The translations under genes and the position numbers were made by a program. Of a stretch of DNA of 64,000 nt, positions 1 through 64,000 are shown piece after piece. Position 1 is the first letter of the stretch. The number at the start of each line of letters is the position of its first letter. Origin of the DNA: Gammaproteobacteria bacterium (GTDB lineage: Bacteria > Pseudomonadota > Gammaproteobacteria > Enterobacterales > Alteromonadaceae); the NCBI GenBank assembly GCA_018222405.1, contig JAAFAI010000001.1, positions 310,001-374,000 of the forward strand, in the 5' to 3' direction. The notes under the pieces were generated by a model. That model was given only the letters and a program-made list of their open reading frames with translations. It had not been told where the DNA came from and did not search any database.

Positions 1-888
1 AGCGGGCAGGACAACACCCGGATCACTTATAACCGCTATGCAGGACAACCGGTTGAGCCCGGCAGTGATGAGACCTGGGGGACTTTTCGTACCGCAGTGG
101 TAGAAGTGCTGGCAACGGATGTTGGCTTATTTGATTTAACCATTGAGAACACTTACGACTACCCGGCCGACGACAAGTTACCCAAAGGGCATCCGGATAA
201 AATTCGGGGCACTCAGGCTGTAGCACTTAAAATTGCCGAAAGCGCCGATCGCACTGTTTTGCAACGTGTTGCGCTGCTCGGCTATCAGGATACCCTGTAC
301 GTTCAGGGTGGCCGGACTTACGTTACCGATAGTGAGATTCGCGGTCATGTGGATTTCATTTTTGGCAACGGTAACGCTTTGTTTGAAGCAGTGGACATTG
401 TTTCGCGACCCAGAGCCCACCCGATGACCTTTACCGGTTATCTCACAGCGCCAAGTACCCTGCTGGACAATGACTACGGATTTACCTTTATTAACTGCAG
501 GCTGCTGCGTGAGCTGGACGTACCGGATAACTCGGTGCCACTGGGACGCCCCTGGCATCCTACGACCACCTTTGCTGACGGCCGGTACGCGAATCCCTTT
601 GCGGTAGGCAAGTCGACATTCATCAGCACCTTTATGGATGCGCACATTGCCAATGTGGGCTGGGGCTCCATGGGCGGCACCGCTAAAGATGGCAGCCGTA
701 AACGGTTTGACCCCATTGAAGATGCCCGCTTTAGCGAGTCTGGCAGTTACGGACCGGGCGCCGCGATTAATGATGCTCGTCCTCAACTCAGTGAGAGCGA
801 GCTGGCGGACTATAAAAAGCGTACTATTCTGGCTGGCTGGCAGCCTTCGCTGTTGCCACCGAGCCGTTATCAGGCCCTTGTTAAATAG
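1..888 (+). CDS. Pectinesterase (pectin methylesterase), 3' part only
   Basis: The reading frame is open from the first base of the window, so the N-terminus and any signal peptide lie upstream. The visible 295 residues carry the carbohydrate-esterase family 8 signatures: GYQDTLYV, then GHVDFIFGNGNALFE with the catalytic aspartates, and LGRPWHP with the conserved Arg/Trp. The family removes methyl esters from homogalacturonan, normally outside the cytoplasm. A pectinacetylesterase-like gene lies 16 kb away, so this strain probably handles esterified pectin. A perfect hairpin starts at its stop codon. The truncation is due only to the window edge. The family call is firm; the substrate is inferred. 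Confidence 0.93.
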   Translation, partial: SGQDNTRITYNRYAGQPVEPGSDETWGTFRTAVVEVLATDVGLFDLTIENTYDYPADDKLPKGHPDKIRGTQAVALKIAESADRTVLQRVALLGYQDTLYVQGGRTYVTDSEIRGHVDFIFGNGNALFEAVDIVSRPRAHPMTFTGYLTAPSTLLDNDYGFTFINCRLLRELDVPDNSVPLGRPWHPTTTFADGRYANPFAVGKSTFISTFMDAHIANVGWGSMGGTAKDGSRKRFDPIEDARFSESGSYGPGAAINDARPQLSESELADYKKRTILAGWQPSLLPPSRYQALVK

Positions 889-910
889 CGATTGCCAGGC
901 TGGCAATCGC
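888..910 (+). terminator. Hairpin directly after the pectinesterase stop
   Basis: There is a perfect 10-bp stem (888-897 with 901-910) and a 3-nt loop. No T-run follows immediately; a run of nine to ten T lies about 40 nt further on. It is plausible as a transcript 3' end but is not a classical intrinsic terminator. Confidence 0.45.
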
Positions 911-967
911 CCTTCCCCCTGTCAATTTGTAGTATCTGAAAAAAATTTCACTTTTTTTTTAACATAG

Positions 968-1000
968 CCCTTGAGTTTATCCGGGTACTACCCCATTTAT
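968..1000 (+). promoter_or_regulatory. Sigma-32 (RpoH) type heat-shock promoter of groES-groEL
   Basis: The -35 element CCCTTGAG (968-975) and the -10 element CCCCATTTAT (991-1000) are separated by 15 bp. This closely matches the RpoH consensus (CTTGAAA, 13-15 bp, CCCCATNT). It lies 118 bp ahead of the groES start. No CIRCE-type inverted repeat was seen, so control by RpoH rather than HrcA is inferred. Confidence 0.85.
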
Positions 1001-1117
1001 CCACGCAGACAAGATTTTACGGCCCTTAAAGGCCAAAACCACGTAAAGGCTGCATGAACACTCATGCATCCCAACAACACTTAAATTGAATAGTTGAATT
1101 ATTCAGGAGATTTGAAA

Positions 1118-1408
1118 ATGGCAATTCGTCCTTTACACGATCGCGTTATCGTCAAGCGCGCAGAGCAAGAAAGCAAATCTGCTGGCGGTATCGTATTGAC
1201 CGGTTCTGCGGCAGAAAAATCGACTCGCGGTGAAGTTATCGCTGTGGGCAACGGTCGCATTCTGGAGAATGGCGAAGTGAAAGCATTAGACGTAAAAGTC
1301 GGCGACACCGTTATTTTCAACGACGGTTACGGCGTAAAAACCGAGAAGCTGGACGATCAGGAAGTACTGATCATGAGCGAAAGCGACATTCTGGCAATCG
1401 TAGAATAA
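1118..1408 (+). CDS. groES: Co-chaperonin GroES
   Basis: This is the 10-kDa chaperonin lid that caps GroEL in the cytoplasm. The 96-residue product begins [10 protein letters not shown] and has the mobile loop around SAGGIVLTG, both typical of GroES. The start at 1118 is chosen because AGGAGA (1105-1110) lies 7 nt upstream. An in-frame ATG at 1094 would add eight residues not found in the family and has no ribosome site. It is first in a two-gene operon with groEL 33 bp downstream, driven by the heat-shock promoter upstream. Confidence 0.98.
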
Positions 1409-1429
1409 GAACCCGTTTAACCGAATTAA

Positions 1430-3088
<1,659 letters not shown>

Positions 3089-3115
3089 GCCACCCATAAG
3101 CTAACGCTTATTAAG

Positions 3116-3142
3116 AAAGGCACTCTTCGGAGTGCCTTTTTT
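3116..3142 (+). terminator. Intrinsic terminator of groES-groEL
   Basis: A 10-bp perfect stem (AAAGGCACTC / GAGTGCCTTT) with a TTCG tetraloop is followed by more T residues. It sits 27 bp after the groEL stop. Confidence 0.92.
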
Positions 3143-3171
3143 GTTTACAGGCTGCATATTCGAATTATTAA

Positions 3172-3549
3172 CTATTCGCCAATAATATAGTCAGCTTTGC
3201 CGCCTTCGGCAGAGGTGAAATAGCCAGTTTGTCCCTCCAGGGCCTTAATCGTGTCGCACTCGATAATGGTAAAGTGACTGGATGCAACACCTTGTTGAAA
3301 TGTGCCAGTGTGGCCTATCACTAATCGACAAGCCTGATTATCAATAACGCCGTTAATGTATTCAAAACCACTGAAAGAAGCTTCACCGGCTGCTCTATAA
3401 TGCATGTGATAAAAGACCTCGCTGGTGCCTGTTAACTCGCCGCTATAGTGCTGTGAAACTTTGGCAATATTGAGTTTACTGCCCTGCTCAAAGACTTTTT
3501 CAGTCGTTTCCTGCCAGTCGGTTATCGAAAACATGCCTTGTAGTGTCAT
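3172..3549 (-). CDS. DUF3224 family protein (first of two)
   Basis: The 125-residue protein has no signal peptide and no membrane segment. The pattern (GELTGTSEVFYHMHYR, then GFEYINGVIDNQACRLVIGHTGTF, then TGYFTSAEGG) fits DUF3224, a small beta-rich family of unknown function related in fold to allene-oxide-cyclase-like barrels. A paralogue lies at 19331-19708. GAGG is properly spaced ahead of the ATG. It is divergent from the AraC regulator at 3640 with 90 bp between them, so that regulator may control it. No function can be given. Confidence 0.8.
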   Translation of the reverse strand: MTLQGMFSITDWQETTEKVFEQGSKLNIAKVSQHYSGELTGTSEVFYHMHYRAAGEASFSGFEYINGVIDNQACRLVIGHTGTFQQGVASSHFTIIECDTIKALEGQTGYFTSAEGGKADYIIGE

Positions 3550-3639
3550 GTAAACCTCTTTTTTATATATCCTGTTTGAGTTTGCAGGTTACCATTACTG
3601 CCGCCTCTGGTATTGTAAAAACACGTCACCCTAGCTTTT

Positions 3640-4473
3640 GTGAGAGCCATCGATTTGCAATACAGTCATCATCGCGTATCCGGCGTTATGCACCATAGTG
3701 ACAGTCAAAAGCTCTACCGCTTGCGCCGCTATGTGCCTGATACTCCACTGGTGAACCTTGTTGAACAGTACTGGTTAGTAAACTGGCAGCTGAAACACGG
3801 CCAGGAGCATGTTCAAAGGAATTTGCCTGATCCAAACTTTCACTTAACCTTCGATAGCCAGGGGGTAAAACTTATCGGGCCGGTGAGCAAAGTGTATCAG
3901 TATCCGATGGCTGCCAGTGGCTTTGTGATTGGTGTTAAATTTAATGCAGGTGCGCTCAACGTGTTGTTGGACGGTCCATCAAGCGATTATGTCGATAAGG
4001 AAATCTCTGTCCGCAAGTATTTCGGCTCAGACGTGACGGATATTTTTGAAACATGTGCTGGCGCCCTGACCGACGAAGAGATTGTATCGGCATTAAACAA
4101 GTTCTTAATCCGCTTTGTAGAGCCTGTAACGGCGAAACAAACGCAGGTGGCAAGGTTGCTGGAATGCATAAAAAATAGCGGTGAGATTTATACCGTTGCG
4201 CAACTGGCGCGGCGCGCTAACCTTTCGGTGAGGACACTTCAGCGATTATTTAATCAATATATTGGACTATCGCCAAAATGGTTGTTGCGCAAATACCGTT
4301 TGCACGACGCACTTGAAGAGCTTGAAACAAACACACTGACAATGATTGAGTTGGCCACTCAGCTTGAATATACAGACCAGTCGCACCTGATCAGAGATTT
4401 TAACGATATGCTGGGGATGTCACCAGCGCAGTACCTGTCAGACAGGTACGCGCCGGATAAATCACGCTCTTAA
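3640..4473 (+). CDS. AraC family transcriptional regulator
   Basis: The protein has two parts: an N-terminal domain beginning YRLRRYVPDTPLVNLVEQYW, typical of regulators with a DUF6597-like sensing domain, and a C-terminal AraC helix-turn-helix pair (AQLARRANLSVRTLQRLFNQYIGLSPKWLLRKYRL and LATQLEYTDQSHLIRDFNDMLGMSPAQY). The GTG at 3640 gives 277 residues; an ATG at 3688 (MHHSDSQK) gives 261 and starts just before the conserved domain. Neither has a strong ribosome site, so the start is uncertain. It is divergent from the DUF3224 gene and convergent with the FMN reductase gene. The effector is unknown. Confidence 0.88.
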   Translation: MRAIDLQYSHHRVSGVMHHSDSQKLYRLRRYVPDTPLVNLVEQYWLVNWQLKHGQEHVQRNLPDPNFHLTFDSQGVKLIGPVSKVYQYPMAASGFVIGVKFNAGALNVLLDGPSSDYVDKEISVRKYFGSDVTDIFETCAGALTDEEIVSALNKFLIRFVEPVTAKQTQVARLLECIKNSGEIYTVAQLARRANLSVRTLQRLFNQYIGLSPKWLLRKYRLHDALEELETNTLTMIELATQLEYTDQSHLIRDFNDMLGMSPAQYLSDRYAPDKSRS

Positions 4474-4485
4474 TAAGAGTGGATA

Positions 4486-5013
4486 CTAGCCAGCTAATTT
4501 GGCTACAGCGGCTTTCAGCTCGCTGATAAGCGCTTCATCAGTGGCTTTACCTGCTTCCATATCGAACTTATCGTAAAACGAAGGTACCGATACTGTCGCT
4601 TTTACATTACCACCAAAAAACGGCGCAGAGCCTTCAGCCGCAGCGAGAACCGACTTGGCACCGGTTGGGCCCGGAGAAGTGCCTAAATATACCGCAGGCT
4701 TATCTTTAAATACGGCACGGTCGATACGGGTAGCCCAATCGAACAGATTTTTGTACGCCGCCGGGTAGTGACCATTGTGCTCGGCAAATGAGATTACAAA
4801 TGCGTCAGCTTCGGCCAGATCATTTAAAAAGCCCTGAGCCCCTTCAGCCTGGCCAATTTCTTTTTCCAGATCTTCGCTGAACATAGGAACATCATAATTA
4901 TTGATGTCCAACACTTTAACTTCCGCGCCGTCAACCAGACCTGCAGTATAAGTGGCCAGCGCCTTGTTGATTGAGGTTGAACTGGTACTTGCTCCATAAG
5001 CTACAATTTTCAT
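4486..5013 (-). CDS. NADPH-dependent FMN reductase (flavodoxin-like oxidoreductase)
   Basis: The 175-residue protein is a single flavodoxin-fold domain. The N-terminal phosphate loop is GASTSSTSINKALA, SFAEHNGHYPAAYKNLFDW corresponds to the PEYN/NG segment of NADPH:FMN/quinone reductases, and LGTSPGPTGAKS is the second flavin-contact loop. The family transfers hydride from NAD(P)H to FMN or quinones. GGGGC lies upstream of the ATG. It is a single-gene unit whose end meets the end of the AraC gene 12 bp away. The physiological acceptor is unknown. Confidence 0.85.
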   Translation of the reverse strand: MKIVAYGASTSSTSINKALATYTAGLVDGAEVKVLDINNYDVPMFSEDLEKEIGQAEGAQGFLNDLAEADAFVISFAEHNGHYPAAYKNLFDWATRIDRAVFKDKPAVYLGTSPGPTGAKSVLAAAEGSAPFFGGNVKATVSVPSFYDKFDMEAGKATDEALISELKAAVAKLAG

Positions 5014-5237
5014 AATTTGCCCCTTGCTAATTTAATCATTGTGGTAATGATAATGGAGCCTGAAAAGCACATCCATCAGATTAAAACCCCACAGATATTC
5101 GTTTTTTCAGAATGATGTTTACAAACCGGACAAATATTTGTCAGTTAAAAGCGAAGGCACAAAATCTGATTTCCGTTATGCGAGGCGGCCGGTATGTGTG
5201 CTAATATGACGCCGTTTTCCAGGGGCAGAGCAGTAGT

Positions 5238-7577
5238 TTGAATAAGCGCATTATCTTCCATGTGGGTCCGCCAAAAACCGGCAGTTCGGCGATCCAACAG
5301 TTTCTTCATCAACATCGCCAGCAACTATTGGCGTCGGGAGTTTTATATCCCGCGCACTCTGTGGATGAAAACGGCATTAGCTCGGGTAATGCCAGAGAAA
5401 TTTGCGCTCCGGATCCAGAGGGCCGCCTGGCGCTGGATCATCAAAAGCTAACCAATGTTCTCAACGCCTTTGAGAACAACCCTAAAGCTCACATACTGCT
5501 GTTAAGCTCTGAATCGTTTTTCAGAATTATTGACGATATTATTCAGACTGTGCCTGATGCTGAAATTATCTGCTTTTTGCGAAATCCGGTAGAGTTTCAG
5601 CTGTCAATTTACAATCAGTCGGTAAAACGTCATGGTAATCAAACGCCTTTTACTCCGGGTAAACGCCTCAACCTTGGCCAGTGGGAGAGCATTTTAAAAG
5701 CAGCCAACCAGCTTGAGGCTCATCAGCTCCATTGCTTTGCCTATAAAAATCATGGTGAAAAGGGCAATGTCATTACTGACGTTCTTGGCGTGTTAGCTCT
5801 GCGGGATGAGCTTTCTGTGAGTGATAATTCGGTAAACGTTTCGTACAGCTTCGCCGCGCTCGAACTCAAACGCTGGCTGAACCAGTTCCCGATTAGCGCT
5901 TTGCAGGCAGAGCTGGATGCTTATTTACAGGCGGCCAGTGCCGCCGCAGGCCGTTATCGGCTGTTGGACGATGAAACCCTGGCAGCTTATAAACAGCAGC
6001 TTGCCACCGTTACTGCTAAATTTCAGCAGTTATTGCCTGAACAGGATTGGCAACTGGTGACTGAAGCCCTCAATAACGTTGCTGCATTGCCCTGCTATCA
6101 GCAGGGTGTGCATGAGTCGGAAATTGCCGGCTTAGTTTGTCAGTTGCGACGAGATAAGCCCATGCTTTTCAGGTCACTCAGTGTAATAGTCGATTCAGCG
6201 GAACAGCCTGATTATGACGCGTCGCTGAAGAACCTGTTTGAGTTGAGCCGTGGTGCGCGTTGGTTCGCGGCATTACCATTGTTTTTTAAGCGTAAATTGG
6301 GCGAAGTCAAACAAAAACTAAACGCCTCGGCGCACAAATCGACACTACAACCTCCAGCATCACTTAATAACGCTGTTAAGGTCACCAATGCTGACCTTAT
6401 TCCGCAACTGTCCGGTTCAACGCCAGCGAGAATCCGTGGTGGCGTGCGGGCACAGGAGCTGCCGGAGTTTGCTCATCAGTTTCGTCACCAACAAGTCAAC
6501 TTACAGCAAACGGCACCAGTGTGCGTGACCGAAACTGAAGTACTGGCAGAGCAGCCAGAGATTAAGCGTTTAAAAAAGGGCCATTACTATTATGGCGGGC
6601 CGGCGTTCGGTAACTTTGGGCATTTCATTGCTGAATCAATACATCGGTTTGCGGCTTTGCCCGGTGCTGAACAGCAGGCCAATATCAGTAAGGTGCTTAT
6701 TTTACCCCAACTGCGCCGCCGTTTACGTATCTTCGCCAAGCCGTTACTGCCGCCTAATTTTTATGAAATTCTGGACTATCTTGGTGTAGATAAATCGCGG
6801 GTAGTGTTAGTCGATAAGCCGCAGTGTGTTGAAAACCTCTGGGTTGCGCCACAGCAAAGCCTGTTTCGTACTCGTAGTCAGATTTCAGCTGATTATCGTC
6901 AGTTTCTGCTGCAATGTGAGCGCCGTGCCGGTATCGTGCCCGATAAACAACTGCCTGCTAAAATTTATGTGAGTCGCACATCCTTTCTATTGCGCGGCAG
7001 CTTTGCGGGGGAGCGGTATGTTGAGCAATTCTTTGCCCGTCAGGGTTATACGATTTTCCAGCCAGAAAAGCACTCATTGCATGAGCAATTGTGTCAATAC
7101 AAGAGTGCCAAAGAGATTGTGCTTGCCGAGGGGGCGGCGTTGCACGTTATGGAATTGCTGGGCGAAATTCCGGCTCGCATTACTGTGCTTCAGCGCCGGA
7201 ATAATTCTGACTGTCTGTTCGGACCATTATTAGAAGCCCGATGTAAGAATGTTGATTTCTTCGGAATTCTGAAGGTGTTGCCCTCTTTATTTGTTGTTAA
7301 GGGGTATAAAAGTGCAGCCCACGGCAGTGCTCTGTCAGTGTTGCACGCAGAAGCGCTAAAGAGGCATTTGGTGAAGCACCTGGGCCTAGACGGTTTTGAC
7401 GTTAAAGAATTCTTAACCACTGCTCAGCAGGATATTGCTGCTTACCTGCACGCTTATGCAAACATTCTTAGTGCTAAAGAGGATATAAAGCAGTTACCAG
7501 ATGAGTATATTAAAAAGGTCGAAGAACTAGAGCCAGATTATACCGGCGAAATGCCTGCCAACTGGCAGCATGATTAA
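5238..7577 (+). CDS. Two-domain enzyme: N-terminal sulfotransferase fused to C-terminal GT61-type glycosyltransferase
   Basis: The 779-residue protein starts with a sulfotransferase-like domain. HVGPPKTGSSAIQQFL (about residues 8-23) is the loop that binds the 5'-phosphosulfate of PAPS, and EIICFLRNPVEFQLSIYNQ near 110-130 matches the 3'-phosphate motif. After a middle segment of about 150 residues comes a domain resembling the DUF563/GT61 family: GNFGHFIAESIHRF near 455-470, KIYVSRTSFLLRG near 575, and VLAEGAALHVMELL near 630. The start is TTG, with a GGGG ribosome site 12 nt upstream. It has no signal peptide, so it probably acts on nucleotide-sugar and PAPS substrates in the cytoplasm. No polysaccharide gene cluster surrounds it. 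The acceptor is unknown. Confidence 0.75.
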   Translation: MNKRIIFHVGPPKTGSSAIQQFLHQHRQQLLASGVLYPAHSVDENGISSGNAREICAPDPEGRLALDHQKLTNVLNAFENNPKAHILLLSSESFFRIIDDIIQTVPDAEIICFLRNPVEFQLSIYNQSVKRHGNQTPFTPGKRLNLGQWESILKAANQLEAHQLHCFAYKNHGEKGNVITDVLGVLALRDELSVSDNSVNVSYSFAALELKRWLNQFPISALQAELDAYLQAASAAAGRYRLLDDETLAAYKQQLATVTAKFQQLLPEQDWQLVTEALNNVAALPCYQQGVHESEIAGLVCQLRRDKPMLFRSLSVIVDSAEQPDYDASLKNLFELSRGARWFAALPLFFKRKLGEVKQKLNASAHKSTLQPPASLNNAVKVTNADLIPQLSGSTPARIRGGVRAQELPEFAHQFRHQQVNLQQTAPVCVTETEVLAEQPEIKRLKKGHYYYGGPAFGNFGHFIAESIHRFAALPGAEQQANISKVLILPQLRRRLRIFAKPLLPPNFYEILDYLGVDKSRVVLVDKPQCVENLWVAPQQSLFRTRSQISADYRQFLLQCERRAGIVPDKQLPAKIYVSRTSFLLRGSFAGERYVEQFFARQGYTIFQPEKHSLHEQLCQYKSAKEIVLAEGAALHVMELLGEIPARITVLQRRNNSDCLFGPLLEARCKNVDFFGILKVLPSLFVVKGYKSAAHGSALSVLHAEALKRHLVKHLGLDGFDVKEFLTTAQQDIAAYLHAYANILSAKEDIKQLPDEYIKKVEELEPDYTGEMPANWQHD

Positions 7578-8102
7578 CTACTCGGCTTGCTGATTTTATC
7601 AGTGGTAGAAAATAGCTATTAGCACCATGAGCAACTCACTTCCTGTTGGCAATACTCTTTAGCTGAAGCGTACTAAAACAGTGATGAGACAGATAGCTGA
7701 TTATATAGCTGTGAAAACCAATCAATAACGCCGTGCATATCTTTGTTAAATACTCAATTCCCCACCCGCACTATTTACCTACTTCTTTGAATTGTATTAT
7801 AAGTAAGAGTTATAAGGCTTAAACGTTTCATAAGTGGTATTTACGTGTTTAAGGCTAAATTTTCTCTTTCAATTTCGATTTTATTTATGCATTATTGGCT
7901 TCTCGCTGTAATCCTTTCCTAAAACTCCAATAAAAATGGAAGATTACAAAATTGTAGGTATAAACCGCTTTTATAGAACGAAAGCTTTACAATTTTGTAG
8001 TAAATGGATCAAAAGCACCTTGTGGCAACAAACAGATACTGCTTAATCGCTCCTTAAAAATAGCGGTTAGGTTAATTTTGCCCGGAGGAAAGGAGGATAC
8101 TC
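7578..8102. other. AT-rich 525-bp intergenic region upstream of pntAA
   Basis: No coding sequence is recognisable on either strand. It holds the paired inverted motif listed separately and, at its 3' end, a doubled purine-rich ribosome site (GGAGGAAAGGAGG) just before the pntAA TTG start. I could not pick a convincing -35/-10 pair by eye. Confidence 0.6.
7945..7999. promoter_or_regulatory. Paired operator-like sites ahead of pntAA
   Basis: TACAAAATTGTA (7945-7956) and its exact reverse complement TACAATTTTGTA (7988-7999) lie 43 bp apart, about four helical turns. Each is itself a TACAA-N2-TTGTA dyad. The layout resembles two dimer sites for one regulator. The distance to the pntAA start (about 105-160 bp) suits a promoter region. 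The regulator is unknown. Confidence 0.5.
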
Positions 8103-9260
8103 TTGAAACTCTTAGTTCTAAACGAAGCAAGGCACGCTATTGATGATAGTTTTGTCGAACAGCGCTGCGCTGTAACGCCTGCCACAGTGATGCGGTTTAC
8201 CCGAATGGGCTTTACCGTCATGCTTGAACAAGACGCTGGCGCGTTATCAGGCTATCCCGATGCCGCCTACACCGAACAAGGTGCCACTATCGTTGAAGCC
8301 AATGCCGACGTGCTTGGTGATGCCGATATTGTGCTCTACGTTAACCGCCCCCTAAGCAGCCAGCTGGCACAGCTAAAAGCCAATGCGCTGGTGATTGGCC
8401 ATATCGATCCGTTCTTCCAGCAGGAGCTGGTAGAGAGCATGGCCGGTAAAGGTTTGTCGACGCTGTCGGTTGAGATGATCCCGCGTTCCTCTCGTGCCCA
8501 GAAAATGGATGCCCTGAGCTCTCAGGCGAGTCTGGCTGGTTACGTGATGATGATGCAGGCCGCGAACGCCCTGCCAAGTATTCTGCCTATGATGATGACG
8601 CCCTCCGGTACCATTAAACCGGCCAAGGTCTTTATCATCGGTGCTGGTGTAGCTGGCCTGCAAGCCATTGCTACCGCAAAGCGTTTAGGCGCTAACGTGC
8701 TGGCATACGATACCCGCCCGGTAGTGGCCGAGCAGGTAGAGTCCTTAGGCGGCAAGTTCCTTAAAATTGATATTGGTGAAACCGGTCAGACCAAAGACGG
8801 TTATGCCAAAGAGCTAACCGACGAGCAAAAAGCCAGGCAGCAGGAAGCGCAGCGCGATGCGATTGCCGACTCTGACATCGTGATCACCACTGCCCAGCTG
8901 TTCGGACGTAAACCCCCGGTGCTGATTTCCAAACAAACTCTGGCGTTAATGAAGCCGGGCAGTGTTGTGGTGGACATGGCTGCGCTGTCGGGCGGTAACG
9001 TTGAAGGCTCCGTGCCTGGCGAAACCGCTGTCGTTGAGGGCGTTACCGTGATTGGTGACGGCCACTGGAGCCAGCGCGTGGCTCGAGATGCGACCGATAT
9101 GTATGCCAATAACCTGATCAATCTCATTGATGAGTTTTTCGATAAGGAATCCAAGCAGTTTACGCTGGATCTGGAAGACGAAATTCTCGCAAGTAGCGTG
9201 ATTACCCACGCTGGCGAGATCACCAATGACATGCTCAAAAACGCATACAAAGGGGGCTAA
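8103..9260 (+). CDS. pntAA: NAD(P) transhydrogenase subunit alpha, part 1 (NAD-binding domain I)
   Basis: The enzyme couples hydride transfer between NADH and NADP+ to proton movement across the inner membrane. This subunit carries the soluble NAD(H)-binding domain, in the alanine-dehydrogenase/PNT fold. Visible are the N-terminal ERRCAVTP-like stretch (EQRCAVTPATV), the Rossmann motif GAGVAGLQAIATAKRLGA, and GSVVVDMAALSGGNVEGS. At 385 residues it lacks the membrane helices found in the fused E. coli PntA, which are encoded by the next gene. TTG start, with AAAGGAGG 6 nt upstream. It leads the pntAA-pntAB-pntB operon. Confidence 0.95.
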   Translation: MKLLVLNEARHAIDDSFVEQRCAVTPATVMRFTRMGFTVMLEQDAGALSGYPDAAYTEQGATIVEANADVLGDADIVLYVNRPLSSQLAQLKANALVIGHIDPFFQQELVESMAGKGLSTLSVEMIPRSSRAQKMDALSSQASLAGYVMMMQAANALPSILPMMMTPSGTIKPAKVFIIGAGVAGLQAIATAKRLGANVLAYDTRPVVAEQVESLGGKFLKIDIGETGQTKDGYAKELTDEQKARQQEAQRDAIADSDIVITTAQLFGRKPPVLISKQTLALMKPGSVVVDMAALSGGNVEGSVPGETAVVEGVTVIGDGHWSQRVARDATDMYANNLINLIDEFFDKESKQFTLDLEDEILASSVITHAGEITNDMLKNAYKGG

Positions 9261-9263
9261 CAC

Positions 9264-9548
9264 ATGGAAACTATTTACCTGATCTTTATTGTTCTGCTGG
9301 CCGCCTTTTTAGGATTCGAACTTATCCGTAAGGTACCGGCAACACTGCACACGCCGTTAATGTCCGGCTCTAACGCCATTTCGGGGATCACCCTGGTGGG
9401 CGCGTTGGTAGCTTCGGGCTCCGACAACGATACGCTTACCACAATTTTAGGTACCGCCGCGGTAGCGCTTGCGAGTATCAACGTTGTGGGCGGGTATATG
9501 GTTACCGACCGTATGCTTAGCATGTTCAAGAAAAAACAAGGCAAGTAA
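9264..9548 (+). CDS. pntAB: NAD(P) transhydrogenase subunit alpha, part 2 (membrane part)
   Basis: This 94-residue membrane protein has about three hydrophobic helices (IYLIFIVLLAAFLGFEL, ISGITLVGALVASG, ILGTAAVALASINVVGGYMV). The sequence TLHTPLMSGSNAISGI is diagnostic of transhydrogenase domain II. It starts 3 bp after pntAA and ends 12 bp before pntB. With PntB it forms the proton channel. The separate gene is the three-subunit arrangement known from Rhodospirillum and others rather than the E. coli fusion. Confidence 0.95.
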   Translation: METIYLIFIVLLAAFLGFELIRKVPATLHTPLMSGSNAISGITLVGALVASGSDNDTLTTILGTAAVALASINVVGGYMVTDRMLSMFKKKQGK

Positions 9549-9560
9549 GGAGATTATGCT

Positions 9561-10949
9561 GTGAGTGATAATGCATTGATCATTAATCTTGCCTACGTAC
9601 TGGCAACCACGTTATTCATTGTTGGCCTTAAATTACTGAGTCATCCGTCATCGGCCAAAAAAGGCAACCTGGTGTCGGCGGTTGGTATGTTTATCGCCGT
9701 GGTCGTTACTCTTATTGACCAGCAGATTATCAGCTATCACTGGATCCTGCTGGGCTTTGTGATTGGCGGTGCCTACGGTGCCTGGAAAGCCAAAACCGTT
9801 GAAATGACGCAAATGCCGGAGATGGTATCGCTGTTTAACGGATTTGGTGGTGCAGCCTCCTTGCTGCTTGGCTGGGCTACGGTATCCGGTATGGGTCCCA
9901 TTGCTCTGGCGACCACGGATTCGCTGATTTTCCTGACCGTGTTCCTGACCATTTTAATTGGTGGTATTACCTTCTCGGGCTCAGTGATTGCCTGGGGGAA
10001 ACTGTCGGGTAAGATGTCCTCCAAGGCATTTATTTTTACCGGTCTGCGTGAACTGAGTATTCTGCATCTGATTGCGTTTTTTGTGGTGGGCTACCTGTTT
10101 GCTACCGATCCCGGCAATCCTATGTGGTTATACGTATCGATTGCGCTGGCGTTAAGCTTTGGTATCTGGGCCACCATCTCTATTGGCGGTGCCGACATGC
10201 CGGTGGTTATTGCGCTACTTAACTCCTACTCAGGTGTTGCAGCCTGTGCGGCGGGTCTGGCGGTTGCCAACACCATTTTGATTGTTACTGGCCTGCTGGT
10301 AGGTGCGTCGGGCCTTATTCTGACCAACATCATGTGTAAAGCCATGAACCGTTCGCTCATGAATGTGCTGTTATCCGGGTTTGCCAAGCCGGTAGAGATG
10401 GGTGAAGCCATCGAGGGTGAAGTGAAAATCATGTCTGCCCAGGATGCATTTTACGTACTGGAAGCTGCGCAGTCGGTACTGGTAGTGCCGGGTTACGGTA
10501 TGGCGGTAGCCCAGGCTCAGCATGCGGTTCGCGAGATGCAGTCGCTGCTGGAAGAGAACAACTGTACGGTGGAATATGCCATTCACCCGGTAGCGGGGCG
10601 TATGCCTGGCCACATGAACGTACTGCTGGCCGAAGCCGACGTGCCTTATGATCTGCTGTGCGAAATGGACGATGTGAATCCACGCATGGAAAACTACGAT
10701 GTCGTTATCGTTATCGGTGCCAACGACGTGGTTAACCCGGCGGCCAAAGAGATGAAAGGCAGCCCCATTTACGGCATGCCGGTCATCGAAGTCTATCGCG
10801 CGAAAACCGTATTTGTGCTTAAGCGTTCAGCTAACGCAGGTTTTGCCGGTGTTGATAACCCGCTGTTCTTTAAAGACAACACCCGCATGGTATTGGGTGA
10901 TGCTAAAGAGACCATTAACAGCATCATCCGCGAGTTTGGTGACGATTAA
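9561..10949 (+). CDS. pntB: NAD(P) transhydrogenase subunit beta
   Basis: The 462-residue subunit has an N-terminal membrane half of eight to nine helices and a C-terminal NADP(H)-binding domain III. MPEMVSLFNGFGGAAS, GGADMPVVIALLNSYSG, VPGYGMAVAQAQHAV and IVIGANDVVNPAA are conserved PntB blocks, and KRSANAGFAGVDNPLF contains the NADP loop. The start is GTG with AGGAG about 9 nt upstream. It is the last gene of the operon. The enzyme usually supplies NADPH at the cost of proton-motive force. Confidence 0.97.
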   Translation: MSDNALIINLAYVLATTLFIVGLKLLSHPSSAKKGNLVSAVGMFIAVVVTLIDQQIISYHWILLGFVIGGAYGAWKAKTVEMTQMPEMVSLFNGFGGAASLLLGWATVSGMGPIALATTDSLIFLTVFLTILIGGITFSGSVIAWGKLSGKMSSKAFIFTGLRELSILHLIAFFVVGYLFATDPGNPMWLYVSIALALSFGIWATISIGGADMPVVIALLNSYSGVAACAAGLAVANTILIVTGLLVGASGLILTNIMCKAMNRSLMNVLLSGFAKPVEMGEAIEGEVKIMSAQDAFYVLEAAQSVLVVPGYGMAVAQAQHAVREMQSLLEENNCTVEYAIHPVAGRMPGHMNVLLAEADVPYDLLCEMDDVNPRMENYDVVIVIGANDVVNPAAKEMKGSPIYGMPVIEVYRAKTVFVLKRSANAGFAGVDNPLFFKDNTRMVLGDAKETINSIIREFGDD

Positions 10950-10967
10950 CCGCAAAAACTGGCAAAA

Positions 10968-10998
10968 TTGGCCTGTGCAAGCGATTTGTTCAGGCCAA
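10968..10998 (+). terminator. Hairpin after pntB
   Basis: An 8-bp perfect stem TTGGCCTG/CAGGCCAA surrounds a 15-nt loop, 18 bp after the pntB stop. No T-tract follows, so its role as terminator is uncertain. Confidence 0.4.
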
Positions 10999-11061
10999 GT
11001 CTTCCTATCCCTGTTACTATTTCCGGCACTTCATATCGCGTTAAATTAGTTGGAGTTTCTG

Positions 11062-11550
11062 GTGAAAGATAAAGTCCTGACCGTTGCCCTGATGTGCATT
11101 ATTGCACTCAAGTGTATGGATCTTTATATCGACTTTTCGGAAGATCTGGAGCTTATTCATATTATTCAGGAGTCTGTGCTAATCCTGATATCATCCGGTC
11201 TATTCTTGTTTCTGATTATCGATATTCGCCAACGCTCAACAGCGCTTAAGGCACTCAGAGCCGATTTAGAATTATCTAACTCCAAAGTCAGTCAGATGTC
11301 TGAAGAACTCAAACGCTCCAAGCGGGACTTTTTTGCGGCGGTACAGGATCAATTTGACCGCTGGCAACTCACCCCCAGCGAAAAAGAGGTGGGTTTGTTT
11401 TTGTTAAAAGGGCTTAGCCTTAACGAAATTGCCGAGCTGCGCCAGACTTCTGAGAAAACCATTCGCCATCAGGCCTCTGCGGTTTACAAAAAGTCAGACT
11501 GTACCGGTCGCCACGAATTAGCCGCGTTTTTCTTTGAGGAAATGGGTTAA
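11062..11550 (+). CDS. Membrane-anchored LuxR-type (GerE) helix-turn-helix protein
   Basis: The 162-residue protein has two N-terminal hydrophobic segments (LTVALMCIIALKCMDLYI and SVLILISSGLFLFLIIDI), then a coiled-coil-like stretch (TALKALRADLELSNSKVSQMSEELKRSKRD), then a LuxR-type helix-turn-helix (LTPSEKEVGLFLLKGLSLNEIAELRQTSEKTIRHQASAVYKKS). It has no receiver domain. The GTG at 11062 has GGAG 6 nt upstream, so it is preferred over the TTG at 11050. It lies between the transhydrogenase and fumarate-reductase operons and ends 3 bp from frdB, convergently. Targets are unknown. A membrane-tethered DNA-binding protein is an inference from the hydrophobic segments. Confidence 0.78.
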   Translation: MKDKVLTVALMCIIALKCMDLYIDFSEDLELIHIIQESVLILISSGLFLFLIIDIRQRSTALKALRADLELSNSKVSQMSEELKRSKRDFFAAVQDQFDRWQLTPSEKEVGLFLLKGLSLNEIAELRQTSEKTIRHQASAVYKKSDCTGRHELAAFFFEEMG

Positions 11551-11553
11551 CGG

Positions 11554-12318
11554 TTAACTTATCCCGGCAACCGCCATGGCACGGCGCATGTAAGCAATTT
11601 GTTGTGCCAGCGGCAATTCTTTGGGGCAAAAATCCTCACATCCCAGCATGGTCATACAGCCAAAGACGCCGTCTTCATTGCCCACCACCTCATAAAACTG
11701 CGCATCAGTCCGATTATCGCGGGGGTCTATTTTAAACCGCGCCAGTTGGTTGAGGCCTACTGCGCCAACAAATTCCGAGCGCATCTGCGCGGTGCCGCAG
11801 CCGGCAATACAGCACCCGCATTCAATACAGCGCTCCAGTTCGTAAATCTGCTCGGCTTTCTCGGGCGCCATCTTCGCTTCAATGGCATCAATATTAGTGT
11901 CTTCACTACTGTGGATCCAGGTTTGCAAACGCTCACTCATACCATGCATCCACTTGCCGGTATTCACTGATAAGTCACCAATCAGCTCAAAGCCGGGCAG
12001 TGGCATTAACGTCACTTTAGCCGGTAACTGGCTAACCAGCGTTCGGCAGGCGAGACCAGGACGACCATTAATGAGCATGGCGCAGCTGCCACAAATACCG
12101 GCGCGGCAGACAAAATCAAACTGCAGTGAAGGCACTTGCTTAGCGCGTATTTCATTGAGAGCAATAAACAGGGTCATACTGTCGGCCTCTTCCAGCTCGT
12201 AGTGCTCAAAATGCGGCTCGCTGGTGTCGTCATACGGATTGTGCCGAAAAATGGCAAACTCGATGGTGCGTGCCGTACTTACCTTTACCGGGATGCTTTG
12301 TTGGTTAGCGGCATTCAT
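11554..12318 (-). CDS. frdB: Fumarate reductase / succinate dehydrogenase iron-sulfur subunit
   Basis: The 254-residue subunit carries electrons between flavin and quinone sites. All cluster ligands are visible: CRAGICGSCAMLINGRPGLAC for [2Fe-2S], CIECGCCIAGCG for [4Fe-4S], and CMTMLGCEDFCPKELPL for the third cluster. Its ATG overlaps the frdA stop by 4 bp (ATGA), indicating translational coupling. It is the last gene of a C-A-B operon. Direction (fumarate reduction or succinate oxidation) cannot be told from sequence. Confidence 0.93.
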   Translation of the reverse strand: MNAANQQSIPVKVSTARTIEFAIFRHNPYDDTSEPHFEHYELEEADSMTLFIALNEIRAKQVPSLQFDFVCRAGICGSCAMLINGRPGLACRTLVSQLPAKVTLMPLPGFELIGDLSVNTGKWMHGMSERLQTWIHSSEDTNIDAIEAKMAPEKAEQIYELERCIECGCCIAGCGTAQMRSEFVGAVGLNQLARFKIDPRDNRTDAQFYEVVGNEDGVFGCMTMLGCEDFCPKELPLAQQIAYMRRAMAVAGIS

Positions 12319-14288
12319 GATTCAAGTTCCTCTGATAAACGACCATTACGGCCTCTGAACGGCGCCGGTAAACACTCGGTAAATGGCATTAATTGGTGTT
12401 GTTTGGCAAATCTATCCTCAGTTGTGGCCTGGACGTTATCGACCTCGGCCTGACGTGCCGGCGTGTCAGGGTGGTCAATGCGTTCTTTACCGCCATAACC
12501 CCGCCAGCCTGGCGGTAGCTCCATGGTTTTGACATCAAGGGGCTCATAGTCGATAGCCGGCGAGGAGGCATCTGTTGCCCAACTGGTTAGCGTGCGCTTG
12601 AGCCAGTGTTTATCATCGCGAAGCGGAAAGTCCTCGCGGGAGTGAGCGCCACGGCTTTCTTCCCGGGCCAGAGCACCATTGGCCACACACAGGCTGAGTT
12701 TAAGCATCTTTTTGGCACGATAAGCCGCGCAGAGTTCCGGGTTTACGCCACGGCTGGTGTCACTGACTTTGATTCGAGAGGCGCGCTCATATAATGATTG
12801 CAGTTCGCTTACGGCTTCGCTCAGCTGTCCGCCGTGGCGGAAAATCCCCACTTTTTCGGTCATCACCGACTGCATGGCGTCGATAATCTGCCAGGCGTTT
12901 TCGTTGTTGTCACTGCGCTGGAACGACGCCAGTTCAGCACGTACGGCGGCTACCTGGCTCTCGATAGCCATTGAGCTGATAGCCAGCGATGCTTCAGTCA
13001 TCAGGCTGTCTGCCATAAACTCGCCCACAATCATACCGGCGACCACGGTTTCGGCTACGGAGTTACCACCTAGCCGGTTAAAGCCATGCATATCCCAGCA
13101 GGCAGCTTCCCCTGCGGCGAACAGGCCTTTAAGCGTGGGAGATTCGCCGCGGTAGTCAGTGCGGATCCCCCCCATGGAATAGTGCTGGGCAGGCCGCACC
13201 GGTATGAGTGACTCGGTAGGGTCGATGCCTAGGAAGTACTGGCAAATCTCTTTGACCTCACGCAGTTTACTGTTGATGTGGGCTTTGCCCAGCAAACGAA
13301 TATCCAGCCATAAATGTTCGCCAAAACGGGACGTTACGCCGTGGCCGTTACGAATATGGGTTTCCATCCAGCGCGATACCACATCCCGGGAGGCAAGCTC
13401 CCGCTTTTCGGGTTCATAATCCGGCATAAACCGATGTTCTTTGGCATCCAGTAGTAAGCCGCCATCCCCCCTACAGCCCTCGGTGACCAGAATGCCAGCC
13501 GGGAAAATACCGGTGGGATGAAACTGTACAGCTTCCATGTTGCCCAGTTTGGCAATGCCGGTTTCAAGCGCAATAGCGGTACCAATGCCCTGGTTAATCA
13601 CGGCATTAGTGGAGACCCGGTAAATGCGGCCAAATCCGCCGGTGGCAATGCAGGTGACTTTCGCCAGATACACTATCAGTTCACCGGTAATCAAATTGCG
13701 GACTATCGCCCCCTGACAGCGCCCGTCCTCATGCAACAGGGCAATGGCTTCCATGCGTTCGTGAACGTCGATCCCCTCGGCAATGGCCTGATTACTCATG
13801 GTGTAAAGCATGGAATGGCCGGTACCATCGGCCACATAATTGGTACGCCATTTGGCAGTACCGCCAAAGTTCCGCGCGGTAATCAGGCCGTGCGCTTCAT
13901 CGCGCTCGGTAATGGTGACTTCCTCGCCGTTGATTACGCTTTTGTGATCGCCTTTTTGCACCCGGTTCCAGGGCACGCCCCAGGCAGCAAGCTCACGCAC
14001 CGCTTTAGGTGCGGTATGCACAAACATGCGGGCGACAACTTGATCGGCGCCCCAGTCACTGCCGCGAATGGTATCGGCAAAATGCACATCTTCGTTATCG
14101 CCCCAGCCTTTGGCGCTGTTGCCTAAACTTGCCTGCATACCACCCTGTGCAGCAGCACTATGAGAGCGTTTAGGCGGTACCAGGCTCAGAATCAGGGGCG
14201 TAAAGCCACGGCGTTTAACGCCAATAGCGGCCCGTAAACCGGCCAGTCCGCCGCCTATAATCAACGCATCGGTTACAATAGTTTGCAT
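12315..14288 (-). CDS. frdA: Fumarate reductase / succinate dehydrogenase flavoprotein subunit
   Basis: The 657-residue catalytic subunit has an FAD-binding N-terminus (IGGGLAGLRAAIGVKRRG). RSHSAAAQGGMQA contains the histidine that binds FAD covalently, HPTGIFPAGIL is an active-site block, and HYSMGGIRTDYRG and FNRLGGNSVAETV are conserved near the C-terminal FAD contacts. The start forms TAATG with the frdC stop. The length and sequence style resemble the Wolinella/Bacillus (B-type) group rather than E. coli SdhA. The enzyme interconverts succinate and fumarate at the cytoplasmic face of the inner membrane. Confidence 0.93.
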   Translation of the reverse strand: MQTIVTDALIIGGGLAGLRAAIGVKRRGFTPLILSLVPPKRSHSAAAQGGMQASLGNSAKGWGDNEDVHFADTIRGSDWGADQVVARMFVHTAPKAVRELAAWGVPWNRVQKGDHKSVINGEEVTITERDEAHGLITARNFGGTAKWRTNYVADGTGHSMLYTMSNQAIAEGIDVHERMEAIALLHEDGRCQGAIVRNLITGELIVYLAKVTCIATGGFGRIYRVSTNAVINQGIGTAIALETGIAKLGNMEAVQFHPTGIFPAGILVTEGCRGDGGLLLDAKEHRFMPDYEPEKRELASRDVVSRWMETHIRNGHGVTSRFGEHLWLDIRLLGKAHINSKLREVKEICQYFLGIDPTESLIPVRPAQHYSMGGIRTDYRGESPTLKGLFAAGEAACWDMHGFNRLGGNSVAETVVAGMIVGEFMADSLMTEASLAISSMAIESQVAAVRAELASFQRSDNNENAWQIIDAMQSVMTEKVGIFRHGGQLSEAVSELQSLYERASRIKVSDTSRGVNPELCAAYRAKKMLKLSLCVANGALAREESRGAHSREDFPLRDDKHWLKRTLTSWATDASSPAIDYEPLDVKTMELPPGWRGYGGKERIDHPDTPARQAEVDNVQATTEDRFAKQHQLMPFTECLPAPFRGRNGRLSEELES

Positions 14289-15049
14289 TAGTGGTTGCCT
14301 CCCTGCGATGCACTGTTTAGGTGTGAATAGGCTGCTGGCTGATAACGTTCACCGGCCCGGTCCTGATGCTCATAGCCCACTTTCATATAAGCGGCGAGTG
14401 TTAGTAATCCCAGCACCAGAAAAAATAAGGTGAGTGTCCATTTCGCTATGGTAAGGCGTTTGCGGCCAACTTTGGGATCCTTGCCCATAAACCAGCCCCA
14501 CTTTACCAATACCCGGTACAGACCAATGCCGCCGTGTAGTTCGACCACAAATAACAGCACCAAATACAGCGGCCACATGCGTCCTGACCAGACTCTGTCA
14601 GATGAAGCGAAAGGGCCAATGTCGGCCGGATGCATAATCAGCTGATATAAATGAACCGACGCTAAAAAGAACAGTGCGAAACCGGTAATTACCTGCACAT
14701 ACCAGAGGTAGCTGTCGGTATGCCGAATACCACCAAGGTGCTTATGCAAGGTGCGGTACTGGCGGTGAGTGGCCGGAAATTTGCGCATCGCTAAAAATGC
14801 ATGTAGTACGATTAACGACAGAATAAACAGCGCAAACAGGCTCACCAGAATGGGATAACCCTTACCAAAAATGGGCTCGCCCTCAAACATCTTGGTAACC
14901 CAGTACATGGCATCGTTGCCCAGCAGAATGCTCGACACCATAAACATGTGCGCCCACATGAATAAAGCCAGAATGATGCCGCTGACACTTTGCAGCATGT
15001 CAATTACAGCGGGGCCGCGTGGGCTGGATAGCGGGGTTTTAAACAACAC
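14288..15049 (-). CDS. frdC: Fumarate reductase / succinate dehydrogenase cytochrome b subunit (dihaem type)
   Basis: This membrane anchor has five predicted helices and several helix histidines (WAHMFMV, VLHAFLAM, SVHLYQLIMH, VELHGGIGLYRV), fitting a dihaem cytochrome b of the Wolinella FrdC/Bacillus SdhC class. It is a single long subunit rather than separate SdhC and SdhD. I place the start at the GTG at 15049, because AGGGAG lies 8 nt upstream and the resulting 253 residues match the family. The open frame continues to 15181 but the extra 44 residues look non-homologous. It is the first gene of the frdC-frdA-frdB operon. Confidence 0.87.
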   Translation of the reverse strand: MLFKTPLSSPRGPAVIDMLQSVSGIILALFMWAHMFMVSSILLGNDAMYWVTKMFEGEPIFGKGYPILVSLFALFILSLIVLHAFLAMRKFPATHRQYRTLHKHLGGIRHTDSYLWYVQVITGFALFFLASVHLYQLIMHPADIGPFASSDRVWSGRMWPLYLVLLFVVELHGGIGLYRVLVKWGWFMGKDPKVGRKRLTIAKWTLTLFFLVLGLLTLAAYMKVGYEHQDRAGERYQPAAYSHLNSASQGGNH

Positions 15050-15373
15050 TGCACTTTCTCCCTGAAAGTCGGGTTCCCTGCGGGCAGGGAAAGATGGCCT
15101 GAGTGATTGAATGTAAAGGTTACGTTTTACTTTGTTATGACATGGCTGGTTGGGATTGCATAAGACGACAGCACAAACCATGCGGTGTTTGTTTTACCTT
15201 ACGGCACTAAAAAGTGCGGCGCAATGCACCATTAAGGCAACTTTACCAATGTTTGTTCTGGATCATCCTCGGGTCTCAATTTCCCTTAAAAAGAGCAAGG
15301 CGATTAAACGTTTGGTTCAATTTTGTATCGACAAGGAGTCTTAAATGGCCCCTGGCTTTGCTGCATTTGGTAT
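15050..15373. other. Intergenic region between frdC and glpK
   Basis: This is the upstream region of frdCAB on the minus strand and the downstream region of glpK. No promoter was assigned with confidence. On the plus strand there is a 10-codon open frame at 15345-15377 (MAPGFAAFGI) with AAGGAG 6 nt upstream. It runs into the glpK stop, and I do not call it a gene. Confidence 0.5.
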
Positions 15374-16870
15374 TTAAGAGATCATCAGCAAGGTTGCTTT
15401 TACCGCTTTATGCCACTGAGTTAGCCGCTGCTCGCGGTCGCTGTCTGTAGCATTGGCTTCAAATTCACGCTGATAGGGATTCGCTTCGCCCAGTTGACTT
15501 AACTCGTTGATATCCCCGGCCTGAAAGGCTGCCAGCAGTGCCGCACCCAGTGCGGTGGTTTCCATCACTTTTGGCCTGACTACCGGCACATCCAGCGTAT
15601 CGGCCAGATACTGGCAAAACCATTCATTAGCCACCATGCCGCCATCTACTTTTAAAATATTCGGTTGATTGCCACCGCTGCTCATAGCGGTCACTAAATC
15701 GTGGGTTTGAAAACAAATCGATTCGAGCGTAGCGCGCACAATGTCGTTGGCAGTGGTGGCGCGGGTAATGCCAAAGATTGCCCCGCGGGCATCGGGAGCC
15801 CAGTGCGGTGCGCCAAGGCCGGTAAAAGCCGGCACTACCACCAGGCCGTGTTCGTTGCCCACCTGCCCGGCAATGGCTTCGGAGTCGGCAGCTTTTTCAA
15901 TCAAACCCAACCCGTCGCGCAGCCACTGCACTGCCGCGCCGGCAACAAAAATAGAGCCTTCTACCGCATAATGGGTAATGCCGTTGAGTCGATAAGCAAT
16001 GGTGGTAAGCAGGCCGGTGTGGTTGATGTCACACCGGCTGCCGGTATTAACCAGAGCAAAGCAGCCCGTGCCGTAGGTGGCCTTAACGCTGCCTTGTGTA
16101 ACGCAGCCCTGGCCCACCATGGCAGCCTGTTGATCGCCGGCCACACCGCTGATGTTTAGTACCACCGGCAACAGGCCTGGCTGTGTTCGGCCAAAGTCGT
16201 CGGCGCAATCTTTTACCTCTGGCAGCAGACCGGCAGGAATATCAAACAGCGCTGAGAGTTCTTTATCCCACTGCTGGCTGTGAATATTAAACAAACTGGT
16301 GCGACTGGCATTGGTCACGTCGGTGGCGTGCACGTTACCGTTGGTTAAGCGCCAGATTAAAAACGTATCAACGGTGCCGAACAGGAGTTTGTTATGTGCG
16401 GCCAGCTCAGCCGCGCCTTCCACATTGTCGAGGATCCAGCGAATCTTACTGGCCGAAAAATATGGGTCTAGCTTAAGGCCGGTTTTTTGTTGCACCAGGT
16501 TTTCGTGCACCGATAAGCTGCTGCAATAGCCACTGGTGCGCCGGTCCTGCCAAACGATAGCATTGTACACAGGCTGGCCGGTTTCTTTATTCCAGACCAG
16601 GGTGGTTTCCCGTTGATTGGTGATCCCCACATGTTTAACCGAGAGTTTGAGATCGCTGGCAACGGTTAGCGTCTCACGGGCCACATTTAACACTGACTGC
16701 CAGAGTTCCTCGGGATCCTGTTCTACCCAGCCGTTTTTGGGGTAGTACTGCGGAAATTCCCGCTGCGCGGTGTAAAGAATTTCAAACTGTTGATTAAATA
16801 AAATTGCCCTGGAAGAAGTGGTTCCCTGGTCAATGGCCAGGTAGGCAGAGTTACCGGTTGCAGCAGGCAT
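15374..16870 (-). CDS. glpK: Glycerol kinase
   Basis: The enzyme phosphorylates glycerol to sn-glycerol 3-phosphate with ATP in the cytoplasm. The sequence has the FGGY-kinase signatures: YLAIDQGTTSSRAILF at the N-terminus, NQRETTLVWNKETGQPVYNAIVWQDRRT, GVAGDQQAAMVGQGC, YGTGCFALVNTG, and GLGAPHWAPDARGAIFG. The ATG at 16870 gives 498 residues, the usual size. An in-frame TTG at 16888 would add six residues and has no better ribosome site. No glpF or glpD is adjacent, so it stands alone here. Confidence 0.96.
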   Translation of the reverse strand: MPAATGNSAYLAIDQGTTSSRAILFNQQFEILYTAQREFPQYYPKNGWVEQDPEELWQSVLNVARETLTVASDLKLSVKHVGITNQRETTLVWNKETGQPVYNAIVWQDRRTSGYCSSLSVHENLVQQKTGLKLDPYFSASKIRWILDNVEGAAELAAHNKLLFGTVDTFLIWRLTNGNVHATDVTNASRTSLFNIHSQQWDKELSALFDIPAGLLPEVKDCADDFGRTQPGLLPVVLNISGVAGDQQAAMVGQGCVTQGSVKATYGTGCFALVNTGSRCDINHTGLLTTIAYRLNGITHYAVEGSIFVAGAAVQWLRDGLGLIEKAADSEAIAGQVGNEHGLVVVPAFTGLGAPHWAPDARGAIFGITRATTANDIVRATLESICFQTHDLVTAMSSGGNQPNILKVDGGMVANEWFCQYLADTLDVPVVRPKVMETTALGAALLAAFQAGDINELSQLGEANPYQREFEANATDSDREQRLTQWHKAVKATLLMIS

Positions 16871-17113
16871 ACGTCGCTCATTTTTCAATTAGTTATAATG
16901 CCTTAGTTTAACGGGATAAAAGCGGAACGCCAGTCTCCGGCTAGTGCGCGCCTTACGACGCAATAATTGTGAGTTAAGCCAATTTATTGCTTTGCTGCCT
17001 GCGATTTTTACTTTAATGTAAGTTAAGACTTATATTAATAAGCTTTACCCGCTCCTACCTGCAGCATCAGCGGTTTATTATTCTATTACCTTTTTATCAC
17101 TCAAGGATGAAAT

Positions 17114-18382
17114 ATGACTCGCTTTCGCTGCTTAAGTGCTTTAGTAGCACTCTGTTCCTGTGCTTTGCATATCAATGTTAACGCTGAAGAATGGCAACAA
17201 ATTCCGGTCCCAGCCACAGTAGAAATCATCAATGATGAGGGGCAACCGCAAACGTTGACACCTGCCTGTGCTCTGGAGACCATCACGGACCCTGCTACCG
17301 GGGCTGTTATGCCAAATGATTTCCACTTCTATTTTAAACCGGGCAATGCCGGTAAATTAGTGGTCTTTTTTAATGGTGGCGGTGCCTGCTGGAATGACGC
17401 GACCTGTGTAACATCACTGGCTCTGAGCGGTGTACCTGGTGGCCGCCCTACTTACAACCCGTCTATGTACACCGAAAACTCGCCGGTCAATGCCGGGGGC
17501 ATATTCGATGATGATAATCCGCGTAACCCCTTTGCCAACTGGAGTAAGGTGTTTATTCCTTATTGTACCGGCGATATCCATATTGGCTCAAACGACGTGG
17601 TTTATGAAGATACCACAGGCATCATTACTGGCGTGCCTGCCGCGCCGGTACCGGTGCGCCACCGCGGTTTTGATAATTTTATGGCTGTGCGTGAGTGGTT
17701 AAAAGACTACTATGCTCACAGCACTGTTAAGCCCCGCAGAATGTTGGTTGCCGGTTCCAGTGCCGGTGGTTATGGTGCCACTATCAACTTCCCTTACCTG
17801 CAGGCTGCTTTCCCAAGAGCCCGTACCGCTTTGTTAAGCGATGGTGCTGCCGGGGTCTTGTCTGCGGGCTTCGTGGAGTCGACCTTCTCCTTTGGTCATA
17901 CCTGGAGTGTAGAAAATAGCCTGGCGCCTATGTTTGCTCAGTTTATGGGGGCTTATCAGGCGGCTACCTTAAATCAGGATATGATGGGCGTGCTGGCAGC
18001 CAGTTATCCTCAGGTTCGATTTGCTCAGTATTCAACGCAACTGGATGCCGTACAGGTGCTGTTCTATAAAATTTCCTCAGAAATTGACGCCGGAAATATG
18101 GATCCGTTTACCTGGGGCCTTACTGAAGATGACTACCTGTTGTTTATGGAGTGGAGCGCTGCAATGACAGGCTCTTATACTTTCCTAAATGAGTATGTGC
18201 CAAATTATCAGTATTTTATTGGTGCAGGTGATGCTCACACAGTGCTTACGAATACTTATCTCACCGCACCGGGAGAAAATCCGTTTTATGATGAAAGAGC
18301 GGGTCGAATGCGATTCACCCGTTGGCTTCATCAGTTTGCTAACCGCTGGCAGTTCAGAAAAACCAGTGTGATTGACCAGTAA
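17114..18382 (+). CDS. Secreted pectinacetylesterase-family protein
   Basis: The 422-residue protein has a signal peptide (cleavage likely after NVNA) and an alpha/beta-hydrolase-like core of the pectinacetylesterase/Notum family. VVFFNGGGACWND is the oxyanion-hole block, YCTGDIHIGSN follows, and GSSAGGYGA near residue 214 holds the nucleophilic serine. The conserved cysteines of the family are partly visible. Plant and bacterial members remove acetyl groups from pectin. With the pectinesterase at the window start this suggests growth on esterified pectin. AAGGAT precedes the ATG, and a terminator follows. The exact substrate is not shown by sequence. Confidence 0.82.
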   Translation: MTRFRCLSALVALCSCALHINVNAEEWQQIPVPATVEIINDEGQPQTLTPACALETITDPATGAVMPNDFHFYFKPGNAGKLVVFFNGGGACWNDATCVTSLALSGVPGGRPTYNPSMYTENSPVNAGGIFDDDNPRNPFANWSKVFIPYCTGDIHIGSNDVVYEDTTGIITGVPAAPVPVRHRGFDNFMAVREWLKDYYAHSTVKPRRMLVAGSSAGGYGATINFPYLQAAFPRARTALLSDGAAGVLSAGFVESTFSFGHTWSVENSLAPMFAQFMGAYQAATLNQDMMGVLAASYPQVRFAQYSTQLDAVQVLFYKISSEIDAGNMDPFTWGLTEDDYLLFMEWSAAMTGSYTFLNEYVPNYQYFIGAGDAHTVLTNTYLTAPGENPFYDERAGRMRFTRWLHQFANRWQFRKTSVIDQ

Positions 18383-18389
18383 AATGCTT

Positions 18390-18414
18390 AGGCTGCCATC
18401 CGGCAGCCTTTTTA
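18390..18414 (+). terminator. Intrinsic terminator after the pectinacetylesterase-like gene
   Basis: An 8-bp stem AGGCTGCC/GGCAGCCT with loop ATCC is followed by a T-run, 7 bp after the stop. Confidence 0.88.
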
Positions 18415-18424
18415 ATCGCTCAGA

Positions 18425-19156
18425 TTAGCTAATTAGCATCAGCAAACCACCGCCAATCATTAACAGGTTTTCCGACAGCGAAACAAAGCCCAGCGGTACA
18501 TTGCTGTCGCCGCCTACGCAGGCACATTTGAGTTCACGCTTATCCAGATACACCGCTTTAAATACTGATACGGCACCAATAGTACCGATAAACAGCGACA
18601 CCGGAGCAACCCACAGGGCCGGCAAACCAGCTATCATGCCGATACCGGCATAGGCCTCCAGAAATGGGTAGCAGTATCCGTAACGCAGCCAGCGCATGGC
18701 AAGCAGGTCATAGGTAATAAATGATTGGGTAAAGCTGTATAAGTCCTGCAGTTTCTGCACTGCCAGAAAACACATGCTTACGGCAATAAACAGTAACAGA
18801 GTCGCGACGCTCAGCAGGGTGTTTCCGGCGGCAAATTGCCAGCCCAGTGTCATTAACGCCGCTACCGAGAATATGGTAATGACTGGCGTGTAGGTGGTAC
18901 CTGTCTGGCCTGCCTCGCCTTTACCAAAATACTCGCGCAGGTCGTCGTAGCCGCCAATCCGCTTGCCATCAATAAAGGTTTGCGGGGTGGTTTCAACCTC
19001 GTATTGCTGTTTAAACGCATCGGTTTCTGCGCGGGAAGATAACTGATGATCTTCCACTTCAAACCCTTCCCGCTCCAGTAAATCCTTAGAACGCAGGCCA
19101 AAAGGGCAGATATGTTGAGATGTCACCATGCGATATAGCCTGGCTGTTTTACTCAT
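18425..19156 (-). CDS. Glutaredoxin domain fused to a MauE/DoxX-like membrane domain
   Basis: Residues 1-80 are glutaredoxin-like: CPFG is a single-cysteine version of the CPxC site, ETTPQTFIDGKRIGGYDDL is the cis-proline and GG block. Residues 90-243 contain about four membrane helices and end in KCACVGGDSNVPLGFVSLSENLLM, which fits the MauE family (membrane partner in thiol transfer for methylamine dehydrogenase maturation). GGAGG precedes the ATG. No mau genes are nearby. A cytoplasm-to-membrane thiol relay for another protein is inferred. It is convergent with the upstream esterase gene. Confidence 0.8.
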   Translation of the reverse strand: MSKTARLYRMVTSQHICPFGLRSKDLLEREGFEVEDHQLSSRAETDAFKQQYEVETTPQTFIDGKRIGGYDDLREYFGKGEAGQTGTTYTPVITIFSVAALMTLGWQFAAGNTLLSVATLLLFIAVSMCFLAVQKLQDLYSFTQSFITYDLLAMRWLRYGYCYPFLEAYAGIGMIAGLPALWVAPVSLFIGTIGAVSVFKAVYLDKRELKCACVGGDSNVPLGFVSLSENLLMIGGGLLMLIS

Positions 19157-19330
19157 AACGTCCTCCGCAATGAAAAATATTCACACCCTGCGCGACCAAT
19201 CTGCAATTGCTACAGGTCAGCGCGCTAAATTAATGGGTATTTAAGAGTTTACGGAAGAACGTTGCAGGAACCATTCCTGCAATGGTAAATCAGCGGCATT
19301 AGCTGCGCAGTGGCATACTGCAGCGGAGGC

Positions 19331-19708
19331 TCACGTAAAATCAAACTCAAAGTCGTAGTAGTGCTTACCATCGACTATCTGAATTTGCATATTTCCGTAA
19401 AGGCCCTCGAGGCCTTCGGTGGCTGTATCTGGTACCACTACGATGGTTAGCTTTTGTTCGCCCCGGCTCATGATGCCCAGATGCTGCAAAGAGAAGCAGC
19501 CTTTTCTGCCCTGCAGTTCGCCTTCAAAGGTTTCGATGGCTACATAACCTGCTGAACCAGGCACGGTGCTGCGTTTACTAAGCATCTGGCCACTGGAAGT
19601 GCCGGCAAGCTCGCCGGTAAAGGTTTTTGTGAATAGCATTCTGCCCATGTCCAGCTCGTCCTGCTGTGGGGTTAACTCAACGGCAAATTCTCCTAATACG
19701 CGTTGCAT
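19331..19708 (-). CDS. DUF3224 family protein (second of two)
   Basis: The 125-residue protein has the same length and layout as the protein at 3172-3549 (FTGELAGTSSGQMLS; AGYVAIETFEGELQGRKGCFSLQHLG; LEGLYGNMQIQIVDGKHYYDFEF). Identity to that protein is moderate, so these are old paralogues, not a recent duplication. It has no signal peptide. The function is unknown. It stands alone between the glutaredoxin-MauE gene and speA, which is transcribed away from it. Confidence 0.8.
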   Translation of the reverse strand: MQRVLGEFAVELTPQQDELDMGRMLFTKTFTGELAGTSSGQMLSKRSTVPGSAGYVAIETFEGELQGRKGCFSLQHLGIMSRGEQKLTIVVVPDTATEGLEGLYGNMQIQIVDGKHYYDFEFDFT

Positions 19709-19918
19709 TCCCTCATACTCCTTTCCGTGGACTTATCCCGGCACCATGAAATGCTCACAGATAATATGTTAACGTCATGAATTTGTACTACTTTATGGTA
19801 CTGTGGTGGATAAAAAATAGTCAACAAATTTCTATCATATTGACTTAATACGTAAAAAGCAGTAATCCGGGTCAGTGTCGGGCGCGTAAATTGTCGTAGC
19901 GCTGACTGGAAAGACCGT

Positions 19919-19924
19919 TATAAT
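19919..19924 (+). promoter_or_regulatory. Consensus -10 hexamer of speA
   Basis: TATAAT at 19919-19924 is a perfect -10 element. TTGTCG at 19891 is 22 bp away, too far to be its -35, and no good -35 was found at 16-18 bp. A transcript starting near 19931 would leave the ATG at 19932 without a ribosome site, which supports the downstream start. Confidence 0.5.
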
Positions 19925-19991
19925 ACGCGCCATGTGCATGTCAGCTGCAAATCATTTTTACCAGCACGCAAAAATATTTAAGGTGTTAGCG

Positions 19992-21920
19992 ATGGATGGA
20001 ACTTCTCAGGAGTGGTCTGTTGAAGAAGCGGAACGCGTATACGGCGTTTCCCGCTGGGGCGGTGGCTATTTTCACATTGGTGAAAACGGCAATATTAAGG
20101 TTACGCCCAACCCTTCAGATCCATCAATTCAAATCGATTTCAAAGCGGTCATTGAAGAGATCCATCAGGAAGGCGTGCAACTGCCGGTTGTAGTGCGTTT
20201 TCATGATATTTTGCGTTCTCAGGTTGCCAATCTGAATACTATTTTCCGCAATACCATAGCTGAAGCTGAATACAGCGGTGAATATCAGGGCGTGTATCCG
20301 GTGAAAGTTAACCAGATGCGTGAAGTGGTGGAAGAGATTGTTGATGTGGGCGAGCATTACAATTATGGTCTTGAGGCCGGCTCTAAAGCCGAGCTTATTA
20401 CCGTGTTGGCGCTTAACACTAATGAAGACTCCCTAACCATTCTTAATGGCTACAAAGACGAAGAGTTTATGCGTCTGGCCTTACTCGGTCGCAAGCTGGG
20501 TCGACGCATGGTTGTGGTCGTTGAGAAATACTCAGAGCTACTGTTACTGGTAAAAATCTCCAAAGAGCTGGGCATAGAACCGTTAATTGGTGTGCGTGCC
20601 AAGATGACCGTGAAGGGCCGTGGCAAATGGGAGAGCTCCGGAGGCGAACGAGCCAAGTTTGGTTTGAGCTTTGCCGAAATTATCAATACCGCCCGTTACC
20701 TCAAAGAGCAGGGAATGGCGCATTGCCTTAAATTATTGCATTTTCATATTGGCAGTCAGCTTACCGACATCCGCTCGGTAAAAGAGGCAATTTCTGAAGG
20801 CGGCCGCATTTACGCAGAGATGCATAAGATGGGGTTCCCGCTCGACTACGTTGATGTGGGTGGTGGTCTGGGTATCGATTACGACGGTACCGCTTCAACC
20901 AGTGAATCCTCGCGTAATTACTCCATGCAGGAGTACGTGGCCGACGTGGTTTATGGTATGAAAGAGGTGTGTGATCTGGAAGGCGTACCTCACCCTCATC
21001 TGGTTAGCGAAAGTGGCCGCGCGATTACCGCTCACCACAGCTGCGTAATCACTCAGATTATGGGCGAAATCCGCTCTAACAGCGCAGGAGTCGACACCAG
21101 CGAAGCAGAAGGTGAGCATTATTTCGTTAAAAACATGCGCGAAATGGCCAGCACTTTCGATCAGCAAACCAATATGCAGGAACTGTATAACGACGCCTCT
21201 CAGTACAAGGAGCAGGCACTGGATGCATTCAAATTGCGCGTCCTGTCTCTGGAAGAACTGGCCAAAATCGAAACCCTGTACTGGGAAATCATGGAACGGT
21301 TGCAAGAGTACTATGCTCACGCTGACTACGTACCCGAAGAACTGCAGGAGCTTGATTACAGCTTGTCATCACAGTACCTGTGTAACTTTTCGGTATTTCA
21401 ATCGGCTGCTGATACCTGGGCCATCGACCAGCTGTTGCCAGTCGTCCCCATCTCAAGAATGAACGAGCGGCCGGACGTTAACTGTTCGCTGGTAGATATC
21501 ACCTGCGACAGCGACGGTAAAATCGACCAGTTCACCGTGGGGCGCGAGATCACCGATGTGTTGCCAATGCATAAACTAAAGCCTGATGACCCATACTACA
21601 TCGGGCTGTTCCTGACCGGTGCCTATCAGGACGTTATGGGTGACATGCACAATTTGTTTGGTCGCCTGAACGAAGTGCATATCTTCAGTTACGATGACGA
21701 CCCGGAAGATTTCTACATCGAAGAAGTGGTAAAAGGAACATCGGTAGAAGATGTGCTGAGCATTATGCAGTACAACCCCAAGGCCATGGCTTACGATGTT
21801 AAACGGTTAATCGACAAACAGGTGTCGGCGGGCAATATTAAACCCCGTGAAGGTGTACGCTGGACAGACTTTTATGAGGCCTGCCTGAGCGGTTATACCT
21901 ATTTAAAAACCGGCAAATAA
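19992..21920 (+). CDS. speA: Biosynthetic arginine decarboxylase
   Basis: This PLP enzyme converts arginine to agmatine, the first step of one route to putrescine. VYPVKVNQM contains the PLP lysine (about residue 105), HFHIGSQ and DVGGGLGIDYDGT are the phosphate-binding segments, and HHSCVITQIMGEIR and DITCDSDGKID follow. The start at 19992 is preferred because AAGGTG lies 7 nt upstream, giving 642 residues close to the SpeA norm. ATGs at 19932 and 19938 have no ribosome site. No speB is adjacent, so the next pathway step is encoded elsewhere. Confidence 0.95.
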   Translation: MDGTSQEWSVEEAERVYGVSRWGGGYFHIGENGNIKVTPNPSDPSIQIDFKAVIEEIHQEGVQLPVVVRFHDILRSQVANLNTIFRNTIAEAEYSGEYQGVYPVKVNQMREVVEEIVDVGEHYNYGLEAGSKAELITVLALNTNEDSLTILNGYKDEEFMRLALLGRKLGRRMVVVVEKYSELLLLVKISKELGIEPLIGVRAKMTVKGRGKWESSGGERAKFGLSFAEIINTARYLKEQGMAHCLKLLHFHIGSQLTDIRSVKEAISEGGRIYAEMHKMGFPLDYVDVGGGLGIDYDGTASTSESSRNYSMQEYVADVVYGMKEVCDLEGVPHPHLVSESGRAITAHHSCVITQIMGEIRSNSAGVDTSEAEGEHYFVKNMREMASTFDQQTNMQELYNDASQYKEQALDAFKLRVLSLEELAKIETLYWEIMERLQEYYAHADYVPEELQELDYSLSSQYLCNFSVFQSAADTWAIDQLLPVVPISRMNERPDVNCSLVDITCDSDGKIDQFTVGREITDVLPMHKLKPDDPYYIGLFLTGAYQDVMGDMHNLFGRLNEVHIFSYDDDPEDFYIEEVVKGTSVEDVLSIMQYNPKAMAYDVKRLIDKQVSAGNIKPREGVRWTDFYEACLSGYTYLKTGK

Positions 21921-21927
21921 CACCAGC

Positions 21928-21951
21928 CCCGCCCGCAATTCTGTGGGCGGG
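21928..21951. terminator. GC-rich hairpin between speA and the convergent hydrolase gene
   Basis: A 7-bp stem CCCGCCC/GGGCGGG with a 10-nt loop sits 8 bp after speA and 4 bp from the end of the minus-strand gene. No T-tract is present; it may act for both genes. Confidence 0.5.
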
Positions 21952-21954
21952 AAA

Positions 21955-23109
21955 CTACTCAGGCGAGCGACGCCTGGCCTGTTCAAAGTAAGCTTCCCAG
22001 AAGTCCGCCGTGGTGGTGTTTATAAGGTTCGACTCAGCGTTCATCAGCATCACATAGCCGGCTTTGTATTTCGGTGAAAACGACACATCGGCACGATAGC
22101 CTTTCACCCAGCCGCCATGATAGTTGAGCACTTCGCCGGCATAATCATAAATTCGCCAGCCAAGGCCATAATGGGCATCACTAAGATCGTCACGCCAGCC
22201 GCGGCGGTAAACCTCACGCGTAGTGCGTACCCGCGGGGCGGTTACTGTGGCCACTACATCTTCCGGAACAACCGTGGGAAACTCCAGTAACATAGCCTGC
22301 AGCCAGCGGGTCATGTCGTTGATGCTGGCATTTACACCGGCCGCTGGCGTAAACCGATAATAGTTACTTTCCACCTGGCCTTCCCGCCAGCGATTTCGTG
22401 CAATAGCAATATGCGGGCGGGCCCACTGCCCGGAAGCCAGTAAACCGCCCTTACCGGCACTGGCAGTATCCATACCCAACGGCGTGAGTAATTGCTCCTG
22501 CAACTGGCGCTGATAGGACGTATTGCGACTCACAAAGTATTCCTGGATCACGCCAAACAGTGCGTTTTGATAGGTGTAGCACTCACCAGGCTGACATAAG
22601 GGTTCGAGTCCGGCGAGTTGATTGAGGACGCGCTTTAACGGGTAATTCGCTTCAATAAGATTGTCGTAGGCGTTAGGCATAAAGCCACTGGACTGGCCAA
22701 CAATGTGGCCCAGGGTCATACCCGGATTCAACGTTCCTGCGGCGCCCAGGGTAGGACTCATTTCGGTCACCGGGGTAGTCCAGTCGAGTTGATTCTGGCG
22801 CACCAGCTTGGCCATCAGCACTGCCGTAAAGGTTTTCGATACGGATGCCAGGCGGAACACCGTGTTCTCGTCGACGGGCTTCCCACCACTGTGGGTTCTG
22901 CCATAAACTTTGATAACTGGCGATTTGCCCTGCTGATAAAACACCATGGCGTAACCGGGCACATTGTATTTTCGTGCCTCGCGCTGCACCTGGGCGGCAT
23001 AGTCTTCGAACCACTGGTCGGCGGCGATCGTGGTGTTACTAACAATGCATCCAGGCATTACACACAGCGCGATAAAACAGTACCGACGCAGCAGGTCCAA
23101 ATAACGCAA
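21955..23109 (-). CDS. Exported serine hydrolase of the beta-lactamase/penicillin-binding class C family
   Basis: The 384-residue protein has an N-terminal export signal (LLRRYCFIALCVMPGC..., possibly a lipoprotein site at Cys21 but the lipobox is poor). Catalytic motifs are complete: SVSK at 89-92, YQN at 180-182, and HGG in LNYHGGWVKGYRADV near 335 replacing KTG. This matches the broad Pfam beta-lactamase group (esterases, D-aminopeptidases, AmpC relatives). True beta-lactamase activity cannot be claimed, and no ampR regulator is adjacent. TTG start with GGAG 7 nt upstream. Confidence 0.85.
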   Translation of the reverse strand: MRYLDLLRRYCFIALCVMPGCIVSNTTIAADQWFEDYAAQVQREARKYNVPGYAMVFYQQGKSPVIKVYGRTHSGGKPVDENTVFRLASVSKTFTAVLMAKLVRQNQLDWTTPVTEMSPTLGAAGTLNPGMTLGHIVGQSSGFMPNAYDNLIEANYPLKRVLNQLAGLEPLCQPGECYTYQNALFGVIQEYFVSRNTSYQRQLQEQLLTPLGMDTASAGKGGLLASGQWARPHIAIARNRWREGQVESNYYRFTPAAGVNASINDMTRWLQAMLLEFPTVVPEDVVATVTAPRVRTTREVYRRGWRDDLSDAHYGLGWRIYDYAGEVLNYHGGWVKGYRADVSFSPKYKAGYVMLMNAESNLINTTTADFWEAYFEQARRRSPE

Positions 23110-23306
23110 ACAAAAACTCCGGAATGTGGGGGTGAATAATGTTGTGTCAAATAATCGTCGCTATTATGCGGGGAGCCCGCACAGTGATCAACTTATTGAA
23201 AGTAACAGCTGATTAATCGAGCGCTGACTGACAGTTCCGATTTCTTCGCAACCTGTTCGGTAAAGCAGGCTACAATGGCCATATGTGAATCAACCGCGAG
23301 ACGGCT

Positions 23307-24707
23307 ATGCTCGACCCTGCGCTGCAACAACAGTACTCTGAGGCCCGAAAATCCAGGGATCGTCGTTTTGACGGGCGTTTTTTTGTGGCTGTGAAGACCA
23401 CCGGTATTTTTTGTCGGCCGGTATGTCCTGCCCGTCTGCCGGATGAAAAAAACGTCGATTACTATCACTATGCGCAGCAGGCTATTGAGCAAGGCTATCG
23501 CCCCTGTTTACGGTGTCGGCCAGATAGCGCTCCGGGTTCATTTGCCTGGCGCGGCGTGAGTACTACCACCCAGCGTGCCATGCGCTTATTGAGCGAAGCG
23601 CTTGATGAAACGGTGCAGGCCATCGCCGAGCGGCTAGGGATCAGCGAGCGCTACCTTGGTCAGTTAATCAACCGGGAAGTAGGCATGTCACCCAAACGGT
23701 TTCAGCTTCATAGCCGTTTATTGCTGGCAAAACGTCTACTGCAGCAAACGTCTCTGTCTGTTGAGGAAGTGGCATTGGCCAGTGGGTTTCAATCAAGCCG
23801 GAGCCTGCAAAGCCACTTAAAAAAGGACTTTGCATTGACTGCCGTTGATATTCGCAAAGCTGGTGGGCGAGAGGTCGTAGGATCAGAACTAGCACTGTTT
23901 CTGCCGGTACGATTACCCTATAACTGGCCCCAGATCAGAGACTTTCTTCAATTGAGGGCGCTGGCCGATATTGAGAGTGTGGATGCACAAAGTTATAGCC
24001 GCGCTTTTAGCGTTGATAATGAACCCGGTTTTGTTTGCGCCACGTTTGATGAACAACAAGGCGGCTTCCACATAAAAGCGCAGCTCACCCGACCGCAACA
24101 TTTGCAGCCGTTGCTCAGCACCTTGCGCCGCGTACTGGATATGGATACTGATCCGCAAAGCGTCGCGCAGGCATTAAGCAATGCGGGGGTGTCGCCTGAG
24201 TTGCAGGCCACCGGCCTACGTTTACCCGGTGTGTGGAGTGTATTTGAAGCCGGCTGCCGGGCGATTATAGGTCAGCAAATCAGTATCAAAGCGGCAATCA
24301 CGCAGTTGCAACGTTTGAGCAACGAACTGGGTGAAAAACAAGTGTATGGCCATACTTTTCCAACCCCGCAGCGAGTGGCATCGTCGTCGTTGGACATGCT
24401 TAAAATGCCGGGAGCCAGAAAGCAGGCTATTCGCGATTTTGCCGCGTTGGTGGCAGCCAATCCGGGGCAGGAAATCAGCGACAACGACATTCTGGCCATT
24501 AAAGGTATTGGCCCCTGGACCTTACAATATATTAAACTGCGAGGCAGCAGTGAGCCGGATATCTATCTTGAAAAAGATCTTATTGTTGCCCGTCAGGCAC
24601 AACGCTTTGCTATTAAGGCATCGCTTGGGGCACCATGGCGCAGTTACCTCACCATCCAGCTATGGTTACTGGCCAATCAACTCACCGGAGAAGCCGAATG
24701 GCGCTAA
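23307..24707 (+). CDS. Fused Ada-type methyl sensor/regulator and AlkA DNA-3-methyladenine glycosylase
   Basis: Three domains are seen. Residues 1-75 are the Ada zinc domain with Cys36, Cys40, Cys67 and Cys70; one normally accepts methyl from phosphotriesters. Residues 85-180 are an AraC-type DNA-binding domain. Residues 190-466 are AlkA: GLRLPGVWSVFEAGCRAIIGQQIS, then the helix-hairpin-helix ILAIKGIGPWTLQYIKLRG with catalytic Asp424. The protein thus senses alkylation, likely activates its own operon, and excises alkylated bases. ogt overlaps its 3' end by 10 bp. The Ada methyltransferase domain is absent and supplied by that gene. Confidence 0.93.
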   Translation: MLDPALQQQYSEARKSRDRRFDGRFFVAVKTTGIFCRPVCPARLPDEKNVDYYHYAQQAIEQGYRPCLRCRPDSAPGSFAWRGVSTTTQRAMRLLSEALDETVQAIAERLGISERYLGQLINREVGMSPKRFQLHSRLLLAKRLLQQTSLSVEEVALASGFQSSRSLQSHLKKDFALTAVDIRKAGGREVVGSELALFLPVRLPYNWPQIRDFLQLRALADIESVDAQSYSRAFSVDNEPGFVCATFDEQQGGFHIKAQLTRPQHLQPLLSTLRRVLDMDTDPQSVAQALSNAGVSPELQATGLRLPGVWSVFEAGCRAIIGQQISIKAAITQLQRLSNELGEKQVYGHTFPTPQRVASSSLDMLKMPGARKQAIRDFAALVAANPGQEISDNDILAIKGIGPWTLQYIKLRGSSEPDIYLEKDLIVARQAQRFAIKASLGAPWRSYLTIQLWLLANQLTGEAEWR

Positions 24708-25150
24708 GTTACTGGCAAAGCCCCTGCGGACTTATGGCAATCAGCGCGGATGATAAGGGCATCACCAGCATTCGTTTTGTGTCAGAATCGACCGCTGAGG
24801 CAAGCCCATCAAATCTTACTCAGGCATGTTGCGAACAGCTCGAGGCTTACTTCGACGGCCGTCTGACCACTTTTAGCGTGCCGCTAAATGCGTCTGGCAC
24901 AGCGTTTCAGCAACAGGTATGGCGCCAGTTGCAGGCAATACCCTATGGCCAGACGGTAAGTTACGGCGATATTGCCAACGACATTGGTAAGCCCACGGCT
25001 TCGCGCGCAGTGGGCATGGCAAATGGCAAAAACCCGTTAACCATTATTGTGCCCTGTCATCGGGTGATTGGCAGCAATGGCAAATTAACTGGTTATGCGG
25101 GCGGGTTAACCAGAAAGCAGTTTTTATTGGCATTGGAAGGGGCAATTTAG
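24698..25150 (+). CDS. ogt: Methylated-DNA-protein cysteine methyltransferase
   Basis: This 150-residue suicide enzyme moves methyl from O6-methylguanine to its own cysteine. PCHRVIG carries acceptor Cys120, with SRAVGMANGKNPLTIIV ahead of it and GYAGGLTRKQFLLALE after it. The start at 24698 has GGAG 8 nt upstream and overlaps the Ada-AlkA stop by 10 bp. An upstream in-frame ATG at 24635 would add 21 non-homologous residues inside alkA. It is the second gene of an alkylation-repair operon. Confidence 0.94.
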   Translation: MALSYWQSPCGLMAISADDKGITSIRFVSESTAEASPSNLTQACCEQLEAYFDGRLTTFSVPLNASGTAFQQQVWRQLQAIPYGQTVSYGDIANDIGKPTASRAVGMANGKNPLTIIVPCHRVIGSNGKLTGYAGGLTRKQFLLALEGAI

Positions 25151-26047
25151 GTGACATCGCGAGAACTGGGCGCATTATTACTCCTTGGCGCCATTTGGGG
25201 AGCCTCGTTTATTTTTATGCGCGTGGCCGCGCCTGAATTTGGCATAGTGCCGCTGGTGGTCCTGAGAACGTCATTGGCAACCCTGGTGTTTCTACCCTTT
25301 TTATTTATTACCGGTGGTGGACGGCAGATGGTTAAACTGTGGAAGCCAATGTGTCTGCTGGGGGCAATAAATACCGCGGTGCCTTTTGCATTATTCAACT
25401 TTGCCAGCCTGCAATTACAAAGTGGAGTGCTGGCTATTCTTAATGCTACCGCGCCGATGTTTGCTGCCATGTTTGCCTTTATCTGGTTGCGTGAGCGCCT
25501 TAGTAAGCTGGCCATCGTCGGCCTGATGTGCGGGTTTGTTGGCGTAGTGGTGATCAGCCTGGATAAAACCCTGGGCAGTCAGCTCAGTATTGTGCCGGTA
25601 CTGGCTGTGCTAGGTGCTGCCGGTTGTTACGGTTGGGGCGCTTGTATGATGAAGAAATCGCTGACAGGGGTAAAACCTGTGGCGGTGGCAGCGGGCAGTC
25701 AGTTCTGGGCCTCGCTGTTACTTACTCCGTTTGCATTAATGCAATTGCCACAGGCCTGGCCTTCGTCGCTGGCATGGATGAACGCTCTGGCGCTGGCACT
25801 AGTGGGTACTGGTCTGGCTTATTTGCTGTATTTCTATCTGATAGCTTCTGCCGGCCCGGCCAAAGCGGTGATGGTGGGTTATCTGGTGCCGTTATTCGGC
25901 ATTGCCTGGGGCGTTATTTTTCTTAATGAGATCTTAAGTGTGTGGGACTTTTGCGGCGGACTACTGATATTGCTGGGGATAAGTTTTACAACGGGTGTTG
26001 CCCAGCGCGTTGCACGCTGGGCAAAACAGCGCTTAGTCGTCAATTAA
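25151..26047 (+). CDS. EamA (DMT superfamily) transporter
   Basis: The 298-residue membrane protein has ten predicted helices in two EamA repeats (LLLGAIWGASFIFMRVAAPEFG and LAVLGAAGCYGWGACMMKKS start the halves). The family exports small metabolites. GTG start immediately follows the ogt stop, with GGGG 8 nt upstream, so it is almost certainly cotranscribed with the alkylation-repair genes. Its 3' end overlaps the end of the minus-strand GGDEF gene by 15 bp. The substrate is unknown. Confidence 0.88.
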   Translation: MTSRELGALLLLGAIWGASFIFMRVAAPEFGIVPLVVLRTSLATLVFLPFLFITGGGRQMVKLWKPMCLLGAINTAVPFALFNFASLQLQSGVLAILNATAPMFAAMFAFIWLRERLSKLAIVGLMCGFVGVVVISLDKTLGSQLSIVPVLAVLGAAGCYGWGACMMKKSLTGVKPVAVAAGSQFWASLLLTPFALMQLPQAWPSSLAWMNALALALVGTGLAYLLYFYLIASAGPAKAVMVGYLVPLFGIAWGVIFLNEILSVWDFCGGLLILLGISFTTGVAQRVARWAKQRLVVN

Positions 26048-27457
26048 CTGTACTCGAACCAGATTACGGCCATCCCGACGAGCCTGATATAAAGCATCCT
26101 CAGCGTGGGCGGTAAGCTCATTAAGGTTACGCTTGGAGGCAGTAAACGACACACCAAAGCTGGCGGTTAAGTGCATTTCCGGATAGTCGCTTGGTGGCGG
26201 TAGAATAGCAATGCCGTGGCGCAGAGTCTGCGCCAGGTCCTGCGCTTCACGAGGTCCCATCTCGGGGAGTAGAATAATAAACTCTTCACTGCTCCAGCGC
26301 CCCAGTACGTCCTGTTCCCGTAGATGGCTGGAAATAAAACCAGAGACTTTGTCGAGGACGTCATCACCGGCATTGCGGCCAAACTGGTCGTTGATATCCA
26401 TAAAGTGATCGATGTCGACCATAATTATACTCAGTGACGCGTTTTGTTCCGTAAGCGACTGATAGGTTTCTTCCAGCTGATTGCGATCCGGCAGGCGGTG
26501 AGTATTACGAATAATCAACTCCGGCTGCATATCGCGGCGGAAGTAGTACAGCAAATTATAGATAAGCAGGAACAGCGCAAAGATAATCACCAGCATGGTG
26601 ACCACGCTGAAAATAAAGCCCTGAGAAATCTCTGCTTGTCTGGCGTCCAGCGGACTCAGCAGGTAAACCGTCCAGCCAAACTGGGGCAGACTCACTTCAG
26701 CAATGAGGTGGTCTTTACCATCTATGGTGATCAGTTGGTTGTTGAGGGCGTTTTCGGCGCGGACAGGCTCCGGCAGGCTGGCGTACCAGGGCAATTCAGA
26801 TAAGTTGGTAAACTCAGAATAAGTCGCGACCAGCGTTTGATCCGATGACAGCATAATGTCACCAGCACCATCGACGAACAAAAAGTCATAGCCGTACTGG
26901 CGTTTGTAAGTTTCGAAAACCGAAACAAAGCTTTTTAAGCTTTTTCCTACGCCAAAAAAGCCTAAAAACTTACCGGCATCGTCATAAATCTTTATATCGA
27001 TATAAAAATGCGGGTTTTCCCACTTTCCGATATCCGCTACTGCATCGGCTTCTCTGTCACGATATTTAAAATACCACGACACCTCGCCTTCAATCAGCGC
27101 GAGCTTGGTACCATCAGAATTGTATTGCATGCGGGCCAGATCGCTGGCAATAAAGAAGGTTAACCCAAACTCCTGTTCCAGACGGTCCAGGGCAGAAAAT
27201 ACCTCAGGTTCGTTGATATTTTCATGCTCCATTAATTCTACCAGCTCCCGGGATTTCCCAAGCGCTTCAGAAACATGCAGCGGTTTTAATATCTGCGACA
27301 CAATAAGCGAGACCGCTGGCGACAACGACTGTTGTTGAGCCCGGCTTTGCTCGGCGACGATTTTTGAGATGCTGAAGTGTACCAGGGTGACAATGGCAAT
27401 CACTACTACTGCAAATAGCAGTAATATACTTCGATGTAATGTCCTGAACGCATTCAC
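26033..27457 (-). CDS. Membrane sensor protein with a degenerate GGDEF domain
   Basis: The protein has an N-terminal helix (ILLLFAVVVIAIVTLVHF), a large periplasmic sensor region resembling a double-Cache fold (ENPHFYIDIKIYDDAGKFLGFFGVG, GYDFLFVDGAGDIMLSS, PQFGWTVYLLSP), a second helix, and a GGDEF-like domain. The signature loop is RWSSEEF rather than RYGG(D/E)EF, so the two glycines are serines. Metal- and GTP-site aspartates (IIMVDIDHFMDINDQFGRNAGD) remain. The GTG at 27457 puts the first helix at the N-terminus; the frame is open to a GTG at 27568 with 37 extra residues. Activity is doubtful. Confidence 0.85.
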   Translation of the reverse strand: MNAFRTLHRSILLLFAVVVIAIVTLVHFSISKIVAEQSRAQQQSLSPAVSLIVSQILKPLHVSEALGKSRELVELMEHENINEPEVFSALDRLEQEFGLTFFIASDLARMQYNSDGTKLALIEGEVSWYFKYRDREADAVADIGKWENPHFYIDIKIYDDAGKFLGFFGVGKSLKSFVSVFETYKRQYGYDFLFVDGAGDIMLSSDQTLVATYSEFTNLSELPWYASLPEPVRAENALNNQLITIDGKDHLIAEVSLPQFGWTVYLLSPLDARQAEISQGFIFSVVTMLVIIFALFLLIYNLLYYFRRDMQPELIIRNTHRLPDRNQLEETYQSLTEQNASLSIIMVDIDHFMDINDQFGRNAGDDVLDKVSGFISSHLREQDVLGRWSSEEFIILLPEMGPREAQDLAQTLRHGIAILPPPSDYPEMHLTASFGVSFTASKRNLNELTAHAEDALYQARRDGRNLVRVQLIDD

Positions 27458-27657
27458 TTGCTTTCTGTTTCTCCCTGTAAGCGGTGTTTTGGCCCGAAGC
27501 TGAGTATAATACAGGCAGAAGGCTTTGCATGCTACTGTCGCCAAACACTGACGTATAACCTTACACACCTAAATAACCCGTTGCCTGAAAATGTGCGCTG
27601 ACTTGTTGTGCCGGCTTGGTTACACTATTGGCCAATTATCAGTTAAAAGGATGAGTT

Positions 27658-29016
27658 ATGGCGTTTTCTGTAGTGGTTCTGGCAGCCGGTAAGGGCACCA
27701 GAATGAAGTCGGCGTTACCTAAAGTGTTGCACCCGATTGGCGGTGTGGCGATGGTTCAAAGGATTATCAATACCGCTGAATCCTTAACGGCCACTGCCGT
27801 GCATCTGGTTTATGGTCATGGTGCCGACCAACTGCAGGCCAATGTTAGCGGACAACAAATTAACTGGTGCCTGCAAGCCGAGCAATTAGGCACTGGTCAT
27901 GCAGTAATGCAAACGGTTGAACATATCAGCGACGATGAAGACGTGATGATCCTGGTAGGGGATGCGCCGCTGATTAAAGCCGATACCCTGCAACGACTCA
28001 TCGATGTAAAAGCCAGTTGCGACTTAGCGTTACTCACTGTAAACCTTGACGACCCAACCGGCATGGGCCGCATTATCCGTAACGACGATAACATTGTGGC
28101 CATTGTAGAACATAAGGATGCCACAGAAGCGCAGCGCGCCATTACCGAAATTAATACCGGCATGATGATGATGCCTGGTAAAGACTTAAAGCGCTGGCTT
28201 AGCGAACTGAATAACGACAATGCCCAGGGCGAGTATTATCTTACCGACGTGATTGCCATGGCCGCCAACGAGGGCAAAGTGATCAAAGCCGCCCAACCTG
28301 ATTCGCCATTGGAAGTTGAAGGCGTTAACAACCGCATTCAACTGGCCCGCCTGGAGCGAACCCTGCAGCAATGGCAGGCCGAAGAACTGATGACCAACGG
28401 GGCAACTCTGGCCGACCCGTTACGCGTGGATGTACGCGGCGAGTTAACCACCGGACAGGATGTGTTTATCGACATCAATACCGTGTTTAAAGGCAAGGTA
28501 ACGCTGGGTAATAACGTGGCGATCGGCCCCAACTGTGTGCTGATTGATTGCGAGGTGGCGGATAACGCCGTAATCGAAGCAAACAGTATTGTGGAAGAGG
28601 CCAGCGTGGGTGAATCTTGTACCGTAGGCCCATACGGACGCTTACGCCCGGGCGCGGTAATGGAGCGTGGTGCCAAAGTGGGTAATTTTGTAGAAATGAA
28701 AAAAGCCCGCTTAGGCGAAGGCGCCAAAGCTAATCACCTAACCTACCTGGGTGACGCCGACATCGGCGCCGGCAGTAATATTGGCGCCGGTACCATTACC
28801 TGTAACTATGACGGGGTAAATAAGTCTAAAACCCTAATTGGAGAAAATGCGTTTATTGGCTCTAATTCTGCTCTTGTTGCGCCGGTTGAAATAGGCGCAG
28901 GCGCAACAGTGGCAGCAGGCTCTATTATTACCGCTAAAGTGCCTGACGGCGCGCTGGCCGTGGCACGCAGCAAACAGCGCAACATTGCTGGCTGGCAGCG
29001 CCCTAAGAAAAAATAA
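27658..29016 (+). CDS. glmU: Bifunctional GlcN-1-P acetyltransferase / UDP-GlcNAc pyrophosphorylase
   Basis: The enzyme makes UDP-GlcNAc, precursor of peptidoglycan and lipopolysaccharide. The N-terminal uridylyltransferase domain begins [20 protein letters not shown], with VLVGDAPLI and GEYYLTDVI following. From about residue 250 a left-handed beta-helix of hexapeptide repeats carries the acetyltransferase ([35 protein letters not shown]). The 452 residues are typical. AAGGATG precedes the ATG. It is first in a cluster that runs through to glmS, with overlapping next gene. Confidence 0.97.
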
Positions 29017-30056
29017 TGGCTCTTTCAGTATTGGTTATGGGTTTTGGCTACGCCGCCAAAACCTTTCATGTACCGTTTTTACAGGCGATGGATACGTATA
29101 GCATTACTGGCGTGGTGTCATCGGATCCGGCCAAGGTGCAGGGAACGTTGCCGGGCGTTAGCGTGTATAACAGCTTTGAGCAGGCAATCACTGACGATGA
29201 CTTTGATTTGATAGTGATCACCACACCCAATCATCTGCATGCCGAACAGGCAGAGGCGGCGCTGCGTGCCGGGTGCCATGTGCTGGTGGAGAAACCTTTT
29301 ACCCTCAGCAGTGAACGGGCAGAGCAACTGGTAGCGCTCGCTGGTCAACTTAATAAACAGCTTTGCGTGTTTCATAATCGTCGCTTTGACGGCGACTTCC
29401 TTACCCTTAAAAAGCTTATCGCCGAGCAGGCGGTGGGTAATATTAAGCGGCTTGAGAGTCGTTTCGACCGGTTCAGGCCTAAGCCACGCAAGCGCTGGCG
29501 GGAAAATGCCGGCCCGGGCAGCGGAATATTCTGGGATCTCGGCCCCCATCTTATTGACCAGGCTGTGCAGTTATTCGGGATGCCGCAGCAGGTGTCGGCC
29601 GATATCCGTATTCTGCGAGACGGCGGCGAATCCGACGACGCCTTTGAGGTAACGCTGCATTATACTGCTATCACCGTGAGAGTCGGCAGTTCGCCATTCG
29701 AAGCGGGCCCTACGCTACGATATGCATTGCAGGGAACCCAAGGCAGTTACCGCAAGTACCACCTCGATCCGCAGGAAGACCAGCTCAAAGCCGGCATGTC
29801 CTTTGATGATCCCGAGTGGTCTGTAGCTCCCGCGCCGCAGCACGGTACGCTTTACCTTGAAGATGAAAGTAAAACGGTGGCGACGCTAAATGGTGGTTAC
29901 ACTACCTTTTATAGTCACCTGGCAGCGGCATTAACCACCAACAGCGCCGAAGCGTTACCTGCCAGCGGGCAAAGCGTAGTGGCCGTGATCAGGCTGATTG
30001 AACTGGCCAGGCTTGCCAGTGAGCAGCAGCAAACACTAAGCGTGGAATGCATTTAA
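29016..30056 (+). CDS. Gfo/Idh/MocA family oxidoreductase (YdgJ-like)
   Basis: The 346-residue protein has an N-terminal Rossmann domain (VLVMGFGYAAKTFHVPFL; VVSSDP; ITTPNHLHAEQAEAALRAGCHVLVEKPF with the conserved EKP lysine) and a C-terminal substrate domain (GSGIFWDLGPHLIDQAVQLFG, with the family's Asp-His pair). It resembles E. coli YdgJ. The family acts on sugars or cyclitols with NAD(P). It starts in a TAATG overlap with glmU, so translation is coupled. A link to amino sugars is suggested by position but the substrate is not known. Confidence 0.88.
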   Translation: MALSVLVMGFGYAAKTFHVPFLQAMDTYSITGVVSSDPAKVQGTLPGVSVYNSFEQAITDDDFDLIVITTPNHLHAEQAEAALRAGCHVLVEKPFTLSSERAEQLVALAGQLNKQLCVFHNRRFDGDFLTLKKLIAEQAVGNIKRLESRFDRFRPKPRKRWRENAGPGSGIFWDLGPHLIDQAVQLFGMPQQVSADIRILRDGGESDDAFEVTLHYTAITVRVGSSPFEAGPTLRYALQGTQGSYRKYHLDPQEDQLKAGMSFDDPEWSVAPAPQHGTLYLEDESKTVATLNGGYTTFYSHLAAALTTNSAEALPASGQSVVAVIRLIELARLASEQQQTLSVECI

Positions 30057-30586
30057 CCGATCCGGATATTAACGCACTGGGCGATAGCAACGCGCGAATT
30101 CGCGTGTATATTGGCAATCGCCCCAATACGCTGATTGAGCACTTACAGCCCGGCGTATCCCCATTGGTGGAGCAGGATATATACAATATCGGCCAGGCTT
30201 GCGGCAACGGTTGGCGAAAAGTGTTTAACGTTTATGCCAAGCTGATCTTCACCCTGCCGCCCACCTTGGGGTTCAGGGGCACCACAACCCGCTGGCAGGA
30301 TTTTCGTGATAGCCGCTTATTACAAGCGGGCTCTGGTACCGCGTTGTATTTCAGCGAACCCGAAGAATTTTCGCCCGACGTGCTTCATATTATAACCGGC
30401 AAGACCTATGCAAACTCCCTTTCTGTGGCTTCCTCCCTATACTGGGAAACACCTGAATTTGCCATAAATAAGCAACGCAATATTGTGGTGTGCCCGTACT
30501 TTGATTACCGCCAACTTTCGAATGCAAAGATAGTGTTTCTAATCAACATGCTCGAGCAGTTACCTTTACCTATGTATAAAAATTAA
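30047..30586 (+). CDS. Conserved hypothetical protein between glmU and glmS
   Basis: The 179-residue soluble protein shows no family I can name with confidence. It is a mixed alpha/beta sequence with many aromatics (WRKVFNVYAKLIFTLPP, TRWQDFRDSRLLQAG, YFDYRQLSNAKIVFLINMLEQLP), no signal peptide and no membrane helix. Its ATG lies 10 bp inside the preceding oxidoreductase gene, which argues that it is a real translated gene. It ends at the edge of an inverted-repeat control region for the DeoR gene. Function unknown. Confidence 0.7.
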   Translation: MHLTDPDINALGDSNARIRVYIGNRPNTLIEHLQPGVSPLVEQDIYNIGQACGNGWRKVFNVYAKLIFTLPPTLGFRGTTTRWQDFRDSRLLQAGSGTALYFSEPEEFSPDVLHIITGKTYANSLSVASSLYWETPEFAINKQRNIVVCPYFDYRQLSNAKIVFLINMLEQLPLPMYKN

Positions 30587-30648
30587 TTCGTAACATTTGA
30601 AAGTTTAGTGCTATATTTAGTTTCAAATGAAATTTATAACTTACGAAT
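30586..30648. promoter_or_regulatory. Nested inverted repeats at the DeoR-type regulator promoter
   Basis: ATTCGTAA (30586-30593) pairs with TTACGAAT (30641-30648), which reaches the DeoR gene's ATG. CATTTGAAA (30594-30602) pairs with TTTCAAATG (30621-30629). The arms are directly adjacent on the left side and spaced on the right. This is a likely autoregulatory operator region, or a looping site, for the DeoR protein. Confidence 0.55.
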
Positions 30649-31417
30649 GAAACAAAAAAGAAATATTCACGCGCGTCATGAAAGCATTGTTAACTGGGTT
30701 GTTCAACACGGACAAACCCCGGTGGAAACCCTCGCCCGTGAGTTTTCGACCTCTGAAGTCACCATTCGTAAAGATCTGACCCTGCTCGCCGAGCAAGGCC
30801 GTCTGATCCGCCAGCACGGCGGTGCGGCGCCTCTGAACAAGCCACAACCCACTAACAATAATCAGTCATCGCTGAAACAGGCGATTGGGCAGCTTGCTGC
30901 CTCGCTGGTAAATGATAGCCAAAAAATCGTTATCGACAGTGGCAGTACTACCGCCACTATGGTGGAGCACCTTAAACAGCCTTCGCAACTGGTGGTGATG
31001 ACTAATTCGCTGGATGTCGCCAACCAGTTAGTCACCTTTGAAAATGAACCTACCGTGCTGATGACCGGCGGTACCTGGGATAAACAGTCGCAGTCTTTTC
31101 AGGGCAATATGGCGGGTAAGATGCTACAGTCCTATAGTTTTGATTTGGCCTTTGTGGGCGCAGCCGGACTGGATGTGGAGCGCGGCACCACCACCTATAA
31201 TGAACTGACCCTGCTGAGCCAGGAAATGGCCCGGGTAGCCGGCAAAGTGGTGGTTTTAGCGGAATCAACCAAACTCAGGCATAAAATGCCGAATATCGAA
31301 TTGGCCTGGCAACAGGTAGCAGTGCTGGTAACCGATGACGGTTTACCATTCAGTGCAGAACAACAATTAAATCAACAAGGTGTGAAGGTAATGAAAGCCT
31401 CACTCAATGGAGAATAG
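30647..31417 (+). CDS. DeoR family regulator, probably GlmR-like control of glmS
   Basis: The 256-residue protein has an N-terminal winged helix ([51 protein letters not shown]) and a C-terminal sugar-phosphate isomerase-like sensor ([34 protein letters not shown]-like [20 protein letters not shown]). The ATG at 30647 fits the family size; a GTG at 30608 would add 13 residues and lies in the operator. It sits 2 bp ahead of glmS. Pseudomonas has a DeoR-type GlmR between glmU and glmS, so sensing an amino-sugar phosphate is a reasonable inference. Confidence 0.9.
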
Positions 31418-31419
31418 CT

Positions 31420-33252
31420 ATGTGTGGGATCGTCGGTGCGGTTGCAGAGCGTAATGTAGTTGAGATATTGCTTGAGGGCCTCAAGCGCCTGGAGTACCGG
31501 GGCTATGACTCTGCCGGGGTAGCGTTGTTACAACCCAATGGCATTCTTAGCCGCGTACGGCGTACCGGTAAGGTACAGGAGCTGGTGGATGCGCTTAGCG
31601 ATCAGGAAGCGCTTGGCTCGACCGGTATTGCACATACGCGCTGGGCGACTCATGGCGGTGTAACAGAAGCCAATGCTCACCCGCACTTCTCCGACGATCG
31701 CATTGCCGTAGTGCACAACGGTATTATTGAGAACTATCAGTCTCTGCGTGAACAACTCACTACCAAAGGCTACACCTTTACCAGCGATACAGACACCGAA
31801 ACCATTGCCCACACGGTGAATGAAGAGTTAAAGAATACGGATTCTTTACTGGCTGCCGTGCAGGCGTCAGTAAAGCAATTTCACGGCGCTTACGGCACCG
31901 TTATTATGGATCGTGCCGACCCGTCTAAAGTGGTGGTTGCCCGTTCAGGCAGCCCACTAGTGATTGGTCTTGGCTTGGGCGAGAACTTTGTTGCCTCGGA
32001 TCAGATGGCGCTGCTGCCTGTAACCCGCCGTTTTATGTTTCTTGAAGAAGGCGATGTGGCTGAGATTACCCGTCGCAGCGTATCGGTGTTTGATAAAGAC
32101 GGTAAGCCGGTTAAACGCGAGATAATCGAATCGAATATCGAACATGATGCTGGCGATAAAGGCGGCTATCGCCATTACATGCTCAAAGAAATCCACGAAC
32201 AACCAGTGGTTGTGCGTAACACTTTAAAAGAACGTGTAAGCGATGAGGGATTGCTGCCGGATATCTTTGGCAAAGGGGCTGATGAGCTGCTCGCGAAGAT
32301 TAAACACGTGCAGATTGTGGCCTGTGGTACCAGCTACCACGCAGGCATGACCGCACGTTACTGGCTGGAACAGTTTGCCAATGTGTCCTGTAACGTGGAA
32401 ATTGCTTCCGAATTCCGCTATCGCAAATCAGTGGTGCACGAAAACAGCCTGCTGGTGACAATTTCTCAGTCAGGCGAAACCGCCGATACCCTGGCCGCAC
32501 TGCGTTTGGCCAAAGATCTTGGCTATACTGCAAGCCTGACCATTTGTAATGTGCCGGGTTCCTCACTGGTGCGCGAGTCGGACATGGCGTTTATGACCCG
32601 CGCTGGCGCGGAAATTGGCGTGGCTTCCACCAAAGCGTTTTCCACCCAGCTTACGGCGTTTTTAATTCTGACCCTTGCCTTAGGTGAGCATAACGGCATG
32701 TCCACAGCCGATAAGCAAGCCATTGTGCAGGGGCTGCACAGCCTGCCTGCCAAGCTGGAAGAAACCCTGGCTATTACCCAGGGCATCGAAGACTTAGCTG
32801 AGGAATTTGCTGATAAGAATCACTCCTTATTCCTTGGCCGCGGCGACCAGTACCCCATAGCAATGGAAGGGGCGCTAAAGCTTAAAGAGATTTCTTATAT
32901 ACACGCCGAAGCCTATGCATCAGGTGAGCTTAAGCATGGACCACTGGCACTGATCGATGAAGAAATGCCGGTGATTGTGGTTGCGCCAAACAACGAGTTA
33001 CTGGAAAAGCTCAAATCCAACGTTGAGGAAGTGCGCGCCCGTGGCGGTATAATGTACGTGTTTGCCGATAAAGACGCGTCATTCGCCAGTGACGAAACCA
33101 TGCGGGTCATCAATGTTCCACACTGTGACGGCCCGATTGCACCAATTATCTACACCATCCCGCTGCAGTTACTTTCGTATTACGTGGCACTGATAAAAGG
33201 GACAGACGTAGACCAACCAAGGAACCTGGCTAAATCGGTTACTGTTGAATAA
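31420..33252 (+). CDS. glmS: Glutamine-fructose-6-phosphate aminotransferase (isomerizing)
   Basis: The enzyme makes glucosamine-6-phosphate from fructose-6-phosphate and glutamine, the entry step to UDP-GlcNAc. Residue Cys2 (MCGIVGAV) is the glutaminase nucleophile; [16 protein letters not shown] and NGIIENY follow. Two SIS domains come after residue 240 ([60 protein letters not shown]), and the sequence ends [11 protein letters not shown]. The 610 residues are standard. GGAGA precedes the ATG. No glmS ribozyme is possible here because only 2 bp separate it from the upstream gene. Confidence 0.98.
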
Positions 33253-33302
33253 CCGATAGACTTGCTTTATGTCAGTTGGTGCGCAGATAGCCTTTTAAAC
33301 GT

Positions 33303-33332
33303 AAAAAAAACCCGCAATTTGCGGGATTTTTA
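33303..33332 (+). terminator. Intrinsic terminator of the glm cluster
   Basis: A run of eight A precedes CCCGC-AATTT-GCGGG, followed by ATTTTTA, about 50 bp after the glmS stop. The A-run makes it usable from the minus strand as well. Confidence 0.85.
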
Positions 33333-33354
33333 TGCTTAACAGTTTTGACTGAAA

Positions 33355-33834
33355 TTAAAAGCAGTAGGCAATATTTAATGAACCCGACGCGGCGACCACA
33401 TCGTCTTCATCTTCATTAAGCATATCGGCGTAATCACCAGCAGTTCGGATTGCCAGCGTAAAATCGAGTGACACTTTCTGCCTGTTGTAACCAATACCGC
33501 CGCTAATCTGGGCACCGGAGAAGTTTTCATCTAAGCCATCTGCTTCCATTTCTTCTGAGTAGAAGCCGCCACCGATGAAAGCTTAAAAGCCATCGCTAGC
33601 GAGTCCGGTACCAAAGTATGCATTGGCTTCTAGTCCGGAAGCTTCGAGCTCTCAGAAATCATCATGTTCCACTGAATAGTATTGGCCAGGCAATGAAAAA
33701 TGGTCATTAAAAGCGTAGTCGCCAAATACACTAAAACCTGCAAATTGAAACAGCTAGATTGGACAGTCACTCACATTGTCACTCACTTTTCTTAACTCTA
33801 CCTTCATCTGGGTTAAGGATACAGAATCGTCTGC
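33355..33834 (-). pseudogene. Decayed outer-membrane beta-barrel protein gene, four in-frame stops
   Basis: One minus-strand frame reads through about 160 residues of barrel-like sequence: ADDSVSLTQMKVELRKVSDN, then LFQFAGFSVFGDYAFND, then ELEASGLEANAYFGTGLA, then AFIGGGFYSEEMEADG, QISGGIGYNRQKVSLDF and a C-terminal SLNIAYCF ending in phenylalanine as outer-membrane proteins do. It is broken by TAA (33583-33585), TGA (33652-33654) and TAG (33754-33756); another TAG at 33835-33837 bounds it upstream where a signal peptide should be. No frameshift is needed to join the segments. The intact segment 33355-33549 is just the C-terminal tail. The exact barrel family was not identified. Confidence 0.75.
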
Positions 33835-33883
33835 CTAAGACGAATAATGTATCGCATATGGCACATAAAAAGCTCATATGAAC

Positions 33884-33986
33884 TTCATATAGTGCAAATG
33901 TGCTATCTTTGAATTTGACTATTTTATTCTGATGCACTATATATAAATCATTAATCGGTTAAATGTTTCATATGTAGCGCAAATGC
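33884..33986 (+). promoter_or_regulatory. Repeat-rich control region of hipBA
   Basis: ATATAGTGCA (33887-33896) has an exact inverted copy TGCACTATAT (33933-33942). A near-direct repeat, TTCATATAGTGCAAATG (from 33885) and TTCATATGTAGCGCAAATG (from 33968), places the second copy over the hipB start codon. Such repeats suit autorepression by HipB, as in known hipBA operons, although the motif differs from the E. coli TATCC-N8-GGATA box. Confidence 0.55.
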
Positions 33987-34321
33987 CAAAATCTACAGTC
34001 AGAAGTTACTCCCGTTACACCGAAGAAGCGCTAACATTGTTGGCTAAGCTCATTCGTGCCTCAAGACTCGAGAAAAAGATGAGTGCACAGGAAGTTGCAG
34101 ATCGCGCCGGCATCTCCAGAGGGATGCTTTCCCGCATAGAAAAGGCAGATCCTAAATGCGAAATAGGAGCAACTTTTGAGGTAGCCAGAATCGTCGGTGT
34201 AACACTGTTTGAGGCAGAACAGAGCCGACTTACTATGCAGGTCAGGCAAATTGAAGAAAAGCTGTCACTGTTGCCTAAGAGTGCCCGAAAAACGAGTAAG
34301 GAAGTAATAGATGACTTCTAA
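33983..34321 (+). CDS. hipB: HipB-like antitoxin, XRE helix-turn-helix
   Basis: The 112-residue protein has a helix-turn-helix of the Cro/CI type at about residues 33-65 (KKMSAQEVADRAGISRGMLSRIEKADPKCEIGATFEVARIVGV) and a C-terminal helical tail. The adjoining hipA overlaps its 3' end by 11 bp, the usual arrangement for a type II antitoxin-toxin pair in which the antitoxin represses the operon. Its promoter carries matching repeats. It sits between two pseudogenes, which suggests acquisition by transfer. Confidence 0.85.
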   Translation: MPKSTVRSYSRYTEEALTLLAKLIRASRLEKKMSAQEVADRAGISRGMLSRIEKADPKCEIGATFEVARIVGVTLFEAEQSRLTMQVRQIEEKLSLLPKSARKTSKEVIDDF

Positions 34322-35564
34322 ACAGGATTATAAAGAAGTATTCGTCTGGATTTGGCTGCCCGAAGAACCCCAGCCTGTCGTGGCAGGTCGTCTCGCACCT
34401 GACGGTGATAATTTGATCTTCAACTACGGTAAAAGTTACTTAGAAAGAGTGAAGGATGCCGTGCCTCTCTATGAACCTGAGCTCCCCCTGCGTCCCGGTG
34501 CACTTCCGTTATTAGACGGGCTTAGCGTGCCCGGCTGTATTCGCGACAGTGCGCCAGATGCATGGGGCAGGCGCGTTATTATCAACCGTCGACTCGGGTA
34601 TAAGGGTGATGATATCGATACGGCTCAACTAAATGAGCTGACCTATCTTCTGGAGTCGGGGTCTGACCGCATTGGTGCATTAGATTTTCAGCTTTCTCCT
34701 AGCGAATACGTACCGCGCTCTGCGAAGAATGTCACCATGGAGGAATTAGTAAAATCGGCAGAACGCGTTGAAAAAGGCGTACCGCTAACACCCGAGTTAG
34801 ATCAAGCCCTGTTTCACGGAAGTTCGATTGGTGGCGCTCGCCCTAAAGCACTGATTGAAGAAGATGGAACAAAATACATTGCAAAATTTTCCGCCAATAA
34901 TGATATCTACAGTGTCGTTAAGGCCGAATATATCGCCATGCGATTGGCAGAGCTGGCAGAACTTGATGTGGCGCCTGTTAAACTCACCAAGGCCGCGAAT
35001 AAAGATGTACTGCTGGTAGAACGGTTTGATCGTGGGGTTTCAGAGAGAGGCTGGGCAAGAAAGTCTATTGTGTCGGCACTTACCCTGTTTGCTCTGGATG
35101 ATATGATGGCGCGGTATGCCAGCTATGAGACGCTGGCAGAAATCATTCGACACAGATTCACTAAACCGAAAGAGACCCTTCGGGAATTATTTTGCCGCCT
35201 GACATTTAATGTTCTTTGCGGCAATACAGACGATCATGCTCGCAACCATGCAGCATTCTGGAATGGCCACACACTAACCTTAACACCGGCCTATGATATA
35301 TGTCCTCAGGGGCGTACCGGAAACGAAGCTTCTCAGGCCATGCTCATAGTAGGTAACAATAAAATGAGCCAACTCGCCACTTGCCTGCAATCAGCGCATA
35401 ACTTTCTGCTATCGCAAGAGGAAGCTAAGGCCATTTTTGAACACCAAATTCAGATAATTAAAGATAACTTTGATGCCGTCTGTGCCGAAGCTGAACTGTC
35501 TGAAATCGATAAGCGGTTGTTTTGGCAGCGGCAGTTTTTAAACCCTTACTCTTTAACGCAATAG
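34311..35564 (+). CDS. hipA: HipA-type toxin kinase
   Basis: The 417-residue protein has an N-terminal HipA domain (VAGRLAPDGDNLIFNYGKSYL, LLDGLSVPGCIRDSAPDAWGRRVI) and a C-terminal kinase core. Visible kinase parts are the Gly/Ser loop GSSIGGARPK (170-179), the lysine strand KYIAKFS near 190, the catalytic loop GNTDDHARN (304-312) and the metal-binding AYDI (327-330). All needed residues are present, so it should be active. E. coli HipA phosphorylates GltX and induces persistence; the target here is not known. It is translationally coupled to hipB. Confidence 0.9.
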   Translation: MTSKQDYKEVFVWIWLPEEPQPVVAGRLAPDGDNLIFNYGKSYLERVKDAVPLYEPELPLRPGALPLLDGLSVPGCIRDSAPDAWGRRVIINRRLGYKGDDIDTAQLNELTYLLESGSDRIGALDFQLSPSEYVPRSAKNVTMEELVKSAERVEKGVPLTPELDQALFHGSSIGGARPKALIEEDGTKYIAKFSANNDIYSVVKAEYIAMRLAELAELDVAPVKLTKAANKDVLLVERFDRGVSERGWARKSIVSALTLFALDDMMARYASYETLAEIIRHRFTKPKETLRELFCRLTFNVLCGNTDDHARNHAAFWNGHTLTLTPAYDICPQGRTGNEASQAMLIVGNNKMSQLATCLQSAHNFLLSQEEAKAIFEHQIQIIKDNFDAVCAEAELSEIDKRLFWQRQFLNPYSLTQ

Positions 35565-35576
35565 TTCGCAGCGTCG

Positions 35577-35771
35577 CTATTTTCCGTTTAGTGTAGCAGG
35601 GTGTGTGCGCTGATAGGTCTCTACCAACTGCTTACTAGTGACATGAGTGCAGACTTGCGTGGTAGAGATATCAGCATCTCCTAACTGTTACTGAATTATG
35701 TGAATGTCTGCGCCATTTTCTAACATCTGGATGGCGGTAATATACCTGTATAAATTGCATGCTTCGGTCAT
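35577..35771 (-). pseudogene. Decayed C-terminal fragment of a tyrosine recombinase (phage-type integrase)
   Basis: Reading the minus strand from 35771 gives MTEACNLYRYITAIQMLENG, then ADIHIIQ, stop, QLGDADISTTQVCTHVTSK, QLVETYQRTHPATLNGK and a final stop. This matches the integrase C-terminus usually seen as a HLFRHT block, then QMLENGADIR, LGHADI and a TQIYTHV box. Relative to the pattern, HxLxR is now NxLxR, the LGH histidine is Asp, and the catalytic Tyr is Cys; a TAA lies at 35688-35690. The rest of the gene is gone. It lies 12 bp after hipA, on the opposite strand. Confidence 0.78.
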
Positions 35772-35866
35772 TTAAAAATAATCTGTCACCCGAGGCGATA
35801 CTGGGAGGCCAGAATGAGACGAGTGGCTTTAAACCACTCATCCCGTTTTGTTAAAGGCAGTTAGTC

Positions 35867-37243
35867 TTATTCAGAAATGAAAATGGTCTTTTCGTTAACA
35901 AACTCACGCATTCCGAATCCCCCGTGCTCACGGCCATAACCACTGTCCTTTACGCCACCAAAGGGCAGGTTTGGTTGGGCCAATGAATAGCCGTTGATAT
36001 TCACCATGCCAGTGTCAAACTCTTCTCGCGCCAGCCTAATTGCTTTTTCCTTGTCCGTAGTAAAGATGCCGCCGCCGAGGCCATAACGCGAGTCGTTGGC
36101 AATTTTCATAGCTTCAGCATCGTTTTCAGCTTTGATAAACGAAGCGACAGGACCAAATAATTCGTCGTCATAGGCAGGCATTCCGGGCTTAATATTCTCC
36201 AGGATAGTTACCGGATAGAACCAGCCCTTACCGTTGGGCACTTCACCACCCAGTAGTATAGAGGCACCTTTTTCCACCGATTCCATAACCTGCTTATGTA
36301 ATTCATCACGTAAATCTTCACGGGCCATTGGGCCAAGGTCGGTATCCTCGGCGCGCGGATCGCCCACTTTAAGGGCTTTAAACGCAGCTAAGAATTGTGT
36401 TTTAAACTGGTTATAAACAGACTCAGTAATAATAAAGCGTTTTGCCGCCACACAGGTCTCGCCATTATTCACTATGCGCCCCTGCACACAGGCTTTAACG
36501 GCGGTATCGACATCGGCGTCTGACAACACCACAAACGCATCGTTACTACCGAGTTCCAGAACTGTCTTTTTGGCTAAGCTGGCGGCCGTTTCTGCCACTG
36601 ACTTACCTACGCCATCACTGCCGGTAAACGTTACACCGCGTACTTTCTCGTGTTTAATCAGTGCACTGGCCGTTTTGCCATCAATAAGCAACGACTGATA
36701 GACATGCTCGGGAAAGCCTGCATCGGTGTAGAGTTTTTCAATAAGTTCAGCCATGCCAAACACATTCTTAGCGTGCTTCATAACGGTTGTGTTGCCGGCC
36801 ATAATGTTCGCCGCGCTATAACGAATCACCTGGTAGAGCGGAAAGTTCCAGGGCTGGATACCAAGGATAACGCCAAGCGGCTGATAGGTGATTATCGCCG
36901 TGCCGCCTTCGAACACACGGTTTTCGTCTTCCAATACGCTGGCGCCGTTTTCCGCGGTGTAGCGACAAATTGCAGCACACAGCTCAACTTCCTGTTTACC
37001 CTGCTCTACCACTTTACCCATTTCTTTAACCATTAAATCGATAATTGCATCAGATTGTTTTTCGATTTGTTCGGCAAGGTTATTCATCAGCTCGGCGCGT
37101 TCGGCAAAGCTGGTTTTCTTCCATGACAGAAAAGCCGTGTTGGCTGAATCAACTGCTTGATTCGCTTCTGCTTCAGACATAAGAGTATATTCTGCAACGG
37201 GTTGCTCGGTGGTAGGATTTACCGTGTTTACTGTCTCTGACAT
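35867..37243 (-). CDS. NAD(P)-dependent succinate-semialdehyde (aldehyde) dehydrogenase, Sad/YneI-like
   Basis: The 458-residue enzyme has the aldehyde-dehydrogenase signatures: PWNFPLYQVIRYSAANIMAGNTTVMKHA for cofactor binding, FTGSDGVGKSVAETAA, ELGSNDAFVVL with the general-base glutamate, and NNGETCVAAKRF with the catalytic cysteine. The length and several blocks (LGPMAREDLRDELH, FGGVKDSGYGRE) resemble E. coli Sad (YneI), which oxidises succinate semialdehyde. GGAGAC precedes the ATG. It is monocistronic with no gab genes beside it, so the precise substrate is inferred. Confidence 0.88.
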   Translation of the reverse strand: MSETVNTVNPTTEQPVAEYTLMSEAEANQAVDSANTAFLSWKKTSFAERAELMNNLAEQIEKQSDAIIDLMVKEMGKVVEQGKQEVELCAAICRYTAENGASVLEDENRVFEGGTAIITYQPLGVILGIQPWNFPLYQVIRYSAANIMAGNTTVMKHAKNVFGMAELIEKLYTDAGFPEHVYQSLLIDGKTASALIKHEKVRGVTFTGSDGVGKSVAETAASLAKKTVLELGSNDAFVVLSDADVDTAVKACVQGRIVNNGETCVAAKRFIITESVYNQFKTQFLAAFKALKVGDPRAEDTDLGPMAREDLRDELHKQVMESVEKGASILLGGEVPNGKGWFYPVTILENIKPGMPAYDDELFGPVASFIKAENDAEAMKIANDSRYGLGGGIFTTDKEKAIRLAREEFDTGMVNINGYSLAQPNLPFGGVKDSGYGREHGGFGMREFVNEKTIFISE

Positions 37244-37578
37244 TATTTGTCTCCTGATATCAACATCTTCAGAGAAGGGTGCAAGTCAGAGACCACTTTT
37301 GGATATTTTGTTTTAGTGATTTAAATCAGTGTATTACAGCGTTTTTAAAATTTCAGTGCTGCCACAGGACTATAGAGTTTTCATTACAATAGTATTTATT
37401 TCACAGTGCCACTTCTTCAAATTTAGCCTTCGCAAAAATAGCGAGAGAAGATAATATTGATTCAAGGGAACGTGCCAGGCGTTTATTGTGAAAATGCTAT
37501 CGTGATAGGTGATAAACCAGGCCTCATACGCCATAGAGGCCTTTGTTGTTGAACGGTTTGCTGGCAGATGTTTCAGAC
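37244..37578. other. 335-bp intergenic region
   Basis: No coding or RNA gene was recognised. A hairpin AGGCCTC/GAGGCCT (37519-37525 with 37536-37542) is followed on the plus strand by TTGTTGTT; it lies just beyond the end of the minus-strand transglutaminase gene, where it could mark a transcript end. Confidence 0.5.
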
Positions 37579-38385
37579 TTATTGGTTAGTATCATCATGC
37601 GGTTCGATTTCACTTACGTTAACCGTCATGACTTTGGGTTGTACGGCCGGTCCAAACTGAGTGAAAGTCGCAACATCTGAGGCGTCGTGGCCAAAGGCAA
37701 TAGCCACGCGCGCACCGTCTGATGAAGGCTGGGTAGCATCAAAGGTGTACCAGCGCCCGCCCACGTAGGCTTCAAACCAGGCGTGCATATCCATAGGGGT
37801 TAAGCCGTGCAGGTAACCCACCACCATTCTGGCCGGAATACACAGGCTGCGGCACAGCGCGATACCCAAATGCGCTAACTCTCGGCATACGCCCTCGCGG
37901 GATTGGTTCACTTCGGTAGCGGATAACTGAAAGTAGAGTGAGTCAGGGTTAAAGTGCACATTGGTTCGGATCCAGTCTTCGATAGCCGCGACTTGTTCAT
38001 AGCCAGGTACGCAATTAGCCACAATGCTGTGGGCCATTTCAACAAAGCGGTCCGATTCACAATAGCGTGAAGGCAGCAGGTAACTCAGCACTTCATTGGG
38101 GAGCGTGTCTATCTCGTTAAATCCTGCCCAGCGGTCGCCTATCAACGCTGGCGAGGTTAACACTTTCGCCGAGGTTCGCACTGAAAACGTGCCAACCGGC
38201 GCCACTAACCGCTGGCACGAATTGCCAAAACTGTCGTTGTATTCAATCACAGGGACATTAGGCGAAATAGTATAGGTTTGCTCAGCCACCCACTGATTAA
38301 AATCATTACGGGGCCGCAACATCAGTATAAACGGGGTAGGTGTTGTGATATCAAAGGTAAGATTGCATTCTGTGCTTAACCACAT
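37579..38385 (-). CDS. Transglutaminase-like cysteine protease superfamily protein
   Basis: The 268-residue protein has an N-terminal beta-rich segment typical of bacterial transglutaminase-like proteins and a core with the full catalytic triad: Cys167 in REGVCRELAHLG, His201 in DMHAWFEAY, and Asp216 in WYTFDATQ. It has no signal peptide. Family members act as proteases or amide-bond enzymes and often sit with circularly permuted ATP-grasp genes, none of which is present here. The function is unassigned. Confidence 0.85.
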   Translation of the reverse strand: MWLSTECNLTFDITTPTPFILMLRPRNDFNQWVAEQTYTISPNVPVIEYNDSFGNSCQRLVAPVGTFSVRTSAKVLTSPALIGDRWAGFNEIDTLPNEVLSYLLPSRYCESDRFVEMAHSIVANCVPGYEQVAAIEDWIRTNVHFNPDSLYFQLSATEVNQSREGVCRELAHLGIALCRSLCIPARMVVGYLHGLTPMDMHAWFEAYVGGRWYTFDATQPSSDGARVAIAFGHDASDVATFTQFGPAVQPKVMTVNVSEIEPHDDTNQ

Positions 38386-38726
38386 ACCCTGGTTATTTCC
38401 TTGTAAGTCGTGTGCAAAGCAACGATAAACTGTGCTTTAGCGTGAATGTATAAACAGAATCGGCGTTGGTAACTTGCTACTCAGCATTCGGGTAGCAGTT
38501 TGTGATTGTGATAGTAGCCGTTACTGAACTAATTTGCGTGTCTTGTAGGCTTGATGTCACCGGGCAAGAATTGGTGCAGTGTGATCAGGTTTCGCTGAAT
38601 GCACTCATTCGTTGCTGATGTTTCTTGTTGTTATGCCTAGGATGGACCGTTTTGCACTGCTTGTACAGTCTAATAGGCCTTAGCTGTCGGTTTGGTGCCT
38701 TTATTATCATTAGGTACTGACGTTAG
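38386..38726. other. 341-bp intergenic region
   Basis: Nothing coding was recognised on either strand. A small TGCTAC/GTAGCA hairpin (38475-38497) is the only structure noticed. It contains the upstream region of the transglutaminase-like gene and the downstream region of the... ligE unit's own 3' end lies at its right border. Confidence 0.4.
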
Positions 38727-39587
38727 TTAATCCGGCGGTGAATGTTTAACGGGGTTGTCTTCTTCCGGCCGGATATGCAGAAAGCTCGCGAAACGCGGGA
38801 TGCCGCGCTGGGTAAGGCCATAATATTTATAGGTTACCCAGCTTCCCACCGGTGGCGGCGACTGACGGTTGGCCAGGCTAAATCCACTGCCAATTTTAAA
38901 TTGCTGACCCTGGCGGGACTTCACCAGCAGTGAACCCATCATGCCGCTGAACTTGCCTTTGCCGGGCAGGTGGGCGAGCACTCTGGCTTCATCGTCCTGA
39001 TAGCGTTTGGCCTTTAATAAACCCGGGTTGCGCCCCTGCTGATAGTGCGCCCGGCGATGATGTAGCATGAGCCCTTCGCCACCTTGTTGAGTAATGTCAT
39101 CCAGGGCATCTTCCAGAGCAGATAGCGAATCCAGTGTAAATTGTTTAATCATCATCAGGCCTGGGTTATTGGTTTTAGCGATTAGCGTTTGTATGCGCTT
39201 AACGCGCTCCTCAAAGGGCAGGCCAGTAATTGGTAGATCAAACACCATCATTTTAATTGTCTGCCAGCGTTCATCAGGGTGATGACTCAGCACGGTGGAT
39301 GCGATCTCTTCAAAGCTGCCCCGTTTGCTCCACAGTTCGCCATCCATGGGCTCAGTCGGCCAATTGCGGATAAACCATGGGGGCGGGTAAATTGGGTTAC
39401 CATTGCGGGTTATAAGCTGCATACCCGTCCATCGCGCACGAATACCATCAAGTTTTTCACTTACCAGGTATTCACTAATGGCAATGTCACCCTTATAGGC
39501 TTCGGCCAGTTGTAGTGGTGTAGTTTGTGATATTGAGGCGGTGCAAAACAGCACGCTCATTAAAAATAGCAGTAGTCGGATAATCAT
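38727..39587 (-). CDS. Exported ATP-dependent DNA ligase (LigE type)
   Basis: The 286-residue protein has a signal peptide (IIRLLLFLMSVLFCTASISQ) followed by a minimal nucleotidyltransferase ligase: EKLDGIRA is motif I with adenylated Lys45, DGELW is motif III, VFDLP is motif IIIa, EGLMLHH is motif IV and LLKAKRY is motif V. A small OB-fold domain ends the protein. Periplasmic LigE proteins seal nicks with ATP and have been linked to DNA uptake or biofilm DNA in other Gram-negatives. No competence gene is adjacent. Main replicative ligase function is excluded by the signal peptide. Confidence 0.87.
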   Translation of the reverse strand: MIIRLLLFLMSVLFCTASISQTTPLQLAEAYKGDIAISEYLVSEKLDGIRARWTGMQLITRNGNPIYPPPWFIRNWPTEPMDGELWSKRGSFEEIASTVLSHHPDERWQTIKMMVFDLPITGLPFEERVKRIQTLIAKTNNPGLMMIKQFTLDSLSALEDALDDITQQGGEGLMLHHRRAHYQQGRNPGLLKAKRYQDDEARVLAHLPGKGKFSGMMGSLLVKSRQGQQFKIGSGFSLANRQSPPPVGSWVTYKYYGLTQRGIPRFASFLHIRPEEDNPVKHSPPD

Positions 39588-39656
39588 TTGTCTGTCCGGA
39601 ATAAAACTACCAGTGTAGAGGGTTTAGCTTTCCGGAAAACTGGGCCTTGGAATGGT

Positions 39657-40556
39657 TTAGCGCGGTTGGCCGTTAAGATACCGCTTTAGGCTTTTAGGCG
39701 TCACACCGGTTTGCCGTTTTACCACACGGGATAAGTGGCTTTGATCGCTGAAACCGGCGGCATCAGCAATATCAATGAGCTTTTGCCCCTTGGTAAGCAG
39801 ATCACGAACCCGCTGCACTCGTCGTGATTCAATATAGCGATGCACTGAGGTATAAAATGACTGGCGAAATGCCCGGGCAAAGTGATACTCGCTGAGCCCC
39901 ACCGTGCTGGCAATGTCTGCAATGGTGATGGAGTGTTGCAGGTTGTCTTCAATATATTGCTGCACGGTTTTTTTGCTGCGTAAACTCAAACCACCATAAA
40001 TGCGCACCTTTTGTGCTGCCCGGTACGACTGCATCTTACATAATTCTGCAAACACGTTTTGGACTACCGATTGAATGTGAAGCTGGTGGATGTCGTCATG
40101 CCAGTCCTGAGGCTGCCCCAGTTGCTGCAGGGCAGCTGCCAGTGGAATATGTTGCAGAAAAGAGTGGTCCGGCAGGGCAAACAAACGGGGCTCAAGATCC
40201 AGCTCCCGGGCAATAAACTCCCGCAGGTGACTGTCGGTAAAATACAGGTGGGTAAACTCAAAACGCCCCTGGATCTCCCACACCGATTCCTGCTGCTGCG
40301 GGATGATACAAATCGCGTCCTTAAAGCCATTACGCTGCGAGCGGCGCCCATCAAGGCGGTAAGTTTGCTCACCGCCTGCGGTGTACAGCGAGAGTGTGTG
40401 CACTTCATCGGTATGATAACTCACCCTGTCCAGCTCATTTTGCCAGGCGGCCAGACGGATCTCACCGGGCAGGCGCAATTCCCCTCTGAGTGTGGCGTTA
40501 GAATGGGATAAGGTGTCGAAGATAGCCTGTTTCGTCATTGTTCTATTATTCATCAA
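39657..40556 (-). CDS. AraC family transcriptional regulator
   Basis: The 299-residue protein has an N-terminal ligand domain (VHTLSLYTAGGEQTYRLDG, QGRFEFTHLYF) and a C-terminal AraC pair of helix-turn-helices (TIADIASTVGLSEYHFARAFRQSF and LIDIADAAGFSDQSHLSRVVKRQTGVTPKSLKRY). It is divergent from the EamA transporter gene with 148 bp between them, so it likely controls that transporter, itself, or both. The effector is unknown. An alternative second ATG two codons in is possible. Confidence 0.9.
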   Translation of the reverse strand: MMNNRTMTKQAIFDTLSHSNATLRGELRLPGEIRLAAWQNELDRVSYHTDEVHTLSLYTAGGEQTYRLDGRRSQRNGFKDAICIIPQQQESVWEIQGRFEFTHLYFTDSHLREFIARELDLEPRLFALPDHSFLQHIPLAAALQQLGQPQDWHDDIHQLHIQSVVQNVFAELCKMQSYRAAQKVRIYGGLSLRSKKTVQQYIEDNLQHSITIADIASTVGLSEYHFARAFRQSFYTSVHRYIESRRVQRVRDLLTKGQKLIDIADAAGFSDQSHLSRVVKRQTGVTPKSLKRYLNGQPR

Positions 40557-40704
40557 CGCCGGGAGCGGGCAAAGGATAATTTAACGGCAGGTATGGGGAA
40601 GGCATAAAATAACCGCAGGATCGTCCCAAAATGTCAGGAATGTCCCAGTTTTTCAGTGCCGCCGAGGCTATTCTCCTGGCTTTCCTTCTCTGTGAGTAAA
40701 GCTT

Positions 40705-41604
40705 ATGACGCTGTTTTTATATGTAACAACCGTCGCCATCTGGGGAACGACCTGGCTGGCTATTTATTACCAGTTAGGCAATGTGGATGTTGTGGTGTCA
40801 GTGTTTTATCGGTTCGGGCTGGCCACTGCCATAATCATCCCACTGGTGATGCTGCTGAAAAAGGGGCGGATTGGCAGTCGGCATGATCAATTGTTTTTTG
40901 TTGCTCAGGGAGCCTGCCTGTTTTCGCTGAATTTCATCTGTTTTTATTACGCTACCCGCTATATTCCCTCTGGCTTGGTATCTGTCATCTTTTGTCTTGC
41001 TACGCTTTACAATGCCATTAACGGGCGGTTATTTTTTAATACCAGAGTAGAAAGCTATGTTTGGCTGGCCTCACTGTTTGGCGTCGTTGGCCTGGCATTG
41101 TTAATGGCGCCGGAAATTCGCCTCGACGACAGTTGGCTTACTACTCTCAAAGGGTGTGGTCTGGCAGCACTGGGTACCTTATTCTTCTCGTTCGGAAATA
41201 TGATTTCAGTTCGCCATGGCAAAGCAGGTATCACACCGCTGCAAAGTAATATGTGGGCCATGATGTACGGCACTGTGTTGTTGCTGGCTATCTGTTTGGT
41301 TCGTGGTGTGCATTTTGCCTGGGGCACAGGCGCTGAATACACTTTTAGCCTGCTTTATTTAGCGTTGTTTGGTTCTGTGATTGGCTTTACCGCTTATCTT
41401 TCTCTGGTCAGTCGCGTTGGTCCGGGTACCGCTGCATACACCACAGTACTTTTCCCGGTAGTCGCGCTGAGTTTGTCTGCTCTGTACGAGGGCTATCATT
41501 GGACTCATAGCAGCTCAGCGGGTCTGCTGCTTATTCTGATGGGTAACTATTTAATGATTAATAAAGGTCGGTGGGCTGTGCGTGCCGCAGTTGTTCGCAC
41601 TTAA
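40705..41604 (+). CDS. EamA (DMT superfamily) transporter
   Basis: The 299-residue protein has ten hydrophobic helices with the EamA start TTVAIWGTTWLAIYYQLGNVDVVVSVFYRF, in which the W and conserved arginine are typical. The second half starts at GLAALGTLFFSFGNMISVRHG. Family members export amino acids or other small metabolites. The only local link is the divergent AraC regulator. The ribosome site is weak. It is not closely similar to the EamA protein at 25151. Confidence 0.88.
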   Translation: MTLFLYVTTVAIWGTTWLAIYYQLGNVDVVVSVFYRFGLATAIIIPLVMLLKKGRIGSRHDQLFFVAQGACLFSLNFICFYYATRYIPSGLVSVIFCLATLYNAINGRLFFNTRVESYVWLASLFGVVGLALLMAPEIRLDDSWLTTLKGCGLAALGTLFFSFGNMISVRHGKAGITPLQSNMWAMMYGTVLLLAICLVRGVHFAWGTGAEYTFSLLYLALFGSVIGFTAYLSLVSRVGPGTAAYTTVLFPVVALSLSALYEGYHWTHSSSAGLLLILMGNYLMINKGRWAVRAAVVRT

Positions 41605-41680
41605 TTTTCGTCGCGGACCGGAAGCTAATTGGGAATTCCTGATCACGACGAAGCTTAGTTCTTATTACGTTTTATTATGT

Positions 41681-41688
41681 TGTTAACA
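41681..41688. promoter_or_regulatory. TGTTAACA palindrome upstream of the GH67 gene
   Basis: A perfect 8-bp palindrome lies about 78 bp ahead of the alpha-glucuronidase start. Short TGTTAACA-like cores occur in operators of LacI/GntR-type sugar regulators, but one short site is weak evidence. Confidence 0.25.
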
Positions 41689-41765
41689 CTAAATTTACTT
41701 ATTCGCTGACGCTTAAAATTGGCAGTGATAGCCTCTGTATGATGTGTTAGTCATTGGAGTATTGC

Positions 41766-43871
41766 GTGCGAATTGTTGTCTGTTTATTGTTACTGATCAG
41801 CGCCCGGGTAATGGCGGTGCCGGATTTTAGCGGCGAAGACGGTTACCATCTTTGGCAGCGCTACAATGTCATCGATGCGGCCTTGCCGGCGGCTACACTA
41901 AAGGTGGTTGGTCGCACCGAGACCCACAATGTTATTCGCGATGAATTTCGCCGGGCGTTTGCCAACCGGGTAAATGAGTCGAGTGGCACCTTATTGGTAC
42001 AAAAGATTACTCCCGAACTTCAGGCACGCTTTAATCTGCAGGCTGATGTTACCGCGCAACTCGGTGATGAAGGCTTTATTCTTAAGCGCCACGGCAACGA
42101 TATCCTGATCACCGCAAAAACGGATATTGGGTTATTGTATGGCAGTTATCACCTGTTACGACTGGTGTTTATTCAACAGCCACTGGATTCGTTGTCGGTA
42201 CTGCAAAACCCGAAAATTCAACGCCGCTTACTGAATCACTGGGACGATCTCGACCGTCATACAGAGCGTGGTTATGCCGGTGAGTCGATTTTTGACTGGC
42301 ATCGCCTTCCCCTGGATAAAGACCAGCGTTATTACGACTATGCCAGAGCGAATGCGAGCATTGGTATCAATGGTATGGTGCCAATCAATGTTAACGCTAA
42401 TGCCCTGATGCTCACCTCCATGTATTTGCAGAAGGTTAAAGCACTGGCCGACATTGTGCGTCCTTATGGAATAAAAATGTACCTGTCGATCAAGTTTAGT
42501 TCACCTCAACAGCTGGACGGGCTGGACACCTCTGATCCCCTCGACCCGCAGGTACAGCAGTGGTGGAAAAAAAAGGCGGCTGAAATTTATCGTCTAATCC
42601 CTGACTTTGGCGGCTTTCTGGTGAAAGCCAACTCCGAAGGGCAGCCAGGCCCTGGCGATTACGGTCGCTCTCATGCCCAAGGCGCTAACATGCTTGCAAC
42701 CGCATTAAAGCCCTATGGCGGCGTAGTGTTCTGGCGGGCTTTTGTGTATGCCAATGACCCGGCCAAGGAGCGCAGCCTGCAGGCTTATGATGAGTTTGTG
42801 CCGCTTGACGGTAAGTTTATGGACAACGTGGTTGTGCAGGTGAAAAACGGCCCTATCGATTTTCAGCCGCGAGAGCCGTTCAGTCCGATGTTTGGCGCTA
42901 CGCCAGAAACGCCGCTGGCCATGGAGCTGCAAATTACCCAGGAATACCTCGGTTTTTCTACTCACTTAGCTTATTTGGGCACCTTGTTTGAAGAAGCATT
43001 GGATGCCGATACTCATGTAAAAGGCCCTGGTTCAACCGTGGCTAAAGTGGTGGATGGTTCGTTGTACAACCATCAGCTTACCGGTATCGCCGGGGTAGCG
43101 AATACCGGCATGCAGCGCAACTGGACCGGTCATATCTTTGCTCAGGCTAACTGGTATGCCTATGGCCGTTTAGCCTGGGATCATACGTTAAGCGCAAAGC
43201 AAATCGCCAATGAATGGATCAAGCAAACGCTCACCGTGCAACAGGAAGCCGTGCGGCAGGTAGAGGCCATAATGATGCCGTCGCGGGAGTATGTGGTGGA
43301 ATATATGACACCGCTTGGTCTGCATCACCTGATGGACTCGGGTCATCACTACGGGCCGGGTCCATGGGTGGATAACCTGGGCAGGGCAGACTGGAACCCG
43401 GTGTACTACCATCGCGCTGATAAACAGGGAATTGGTCTTGATCGCACCGCGTCGGGCACTAATGCTATCAGCCAGTATGCACCCTACTGGCAACAGAAGT
43501 TTGCCAATCCTGAAGCCACACCGAAGGAATTGTTGCTATGGTTCCATCATTTGCCGTGGGATTATCGATTGGCGAATGGCGAGACCCTATGGAACGAACT
43601 GGTCAGGTACTATTACCGGGGTGTTGATGGCGTCAGTGATATGCAAGAGCGCTGGCAGCAGGTAAAACCCTACATCGATGCCAACCAGTTTCGTCAGGTA
43701 GAAATGGCCCTGAACATTCAACAACAGGAAGCCCAATGGTGGCGGGATGCCAGTGTGCTGTATTTCCAGACGTTTTCTGAACGTCCCATCCCGGCCGGTC
43801 TACAAAAACCGGCGGGGAGTCTGAAAGAATTTCAGTCGCGCACATTTCCTTATGCGCCGGGGCAAGGATAA
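41766..43871 (+). CDS. Alpha-glucuronidase, glycoside hydrolase family 67
   Basis: The enzyme releases 4-O-methyl-glucuronic acid from xylan oligosaccharides. The protein carries GH67 blocks: HWDDLDRHTERGYAGESIF, INGMVPINVNA, GGFLVKANSEGQPGPGDYGR with the acid glutamate, VFWRAFVY, VVQVKNGPIDFQPREP with the base aspartate, and LGLHHLMDSGHHYGPGPW. The GTG at 41766 has TTGGAG 6 nt upstream and gives a signal peptide (RIVVCLLLLISARVMA); the TTG at 41754 is part of that ribosome site. The 701 residues are full length. No xylanase gene is adjacent. A strong terminator follows. Confidence 0.95.
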   Translation: MRIVVCLLLLISARVMAVPDFSGEDGYHLWQRYNVIDAALPAATLKVVGRTETHNVIRDEFRRAFANRVNESSGTLLVQKITPELQARFNLQADVTAQLGDEGFILKRHGNDILITAKTDIGLLYGSYHLLRLVFIQQPLDSLSVLQNPKIQRRLLNHWDDLDRHTERGYAGESIFDWHRLPLDKDQRYYDYARANASIGINGMVPINVNANALMLTSMYLQKVKALADIVRPYGIKMYLSIKFSSPQQLDGLDTSDPLDPQVQQWWKKKAAEIYRLIPDFGGFLVKANSEGQPGPGDYGRSHAQGANMLATALKPYGGVVFWRAFVYANDPAKERSLQAYDEFVPLDGKFMDNVVVQVKNGPIDFQPREPFSPMFGATPETPLAMELQITQEYLGFSTHLAYLGTLFEEALDADTHVKGPGSTVAKVVDGSLYNHQLTGIAGVANTGMQRNWTGHIFAQANWYAYGRLAWDHTLSAKQIANEWIKQTLTVQQEAVRQVEAIMMPSREYVVEYMTPLGLHHLMDSGHHYGPGPWVDNLGRADWNPVYYHRADKQGIGLDRTASGTNAISQYAPYWQQKFANPEATPKELLLWFHHLPWDYRLANGETLWNELVRYYYRGVDGVSDMQERWQQVKPYIDANQFRQVEMALNIQQQEAQWWRDASVLYFQTFSERPIPAGLQKPAGSLKEFQSRTFPYAPGQG

Positions 43872-43895
43872 GTTCTCTCTTCAGTATTGACTTTG

Positions 43896-43932
43896 AAAGC
43901 GGTGATAGGAGCAACCTTATCACCGCTTTTTT
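43896..43932 (+). terminator. Intrinsic terminator of the GH67 gene
   Basis: A 12-bp stem AAAGCGGTGATA/TATCACCGCTTT with a 10-nt loop is followed by T residues, 24 bp after the stop. Confidence 0.92.
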
Positions 43933-43936
43933 GTGT

Positions 43937-43977
43937 TTGACATGTGAAATTCCATATATATGATATTTTACATATGT
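43937..43977 (+). promoter_or_regulatory. Promoter and probable ArsR operator of the ars operon
   Basis: TTGACA (43937-43942) and TATGAT (43959-43964) are 16 bp apart, a good sigma-70 promoter. The palindrome CATATATATG (43953-43962) overlaps the -10, and ACATATGT (43970-43977) follows it. ArsR-family repressors bind AT-rich dyads overlapping the promoter, so these are likely operator halves. The arsR start is 20 bp downstream. Confidence 0.7.
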
Positions 43978-43996
43978 GATTTAAGGTATGTGTTAA

Positions 43997-44329
43997 ATGA
44001 TGCCATTACAACTTTTCAAATGCCTGTCGGATAACACCCGGCTGCAGTCGGTATTGCTGATAAGTCATTTTGAGGAAGCCTGCGTGTGCGATCTCATTGC
44101 CGCGCTTGAGCTCGATCAGCCCAAGGTATCCCGTCATTTGGCTGAGTTGCGACGCTGCGGTATTTTGCAGGATGAACGGCGCGGTAAGTGGGTGTACTAC
44201 CAACTGCACCAGGATTTGCCTGGCTGGGCGCTGGATATTATCCGCCTGACCGCTGAGAACAACCAGTCTTACTTTAGTTCCGCCATCGATAAACTTCATC
44301 AGTACCGGCAGCAGGGGCCGGGTTGTTAG
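43997..44329 (+). CDS. arsR: ArsR/SmtB family arsenic-responsive repressor
   Basis: The 110-residue winged-helix protein has SDNTRLQSVLLISHFEEACVCDLIAALELDQPKVSRHLAELRRCGILQDERRGKWVYYQL spanning the domain in the usual order. EEACVCDLI holds the ELCVCDL-type cysteine pair that binds As(III). It leads arsR-arsC-arsH-acr3 and should repress the operon until arsenite binds. AAGG precedes the ATG. Confidence 0.93.
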   Translation: MMPLQLFKCLSDNTRLQSVLLISHFEEACVCDLIAALELDQPKVSRHLAELRRCGILQDERRGKWVYYQLHQDLPGWALDIIRLTAENNQSYFSSAIDKLHQYRQQGPGC

Positions 44330-44356
44330 TTACGAAAAATCAAACAAAGGTCTGTT

Positions 44357-44827
44357 ATGAAAATTCTGTATATTTGCACTCACAATCGTTGCCGTAGCAT
44401 CTTGTCTGAAGCCATCACTAACCATGTGGCAGGTGAAAAAATCATTGCCCGAAGTGCCGGAAGTCAGCCATCCGGTGTGGTGCATCCGCTTTCTTTACAG
44501 TATCTCACTGAAGCGGGCGTGCCCACCGAAGGGTTAACCAGCCAGTCCTGGGATGAGTTTGAGGCGTTCGCGCCGGATGTGGTGGTAACCGTGTGTGACT
44601 CGGCCGCCGGCGAAACCTGCCCGGTGTGGTTCGGAAAGTCTGTCAAAGTGCACTGGGGGCTAAGCGATCCGTCCAAAGTAGAAGGTAGCGACGAGCAAAA
44701 AGCAGCCGCCTTCCGTGCCTGCATCAGCGAAATCACCGAACGGGTGAGCAAGCTGTTGCCGGTGGCAGAGCAAAGTGCATCGCCTACCGAACTCAAAGCT
44801 GCACTGGCTGCACTGGGAGCGCAATAA
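44357..44827 (+). CDS. arsC: Arsenate reductase, low-molecular-weight phosphatase type
   Basis: The 156-residue enzyme reduces arsenate to arsenite. CTHNRCRS (residues 7-14) is the P-loop with the nucleophilic cysteine, and [10 protein letters not shown] near 80-90 carries the cysteine pair that passes the disulfide, the thioredoxin-linked class. [11 protein letters not shown] near 96 is the general-acid aspartate block. It lies 27 bp after arsR and its stop overlaps the arsH start (TAATG). Confidence 0.93.
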
Positions 44828-45546
44828 TGACTATTAGCGATACTTCACTGCCCAATATTGACGAGTCGCAACTGGATATCCCCAGTTTTGAAAAATGCCA
44901 GCGCGAGGCTGCCACTCATGCACCGCGTATATTGTTACTTTACGGTTCGCTACGTAAACGCTCCTTCAGCCGGTTGGTGGTGGAGGAGTGTGCCCGGCTG
45001 CTGAGCCGTATGGGCGTAGAGGTGAAAATCTTTAATCCTGAGGGATTGCCGCAAACCGATACAGAGGACGAAAACCACCCCAAAGTTCAGGAGTTACGCT
45101 CGCTGATGATGTGGTCTGAAGGACAGGTGTGGTGTTCACCGGAGCGGCATGGCTCCATGACCAGTATTTTCAAGAGTCAGATAGACTGGGTGCCATTAAG
45201 TGTGGGCAGCGTGCGCCCTACGCAGGGCAAAACGCTGGCGGTAATGCAGGTATGTGGTGGCTCGCAGTCGTTTAACGTGGTGAACCAGCTCCGAGTGCTC
45301 GGTCGATGGATGCGGATGGTGACCATCCCTAATCAGTCCAGTGTGGCCAAAGCCTTTATGGAGTTTGACGAGAACGACAGAATGAAGCCCTCGCCCTACT
45401 ACAATCGCATTGTCGATGTGATGGAAGAACTCATGAAATTTACCCTGCTGCTACGCACCAATAAGGAGTATTTTGTTGACCGTTATTCAGAGCGCGTGGA
45501 GTCAGCAGAAAAACTCAGTGAGCGGGTTAACCAGCGGTCTATTTAA
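44827..45546 (+). CDS. arsH: ArsH-type NADPH-dependent flavin oxidoreductase
   Basis: The 239-residue flavodoxin-fold protein has [24 protein letters not shown] as FMN phosphate loop, and [26 protein letters not shown] and [23 protein letters not shown], which are diagnostic of ArsH. In other bacteria ArsH oxidises trivalent organoarsenicals with NADPH, giving resistance to methylated arsenic. It is translationally coupled to arsC and lies 11 bp ahead of acr3. Confidence 0.94.
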
Positions 45547-45557
45547 GGAATCAGGCA

Positions 45558-46574
45558 ATGGGATTATTCGAACGTTATTTATCAGTGTGGGTTGGACTCG
45601 CCATTATTGCTGGCATAGTGCTGGGTAGCCTGACGCCGGACATGTTCGCGGCCATCGCCAGTGTGGAGTACGCCCACGTTAACCTGGTTATTGCGGTGCT
45701 TATCTGGCTGATGATCTATCCGATGATGGTGCAGATTGATTTTTCCTCGTTAAAAGACGTAGGGAAAAAACCTAAGGGTCTGGCGCTGACCCTGATTATT
45801 AACTGGCTGGTAAAACCGTTTACCATGGCGTTGCTGGGCTGGTTATTTTTTAAAGGACTATTTGCCGACTGGGTCGACCCGCAAACGGCAACCGAATACA
45901 TTGCCGGGATGATTCTGTTAGGCGTTGCGCCCTGTACCGCCATGGTGTTTGTGTGGAGTCAGCTGACTAAAGGGGATGCTAACTACACCCTGGTGCAGGT
46001 GTCGATTAACGACATTATTATGATTTTCGCTTTCGCGCCAATTGCCGGTATGCTGCTGGGCGTAACCGATATCACCGTACCCTGGGATACCCTCTTCTTG
46101 TCGGTGGTGTTGTATGTATTAATCCCGCTGGTGGCCGGTGCGGTCACCCGTAAAAAGCTCGACAAGGGCGATGACCACTCGCGCCTGAATCAATTTCTGG
46201 CGACCATGAAGCCCTGGTCCATCATTGGTTTGCTGGCTACTGTGGTGTTGCTGTTTGGCTTTCAGTCAGAAACCATTCTGAATAAGCCCCAGGCTATTGT
46301 ATTAATAGCCATCCCGCTGTTAATCCAGACCTATGGTATTTTTGCCATCGCCTATTTTATTGCCAAACAGCTTAAACTGCCCCATAGCGTGGCCGCTCCG
46401 GCGTGTATGATTGGTACGTCTAACTTCTTTGAACTGGCGGTTGCGGTAGCCATTTCGCTGTTTGGTCTGCATTCCGGTGCGGCACTGGCTACTGTGGTGG
46501 GCGTGTTAGTAGAAGTGCCGGTGATGTTGTCGCTAGTGTGGTTTGCTAACCGCACCCGTCATTGGTTTACATAA
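45558..46574 (+). CDS. acr3: Acr3-type arsenite efflux transporter
   Basis: The 338-residue inner-membrane protein has ten predicted helices and Acr3 hallmarks: [65 protein letters not shown] with the essential cysteine, and [25 protein letters not shown]-like [17 protein letters not shown]. It exports arsenite. It closes the ars operon, and an adjacent hairpin may terminate transcription. It is not ArsB. Confidence 0.95.
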
Positions 46575-46575
46575 A

Positions 46576-46594
46576 AAGGGGCGCTAAGCCCCTT
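46576..46594 (+). terminator. Hairpin after acr3
   Basis: A 7-bp stem AAGGGGC/GCCCCTT with a 5-nt loop starts 2 bp after the acr3 stop. No T-run follows it. The larger palindrome downstream (46666-46727), which ends in a T-rich tail, may be the effective terminator. Confidence 0.5.
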
Positions 46595-46595
46595 C

Positions 46596-46669
46596 TCAGA
46601 AGGTATTGGGGCTTCTCATTGTTCCGCCGATGACATAAATCTTACCGTCTAAATACACAGCGGAGAAAA
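46596..46669 (-). pseudogene. 3' remnant of a Kelch-repeat gene
   Basis: The minus strand reads FSAVYLDGKIYVIGG, then TMRSPNTF and a stop. VYLDGKIYVIGG is a textbook Kelch blade motif. The frame is not continued upstream because a 27-bp perfect inverted repeat abuts it at 46666 and non-coding sequence follows. Only about 23 codons remain. The parent gene may be intact elsewhere. Confidence 0.55.
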
Positions 46670-46727
46670 TAAAGGGGTCAGAGTACATTATTGCTGCGGT
46701 AATAATGTACTCTGACCCCTTTATTTT
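46666..46727. repeat. Perfect 27-bp inverted repeat with 8-nt loop (MITE/REP-like palindrome)
   Basis: The left arm 46666-46692 and right arm 46701-46727 are exact reverse complements around GCTGCGGT. The core GGGGTCAGAGTAC is of the kind found in dispersed intergenic palindromes of proteobacteria, often linked with REP-associated transposases. It abuts a Kelch gene remnant. The right arm continues into a T-run, so it could end transcripts from acr3. Confidence 0.85.
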
Positions 46728-46748
46728 TTTGCAGATTTCACTCTAATT

Positions 46749-46804
46749 TTACCCGGGTAATATTGATTTAATTTTGTGCGCTTGTTATTTTTACCCCGGT
46801 AAAA
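46749..46804. promoter_or_regulatory. Two TTACC-N2-GGTAA operator-like palindromes ahead of the DUF2239 gene
   Basis: TTACCCGGGTAA (46749-46760) is a perfect palindrome. TTTTACCCCGGTAAAA (46789-46804) has the same TTACC/GGTAA core around 2 nt, centred 42 bp away, i.e. about four helical turns. The second site ends 20 bp before the ATG. The pattern suggests two dimers of one repressor on the same face of the DNA. Confidence 0.65.
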
Positions 46805-46824
46805 TTAATCAGGAAAGAAAAATC

Positions 46825-47400
46825 ATGAGTAGCACTTATATAGCGATACATAAAAAGTCGCTGATCGCTCAGGGTGAGTTGCCGGCGGTTATTCGCGAAG
46901 CACTAAGGCAGTTCCCTGAAGCCGAACCTTATTTATACCAACTGGAAAATGGCAAGCGTGTGGATATCGACTGGCGCGGCGATGCCGAAGAGGTGATCAA
47001 GCGCCTGCCTGCTGCACTGGTGCCGCCGGTTAAAAAACGCGGCCGTCCCAAACTTGGCGTGATTTCAAAAGAAGTTACCTTACTCCCTGAGCATTGGGAG
47101 TGGTTGTCGGTGCAACGAGGGGGAGCTTCCACGACTTTGCGTCGCCTGATTGACTCGGCCATGAGTAACATGACACCGGCACAGGAACGACGCATTAAGC
47201 AGGATCAACTTTACAGCATGATGCGTGTTTTTGAGGATGAAGCCGGCTTTGAAGCGGCCTCCCGGGCACTTTATCGCCTCGATGATGCTGCTTTTACGCA
47301 GGCGATAGGCAGTTGGCCCGAGGCGCTGCAGACAATATATCAGGACAAGTTTAACCGCTTGTTAACCATAGGAAATGACTCCCATGACGGCACAAACTAG
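46825..47400 (+). CDS. DUF2239 family protein, possible ribbon-helix-helix regulator
   Basis: The 191-residue protein matches DUF2239 by its central block KKRGRPKLGVISKEVTLLPE and HWEWLSVQRGGASTTLRRL (residues 70-110). I note that RGRPK resembles an AT-hook core and that KEVTLLPEHWEWL plus GASTTLRRLIDSAM resembles a ribbon-helix-helix strand and helices. The ATG at 46825 has AGGAAAG upstream; an earlier in-frame start at 46774 would overlap the operator sites. The stop lies inside the MATE gene start region, so the genes are coupled. A DNA-binding role is inference. Confidence 0.75.
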   Translation: MSSTYIAIHKKSLIAQGELPAVIREALRQFPEAEPYLYQLENGKRVDIDWRGDAEEVIKRLPAALVPPVKKRGRPKLGVISKEVTLLPEHWEWLSVQRGGASTTLRRLIDSAMSNMTPAQERRIKQDQLYSMMRVFEDEAGFEAASRALYRLDDAAFTQAIGSWPEALQTIYQDKFNRLLTIGNDSHDGTN

Positions 47401-48802
47401 CCACAATCCCTACGTTAGCCCGCCGCTCACGACGGTGTTACTGAAAACCGCGCTGCCGATTATTCTGATGATGGTGGTGAGTGGTTCGTTGAATTTAGTA
47501 GACGCCTATTTTATCGGTGTCTTTGTGGGAGCCGATGCGTTGGCGGCGGTAACCGCAATGTTTCCAGTGTTTATGGTGTTGATTGCACTATCGACCTGGA
47601 TTGCCAGCGGTTTTGCCAGTGTAATGGCGCGCCTTAGCGGTGCTGGCAAACATGATGAAGCACGCAACGCTTATGCCCAGGCACTTAGCCTGGCGCTGGT
47701 TATCAGCATTATCCTGCTGACGGCATTCAGCCTGACCGGTCAGGCATTGGCGCTGGCCAGTAACAATGGTAATCAGGCGCAGGCCGCAATGAGTTTTACC
47801 TATATGAGTATCATCATGTTCGGTGCGCCGCTGATATTCTGGCTGGGAGTCGCCTCAGACAGTCTGCGTAGTGAAGGGCATATTGGTTTTATCGCATTGG
47901 TCTCGCTGTTAACCACCGTGGGCAACGGCGTTATGAATTATGTGTTTATCGTGCTGCTCGAACTGGGTGTGGCGGGTTCTTCCTATGGCACCATTGCCGC
48001 GCAAATCATCGCGCTGTGTGCGGTGTGGGGGTTTCGTCGCAGCCATAAAAACCGTCTCGGGCTATCACTATTTGCTTTAACGACGGTGCACAGCCGATGG
48101 CGTGAATTTTTATCACTGGGTGCGCCATCGAGCCTGACCTACGTGGGCGTGGCACTCACGTCGGGAGCGATCCTGTTCAGTCTGCAGCAATGGCTGCCCG
48201 ACAGCTACGAAGTCACAGTAAGCGCCTATGGCGTGATCACACGAGTAATGACCTTTATTTATTTGCCATTACTGGGGCTCGGCCTGGCCATGCAAAGTAT
48301 TGTGGGCAACAACGTTGGCGCGGAGCAATATCAGCGATCTAATCGCAGTTTGTGTATTGCCGTTGGCGTCGCCCTGCTTTACGGCGTGGTAACCGAAGCG
48401 TTGCTGTGGTGGCTGCGCGCCGATATCGGCCTGCTATTTGTTAACGATCCAGCGGTAACCAGTGAAATAGCCAGATTGCTGCCTGTAGTGAGCCTTGCGT
48501 TATTCCTGCTGGGGCCGTTAATGCTGATCAGTTTTTACTTTCAGAGTATCGGTGATGCCAAACGGGCGGGCATATTAAGTATTGCCAAAACCTATCTGTT
48601 TGCTCTGCCATTAATTTTTGTATTGCCGTTAATGTGGGGAGAATGGGGGATCTGGTACGCCGGGCCAGCGGCTGAGTTTCTTGCCCTGCTGCTAACCGGA
48701 GGCATATTGTACCAACGTGCTATACAGGGCAACCATCGCTTTGGTTTATTGTATGCTGTGAATCAACCTGAGCCACAACCCATCAAGCAGGAGGCGATAT
48801 GA
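47384..48802 (+). CDS. MATE family multidrug/metabolite exporter
   Basis: The 472-residue protein has twelve hydrophobic helices and MATE features such as LKTALPIILMMVVSGSLNLVDAYFIGVFVGADALAAVTAMFPVFM at the N-terminus. It exports organic cations or drugs using Na+ or H+. The ATG at 47384 has GGA about 10 nt upstream; the ATG at 47375 abuts that ribosome site. It overlaps the DUF2239 gene and its own stop overlaps the next gene (ATGA), so three genes form one operon. The substrate is unknown. Confidence 0.9.
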   Translation: MTAQTSHNPYVSPPLTTVLLKTALPIILMMVVSGSLNLVDAYFIGVFVGADALAAVTAMFPVFMVLIALSTWIASGFASVMARLSGAGKHDEARNAYAQALSLALVISIILLTAFSLTGQALALASNNGNQAQAAMSFTYMSIIMFGAPLIFWLGVASDSLRSEGHIGFIALVSLLTTVGNGVMNYVFIVLLELGVAGSSYGTIAAQIIALCAVWGFRRSHKNRLGLSLFALTTVHSRWREFLSLGAPSSLTYVGVALTSGAILFSLQQWLPDSYEVTVSAYGVITRVMTFIYLPLLGLGLAMQSIVGNNVGAEQYQRSNRSLCIAVGVALLYGVVTEALLWWLRADIGLLFVNDPAVTSEIARLLPVVSLALFLLGPLMLISFYFQSIGDAKRAGILSIAKTYLFALPLIFVLPLMWGEWGIWYAGPAAEFLALLLTGGILYQRAIQGNHRFGLLYAVNQPEPQPIKQEAI

Positions 48803-49191
48803 GCAAAGACAACGACAGCTATCAGCAGGGGCTGAAAATACGGCGTGAGGTAATGGGCGATGCCCATGTTAACCGGGCCATGAATAACGCCTCCGAATTC
48901 AGCCAGCCACTGCAGGATATGGTGATACGTAACGCCTGGGGCGAAACCTGGGTTCGCGACGGCATTAACAAGCAAACCCGCAGTCTGGTGACTATTGCCA
49001 CCCTGGCTGCGCTGAAAGCCTCTACTGAGCTTAAAGGCCACGTAAGAGGCGCTTTACGCAACGGTTGTAGCGTGGTTGAAATACAGGAAGTCTTGCTGCA
49101 CTCTGCCGTGTACTGCGGCATGCCAGCCGGGATTGAAGCGTTTCGCGCTGCAGAAGAAGCTATTCTGGCCTGGCAGGCCGAAAACGACTAG
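48799..49191 (+). CDS. Carboxymuconolactone decarboxylase family protein
   Basis: The 130-residue protein is similar to PcaC: GLKIRREVMGDAHVNRAMNN at the N-terminus and TRSLVTIATLAALKASTELKGHVRGALRNGCSVVEIQEVLLHSAVYCGMPAGIEAFRAAE, the typical helical core. True PcaC decarboxylates gamma-carboxymuconolactone in the beta-ketoadipate route, but no other pca genes are near. Relatives include AhpD-type and detoxifying enzymes. It is the last gene of the DUF2239-MATE operon. Confidence 0.87.
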   Translation: MSKDNDSYQQGLKIRREVMGDAHVNRAMNNASEFSQPLQDMVIRNAWGETWVRDGINKQTRSLVTIATLAALKASTELKGHVRGALRNGCSVVEIQEVLLHSAVYCGMPAGIEAFRAAEEAILAWQAEND

Positions 49192-49339
49192 TTAAAACCT
49201 GCAAGTTGAATGGGCTGCGAACCAGTTATTATTTTTGCTCAATGCCTGAAAGACAAACAGCAGTAGTCCGCGGCTTAATCTGGCGTTACAGTTATACATA
49301 AGTGCACTATATAACAACTGGGCTATAAGGAATTTAACA

Positions 49340-50650
49340 ATGCTTGCCGCTGCCGCGAAACCTTTTGTCAATCTGGTAGAAAAATACCTTCCGGATCCCT
49401 TTGTTTTTGTTTTAGCGTTAACCCTTGTGGTCATGGGCGCTGCAGTGCTTATGCAACAACAATCAGTGACGCAGGTTCTGGAGTATTGGGGGGGAGGCTT
49501 TTGGAGTCTGCTCTCATTCTCCATGCAAATGTTATTGGTCTTGGTGTCAGGCCATATGCTGGCCAGCACTGTAATCATGAAGAACGCACTGAATACTATT
49601 GCTCGTTTGGCGGCTTCGCCCGGTAAAGCTATTGTCCTTGTTACACTGGTATCTATGTTAGCAAGTTGGCTTAACTGGGGCTTCGGATTGGTTGTAGGAG
49701 CATTATTTGCTAAAGCCATAGCGCGGCGAATTGAAGTTGATTACCGCTTACTGGTCGCCAGTGCTTACTCCGGTTTTGTTGTGTGGCATGGTGGACTGGC
49801 AGGGTCTGTTCCCCTGACCATTGCGACACCTGGTCATTTTGCTGAAGATTTGATTGGTATTGTCAACACCAGCGACACCTTGTTCTCGCCGTTGAATATA
49901 ACACTACTTGCGGTCCTTGTTGTAATCATGCCAGTTGTAAACAGGGCAATGATGCCGGCGGAAGCTGAACGGGTCTATGTGGAAGCGAAGCATTTGAAAG
50001 AGCCTGAACCACCAACTCCATCCGGGCATATAAGCCCGGCAGAAAAACTTGAACGTAACCCTATTCTTGCCCTATTGGCGGGACTGGCCGGGGTTGCTTA
50101 TCTTTGTCTGCATTTCATCAATGGTGGCACGCTAAACCTTAATATCATTAATTTTGTGTTTCTGTTCCTTGCTATTCTTTTACACGGTACGCCTGAGCGT
50201 TTATTGCATAGCATGCAGCAGGCGATTCAGGGAGCCAGTGGGATTGTGCTTCAGTTTCCTTTCTACGCAGGGATAATGGCGATAATGGCTCAGTCGGGTC
50301 TTGCCAGGGAACTATCACAATGGCTAATTAGTGCCGCCACAGCAGATACGCTCGCGCTTTACAGTTTTCTGAGTGCCGGTATCGTAAATATGCTAATTCC
50401 ATCTGGTGGCGGTCAATGGGCTGTGCAGGCCCCCGTTGTATTGCCCGCAGCCCTCGAACTCGGTTCAGATGTGAGTAAGATTGCCATGGCGGTGGCATGG
50501 GGAGATGCGTGGACAAACCTAATCCAACCATTCTGGGCGCTTCCGGTACTGGCCATTGCAGGTTTAAAGGCCAGAGACATAATGGGCTTTTGTCTTGTAC
50601 AGCTTCTCATTACAGGTATTATCATCAGCGCTGTATTAATGATATTTTAA
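49340..50650 (+). CDS. Short-chain fatty acid transporter, AtoE family
   Basis: The 436-residue membrane protein has about ten helices. FVNLVEKYLPDPFVFVLALTLVV, YWGGGFWSLLSFSMQMLLVLVSGHMLA, LNWGFGLVVGALFAKAIAR and FIPSGGGQW-like LIPSGGGQWAVQAPVV are typical of the AtoE group, thought to take up short-chain fatty acids such as acetoacetate or butyrate. It is monocistronic, and no ato catabolic genes adjoin it. Confidence 0.9.
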   Translation: MLAAAAKPFVNLVEKYLPDPFVFVLALTLVVMGAAVLMQQQSVTQVLEYWGGGFWSLLSFSMQMLLVLVSGHMLASTVIMKNALNTIARLAASPGKAIVLVTLVSMLASWLNWGFGLVVGALFAKAIARRIEVDYRLLVASAYSGFVVWHGGLAGSVPLTIATPGHFAEDLIGIVNTSDTLFSPLNITLLAVLVVIMPVVNRAMMPAEAERVYVEAKHLKEPEPPTPSGHISPAEKLERNPILALLAGLAGVAYLCLHFINGGTLNLNIINFVFLFLAILLHGTPERLLHSMQQAIQGASGIVLQFPFYAGIMAIMAQSGLARELSQWLISAATADTLALYSFLSAGIVNMLIPSGGGQWAVQAPVVLPAALELGSDVSKIAMAVAWGDAWTNLIQPFWALPVLAIAGLKARDIMGFCLVQLLITGIIISAVLMIF

Positions 50651-50772
50651 TCTGTTTCCGGTTACCAACAGGTTGAAATTTCAATTAACCCGTTTGCAAG
50701 TAGCCATGCAACTTGCAGTGCCCGGTATCTTAAAGCAAGATATAACCACTTCTTTATCTGAGTTTTTTATCA

Positions 50773-51609
50773 ATGCAGCAACCCATTTTCATTATTGGCA
50801 CGCAGCGTTCCGGTACCACGCTTTTAACCAGAATGTTGTCAGCACATCCAGGTTTATTTATTCAGAATGAAATGGGTACCTACGGTGTTTTTGATAAACC
50901 TTACACTACTGAAGTTTTGCATGGCAGAATAACCGGACGGTTGCGTGATCGGTACTCTATTGATGTTAGTTCGTTGGAGTCGGAGGGGGTTTTGTGGGGT
51001 TGGAAAGATCCGATGTTAACGCCACACCTGGATGAATTGGCTGAGCATTATCCGGGCAGCAAATTTATCGTGATAATTCGTGACCCACGAGCTGTGGTTG
51101 CCTCTTATATCGATAATGCCTGGGGATTGGGTACTACACCTTATACCGGCGCTTTACGATGGCATGACGAAGTGACCACACAGCTGGATTTCTGCCGTGC
51201 TCATCAGCATCGCTGCTTATGGTTTACCTACGAAAATCTGATAGAAAACAATCAACAGGCATTAACCAGAATCTGCGAATTCCTGGGCGTAGACTTCGAT
51301 CACGGCATGCTTGAGTATTATAAAAAGCCGTTGGAGTTTGGTCAGAACCGTTCCAATATGAATACCCAAAAACCTATTGAAAAGTCGAGCTTATCTAAAT
51401 GGAAAGCGGCATTTTCACCCCGTCAGATAGGCATCATTAATAACGTGTGCCAGGACATAATGAGCGAGCTCGATTACACCGATATGGCGGAGCTTGATAC
51501 CCGTATCGGCGGTCTGGAAAAAAGCTACTACGTATTACACCAAAAAGTCATGGGCGAGTTGCAACTGCAGTATCAGTTACGCAAGGCGCGCCGCAATGCC
51601 AGAAAGTAG
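50773..51609 (+). CDS. Sulfotransferase family protein
   Basis: The 278-residue protein has the PAPS 5'-phosphosulfate loop IIGTQRSGTTLLTRML (about residues 6-21) and the 3'-phosphate motif IVIIRDPRAVVASYIDNAWGLG near 100. LEFLGVDFD-like FLGVDF and a basic C-terminus follow. Such enzymes sulfate carbohydrates or lipids in the cytoplasm. The ATG at 50773 has no clear ribosome site. It lies alone and is different from the sulfotransferase domain at 5238. Confidence 0.87.
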   Translation: MQQPIFIIGTQRSGTTLLTRMLSAHPGLFIQNEMGTYGVFDKPYTTEVLHGRITGRLRDRYSIDVSSLESEGVLWGWKDPMLTPHLDELAEHYPGSKFIVIIRDPRAVVASYIDNAWGLGTTPYTGALRWHDEVTTQLDFCRAHQHRCLWFTYENLIENNQQALTRICEFLGVDFDHGMLEYYKKPLEFGQNRSNMNTQKPIEKSSLSKWKAAFSPRQIGIINNVCQDIMSELDYTDMAELDTRIGGLEKSYYVLHQKVMGELQLQYQLRKARRNARK

Positions 51610-51634
51610 CGTCGGGACGCGCGCCTGATTCAGA

Positions 51635-52168
51635 TCAGTAGCAAATAATATTGTGAAAAACGGTGTAATCAGAGCGGGCTTTGTAGGTATGCGGCTGGTC
51701 AGCGAAGAATCGCAGACTCTGTCCGGTCTGTAGCTCATGCCACGCATTATCAAAATACACCGACAGTTCGCCATTTAACACATGAACATGTTCAATTACG
51801 CCTGTAGCGTGAGGATCAGATTGTTGTTCATGAAAATTAAGCAGGCTGACTTCCATCACTTCCATTCGCGTGTCATCACGATACGGAAAAATGGCTTTAA
51901 CCTTCATGTTCGGATCTTCCGGAAAGTTTTCGTCACTGGCTCTTTCGTCTGAGCTGGTGGCAAAGAAGGCCGAGAAAGAAGCATTTAACCCACTGGCAAT
52001 TTTCCACAACGTCGAAATGGTCGGGCTCGATTCCTGCCGTTCAATCTGTCCCAGCATGGCCTTGGAGACGCCGGTTAACCTGGCTACCGAGTCCAGGCTA
52101 AGGCCCTGGGCTTTGCGTAATGCTTTTAAGTGTTGCGCGATATGTTGTTTGAATTCTTGTTCTGCCAT
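51635..52168 (-). CDS. XRE-cupin transcriptional regulator
   Basis: The 177-residue protein joins an N-terminal XRE helix-turn-helix (IAQHLKALRKAQGLSLDSVARLTGVSKAMLGQIERQESSPTISTLWKIASGL) to a C-terminal cupin (VIEHVHVLNGELSVYFDNAWHELQTGQSLRFFADQPHTYKA). It is divergent from acdS across 163 bp that hold two matched 16-bp sites, so it probably controls acdS and itself. The cupin effector is unknown; the substrate of acdS, or a D-amino acid, is a natural guess. Confidence 0.9.
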   Translation of the reverse strand: MAEQEFKQHIAQHLKALRKAQGLSLDSVARLTGVSKAMLGQIERQESSPTISTLWKIASGLNASFSAFFATSSDERASDENFPEDPNMKVKAIFPYRDDTRMEVMEVSLLNFHEQQSDPHATGVIEHVHVLNGELSVYFDNAWHELQTGQSLRFFADQPHTYKARSDYTVFHNIICY

Positions 52169-52184
52169 AACGAAATAATTGTTT

Positions 52185-52238
52185 GTGCGCTATAACGCAC
52201 GATGGTATGGTGGGTTATCGCTGTGCAGTATAACGCAC
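52185..52238. promoter_or_regulatory. Two matched 16-bp sites between the XRE-cupin gene and acdS
   Basis: GTGCGCTATAACGCAC (52185-52200) and GTGCAGTATAACGCAC (52223-52238) differ at two positions and lie 38 bp apart in direct orientation. Each is an imperfect dyad with GTGC/GCAC ends. They occupy the divergent promoter region and are the obvious candidates for the XRE-cupin operator. Confidence 0.68.
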
Positions 52239-52331
52239 AACAGGCGTCAGGTCTGATAAATGTTGCAAAAAGCAGTAAGGCCCACGCTGACAGCGCATCG
52301 AGCATCGATCATTTTTTTGGGAAACAGGTTT

Positions 52332-53354
52332 ATGAAGTCATTGATCAGTAACTTTGAGCGTTACCCGCTTACTTTTGGGGTAACACCAATCGAGTATTTG
52401 CCACGTCTGAGTGAGGCGCTCGGTGGTAAGGTTGATATTTATGCCAAGCGTGAGGACTGTAATTCCGGTTTGGCACTGGGCGGTAACAAGCTCAGAAAGC
52501 TCGAATACATAGTGCCGGATGCACTGGCCAGTGGCGCCGATACGCTGGTATCAATTGGCGGAGTACAGTCTAATCATACCCGCATGGTTGCCGCGACGGC
52601 AGCGAAAATTGGTATGAAGTGTGTGGTGGTACAGGAAAAATGGGTGCCACACTATGACGCGGTTTACGACCGGGTTGGTAATATCCAGCTGACCCGCTTA
52701 ATGGGTGCCGACAGCCGACTGGTGGATGACGGCTTTGATATTGGCATTCGGGACAGCTGGCAGAAAGCTATTCAATCGGTAGAAGACGCTGGCGGTAAGC
52801 CTTATGCCATACCGGCAGGCGCCTCGGTACATAAATACGGCGCGCTAGGTTACATTGGATTTGCCGAAGAAGTGATTGCTCAGGAAAAAGAACTGGGGTT
52901 TAAGTTCGACTATATCGTGGTGTGCGTTGTAACAGGCTCTACCCAGGGTGGTATGATTGTCGGTTTCGCCAATCATGATCGTGCCGATACAGTGATTGGT
53001 ATTGATGCGTCGGGTACTGTTGATCAAACCCGTGAACAGGTCACCAGCATTGTTAACAAAACGGCAGAGTTGGTAGGTCTGGGCCGCGAAGTACGAGAGG
53101 ATGAAATCGTCATTAACCCTGATTACGCTTATCCTGCTTACGGTGTCCCTTCTGAGGAAACTAACGAAGCTATTCGACTGGCGGCGAAGACTGAAGCAAT
53201 GATCACCGACCCGGTGTATGAAGGAAAGTCTATGCAGGGGCTTATCGACCTGACCAAAAAAGGCTTCTTCCCGGAAGGCTCTAAAGTACTTTACGCCCAC
53301 CTTGGCGGTGCGCCGGCGTTGAACGGCTACAGCTATCACTACAAAGACGGTTGA
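52332..53354 (+). CDS. acdS: 1-aminocyclopropane-1-carboxylate (ACC) deaminase
   Basis: This PLP enzyme cleaves ACC, the plant ethylene precursor, to ammonia and 2-oxobutyrate. [10 protein letters not shown] holds PLP Lys53, and GGVQSNHTR holds Ser80. VYEGKSMQG keeps the Tyr-Glu pair and [10 protein letters not shown] the leucine that separate true ACC deaminases from D-cysteine desulfhydrases. The ATG at 52332 gives 340 residues, the usual length; an upstream frame from 52260 lies in promoter sequence. Control by the divergent XRE-cupin protein rather than an Lrp-type AcdR is unusual. Confidence 0.92.
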
Positions 53355-53374
53355 CAAGAAAGACCATTAGTTTG

Positions 53375-53408
53375 ATTAGAGGCGGCACTTGCAGTTTTCG
53401 CCTCTAAT
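53375..53408. terminator. Hairpin between acdS and the convergent lacI-type gene
   Basis: A 10-bp perfect stem ATTAGAGGCG/CGCCTCTAAT surrounds a 14-nt loop, located 20 bp after acdS and 12 bp from the end of the minus-strand gene. T-tracts are poor on both strands; a shared transcript end is likely. Confidence 0.6.
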
Positions 53409-53420
53409 AAAAAGCAGGCG

Positions 53421-54428
53421 CTATCCGATGCATCTGGCAACGGAGTTTCTGGGCACAATGGTGGGCAGGTACTTATAGGTAACGTCTGCATCAGGCTGTT
53501 TACTCTGAGCGTAGTCCAAAGCCAGGCTGGCTGCCCGGGAAGCCATCCATTCAATAGGATAGTTCATAGTGGTTAATTTAGGACGACAAAACTGCGCCTG
53601 CAAGACATCATCGAAGCCCATGACGGAAACGTCCCTTGGCACCTCAAGGTTGTGGTCATACAACGTATTAATGGCGCCAGCAGCCATGGCGTCGTTGTAG
53701 GCCAGAATTGCGGTAAAGCTAGCGCCGGCCGCAAGCAATTGGCGCACGGCGATTTCCCCGCCCTCCTGGTTGGGAGGGGCGTGGACTATCTGCAAATCGC
53801 TAAGTTCAATTCCCCACTCAACGAGGGCCTCCCTGATCCCCTGTTCACGTTGGAGGCGGTCTTCAATAGCGAAATCGCTGCTGATAACCGCAATCTTGCG
53901 GTGACCAAGTTTAAGCACATGTTCAGCCATCATCCGCCCGCCGGCAATATTATCCAGCCATACACAGCGATGTTTGATAGTGTCAATATAGCGGTTGATC
54001 AGCACAAAGCCGGGGGCCTGTCGAGCCAGTTGAATCAGGGTGTCGTCATCAAGAAATTTGGCGTGGACCACCATGGCCTTTACCCGATGATTCAGCAGGG
54101 TTTCGATGGCCTTTAACTCGGTGTCAGCCTGCACGGAGCCTGAGCTCATCAACAGCTGGGTGTTGGCTTTACGCGCGACTTGCTCGATGGCATCGGCATA
54201 GGTAGCAAAAAACGGGTCCATTAACTCTGCCAGCACCAGCCCCAGTGATGTGCTTTTTTGTGTGACCAGCGCCCGCGCATTAATGTTGGGTCGATAGCCC
54301 ATTTTCTCCATCACCGTTTTTACGTGCTCGCGAGTTTTCGGGCCAACCTTCGGACCATTATTAATCACTCGTGAAACGGTGGCGGGGGAAACGTTTGCCG
54401 CTTCGGCAATATCCTTGATGGTTATCAT
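53421..54428 (-). CDS. LacI/GalR family transcriptional regulator
   Basis: The 335-residue protein has an N-terminal LacI helix-turn-helix (ITIKDIAEAANVSPATVSRVINNGPKVGPKTREHV) with hinge helix, and a periplasmic-binding-protein-like sensor (SLGLVLAELMDPFFATYADAIEQVARK; FVLINRY; VWLDNIAGGRMMAEHVLKLGHRKIAVI; FTAILAYNDAMAAGAI; VSVMGFDD). It resembles GalR-type sugar repressors. No sugar catabolic gene is adjacent; the nearest divergent gene, 283 bp away, is an MFS transporter. Effector unknown. Confidence 0.92.
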   Translation of the reverse strand: MITIKDIAEAANVSPATVSRVINNGPKVGPKTREHVKTVMEKMGYRPNINARALVTQKSTSLGLVLAELMDPFFATYADAIEQVARKANTQLLMSSGSVQADTELKAIETLLNHRVKAMVVHAKFLDDDTLIQLARQAPGFVLINRYIDTIKHRCVWLDNIAGGRMMAEHVLKLGHRKIAVISSDFAIEDRLQREQGIREALVEWGIELSDLQIVHAPPNQEGGEIAVRQLLAAGASFTAILAYNDAMAAGAINTLYDHNLEVPRDVSVMGFDDVLQAQFCRPKLTTMNYPIEWMASRAASLALDYAQSKQPDADVTYKYLPTIVPRNSVARCIG

Positions 54429-54711
54429 TTATCTTCCGTTACTTAAGGGGGGCACGGCATTTTTGCTTGGTAGCGTCTATGATGAGGGTACTTTCAACAT
54501 GCTGCAAGGGAAACACGTTTCCTCCATCGCTGGTACCTGTCAGCCGGTCACTATAATGTTCTGGCTGGCGGTAGTTTTGGATTAGTTTTTGTATTGTATC
54601 CAGATAGTGATTTTACTTTACTTTCGGTAGAAACAGGCATAAATTCGCCGGCAATTTCACCCCTGTAGCTTCTGCCGCCTCATTATTATTCTCAGGTAGC
54701 GCGTTTTTCTT

Positions 54712-55893
54712 ATGGATTCGAAGATGGTCGATGTTGCACCTTGCAATAAATCCGGCAGCCCTATTGTGCCTGTTTTAGGGTTGTCTTTCTTTGCAGTGGC
54801 CTCAGGTTTTTTAATGAGCCTGATCCCGCTTTCGTTAAAAGCGAATGGTTTACCTTCAACACTGGCCCCCTGGCTGGCTTCTATCTTTTATCTGGGCTTG
54901 CTGTTGGGGGCTTTTACCATTCAGCGAATTGTGGCGGTAACCGGCCACCGCACTGCCTTTATTGCATTTCTTCTGTTACTCACTTTAACCGTTGCAGTCC
55001 AGGTGGCGTGGCCTGTCGAATCAATCTGGCTGGCGGCGCGCCTGGTTGCAGGGATTGCCGTAGCGGGCGTATTTGTGGTGGTGGAGTCGTGGTTACTGAT
55101 GACCGAAACCGCCAAAGCCAGAGCTAAACGCCTGGGGCTGTATATGACTTCACTGTATGGCGGCACGGCGGTGGGTCAACTGGCTATCAAGCCGTTAGGT
55201 ATCGATGGCGCTTTGCCCTTTTTATTTGTGATTGGACTGCTGCTAATGGCTGCGCTGGTCCCCTTGCTGGTTAACTCCTGCCAGCCCAATCAGCACCAGT
55301 GTGAACCGCTACGCTTAAAAGAATTAAAAGTACTCAGTCGCCCTGCAATAATGGGCTGTCTGGTATCGGGGTTAGTGCTTGGCCCTATCTATGGCCTTAT
55401 GCCTTTGTACATCGCCCGAACGGATTATGCGCCCAATACCGGGTTACTGATGGCGGTGATTATTCTCGGTGGCATGCTGGTGCAGCCGTTGGTCAGTTAT
55501 TTATCGCCCCGCTGCAGTAAACGTTTATTGATGGCCGGATTTTGCGCCATAGGTGGATTAAGTGTGATGGGTATTGCCTGGGCCGCAGAGTTATCAATCA
55601 TCATGGGCTGCTATTTGTTGCTGGGAGCGTGCAGCTTTGCCCTGTATCCGGTGGCTATTGCGCTGGCTTGCGATGGTTTGCCGGTTACTAAAATTGTCGC
55701 GGCTACCGAATTTATGCTGTTGAGTTATAGCATTGGTTCGGTAGCGGGCCCGCTGTTAGCCGCTAATACCGGCCTGGTCAGTCAGGGGTTGCCGGTATAT
55801 CTGGCGGTGTGCTTGATTGCCACCAGCCTGTATATGTTGCTTAGCAGCAACCATCGGGTACCCGCTAAGGATACCCCGGTGGCTGATTTGTAA
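54712..55893 (+). CDS. MFS transporter, YcaD-like
   Basis: The 393-residue protein has twelve membrane helices in two halves. LLGAFTIQRIVAVTGHRTAFIAF is the helix 2-3 loop, and AGVFVVVESWLLMTETAKARAKRLGLYMTSLYGGTAVGQLAIKPLG is typical of the YcaD branch. The substrate is unknown. It is divergent from the LacI-type regulator at a distance of 283 bp, making regulation by it possible but not shown. It converges on the TPR gene 13 bp away. Confidence 0.87.
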   Translation: MDSKMVDVAPCNKSGSPIVPVLGLSFFAVASGFLMSLIPLSLKANGLPSTLAPWLASIFYLGLLLGAFTIQRIVAVTGHRTAFIAFLLLLTLTVAVQVAWPVESIWLAARLVAGIAVAGVFVVVESWLLMTETAKARAKRLGLYMTSLYGGTAVGQLAIKPLGIDGALPFLFVIGLLLMAALVPLLVNSCQPNQHQCEPLRLKELKVLSRPAIMGCLVSGLVLGPIYGLMPLYIARTDYAPNTGLLMAVIILGGMLVQPLVSYLSPRCSKRLLMAGFCAIGGLSVMGIAWAAELSIIMGCYLLLGACSFALYPVAIALACDGLPVTKIVAATEFMLLSYSIGSVAGPLLAANTGLVSQGLPVYLAVCLIATSLYMLLSSNHRVPAKDTPVADL

Positions 55894-55906
55894 TAGCGCT
55901 GGCCGA

Positions 55907-56806
55907 TTAAAAGTCGTCAATGCTGTCCTTAAGTCGTTTGTCGTCGGTGTCTGCCGCGAGCATGAGGTGCTGTTTTACCGCATCGGTTGCACTGGTTAGC
56001 CGGTAGAGCTGGGCCAGCCGAAAGTGAGCCCATTGCTCAGATGGCAGGGCTGAGTCAGTCGGTACTGCCTCGACATAATCCAGTAATGCTTCGATACCTT
56101 GCTGAACTGACTGCTTACTAAACACCGCGTTGCGGCCTATCTGGTACAGGGCACTTAGCTTGAAGTGTGCTTCTTCGTCGTCAATAGGGGCGTTGGTAGC
56201 TTGGGTGAATTGCGCCAGCGCTTGTTCGTATTGCTCCTGTTGCTGTAGTGCCAGACCGTGCTGGTAATAGAACTCGGCATGATCGGGGTAGCGTAATTGG
56301 GCGCTGGTCATGGTTTCCGTATAAGCCTTATCGTCATCGGTCTGACGGTAGTAGTTTAATTTGGCGCGCAGGCCTGCCTGTTCATCGAGTGCCGCAATAT
56401 CGTTGACCTGTTGCCAGGCCAGCTCAGTATCGCCACCGGCAATGCCTGGCGCGCCCAGATAAAACATCATCAGGCCAAACTTATAGTCAGTGTTCTGTGG
56501 CTCAAGTAGGGCCGCCTGTTTAAAGCAATCCAGGGATTTACCGGCATAGCTGAGGGCCGAGAAAACTGACTGGCTGGCCTGAATACCCATAACCTGGCCA
56601 CATAAGAAGTGCACATCGGCGCGTTCTGGGGCGAGCTCGAGTGCTTCCTCAATTTTTTCTTCGGCATCGTCAATGTCGGCGCCCAGCAAGGCTTGCGCCT
56701 GTTCGAGTAATGTATCTACCTGATTTGCAGGTGCATCGGCGAAGGCTAAATTAGCTGTAAGTAAGCTACCGGATAGCAGCAAAACGGTGAGTTTATGTGA
56801 CATCAC
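55907..56806 (-). CDS. Exported tetratricopeptide-repeat protein
   Basis: The 299-residue protein has a signal peptide (MMSHKLTVLLLSGSLLTANLAFA) and then TPR-like helical repeats, for example AEEKIEEALELAPERADVHFLCGQV-type IDDAEEKIEEALELAPERAD, LDCFKQAALLEPQNTDYKF, and AEFYYQHGLALQQQEQYEQALAQFTQA. It likely works in the periplasm as a scaffold. It stands alone, and I cannot name a partner. Either of the first two ATGs may be used. Confidence 0.85.
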   Translation of the reverse strand: MMSHKLTVLLLSGSLLTANLAFADAPANQVDTLLEQAQALLGADIDDAEEKIEEALELAPERADVHFLCGQVMGIQASQSVFSALSYAGKSLDCFKQAALLEPQNTDYKFGLMMFYLGAPGIAGGDTELAWQQVNDIAALDEQAGLRAKLNYYRQTDDDKAYTETMTSAQLRYPDHAEFYYQHGLALQQQEQYEQALAQFTQATNAPIDDEEAHFKLSALYQIGRNAVFSKQSVQQGIEALLDYVEAVPTDSALPSEQWAHFRLAQLYRLTSATDAVKQHLMLAADTDDKRLKDSIDDF

Positions 56807-56937
56807 TTATATTCCCTGTCGTGTTAATCGGACTCAGGGTACTGTTTAGCCGGGTGTGGTAAACAGTGCCAAAAGTCACTTTCCGTTTAAAAATGCTTTG
56901 CTTCAGACCTGTCAGCTGAAGCTGAGTTCAGACCAGC

Positions 56938-57906
56938 CTAGAAAAACTCTATATCGTTATCAACAAATTGTTTAGCTGAACGCTCGAGAATGTTGGTTTG
57001 ATTGCGGCCATTTGATTTTGACAGGTACAGCGCTTCGTCTGCAACTTCGATCATCAGCGGCACGGCTTGTTGCGTATTGATAGGCGTACAACCAATACTC
57101 ACGGTGACGTTACCTGAGGGAAACTCGTAATTCTCAACTGCCAGGCGGAATCGTTCCAGTACAGCCAGCGCGCCGTTTTCATCGGTTTGGTTGATGATCA
57201 CCAGAAACTCTTCACCACCATAGCGGAACAAAAAGTCGGAGTGGCGGAAGGTGGTGCGCATAATATTGGCGAAGTGGATTAATACCTCGTCGCCGTACAA
57301 GTGACCAAATTTATCGTTTATGGTTTTGAAATGGTCAATATCGAGCAGTGCGATATAGGAATTGAGTTCGTTGTTAGCGTTATTGCGATAGAAATCCAGC
57401 ACCTGCTCAAATGTGCTGCTGAGCGTCTGGCGATTATTCAGACGGGTAAGAATATCCCGCTCCTTGGTATCGAACAGGCGAATCTGATGATCGTAAATTT
57501 TCGCCAGACCACGCACCACTTCCAGATTGTATTCGTCCACAACGCCTTTTATTAATACCAGTTTCTCAGGTGGCTCGCCGCGATTGACATAAATATAAAT
57601 ATACTCCTGTCTGTCACAGGTCAGGAAAGACACGCCGGTTTCACCATGCAGACTGATGTCACGCACGATATCGGTGAACTCGTCCTTGAAGTCTTCCGCC
57701 AGTGACAGGGGGAATTTGCGAATGAGTGGCTCTGGTGTTCGTTCGTCACGGTAATTCCGACCCAGAATTTCGTAGGAAGAGACCTTTTCGATGGTGTCGA
57801 TTTCAAGCAATGTATTCATTAACACGACATTCAGATCGTGAAATGTTTTGGCTTCCAGTAATCTGGAAGACAGTTCAAAAGCTCTGGTAAGGTCTGGAAA
57901 GGTCAT
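56938..57906 (-). CDS. Diguanylate cyclase with intact GGEEF and inhibitory site
   Basis: The 322-residue soluble protein has an N-terminal sensor of GAF-like length (residues 1-150) and a complete GGDEF domain: [36 protein letters not shown], and [15 protein letters not shown], five residues ahead of GGEEF, is a canonical inhibitory (I) site RxxD for product feedback. It should make c-di-GMP from two GTP. It contrasts with the degenerate GGDEF protein at 26033. Confidence 0.92.
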
Positions 57907-58299
57907 TATTATTTATTATCGCTCGGATACGTGCAGCTAAACTTCCGGTTTTAATACCTGCTGCGCTACTATTAGGGAGATGCACGCCGGGTCGGGAGTG
58001 CTGGTTATTCTGTTGACCTGAATATTACCCGATAGCTTACCGCAATATGCGTTCAGGTATCCAGACCAAAATAGTATAAATTGGTGAAAAAACGTGTCAA
58101 CGCCATTTAAGCGGTTATTTTACAAAATCTCCATATTTAACAGTTATTTATATTTCTCAGTGTAAGTGTTTCCACAACTTTGGGAGACACTCCGGAGGTT
58201 TGCTTCTTAAACAAGACGTTAATAACAGTGCCAGAGAGTTGAATCCCCCGGAATCAGTGATTATTCTTCCCGCATATTCTTTTATTTTGAGGTTAGCTA
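57907..58299. other. 393-bp intergenic region between the cyclase and yafJ
   Basis: This is a divergent promoter region with no coding sequence recognised. A hairpin AGTGT-T-TCC/GGA-G-ACACT (58165-58173 with 58183-58191) lies about 110 bp ahead of the amidotransferase start. No clear operator was found. Confidence 0.5.
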
Positions 58300-59157
58300 A
58301 TGTGTGAATTGCTCGGCATGAGTGCCAATACACCCACCGATTTGTGTTTTAGTTTTACCGGATTAACACGTCGCGGCGGCGGCACCGGGCCTCACAAAGA
58401 TGGCTGGGGCGTGGCGTTCTACGAGGGTAAAGGCGTGCGTTTGTTTCACGATCCGGAGCCTTGCGCTACCTCACCTATAGCGGAGTTTGTTGGCAAACTG
58501 CCGATTAAGAGCAAAACCGCTATCTGCCACATTCGCCAGGCTAACGTAGGCAACATTAATCTGGCCAATACTCATCCTTTTGTGCGCGAACTGTGGGGGC
58601 GCAACTGGGTATTTGCACACAATGGCCAGATCCCGGGGTTTTCACGGCGGGTAGGCATGTACGAAGCCATTGGTGATACCGATAGTGAAGAGCTTTTCTG
58701 CGACATCATGAATCAGATGCGTCATAGTCTTCCCCGGGATGCCATGCCTGAACAACTCACCCAAATTCTGGTTGCGCTGGCTCAGGAATATGCCCGCCAG
58801 GGGGTGTTTAACTGCTTACTGAGCAACGGCGACTGGTTGTTTACCTTTTGCAGCACCAAGCTGGCCAGCATTACCAGGCGAGCGCCGTTTGGTCCCGCCT
58901 GTCTGAAAGACGTGGAAGTAGAGATTGATTTTGCCGCCGAAACCACGCCACAGGATGTGGTCAGTGTTATTGCCACCGAACCACTTACCAGTGACGAGCA
59001 ATGGGATGTTTACGAGCGCGGCGAATGGCGTTTGTGGCAGTTGGGTGAAGTAGTTGCCAGTGGTAAAGTTGAAGTTCCGGTGCATTCCACTGAGGCGGCG
59101 CTGACCAGTCCAAAAAATATGCCCAGGGACTGTGAGCCGCGGCCCGGACAAAGATGA
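58300..59157 (+). CDS. yafJ: Class II glutamine amidotransferase, YafJ-like
   Basis: The 285-residue protein begins MCELLGMSANTP, where Cys2 becomes the N-terminal nucleophile. GPHKDGWGVAFYEG, ICHIRQANVG, NTHPFVRELWGRNWVFAHNGQI and TDSEELF are the amidotransferase blocks of the YafJ/EgtC-like group. The family hydrolyses glutamine or related gamma-glutamyl amides; the acceptor is unknown. GAGG precedes the ATG. A perfect 22-bp inverted repeat begins at its stop codon. Confidence 0.92.
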   Translation: MCELLGMSANTPTDLCFSFTGLTRRGGGTGPHKDGWGVAFYEGKGVRLFHDPEPCATSPIAEFVGKLPIKSKTAICHIRQANVGNINLANTHPFVRELWGRNWVFAHNGQIPGFSRRVGMYEAIGDTDSEELFCDIMNQMRHSLPRDAMPEQLTQILVALAQEYARQGVFNCLLSNGDWLFTFCSTKLASITRRAPFGPACLKDVEVEIDFAAETTPQDVVSVIATEPLTSDEQWDVYERGEWRLWQLGEVVASGKVEVPVHSTEAALTSPKNMPRDCEPRPGQR

Positions 59158-59217
59158 TACCAATCCGCATAGAAGTTTGCTCACTCTGAGAGGGTAAACT
59201 TCTATGCGGATTGGTAT
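59157..59217. repeat. Perfect 22-bp inverted repeat abutting yafJ
   Basis: The arms 59157-59178 and 59196-59217 are exact reverse complements around a 17-nt loop. The ends ATACCAAT/ATTGGTAT are typical of dispersed palindromic repeats I recall from Alteromonadales and related genomes. It could act as terminator for yafJ. It may be one copy of a MITE-like family. Confidence 0.82.
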
Positions 59218-59312
59218 TAAGAGTGTTATAAATCGTTACAAATTTAGAGCTTACCTGGCCAGCTTAATAGGGTAGTGTGAAAATCACACAATTATAAGCA
59301 GACGGAAAGGCC

Positions 59313-60200
59313 ATGCTCTCAATCACTCAACTTACCAAAACCTACTCTAACGGCGTCCGAGCGCTGGACGGTATCAACCTTAATATTCCTAAGGGTATGT
59401 TTGGCCTGTTAGGGCCAAACGGCGCAGGTAAATCTTCTTTAATGCGAACCATCGCCACCCTGCAGGCGCCCGACCAGGGCAGCATCGTCTTCGACGGTAC
59501 CGATGTCATTGCTCAACCTAATGAACTGCGCCAGCGATTAGGCTATCTGCCACAGGATTTTGGCGTATATCCGCGGATCAGCGCCGAGCGTTTGCTCGAT
59601 CATCTGGCCGTCCTTAAGGGTTTAAACAATAAAGCTGAACGTAAAGAAGCTGTAGAAGGTTTGTTGGTACACACTAATCTCTGGCAGCACAGAGATAAGG
59701 CTGTAAGTGGTTATTCAGGGGGGATGCGTCAGCGATTTGGTATTGCCCAGGCCTTATTGGGTGACCCGGATTTGATTATTGTGGATGAGCCCACCGCCGG
59801 TTTGGATCCGGAGGAGCGCAATCGCTTTCATAATCTGTTGGTGAGCCTTGGGGAAGAAAAGGTGATTATCCTTTCTACCCATATTGTTGATGATGTGTCT
59901 GAGTTGTGCCCTAACATGGCGGTACTGGGTCAGGGACAAATTCTCCTTGAAGGAAACCCTATTGAATTAACTTATCAGCTTAAAGGCCGGATCTGGTGTA
60001 AGCAGGTTAGCCAGGAAGAGCTTAAGGAAATCGAGCAACAGTACAGCCTGATCTCCTCGCGGCTGATTGCCGGTAAACATGTTGTGCATATTATGGCCGA
60101 TGAAGCGCCCGAAGGCTTTGAGGCTGCACCGGCGAATCTTGAGGACGTGTATTTCTCCACCCTTTATGAATCACGTAAAAAATCGGCCCAGGCAGCATAA
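59313..60200 (+). CDS. ABC transporter ATP-binding protein
   Basis: The 295-residue ATPase has Walker A GPNGAGKSS (residues about 36-44), the Q-loop at LPQDFGVYPRI, the signature YSGGMRQRFGIAQALLG, Walker B LIIVDEPTAGLDP, and the H-loop STHIVDD. The type is the NatA/CcmA branch of exporters, usually paired with an ABC-2 permease. It lies 11 bp before the permease-peptidase fusion, its certain partner. The substrate is unknown. Confidence 0.95.
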   Translation: MLSITQLTKTYSNGVRALDGINLNIPKGMFGLLGPNGAGKSSLMRTIATLQAPDQGSIVFDGTDVIAQPNELRQRLGYLPQDFGVYPRISAERLLDHLAVLKGLNNKAERKEAVEGLLVHTNLWQHRDKAVSGYSGGMRQRFGIAQALLGDPDLIIVDEPTAGLDPEERNRFHNLLVSLGEEKVIILSTHIVDDVSELCPNMAVLGQGQILLEGNPIELTYQLKGRIWCKQVSQEELKEIEQQYSLISSRLIAGKHVVHIMADEAPEGFEAAPANLEDVYFSTLYESRKKSAQAA

Positions 60201-60211
60201 GGAGCGTTACT

Positions 60212-63200
60212 ATGTTTTGGAAAAGCCTGGCTTTTGAATGGCGCTATTTCTTGCGCCAGCCGTCATTTACGGTGACCGCCCTGGTGTTCTTTTTACTGCC
60301 TTTTATGGCAACCACTACCGACAGCGTGCGCATTGGTGGTGGCGGTAATGTGTTGTATAACGGCAGCTATGCGATTGCTCAAACCGTATTGGTGATGGGC
60401 GTTTTCGCACTCTTCTTACTGGTAAACTTTATTGCGGGTACTGCAACCCGCAACCACACTACCAAAATGAGTGAGCTGGTTTATACCCGACCGGTGAATC
60501 CGGCCAAATACCAGTTAGGCCGCTTCCTCGGCTCAACGCTGGTGACTCTGACAGTATTTGCGGCAGTGCCTCTTGGTGTTCTGATTGGCTCGTTAATGCC
60601 CTGGGTCGATCCTGAGCGGATTGGTGCCACTCAGCTGAGTTTCTATTTGGCGCCTTTTTTCTACATTATTGTGCCGGGCTTCTTATCCCTCGGGATGATT
60701 TTCTTCGCCCTTGCACAGCGTGTACGCTCCATGATGGCTGCCTACCTCACAGCATTGGGAATCTTTATTGTGTACGTGGTGGGTGGTGTAATCACCAGCG
60801 AGCCTGAGTATCGGGAAATTGCCGCCTTACTCGATCCCTTTGCACTGCGAACCTTTGGTGAAATCAGCCGTTACTGGACCGTTTTTGATAAAAACGTAAC
60901 AGCTATTACTCTGGATGGTGTATTACTGCAAAACCGCCTTATCTGGCTGGGCATTGGTGCCGTAATTCTGTTTGCCTTTGGTGGTATCTTTTCCTTTAAG
61001 TGGCAGCAGGGCAGTAAAAAAGTTAAACCTTCCAAGGCATCCAGACTGCCAGCGCCAGAAGGTAATCGCATTAGTTTCAAAGCCAGTGGCGGCTATCAGT
61101 GGAGCAAGTTTGTCACTAATCTCGGCTTCGAAATGCGCCAGGTATTGCTAAGCCCGGCGATGATTGTGTTGGTGCTGTTCAGTATCTTTAACCTGACTTC
61201 GCTTTATGCGGTGGCCTACGGCGGCCTGTATGGCACTGATAACTGGCCTCTTACACAAAACATGACCCAGGCCATTGTGGATAACTTCAGCCTTACCATG
61301 ATGATAGTGGTGATTTATTACAGTGGTGAAATTGTCTGGCGCGAGCGTGGCAGCGGCATGGGCGATATTATCGAGTCTACCCCGGTGTTTAATGCGGTCT
61401 TCTGGGTCTCCAAGCTGTTTTCCATGTGGGCGGTGCTGGCTGTTTTGTATATCATCGGTATGCTGTTTACCATTTTCTTCCAGCTAACCAAAGGCTATAC
61501 CAATCTGGAGTTGGGGCTGTATATCACCGAGCTGTTTTATGTTGAGCTGTTACCCTGGATGTGGGTAACCGTGCTGGCATTCTTTATTCAGGTACTGAGC
61601 CCAAATAAGTACATGGGTATGCTGATTACCTCTGCTTACCTCATTTCAACCCTGGTGATGAGCCAGTTGGGTGTGGAACACAATATGTGGACGTTTGGTA
61701 ATGCGCCGCAGGTATTATATTCCGATCTCAATGGTTACGGCTGGTTCTTAACCGGATTTAACTGGTACATGTTGTACTGGGGAGCGCTGAGTCTGGCATT
61801 GTCTGTGATTGGCTATGGGCTATGGCAGCGCGGTCCGGAAAGCAAGCTGAAAGACCGTTTCAAATTGCTCGGTTATCAGATGGGCAACACCGGCAAAGGC
61901 CTGCTGGCCGCCAGCCTGATAGTGTTTATTGCCACAGGTGGGTATATCCACTACAACACCAAAGTGCTTAATGAGTTTACCGGCCGGGATGAAAGCCTGG
62001 ACCGTCAGGCTGAGTATGAGCGCCAGTTTGTGCAATACGAAGATGCCAACATTCCGATTGTTACCAAAGCCAATGCGTTGGTGGATATTTACCCTGAACA
62101 GCGACGCATAGAAGCCACCGCCGAGGTGGTGGTTGAAAACAAACGGGATACGCCGATTACCCGGGCGCTGGTGTCTATTCCACGTCATACACCGGAGTGG
62201 CATATTGACATCCCCGGTGCCAAAGTGGTGGAAATTATCGACGAGTTTAACTCTGCCTGGCTGGAGTTTGATGAGCCTATGATGCCTGGCGATGAGCTGG
62301 CTGGCAGTGTTTCTGTGGTTCGCGACCATGCGGGCTTCAAAGATCGCGGATTTGACCTGATGGTGGCAGAAAACGGGACTTTCATTAATAACTACGAGTT
62401 GTTTCCGATATTTGGCTTTCGTGGTGACTTGTTGATTAGCGATCGCCATGAGCGCCGTAAACGGGATCTCCCTGAGCGTCCGCGCGCAAATAAACTGGAA
62501 GATACCAGCAAGTACGCGCAAAGTTTCTTTGGTCCGGGCGTCGGGTTTATTGATTTTGAAACCACTATTTCCACGTCTGCCGATCAAATTGCTATTGCAC
62601 CGGGATACCTGCAAAAAGAATGGACCGAGAACGATCGCCGTTATTTCCATTACAAAATGGATGCGCCGATGGTGGCTTTCTATTCTTTCCTGTCTGCCCG
62701 TCACGAGGTTAAGCGAGACGAGCATAACGGCGTGAATATTGAAGTCTATTACGATCCAAAACACGCCTGGAACGTGGATATCATGATCCAGAGTGTGAAG
62801 GACTCACTGGATTACTTTGAAGCCGAGTTTGGCCCTTATCAGCACAAACAAATGCGCATTATTGAATTTCCCGGCTATCGCTCATTTGCGCAGAGTTTTG
62901 CCAATACGGTGCCTTACTCTGAGGTGATTGGATTCACTGCCGATCTGCGTAACAGTGAAGATATTGACTATGTTTATTATGTTACCGCCCACGAAGTTGC
63001 CCACCAGTGGTGGGGCCATCAGCTTGGCGCTGCCGATGTGCAGGGCAGTGCTATCCTGTCGGAAAGTCTGTCTCAGTACAGTGCCATTATGGTGCTGCAG
63101 AAGCGCTATGGCGAAAACATGATCCGTAAGTTCCTGACCTATGAACTGGACCGCTACTTACGTGGCCGCAGCAGCGAGCTGCTTGAGGAAATGCCGTTTA

Positions 63201-63766
63201 TGCGCAGTGAAAACCAGCAGTACATTCACTACCGAAAAGGCTCAGTGGTCATGATGTCGATTCTTGACCGGTTAGGTGAAGAGAGGCTGAATGCGGCACT
63301 TGAACAGCTAATGTCAGATTTCCGCTTTAAGTCAGATCCCTACCCGACTACGCTGGATTTACAGGCTGCGCTAAACGCGCAGGCCACACCGGAAGAGCAG
63401 GCGTTTATTGCTGATATCTTCGAGCAAATCACCCTGTATGATTTGAAAGTGGATGAAGTAGAAACAGCGCCGTTAGAAGAGGGCTATGAGGTAACCATTA
63501 CTGTTAGTGGCGCTAAATATGCCGCCGACGGCCAGGGCATGGAAACCGAACAGCCACTTGAGGAATGGGTGGATATAGGCGTGTTTAACAGTGATCCGTC
63601 GATACTTACCGATGATAGCCAGGTGCTCTACAAAGCAAAACACAAAATAGTCAGCGGCGAAAATACCATCACCGTTACCGTGGCTGAAAAGCCGCTGTAT
63701 GTTGGTGTTGACCCGTTTGTAAAACTTATCGACCGCGACAGTGGGGATAATGTGAAGCGGCTTTAA
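60212..63766 (+). CDS. ABC-2 permease fused to an M1-type metallopeptidase domain
   Basis: The 1184-residue protein has an N-terminal half (to about 600) of twelve or so membrane helices in two ABC-2 permease units (LAFEWRYFLRQPSFTVTALVFFLLPFMATTT; NLGFEMRQVLLSPAMIVLVLFSIFN). The C-terminal half, from about 620, resembles M1 peptidases: HEVAHQWWGH (927-936) with Glu951 as third zinc ligand, and YRKGSVVMMSIL later. HEVAH-x19-E is one residue longer than classical HExxH-x18-E. No GxMEN exopeptidase motif is seen; FPGYRSFAQSFANTVPYSE occupies that place. Its ATPase partner is upstream. The peptidase domain probably faces the periplasm. Substrate unknown. Confidence 0.88.
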   Translation: MFWKSLAFEWRYFLRQPSFTVTALVFFLLPFMATTTDSVRIGGGGNVLYNGSYAIAQTVLVMGVFALFLLVNFIAGTATRNHTTKMSELVYTRPVNPAKYQLGRFLGSTLVTLTVFAAVPLGVLIGSLMPWVDPERIGATQLSFYLAPFFYIIVPGFLSLGMIFFALAQRVRSMMAAYLTALGIFIVYVVGGVITSEPEYREIAALLDPFALRTFGEISRYWTVFDKNVTAITLDGVLLQNRLIWLGIGAVILFAFGGIFSFKWQQGSKKVKPSKASRLPAPEGNRISFKASGGYQWSKFVTNLGFEMRQVLLSPAMIVLVLFSIFNLTSLYAVAYGGLYGTDNWPLTQNMTQAIVDNFSLTMMIVVIYYSGEIVWRERGSGMGDIIESTPVFNAVFWVSKLFSMWAVLAVLYIIGMLFTIFFQLTKGYTNLELGLYITELFYVELLPWMWVTVLAFFIQVLSPNKYMGMLITSAYLISTLVMSQLGVEHNMWTFGNAPQVLYSDLNGYGWFLTGFNWYMLYWGALSLALSVIGYGLWQRGPESKLKDRFKLLGYQMGNTGKGLLAASLIVFIATGGYIHYNTKVLNEFTGRDESLDRQAEYERQFVQYEDANIPIVTKANALVDIYPEQRRIEATAEVVVENKRDTPITRALVSIPRHTPEWHIDIPGAKVVEIIDEFNSAWLEFDEPMMPGDELAGSVSVVRDHAGFKDRGFDLMVAENGTFINNYELFPIFGFRGDLLISDRHERRKRDLPERPRANKLEDTSKYAQSFFGPGVGFIDFETTISTSADQIAIAPGYLQKEWTENDRRYFHYKMDAPMVAFYSFLSARHEVKRDEHNGVNIEVYYDPKHAWNVDIMIQSVKDSLDYFEAEFGPYQHKQMRIIEFPGYRSFAQSFANTVPYSEVIGFTADLRNSEDIDYVYYVTAHEVAHQWWGHQLGAADVQGSAILSESLSQYSAIMVLQKRYGENMIRKFLTYELDRYLRGRSSELLEEMPFMRSENQQYIHYRKGSVVMMSILDRLGEERLNAALEQLMSDFRFKSDPYPTTLDLQAALNAQATPEEQAFIADIFEQITLYDLKVDEVETAPLEEGYEVTITVSGAKYAADGQGMETEQPLEEWVDIGVFNSDPSILTDDSQVLYKAKHKIVSGENTITVTVAEKPLYVGVDPFVKLIDRDSGDNVKRL

Positions 63767-63803
63767 CAGCGAGAGGCCGGCTCGGGTGAGTCGGCTACCT
63801 TGT

Positions 63804-64000
63804 TTATTTAAGACCCGCCAGTGTCAGGCGGGTCTTTTTATATTCCGGCCAGTCAAAGTTATCTAAAAATTCCAGCGAAGCGGCCAGGCCGCGTTTGAAC
63901 AGGTCGAGTTTCGCTTCTTTCGATAAGGCAAAATCCAGCCAGTGATGCTCACCGGTATCGATGCTTTTTACCAGCTTTTTGTAATCGGGATTTTTACGGA
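63804..64000 (-). CDS. C-terminal end of an unidentified protein, possibly a patatin-like phospholipase
   Basis: The minus strand is open from the window edge to TAA at 63804-63806. The end reads NPDYKKLVKSIDTGEHHWLDF, then ALSKEAKLDLFKRGLAAS, LEFLDNFDWPEYKKTRLTL and AGLK. The LDFALS...LFKRG...FL..FDW..YK pattern recalls C-termini of patatin-like phospholipases, but with 64 residues this is a guess. The terminator hairpin overlaps the last codons, which is unusual but not rare in tightly packed convergent genes. Confidence 0.55.
   Translation of the reverse strand, partial: RKNPDYKKLVKSIDTGEHHWLDFALSKEAKLDLFKRGLAASLEFLDNFDWPEYKKTRLTLAGLK
63810..63840. terminator. Bidirectional terminator at the end of the ABC fusion gene
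   Basis: A 10-bp stem AAGACCCGCC/GGCGGGTCTT (63810-63819 with 63827-63836) is followed by T residues on the plus strand. On the minus strand it overlaps the last codons of the neighbouring gene. Confidence 0.82.

Follow-up and report, generated by a model that had tools for sequence, protein, structure and literature searches.

We identified an operon in a 64,000-nucleotide stretch of a Gammaproteobacteria bacterium genome (the whole stretch analysed, hereafter the window) whose first gene encodes a DUF2239 protein. The reading that fits best is a transcription factor, probably a repressor, that acts on its own gene and on an efflux and detoxification regulon. On the evidence of sequence comparison across loci, DUF2239 is likely a sequence-specific transcription factor that binds TTTTACCCGGGTAAAA and in this way governs both its own gene and those transcribed along with it. 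Because most of the members analysed share an upstream palindrome, which in some bacteria also precedes unlinked genes of similar kinds, DUF2239 very probably shuts off its own gene together with genes for export or breakdown of foreign compounds. The 'uncharacterized' DUF2239 family, which presumably corresponds to COG3644, could thereby be assigned a function, along with its operator and target genes. A literature search with the names DUF2239 and PF09998 found no paper, and among the matches listed for searches with the operator motif strings, all look unrelated by title.

Two TTACC-N2-GGTAA palindromes, 42 bp apart from start to start, lie upstream of the DUF2239 gene and the genes for a MATE exporter and a carboxymuconolactone-decarboxylase (CMD) family protein (Table 1). 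Both are exact matches to TTACCNNGGTAA, site A reading TTACCCGGGTAA and site B TTACCCCGGTAA, and they end 64 and 22 bases before the DUF2239 ATG. The pair had been described in the original prediction, as had the overlap of the three genes, and the coordinates agree on both counts: the MATE gene starts, at either of its possible ATGs, before the DUF2239 gene ends, and the CMD gene starts before the MATE gene ends. The DUF2239 protein scores 151.5 bits against Pfam PF09998, for which the gathering cut-off is 25, and belongs to that family. The CMD protein is PcaC-like, but against the PcaC model (NCBIfam TIGR02425) it scores 149.3 bits, just under the cut-off of 155.7.

Table 1. Features of the DUF2239 operon and its upstream region, in window positions.
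Feature	Position	Strand	Basis
Perfect hairpin, terminator-like on both strands	46673..46720	.	Dispersed repeat in the window's genome; outside the operator
Operator site A (predicted), AATTTTACCCGGGTAATATT	46745..46764 (core 46749-46760)	.	Exact palindrome; same site in relatives
Inferred promoter: TTGATT 46763-46768, 17 nt, TATTTT 46786-46791	46763..46791	+	Analogy with TTGAC of relatives at the same offset
Operator site B (predicted), ATTTTTACCCCGGTAAAATT	46787..46806 (core 46791-46802)	.	Exact palindrome
DUF2239 gene, 191 aa, proposed autoregulator	46825..47400	+	PF09998, 2.9e-44
DUF2239 conserved core, residues 70-117: RGRPK (resembling an AT-hook), then EVTLLP and a pair of helices; proposed to bind DNA	47032..47175	+	Invariant columns, models
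MATE-family efflux transporter (alternative ATG 47375)	47384..48802	+	PF01554, 6.6e-40
CMD-family protein, PcaC-like	48799..49191	+	PF02627, 2.4e-21

A scan of the window for TTACCNNGGTAA with at most one mismatch returned only sites A and B. Two such matches were also obtained in 45 of 100 shuffles, so the count alone is not rare; the two sites are each exact, side by side and directly 5' of the DUF2239 gene. Across the whole genome from which the window comes, exact TTACCNNGGTAA occurs in 21 places, against 5 for a reversed control. Sixteen of the 21 were checked: two are the site A and B pair and 14 lie inside long mechanical reading frames, and among these 16 no second target was seen. A mechanical frame over a site is not decisive, because such frames also cover accepted sites at other loci (L101, L103, L104 and L136); site B itself is covered if the DUF2239 frame is extended to a TTG start.

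The strongest evidence comes from other DUF2239 loci. A site with at most two mismatches from TTACCCGGGTAA lies upstream in 80 of 89 loci from four phyla, and two sites in 48, a count that includes the window itself as one locus and two loci (L004 and L056) that are apparently the same, with identical DUF2239 protein and sites. A conserved operator at the regulator's own promoter, as expected of an autoregulator, is present at most of these loci, and the pair is not absent upstream of orthologues, which lends strong, comparison-based support to the proposal that DUF2239 acts through paired palindromes and regulates the DUF2239-MATE-CMD operon. The nine loci that lack a site at this threshold are L016, L027, L028, L030, L065, L066, L067, L142 and L143; in L065 the upstream region is cut off at a contig end. 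Among the first 65 loci, 58 have at least one site and 36 have two, where shuffles give 0.48 and 0.000, and removal of near-duplicates left 46 of 51 with a site; a later set gave 20 of 22 against 0.20 in shuffles, the controls for the 65- and 22-locus sets being first-order Markov resamplings and not exact dinucleotide shuffles. Two loci missed by the anchor pattern (L156 and L157) fall outside the 22-locus set and inside the set of 89. Loci were drawn from the best-scoring matches (30 of 45 in the phylum search), and 13 of 24 plasmid records were fetched.

The site pair is found at DUF2239 loci of Deinococcus, Paenibacillus, Acinetobacter and Bdellovibrionaceae, mostly with a spacing of 26-29 bp and, in the Alteromonas clade, of 41-42 bp. 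The most conserved bases are the CCGG at the dyad centre, with A/T-rich flanks. As the operator is highly conserved, a single short DNA fragment would suffice for a binding test. When 398 genomes of the phylum were sampled, DUF2239 itself was present in 43, among them the genome of the window; the family also has matches in Caulobacter vibrioides and on plasmids of Deinococcus and Paenibacillus. It is also present in two records labelled 'Acinetobacter phage'; a PHROGs scan with two DUF2239 members gave nothing significant.

The position of the sites suggests how such control may work. A palindrome site adjoins a TTGAC -35 box in 51 of the 89 loci, and the candidate promoter of the window was placed by analogy; a promoter consensus scan listed nothing, this candidate included. 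The hairpin further upstream marks the boundary between an arsenic-type operon and the DUF2239 promoter. DUF2239 would bind TTTTACCCGGGTAAAA on its own promoter, often at two sites, controlling its own gene and the co-transcribed MATE exporter and CMD-family protein. Site A would adjoin the -35 box, and site B would cover the -35/-10 spacer and the -10 box in the common arrangement, whereas in the Alteromonas clade it would lie over the -10 box and the transcription start. Because the predicted operators overlie putative promoter elements, bound DUF2239 would block RNA polymerase and so probably repress rather than activate, and a small molecule would presumably free the DNA. Within the protein, the core at residues 70-114 may read the CCGG centre of the palindrome and the RGRPK arm its A/T flanks. 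Unlinked partner genes would come under the same site in some genomes.

The partner genes of DUF2239 vary by lineage and include MATE exporters of two distant groups, alpha/beta-hydrolases, DUF1330-like, SnoaL and GIY-YIG-like genes. Exact sites remote from DUF2239 precede genes of several of these families: MATE (L101, L102), GIY-YIG-like (L103-L106), SnoaL (L100) and alpha/beta-hydrolase (L134-L136), and the MATE, GIY-YIG-like and hydrolase genes adjoin DUF2239 elsewhere. An aromatic or lactone compound had been proposed as the substrate of the operon; the comparison does not show this. Partners differ between lineages, and a CMD gene beside DUF2239 was seen only in close Alteromonas relatives. 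That a single regulon would join MATE exporters with hydrolases, SnoaL and small proteins of the GIY-YIG-like kind suggests that the cells respond to some natural compound in a way not yet recognised.

Genome-wide, an exact, longer form of the site is found chiefly in genomes with DUF2239. Of 385 genomes in the class to which G516 belongs, 7 contain this exact 16-mer, ACCCGGGTRATATTGA, and all seven have DUF2239, which 28 of the 385 carry (p 5e-9); in the phylum sample it was found in 10 of the 398 genomes, eight with DUF2239 (p 4e-7); these p values ignore relatedness, and three of the seven class genomes belong to one genus. The two phylum genomes with the exact 16-mer and no DUF2239 are G246 and G355. 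The match in G246 (L122) was taken as chance, as was one in a genome that carries DUF2239 (L130, G779); they lie under frames of 528 and 519 aa, respectively, each with two mismatches to the palindrome. If a single mismatch is tolerated, 73 of the 398 genomes have the 16-mer and no more than 16 of these carry DUF2239, where the reversed control gives a single match; the remaining 57 genomes thus have more matches than the control would predict, and DUF2239 does not explain them. Seventeen inspected loci from genomes lacking DUF2239, with exact or one-mismatch 16-mers, match the palindrome poorly (2-4 mismatches), and some 40 further genomes have one-mismatch matches; away from DUF2239 in genomes that do carry it, 12 of 13 inspected loci have zero or one mismatch. 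In genus g158, all eight genomes have the MATE orthologue; the two with DUF2239 have a perfect site, and the six without have none better than four mismatches. This contrast is probably a single event, as the MATE proteins of the two positive genomes are 96% identical.

What kind of DNA-binding protein DUF2239 may be is less clear. The original prediction was a ribbon-helix-helix (RHH) repressor acting on paired palindromes; the regulator part of that claim is strongly supported by the comparison of loci, and for the fold part the models show two helices in a suitable order, with no RHH match from Pfam, hhalign or Foldseek. In alignment A1, 25 of 31 invariant columns fall within residues 70-113, and AlphaFold models of the whole protein and of the core both show an extended EVTLLP followed by helices at 88-95 and 100-114 with a GGAS turn between them. 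There is close to an even chance that DUF2239 is a true but divergent member of the Arc/MetJ/CopG superfamily whose first helix is shortened; such a fold would be compatible with its proposed role as an autoregulator. The modelled order of elements is that of RHH proteins, and a conserved CCGG centre is what a single two-stranded ribbon inserted into the groove at that point would lead one to expect. Self-repressors of the RHH kind with two promoter sites also exist; AmrZ represses its own gene in this way (PMC3325190). Against this, residues 82-87 have no assigned strand in the monomer models, the core-alone model being helices only, and the whole model is of low confidence here (mean pLDDT 50 for residues 71-80 and 66 for 81-90). 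None of 13 DUF2239 members matched an RHH model in a Pfam scan, although profiles can miss such short domains, and when 31 DUF2239 sequences were compared by hhalign with 18 RHH_1 sequences taken from relatives, the best E was 0.09 over 14 columns (a nineteenth RHH_1 locus, L086, had no sequence). An hmmsearch of PDB sequences with whole and core alignments reached only unrelated proteins (best E 0.33 and 0.61). For the whole, low-confidence monomer model, Foldseek returned no RHH protein in the best 50 of 78 matches (best E 1.3) and VIA-align none in the best 50 of 154, the latter mostly over the C-terminal helices at residues 115-188 (Z up to 7.2, rated common by the tool); the core-only model had no match with either. 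We do not take this lack of matches as proof against RHH; the modelled core looks RHH-like. Tentatively, and with somewhat lower expectation, DUF2239 may instead represent a new family of autorepressors, spread across phyla and released by a ligand, whose binding module, a minor-groove RGRPK arm with a CCGG-reading core, lies outside described superfamilies. Its operator pair would have stayed nearly constant in lineages as far apart as Deinococcus, Paenibacillus and Proteobacteria, and its scattered regulon would serve xenobiotic export and detoxification. The fold would tell between RHH factors beyond profile detection and another DNA-binding design.

Alternatively, the palindromes may be bound by a regulator unrelated to DUF2239, such as a TetR- or MarR-type protein, with DUF2239 only one of its targets. 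Regulators of these types typically use palindromes of this size, DUF2239 showed no recognisable DNA-binding domain of a known type, and regulatory genes do stand nearby at some loci: an AraC-type gene next upstream in L093, an Lrp-type gene next downstream in L095, a gene that we read as a response regulator directly downstream in L058, and two-component genes within 4 kb at both Deinococcus loci. We nevertheless consider this explanation unlikely, as no regulator family recurs beside DUF2239 in 10 annotated plasmid loci, the sites track DUF2239 over four phyla and among the species of one genus, and the pair is kept at L088 and L091, where opposite-strand genes flank DUF2239 on both sides. 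It is most improbable that the palindromes, inverted repeats near the putative transcription start, form an RNA or DNA structure such as a hairpin or attenuator, because site A, upstream of or on the putative -35 box, would lie outside the transcript, the central bases are conserved and do not co-vary, and single sites recur upstream of unlinked genes.

DUF2239 as an autoregulator invites comparison with several known systems. Like the RHH repressors Arc, MetJ, CopG and AmrZ, it has, in the models, a strand-like stretch, a short helix, a glycine/serine turn and a second helix, with predicted palindromic sites at its own promoter. It differs from them in having no detectable sequence or structure match, a first helix about three residues shorter (as we read the hhalign comparison) and, in the models, an additional N-terminal alpha/beta domain and C-terminal helices. 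The KKRGRPK stretch (residues 70-76) is similar to the basic RGRP core of AT-hook and GRPR minor-groove arms, and the A/T-rich operator flanks may offer it a minor-groove contact, although in DUF2239 a single arm stands beside a folded core. In efflux operons of the TetR/MarR type (AcrR, TetR, MarR), the operators lie at the regulator's own promoter and the regulator beside an exporter, in a regulon of efflux and detoxification. The DUF2239 operon shares predicted self-promoter operators, a neighbouring exporter and efflux or detoxification genes with these systems but involves a different protein family, with conserved bases at the dyad centre and a tandem site pair, mostly at 26-29 bp, that is retained across phyla.

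The DUF2239 gene of the window, which encodes a 191-aa protein, is preceded by two palindromes with a TTACC-N2-GGTAA core, sites A and B, present as the original prediction described, and the predicted overlap of the DUF2239, MATE exporter and carboxymuconolactone-decarboxylase (CMD) genes is confirmed, all three running in the same direction. A pattern search of the whole window for TTACCNNGGTAA, with one mismatch permitted, matched only these two sites. Both sit in the intergenic gap between the DUF2239 gene and an arsenic-type operon, whose genes we take to encode an ArsR-family regulator, an LMW-phosphatase-type arsenate reductase, an ArsH-like FMN reductase and an SBF/ACR3-like transporter. 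A perfect hairpin of AAGGGGTCAGAGTACATTATT at 46672-46721 is a dispersed hairpin repeat: with two mismatches tolerated, the genome has 21 copies of its 21-mer (9 forward, 12 reverse), eight times arranged as an inverted pair less than 30 bp apart; this copy perhaps serves as a terminator for the arsenic-type operon. The source genome is Alteromonas-type, and the nearest four DUF2239 loci (91-95% identical in protein) belong to Alteromonas alba, A. oceani and two metagenome bins.

Features of the DUF2239 operon and its upstream region (window positions)
Feature	Position	Details
Arsenic-type operon	43997-46574	ArsR-type, LMW-phosphatase-type, FMN-reductase-type and SBF-type genes
Palindrome site A	46749-46760	TTACCCGGGTAA
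Putative promoter	46763-46768; 46786-46791	TTGATT, 17 nt, TATTTT
Palindrome site B	46791-46802	TTACCCCGGTAA
DUF2239 gene	46825-47400	PF09998, E 2.9e-44
MATE gene	47384-48802	
CMD gene	48799-49191	

Comparable sites lie ahead of most DUF2239 genes examined. Loci came from a same-family sample (DUF2239 in 4/147 genomes, own genome counted), a same-phylum sample (43/398, own counted; best 30 matches taken as loci), named genome contigs (18 further loci) and plasmid records (13 fetched of 24). A site was defined as at most two mismatches to TTACCCGGGTAA in the 420 bases ahead of the RGRP codons or, for plasmid loci, the 260 bases ahead of the start or match. In the first set, at least one site was found in 58 of 65 loci and two in 36, against shuffled-sequence expectations of 0.48 and 0.000 loci; with near-duplicates taken out, 46/51 loci had a site. 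A later set, which played no part in motif definition, comprised 385 genomes of the class of genome G516, taken to be Alphaproteobacteria; 28 carried DUF2239, and a site was found in 20/22 loci versus 0.20 in shuffles. With all sets pooled and two extra loci added, at least one site is present at 80/89 loci and two at 48/89, so the proposed palindrome pair does recur in orthologues, including those of Deinococcus (L087, L088), a Paenibacillus plasmid (L092), Acinetobacter (L091) and a Bdellovibrionaceae bin (L058). Nine of the 89 loci have no site within two mismatches: L016, L028, L030, L142 and L143 have one at three mismatches, L065 has its upstream region cut by a contig end, and the best match in L027, L066 and L067 has four or five. 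The last two are Xylophilus DUF2239 genes, which retain the conserved core and lack a recognisable upstream operator.

A profile built from 88 sites describes a palindrome of about 18-20 bp with A/T flanks and a strongly conserved central CCGG. Paired sites are mostly 26-29 bp apart (32/39 pairs, first set), with 41-42 bp in the Alteromonas clade and 19, 35 or 52-53 bp at a few other loci. The DUF2239 sites of L139-L141, from three genomes of one genus, are 52-53 bp apart; one exact site was seen before an unlinked hydrolase in the same genomes. TTGA follows a site (up to three mismatches) at either of two adjacent offsets in 59/89 loci, and TTGAC, found in 51/89, reads as a putative -35 box; 31 of those 59 loci have a loose -10 pattern 16-18 nt further on. 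Site B would commonly occupy the -35/-10 spacer and the -10, and in the window would cover the -10 and start. The window's candidate promoter elements (46763-46791) are deduced from relatives and were not among the output of a promoter consensus scan. These positions would suit repression.

Exact ACCCGGGTRATATTGA was found in 7/385 genomes of the G516 class, all seven carrying DUF2239 (28/385 overall; hypergeometric p 5e-9, relatedness ignored), and in 10/398 phylum genomes, of which eight belong to the 43 carrying DUF2239 (p 4e-7, relatedness ignored). The two without it are G355 and G246, where a 528-aa frame covers the hit, which is two mismatches off the palindrome. Allowing one mismatch gave 73/398 genomes, 16 with DUF2239 and 57 without, and these 57 count against a tie between site and gene. 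Such hits may reflect chance or codon use, since a uniform-base estimate predicts about 60 in 398 genomes, although the reversed motif string, run in the same search, gave one match and does not agree. Seventeen such loci inspected in genomes without DUF2239 fit the palindrome poorly (2-4 mismatches), while of 13 unlinked loci in DUF2239-bearing genomes, 12 fit at 0-1 mismatches. In genus g158, a MATE orthologue is present in 8/8 sampled genomes (80-100% identity); a perfect site lies upstream in both DUF2239-bearing genomes, whereas the best match in the 260 bases searched in the other six has at least four mismatches. This contrast may represent a single event because the two positive genomes are closely related.

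In DUF2239-bearing genomes, exact sites also precede unlinked genes: MATE genes in G337 and G340 (MatE 4.7e-53, 2e-54), a SnoaL gene in G398 (5.5e-34), alpha/beta-hydrolase genes in G588, G701 and G791 (8.8e-24, one tested) and, in four g151 genomes (G343, G360, G427, G499), small GIY-YIG-like genes. Of four such GIY-YIG-like proteins tested, one matches Pfam, weakly, at 5e-4 and below cut-off, and two plasmid relatives carry the annotation; 23/89 DUF2239 loci have a GIY-YIG-like gene within the flanking sequence retrieved, mostly 1.5-8 kb. These proteins of roughly 110 aa turn up repeatedly, both in DUF2239 neighbourhoods and at unlinked places behind the same operator (L103-L106, L017, L094 and others). 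On the Paenibacillus plasmid, DUF2239 and a DUF1330-like gene are followed by an alpha/beta-hydrolase of the family seen at the unlinked sites (57-58% identity); related fragments adjoin DUF2239 in L093 and L098. DUF1330-annotated genes follow DUF2239 on Paenibacillus, Rhizobium and Eleftheria plasmids (L092 4630-6000; L093; L089), with Pfam scores under cut-off in both proteins tested; an annotated tet(L) gene lies just upstream in L092. MATE follows DUF2239 in 25/89 loci, including the window and one duplicate. The MATE genes fall into two groups that share only about 22-28% identity with each other and are thus distant, so the link with MATE export may have arisen more than once.

In an alignment of 13 diverse DUF2239 members, 25 of 31 invariant columns lie within residues 70-113, in the order RGRP-LGV, E-TLLP-HW-WL, Q-GGAS--LR-L. 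In an AlphaFold model built from 19 sequences (mean pLDDT 82), the N-terminal alpha/beta part and the C-terminal helical part are confidently predicted, and helices span 88-95 and 100-114, both of which reappear when the core is modelled alone; mean pLDDT is just 50 for residues 71-80 and 66 for 81-90. The modelled order of elements would fit half of a ribbon-helix-helix (RHH) unit whose strands pair only in the dimer, and RGRPK resembles an AT-hook. No sequence or fold comparison detected, among the matches listed, an RHH relative of the kind originally proposed, and we rate the chance that DUF2239 works like an RHH factor slightly short of even.

We infer direct binding, repression and a ligand: DUF2239 would most likely bind both palindromes and block its own promoter, and a compound handled by the exporter and enzymes would release it from DNA. 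The aromatic or lactone compound first suggested is a guess, because the only loci found with a similar CMD next to DUF2239 are those of close Alteromonas relatives (L050-L055), the CMD-family gene of L093 being some 3.8 kb distant, and because the window's own CMD is one of seven CMD-family matches in its genome. No mention of DUF2239, COG3644 or PF09998 was found in a literature search whose coverage excludes most subscription journals and preprints. The autoregulated efflux operon is an already known kind of system; what appears new is the family of the regulator, together with its operator and regulon.
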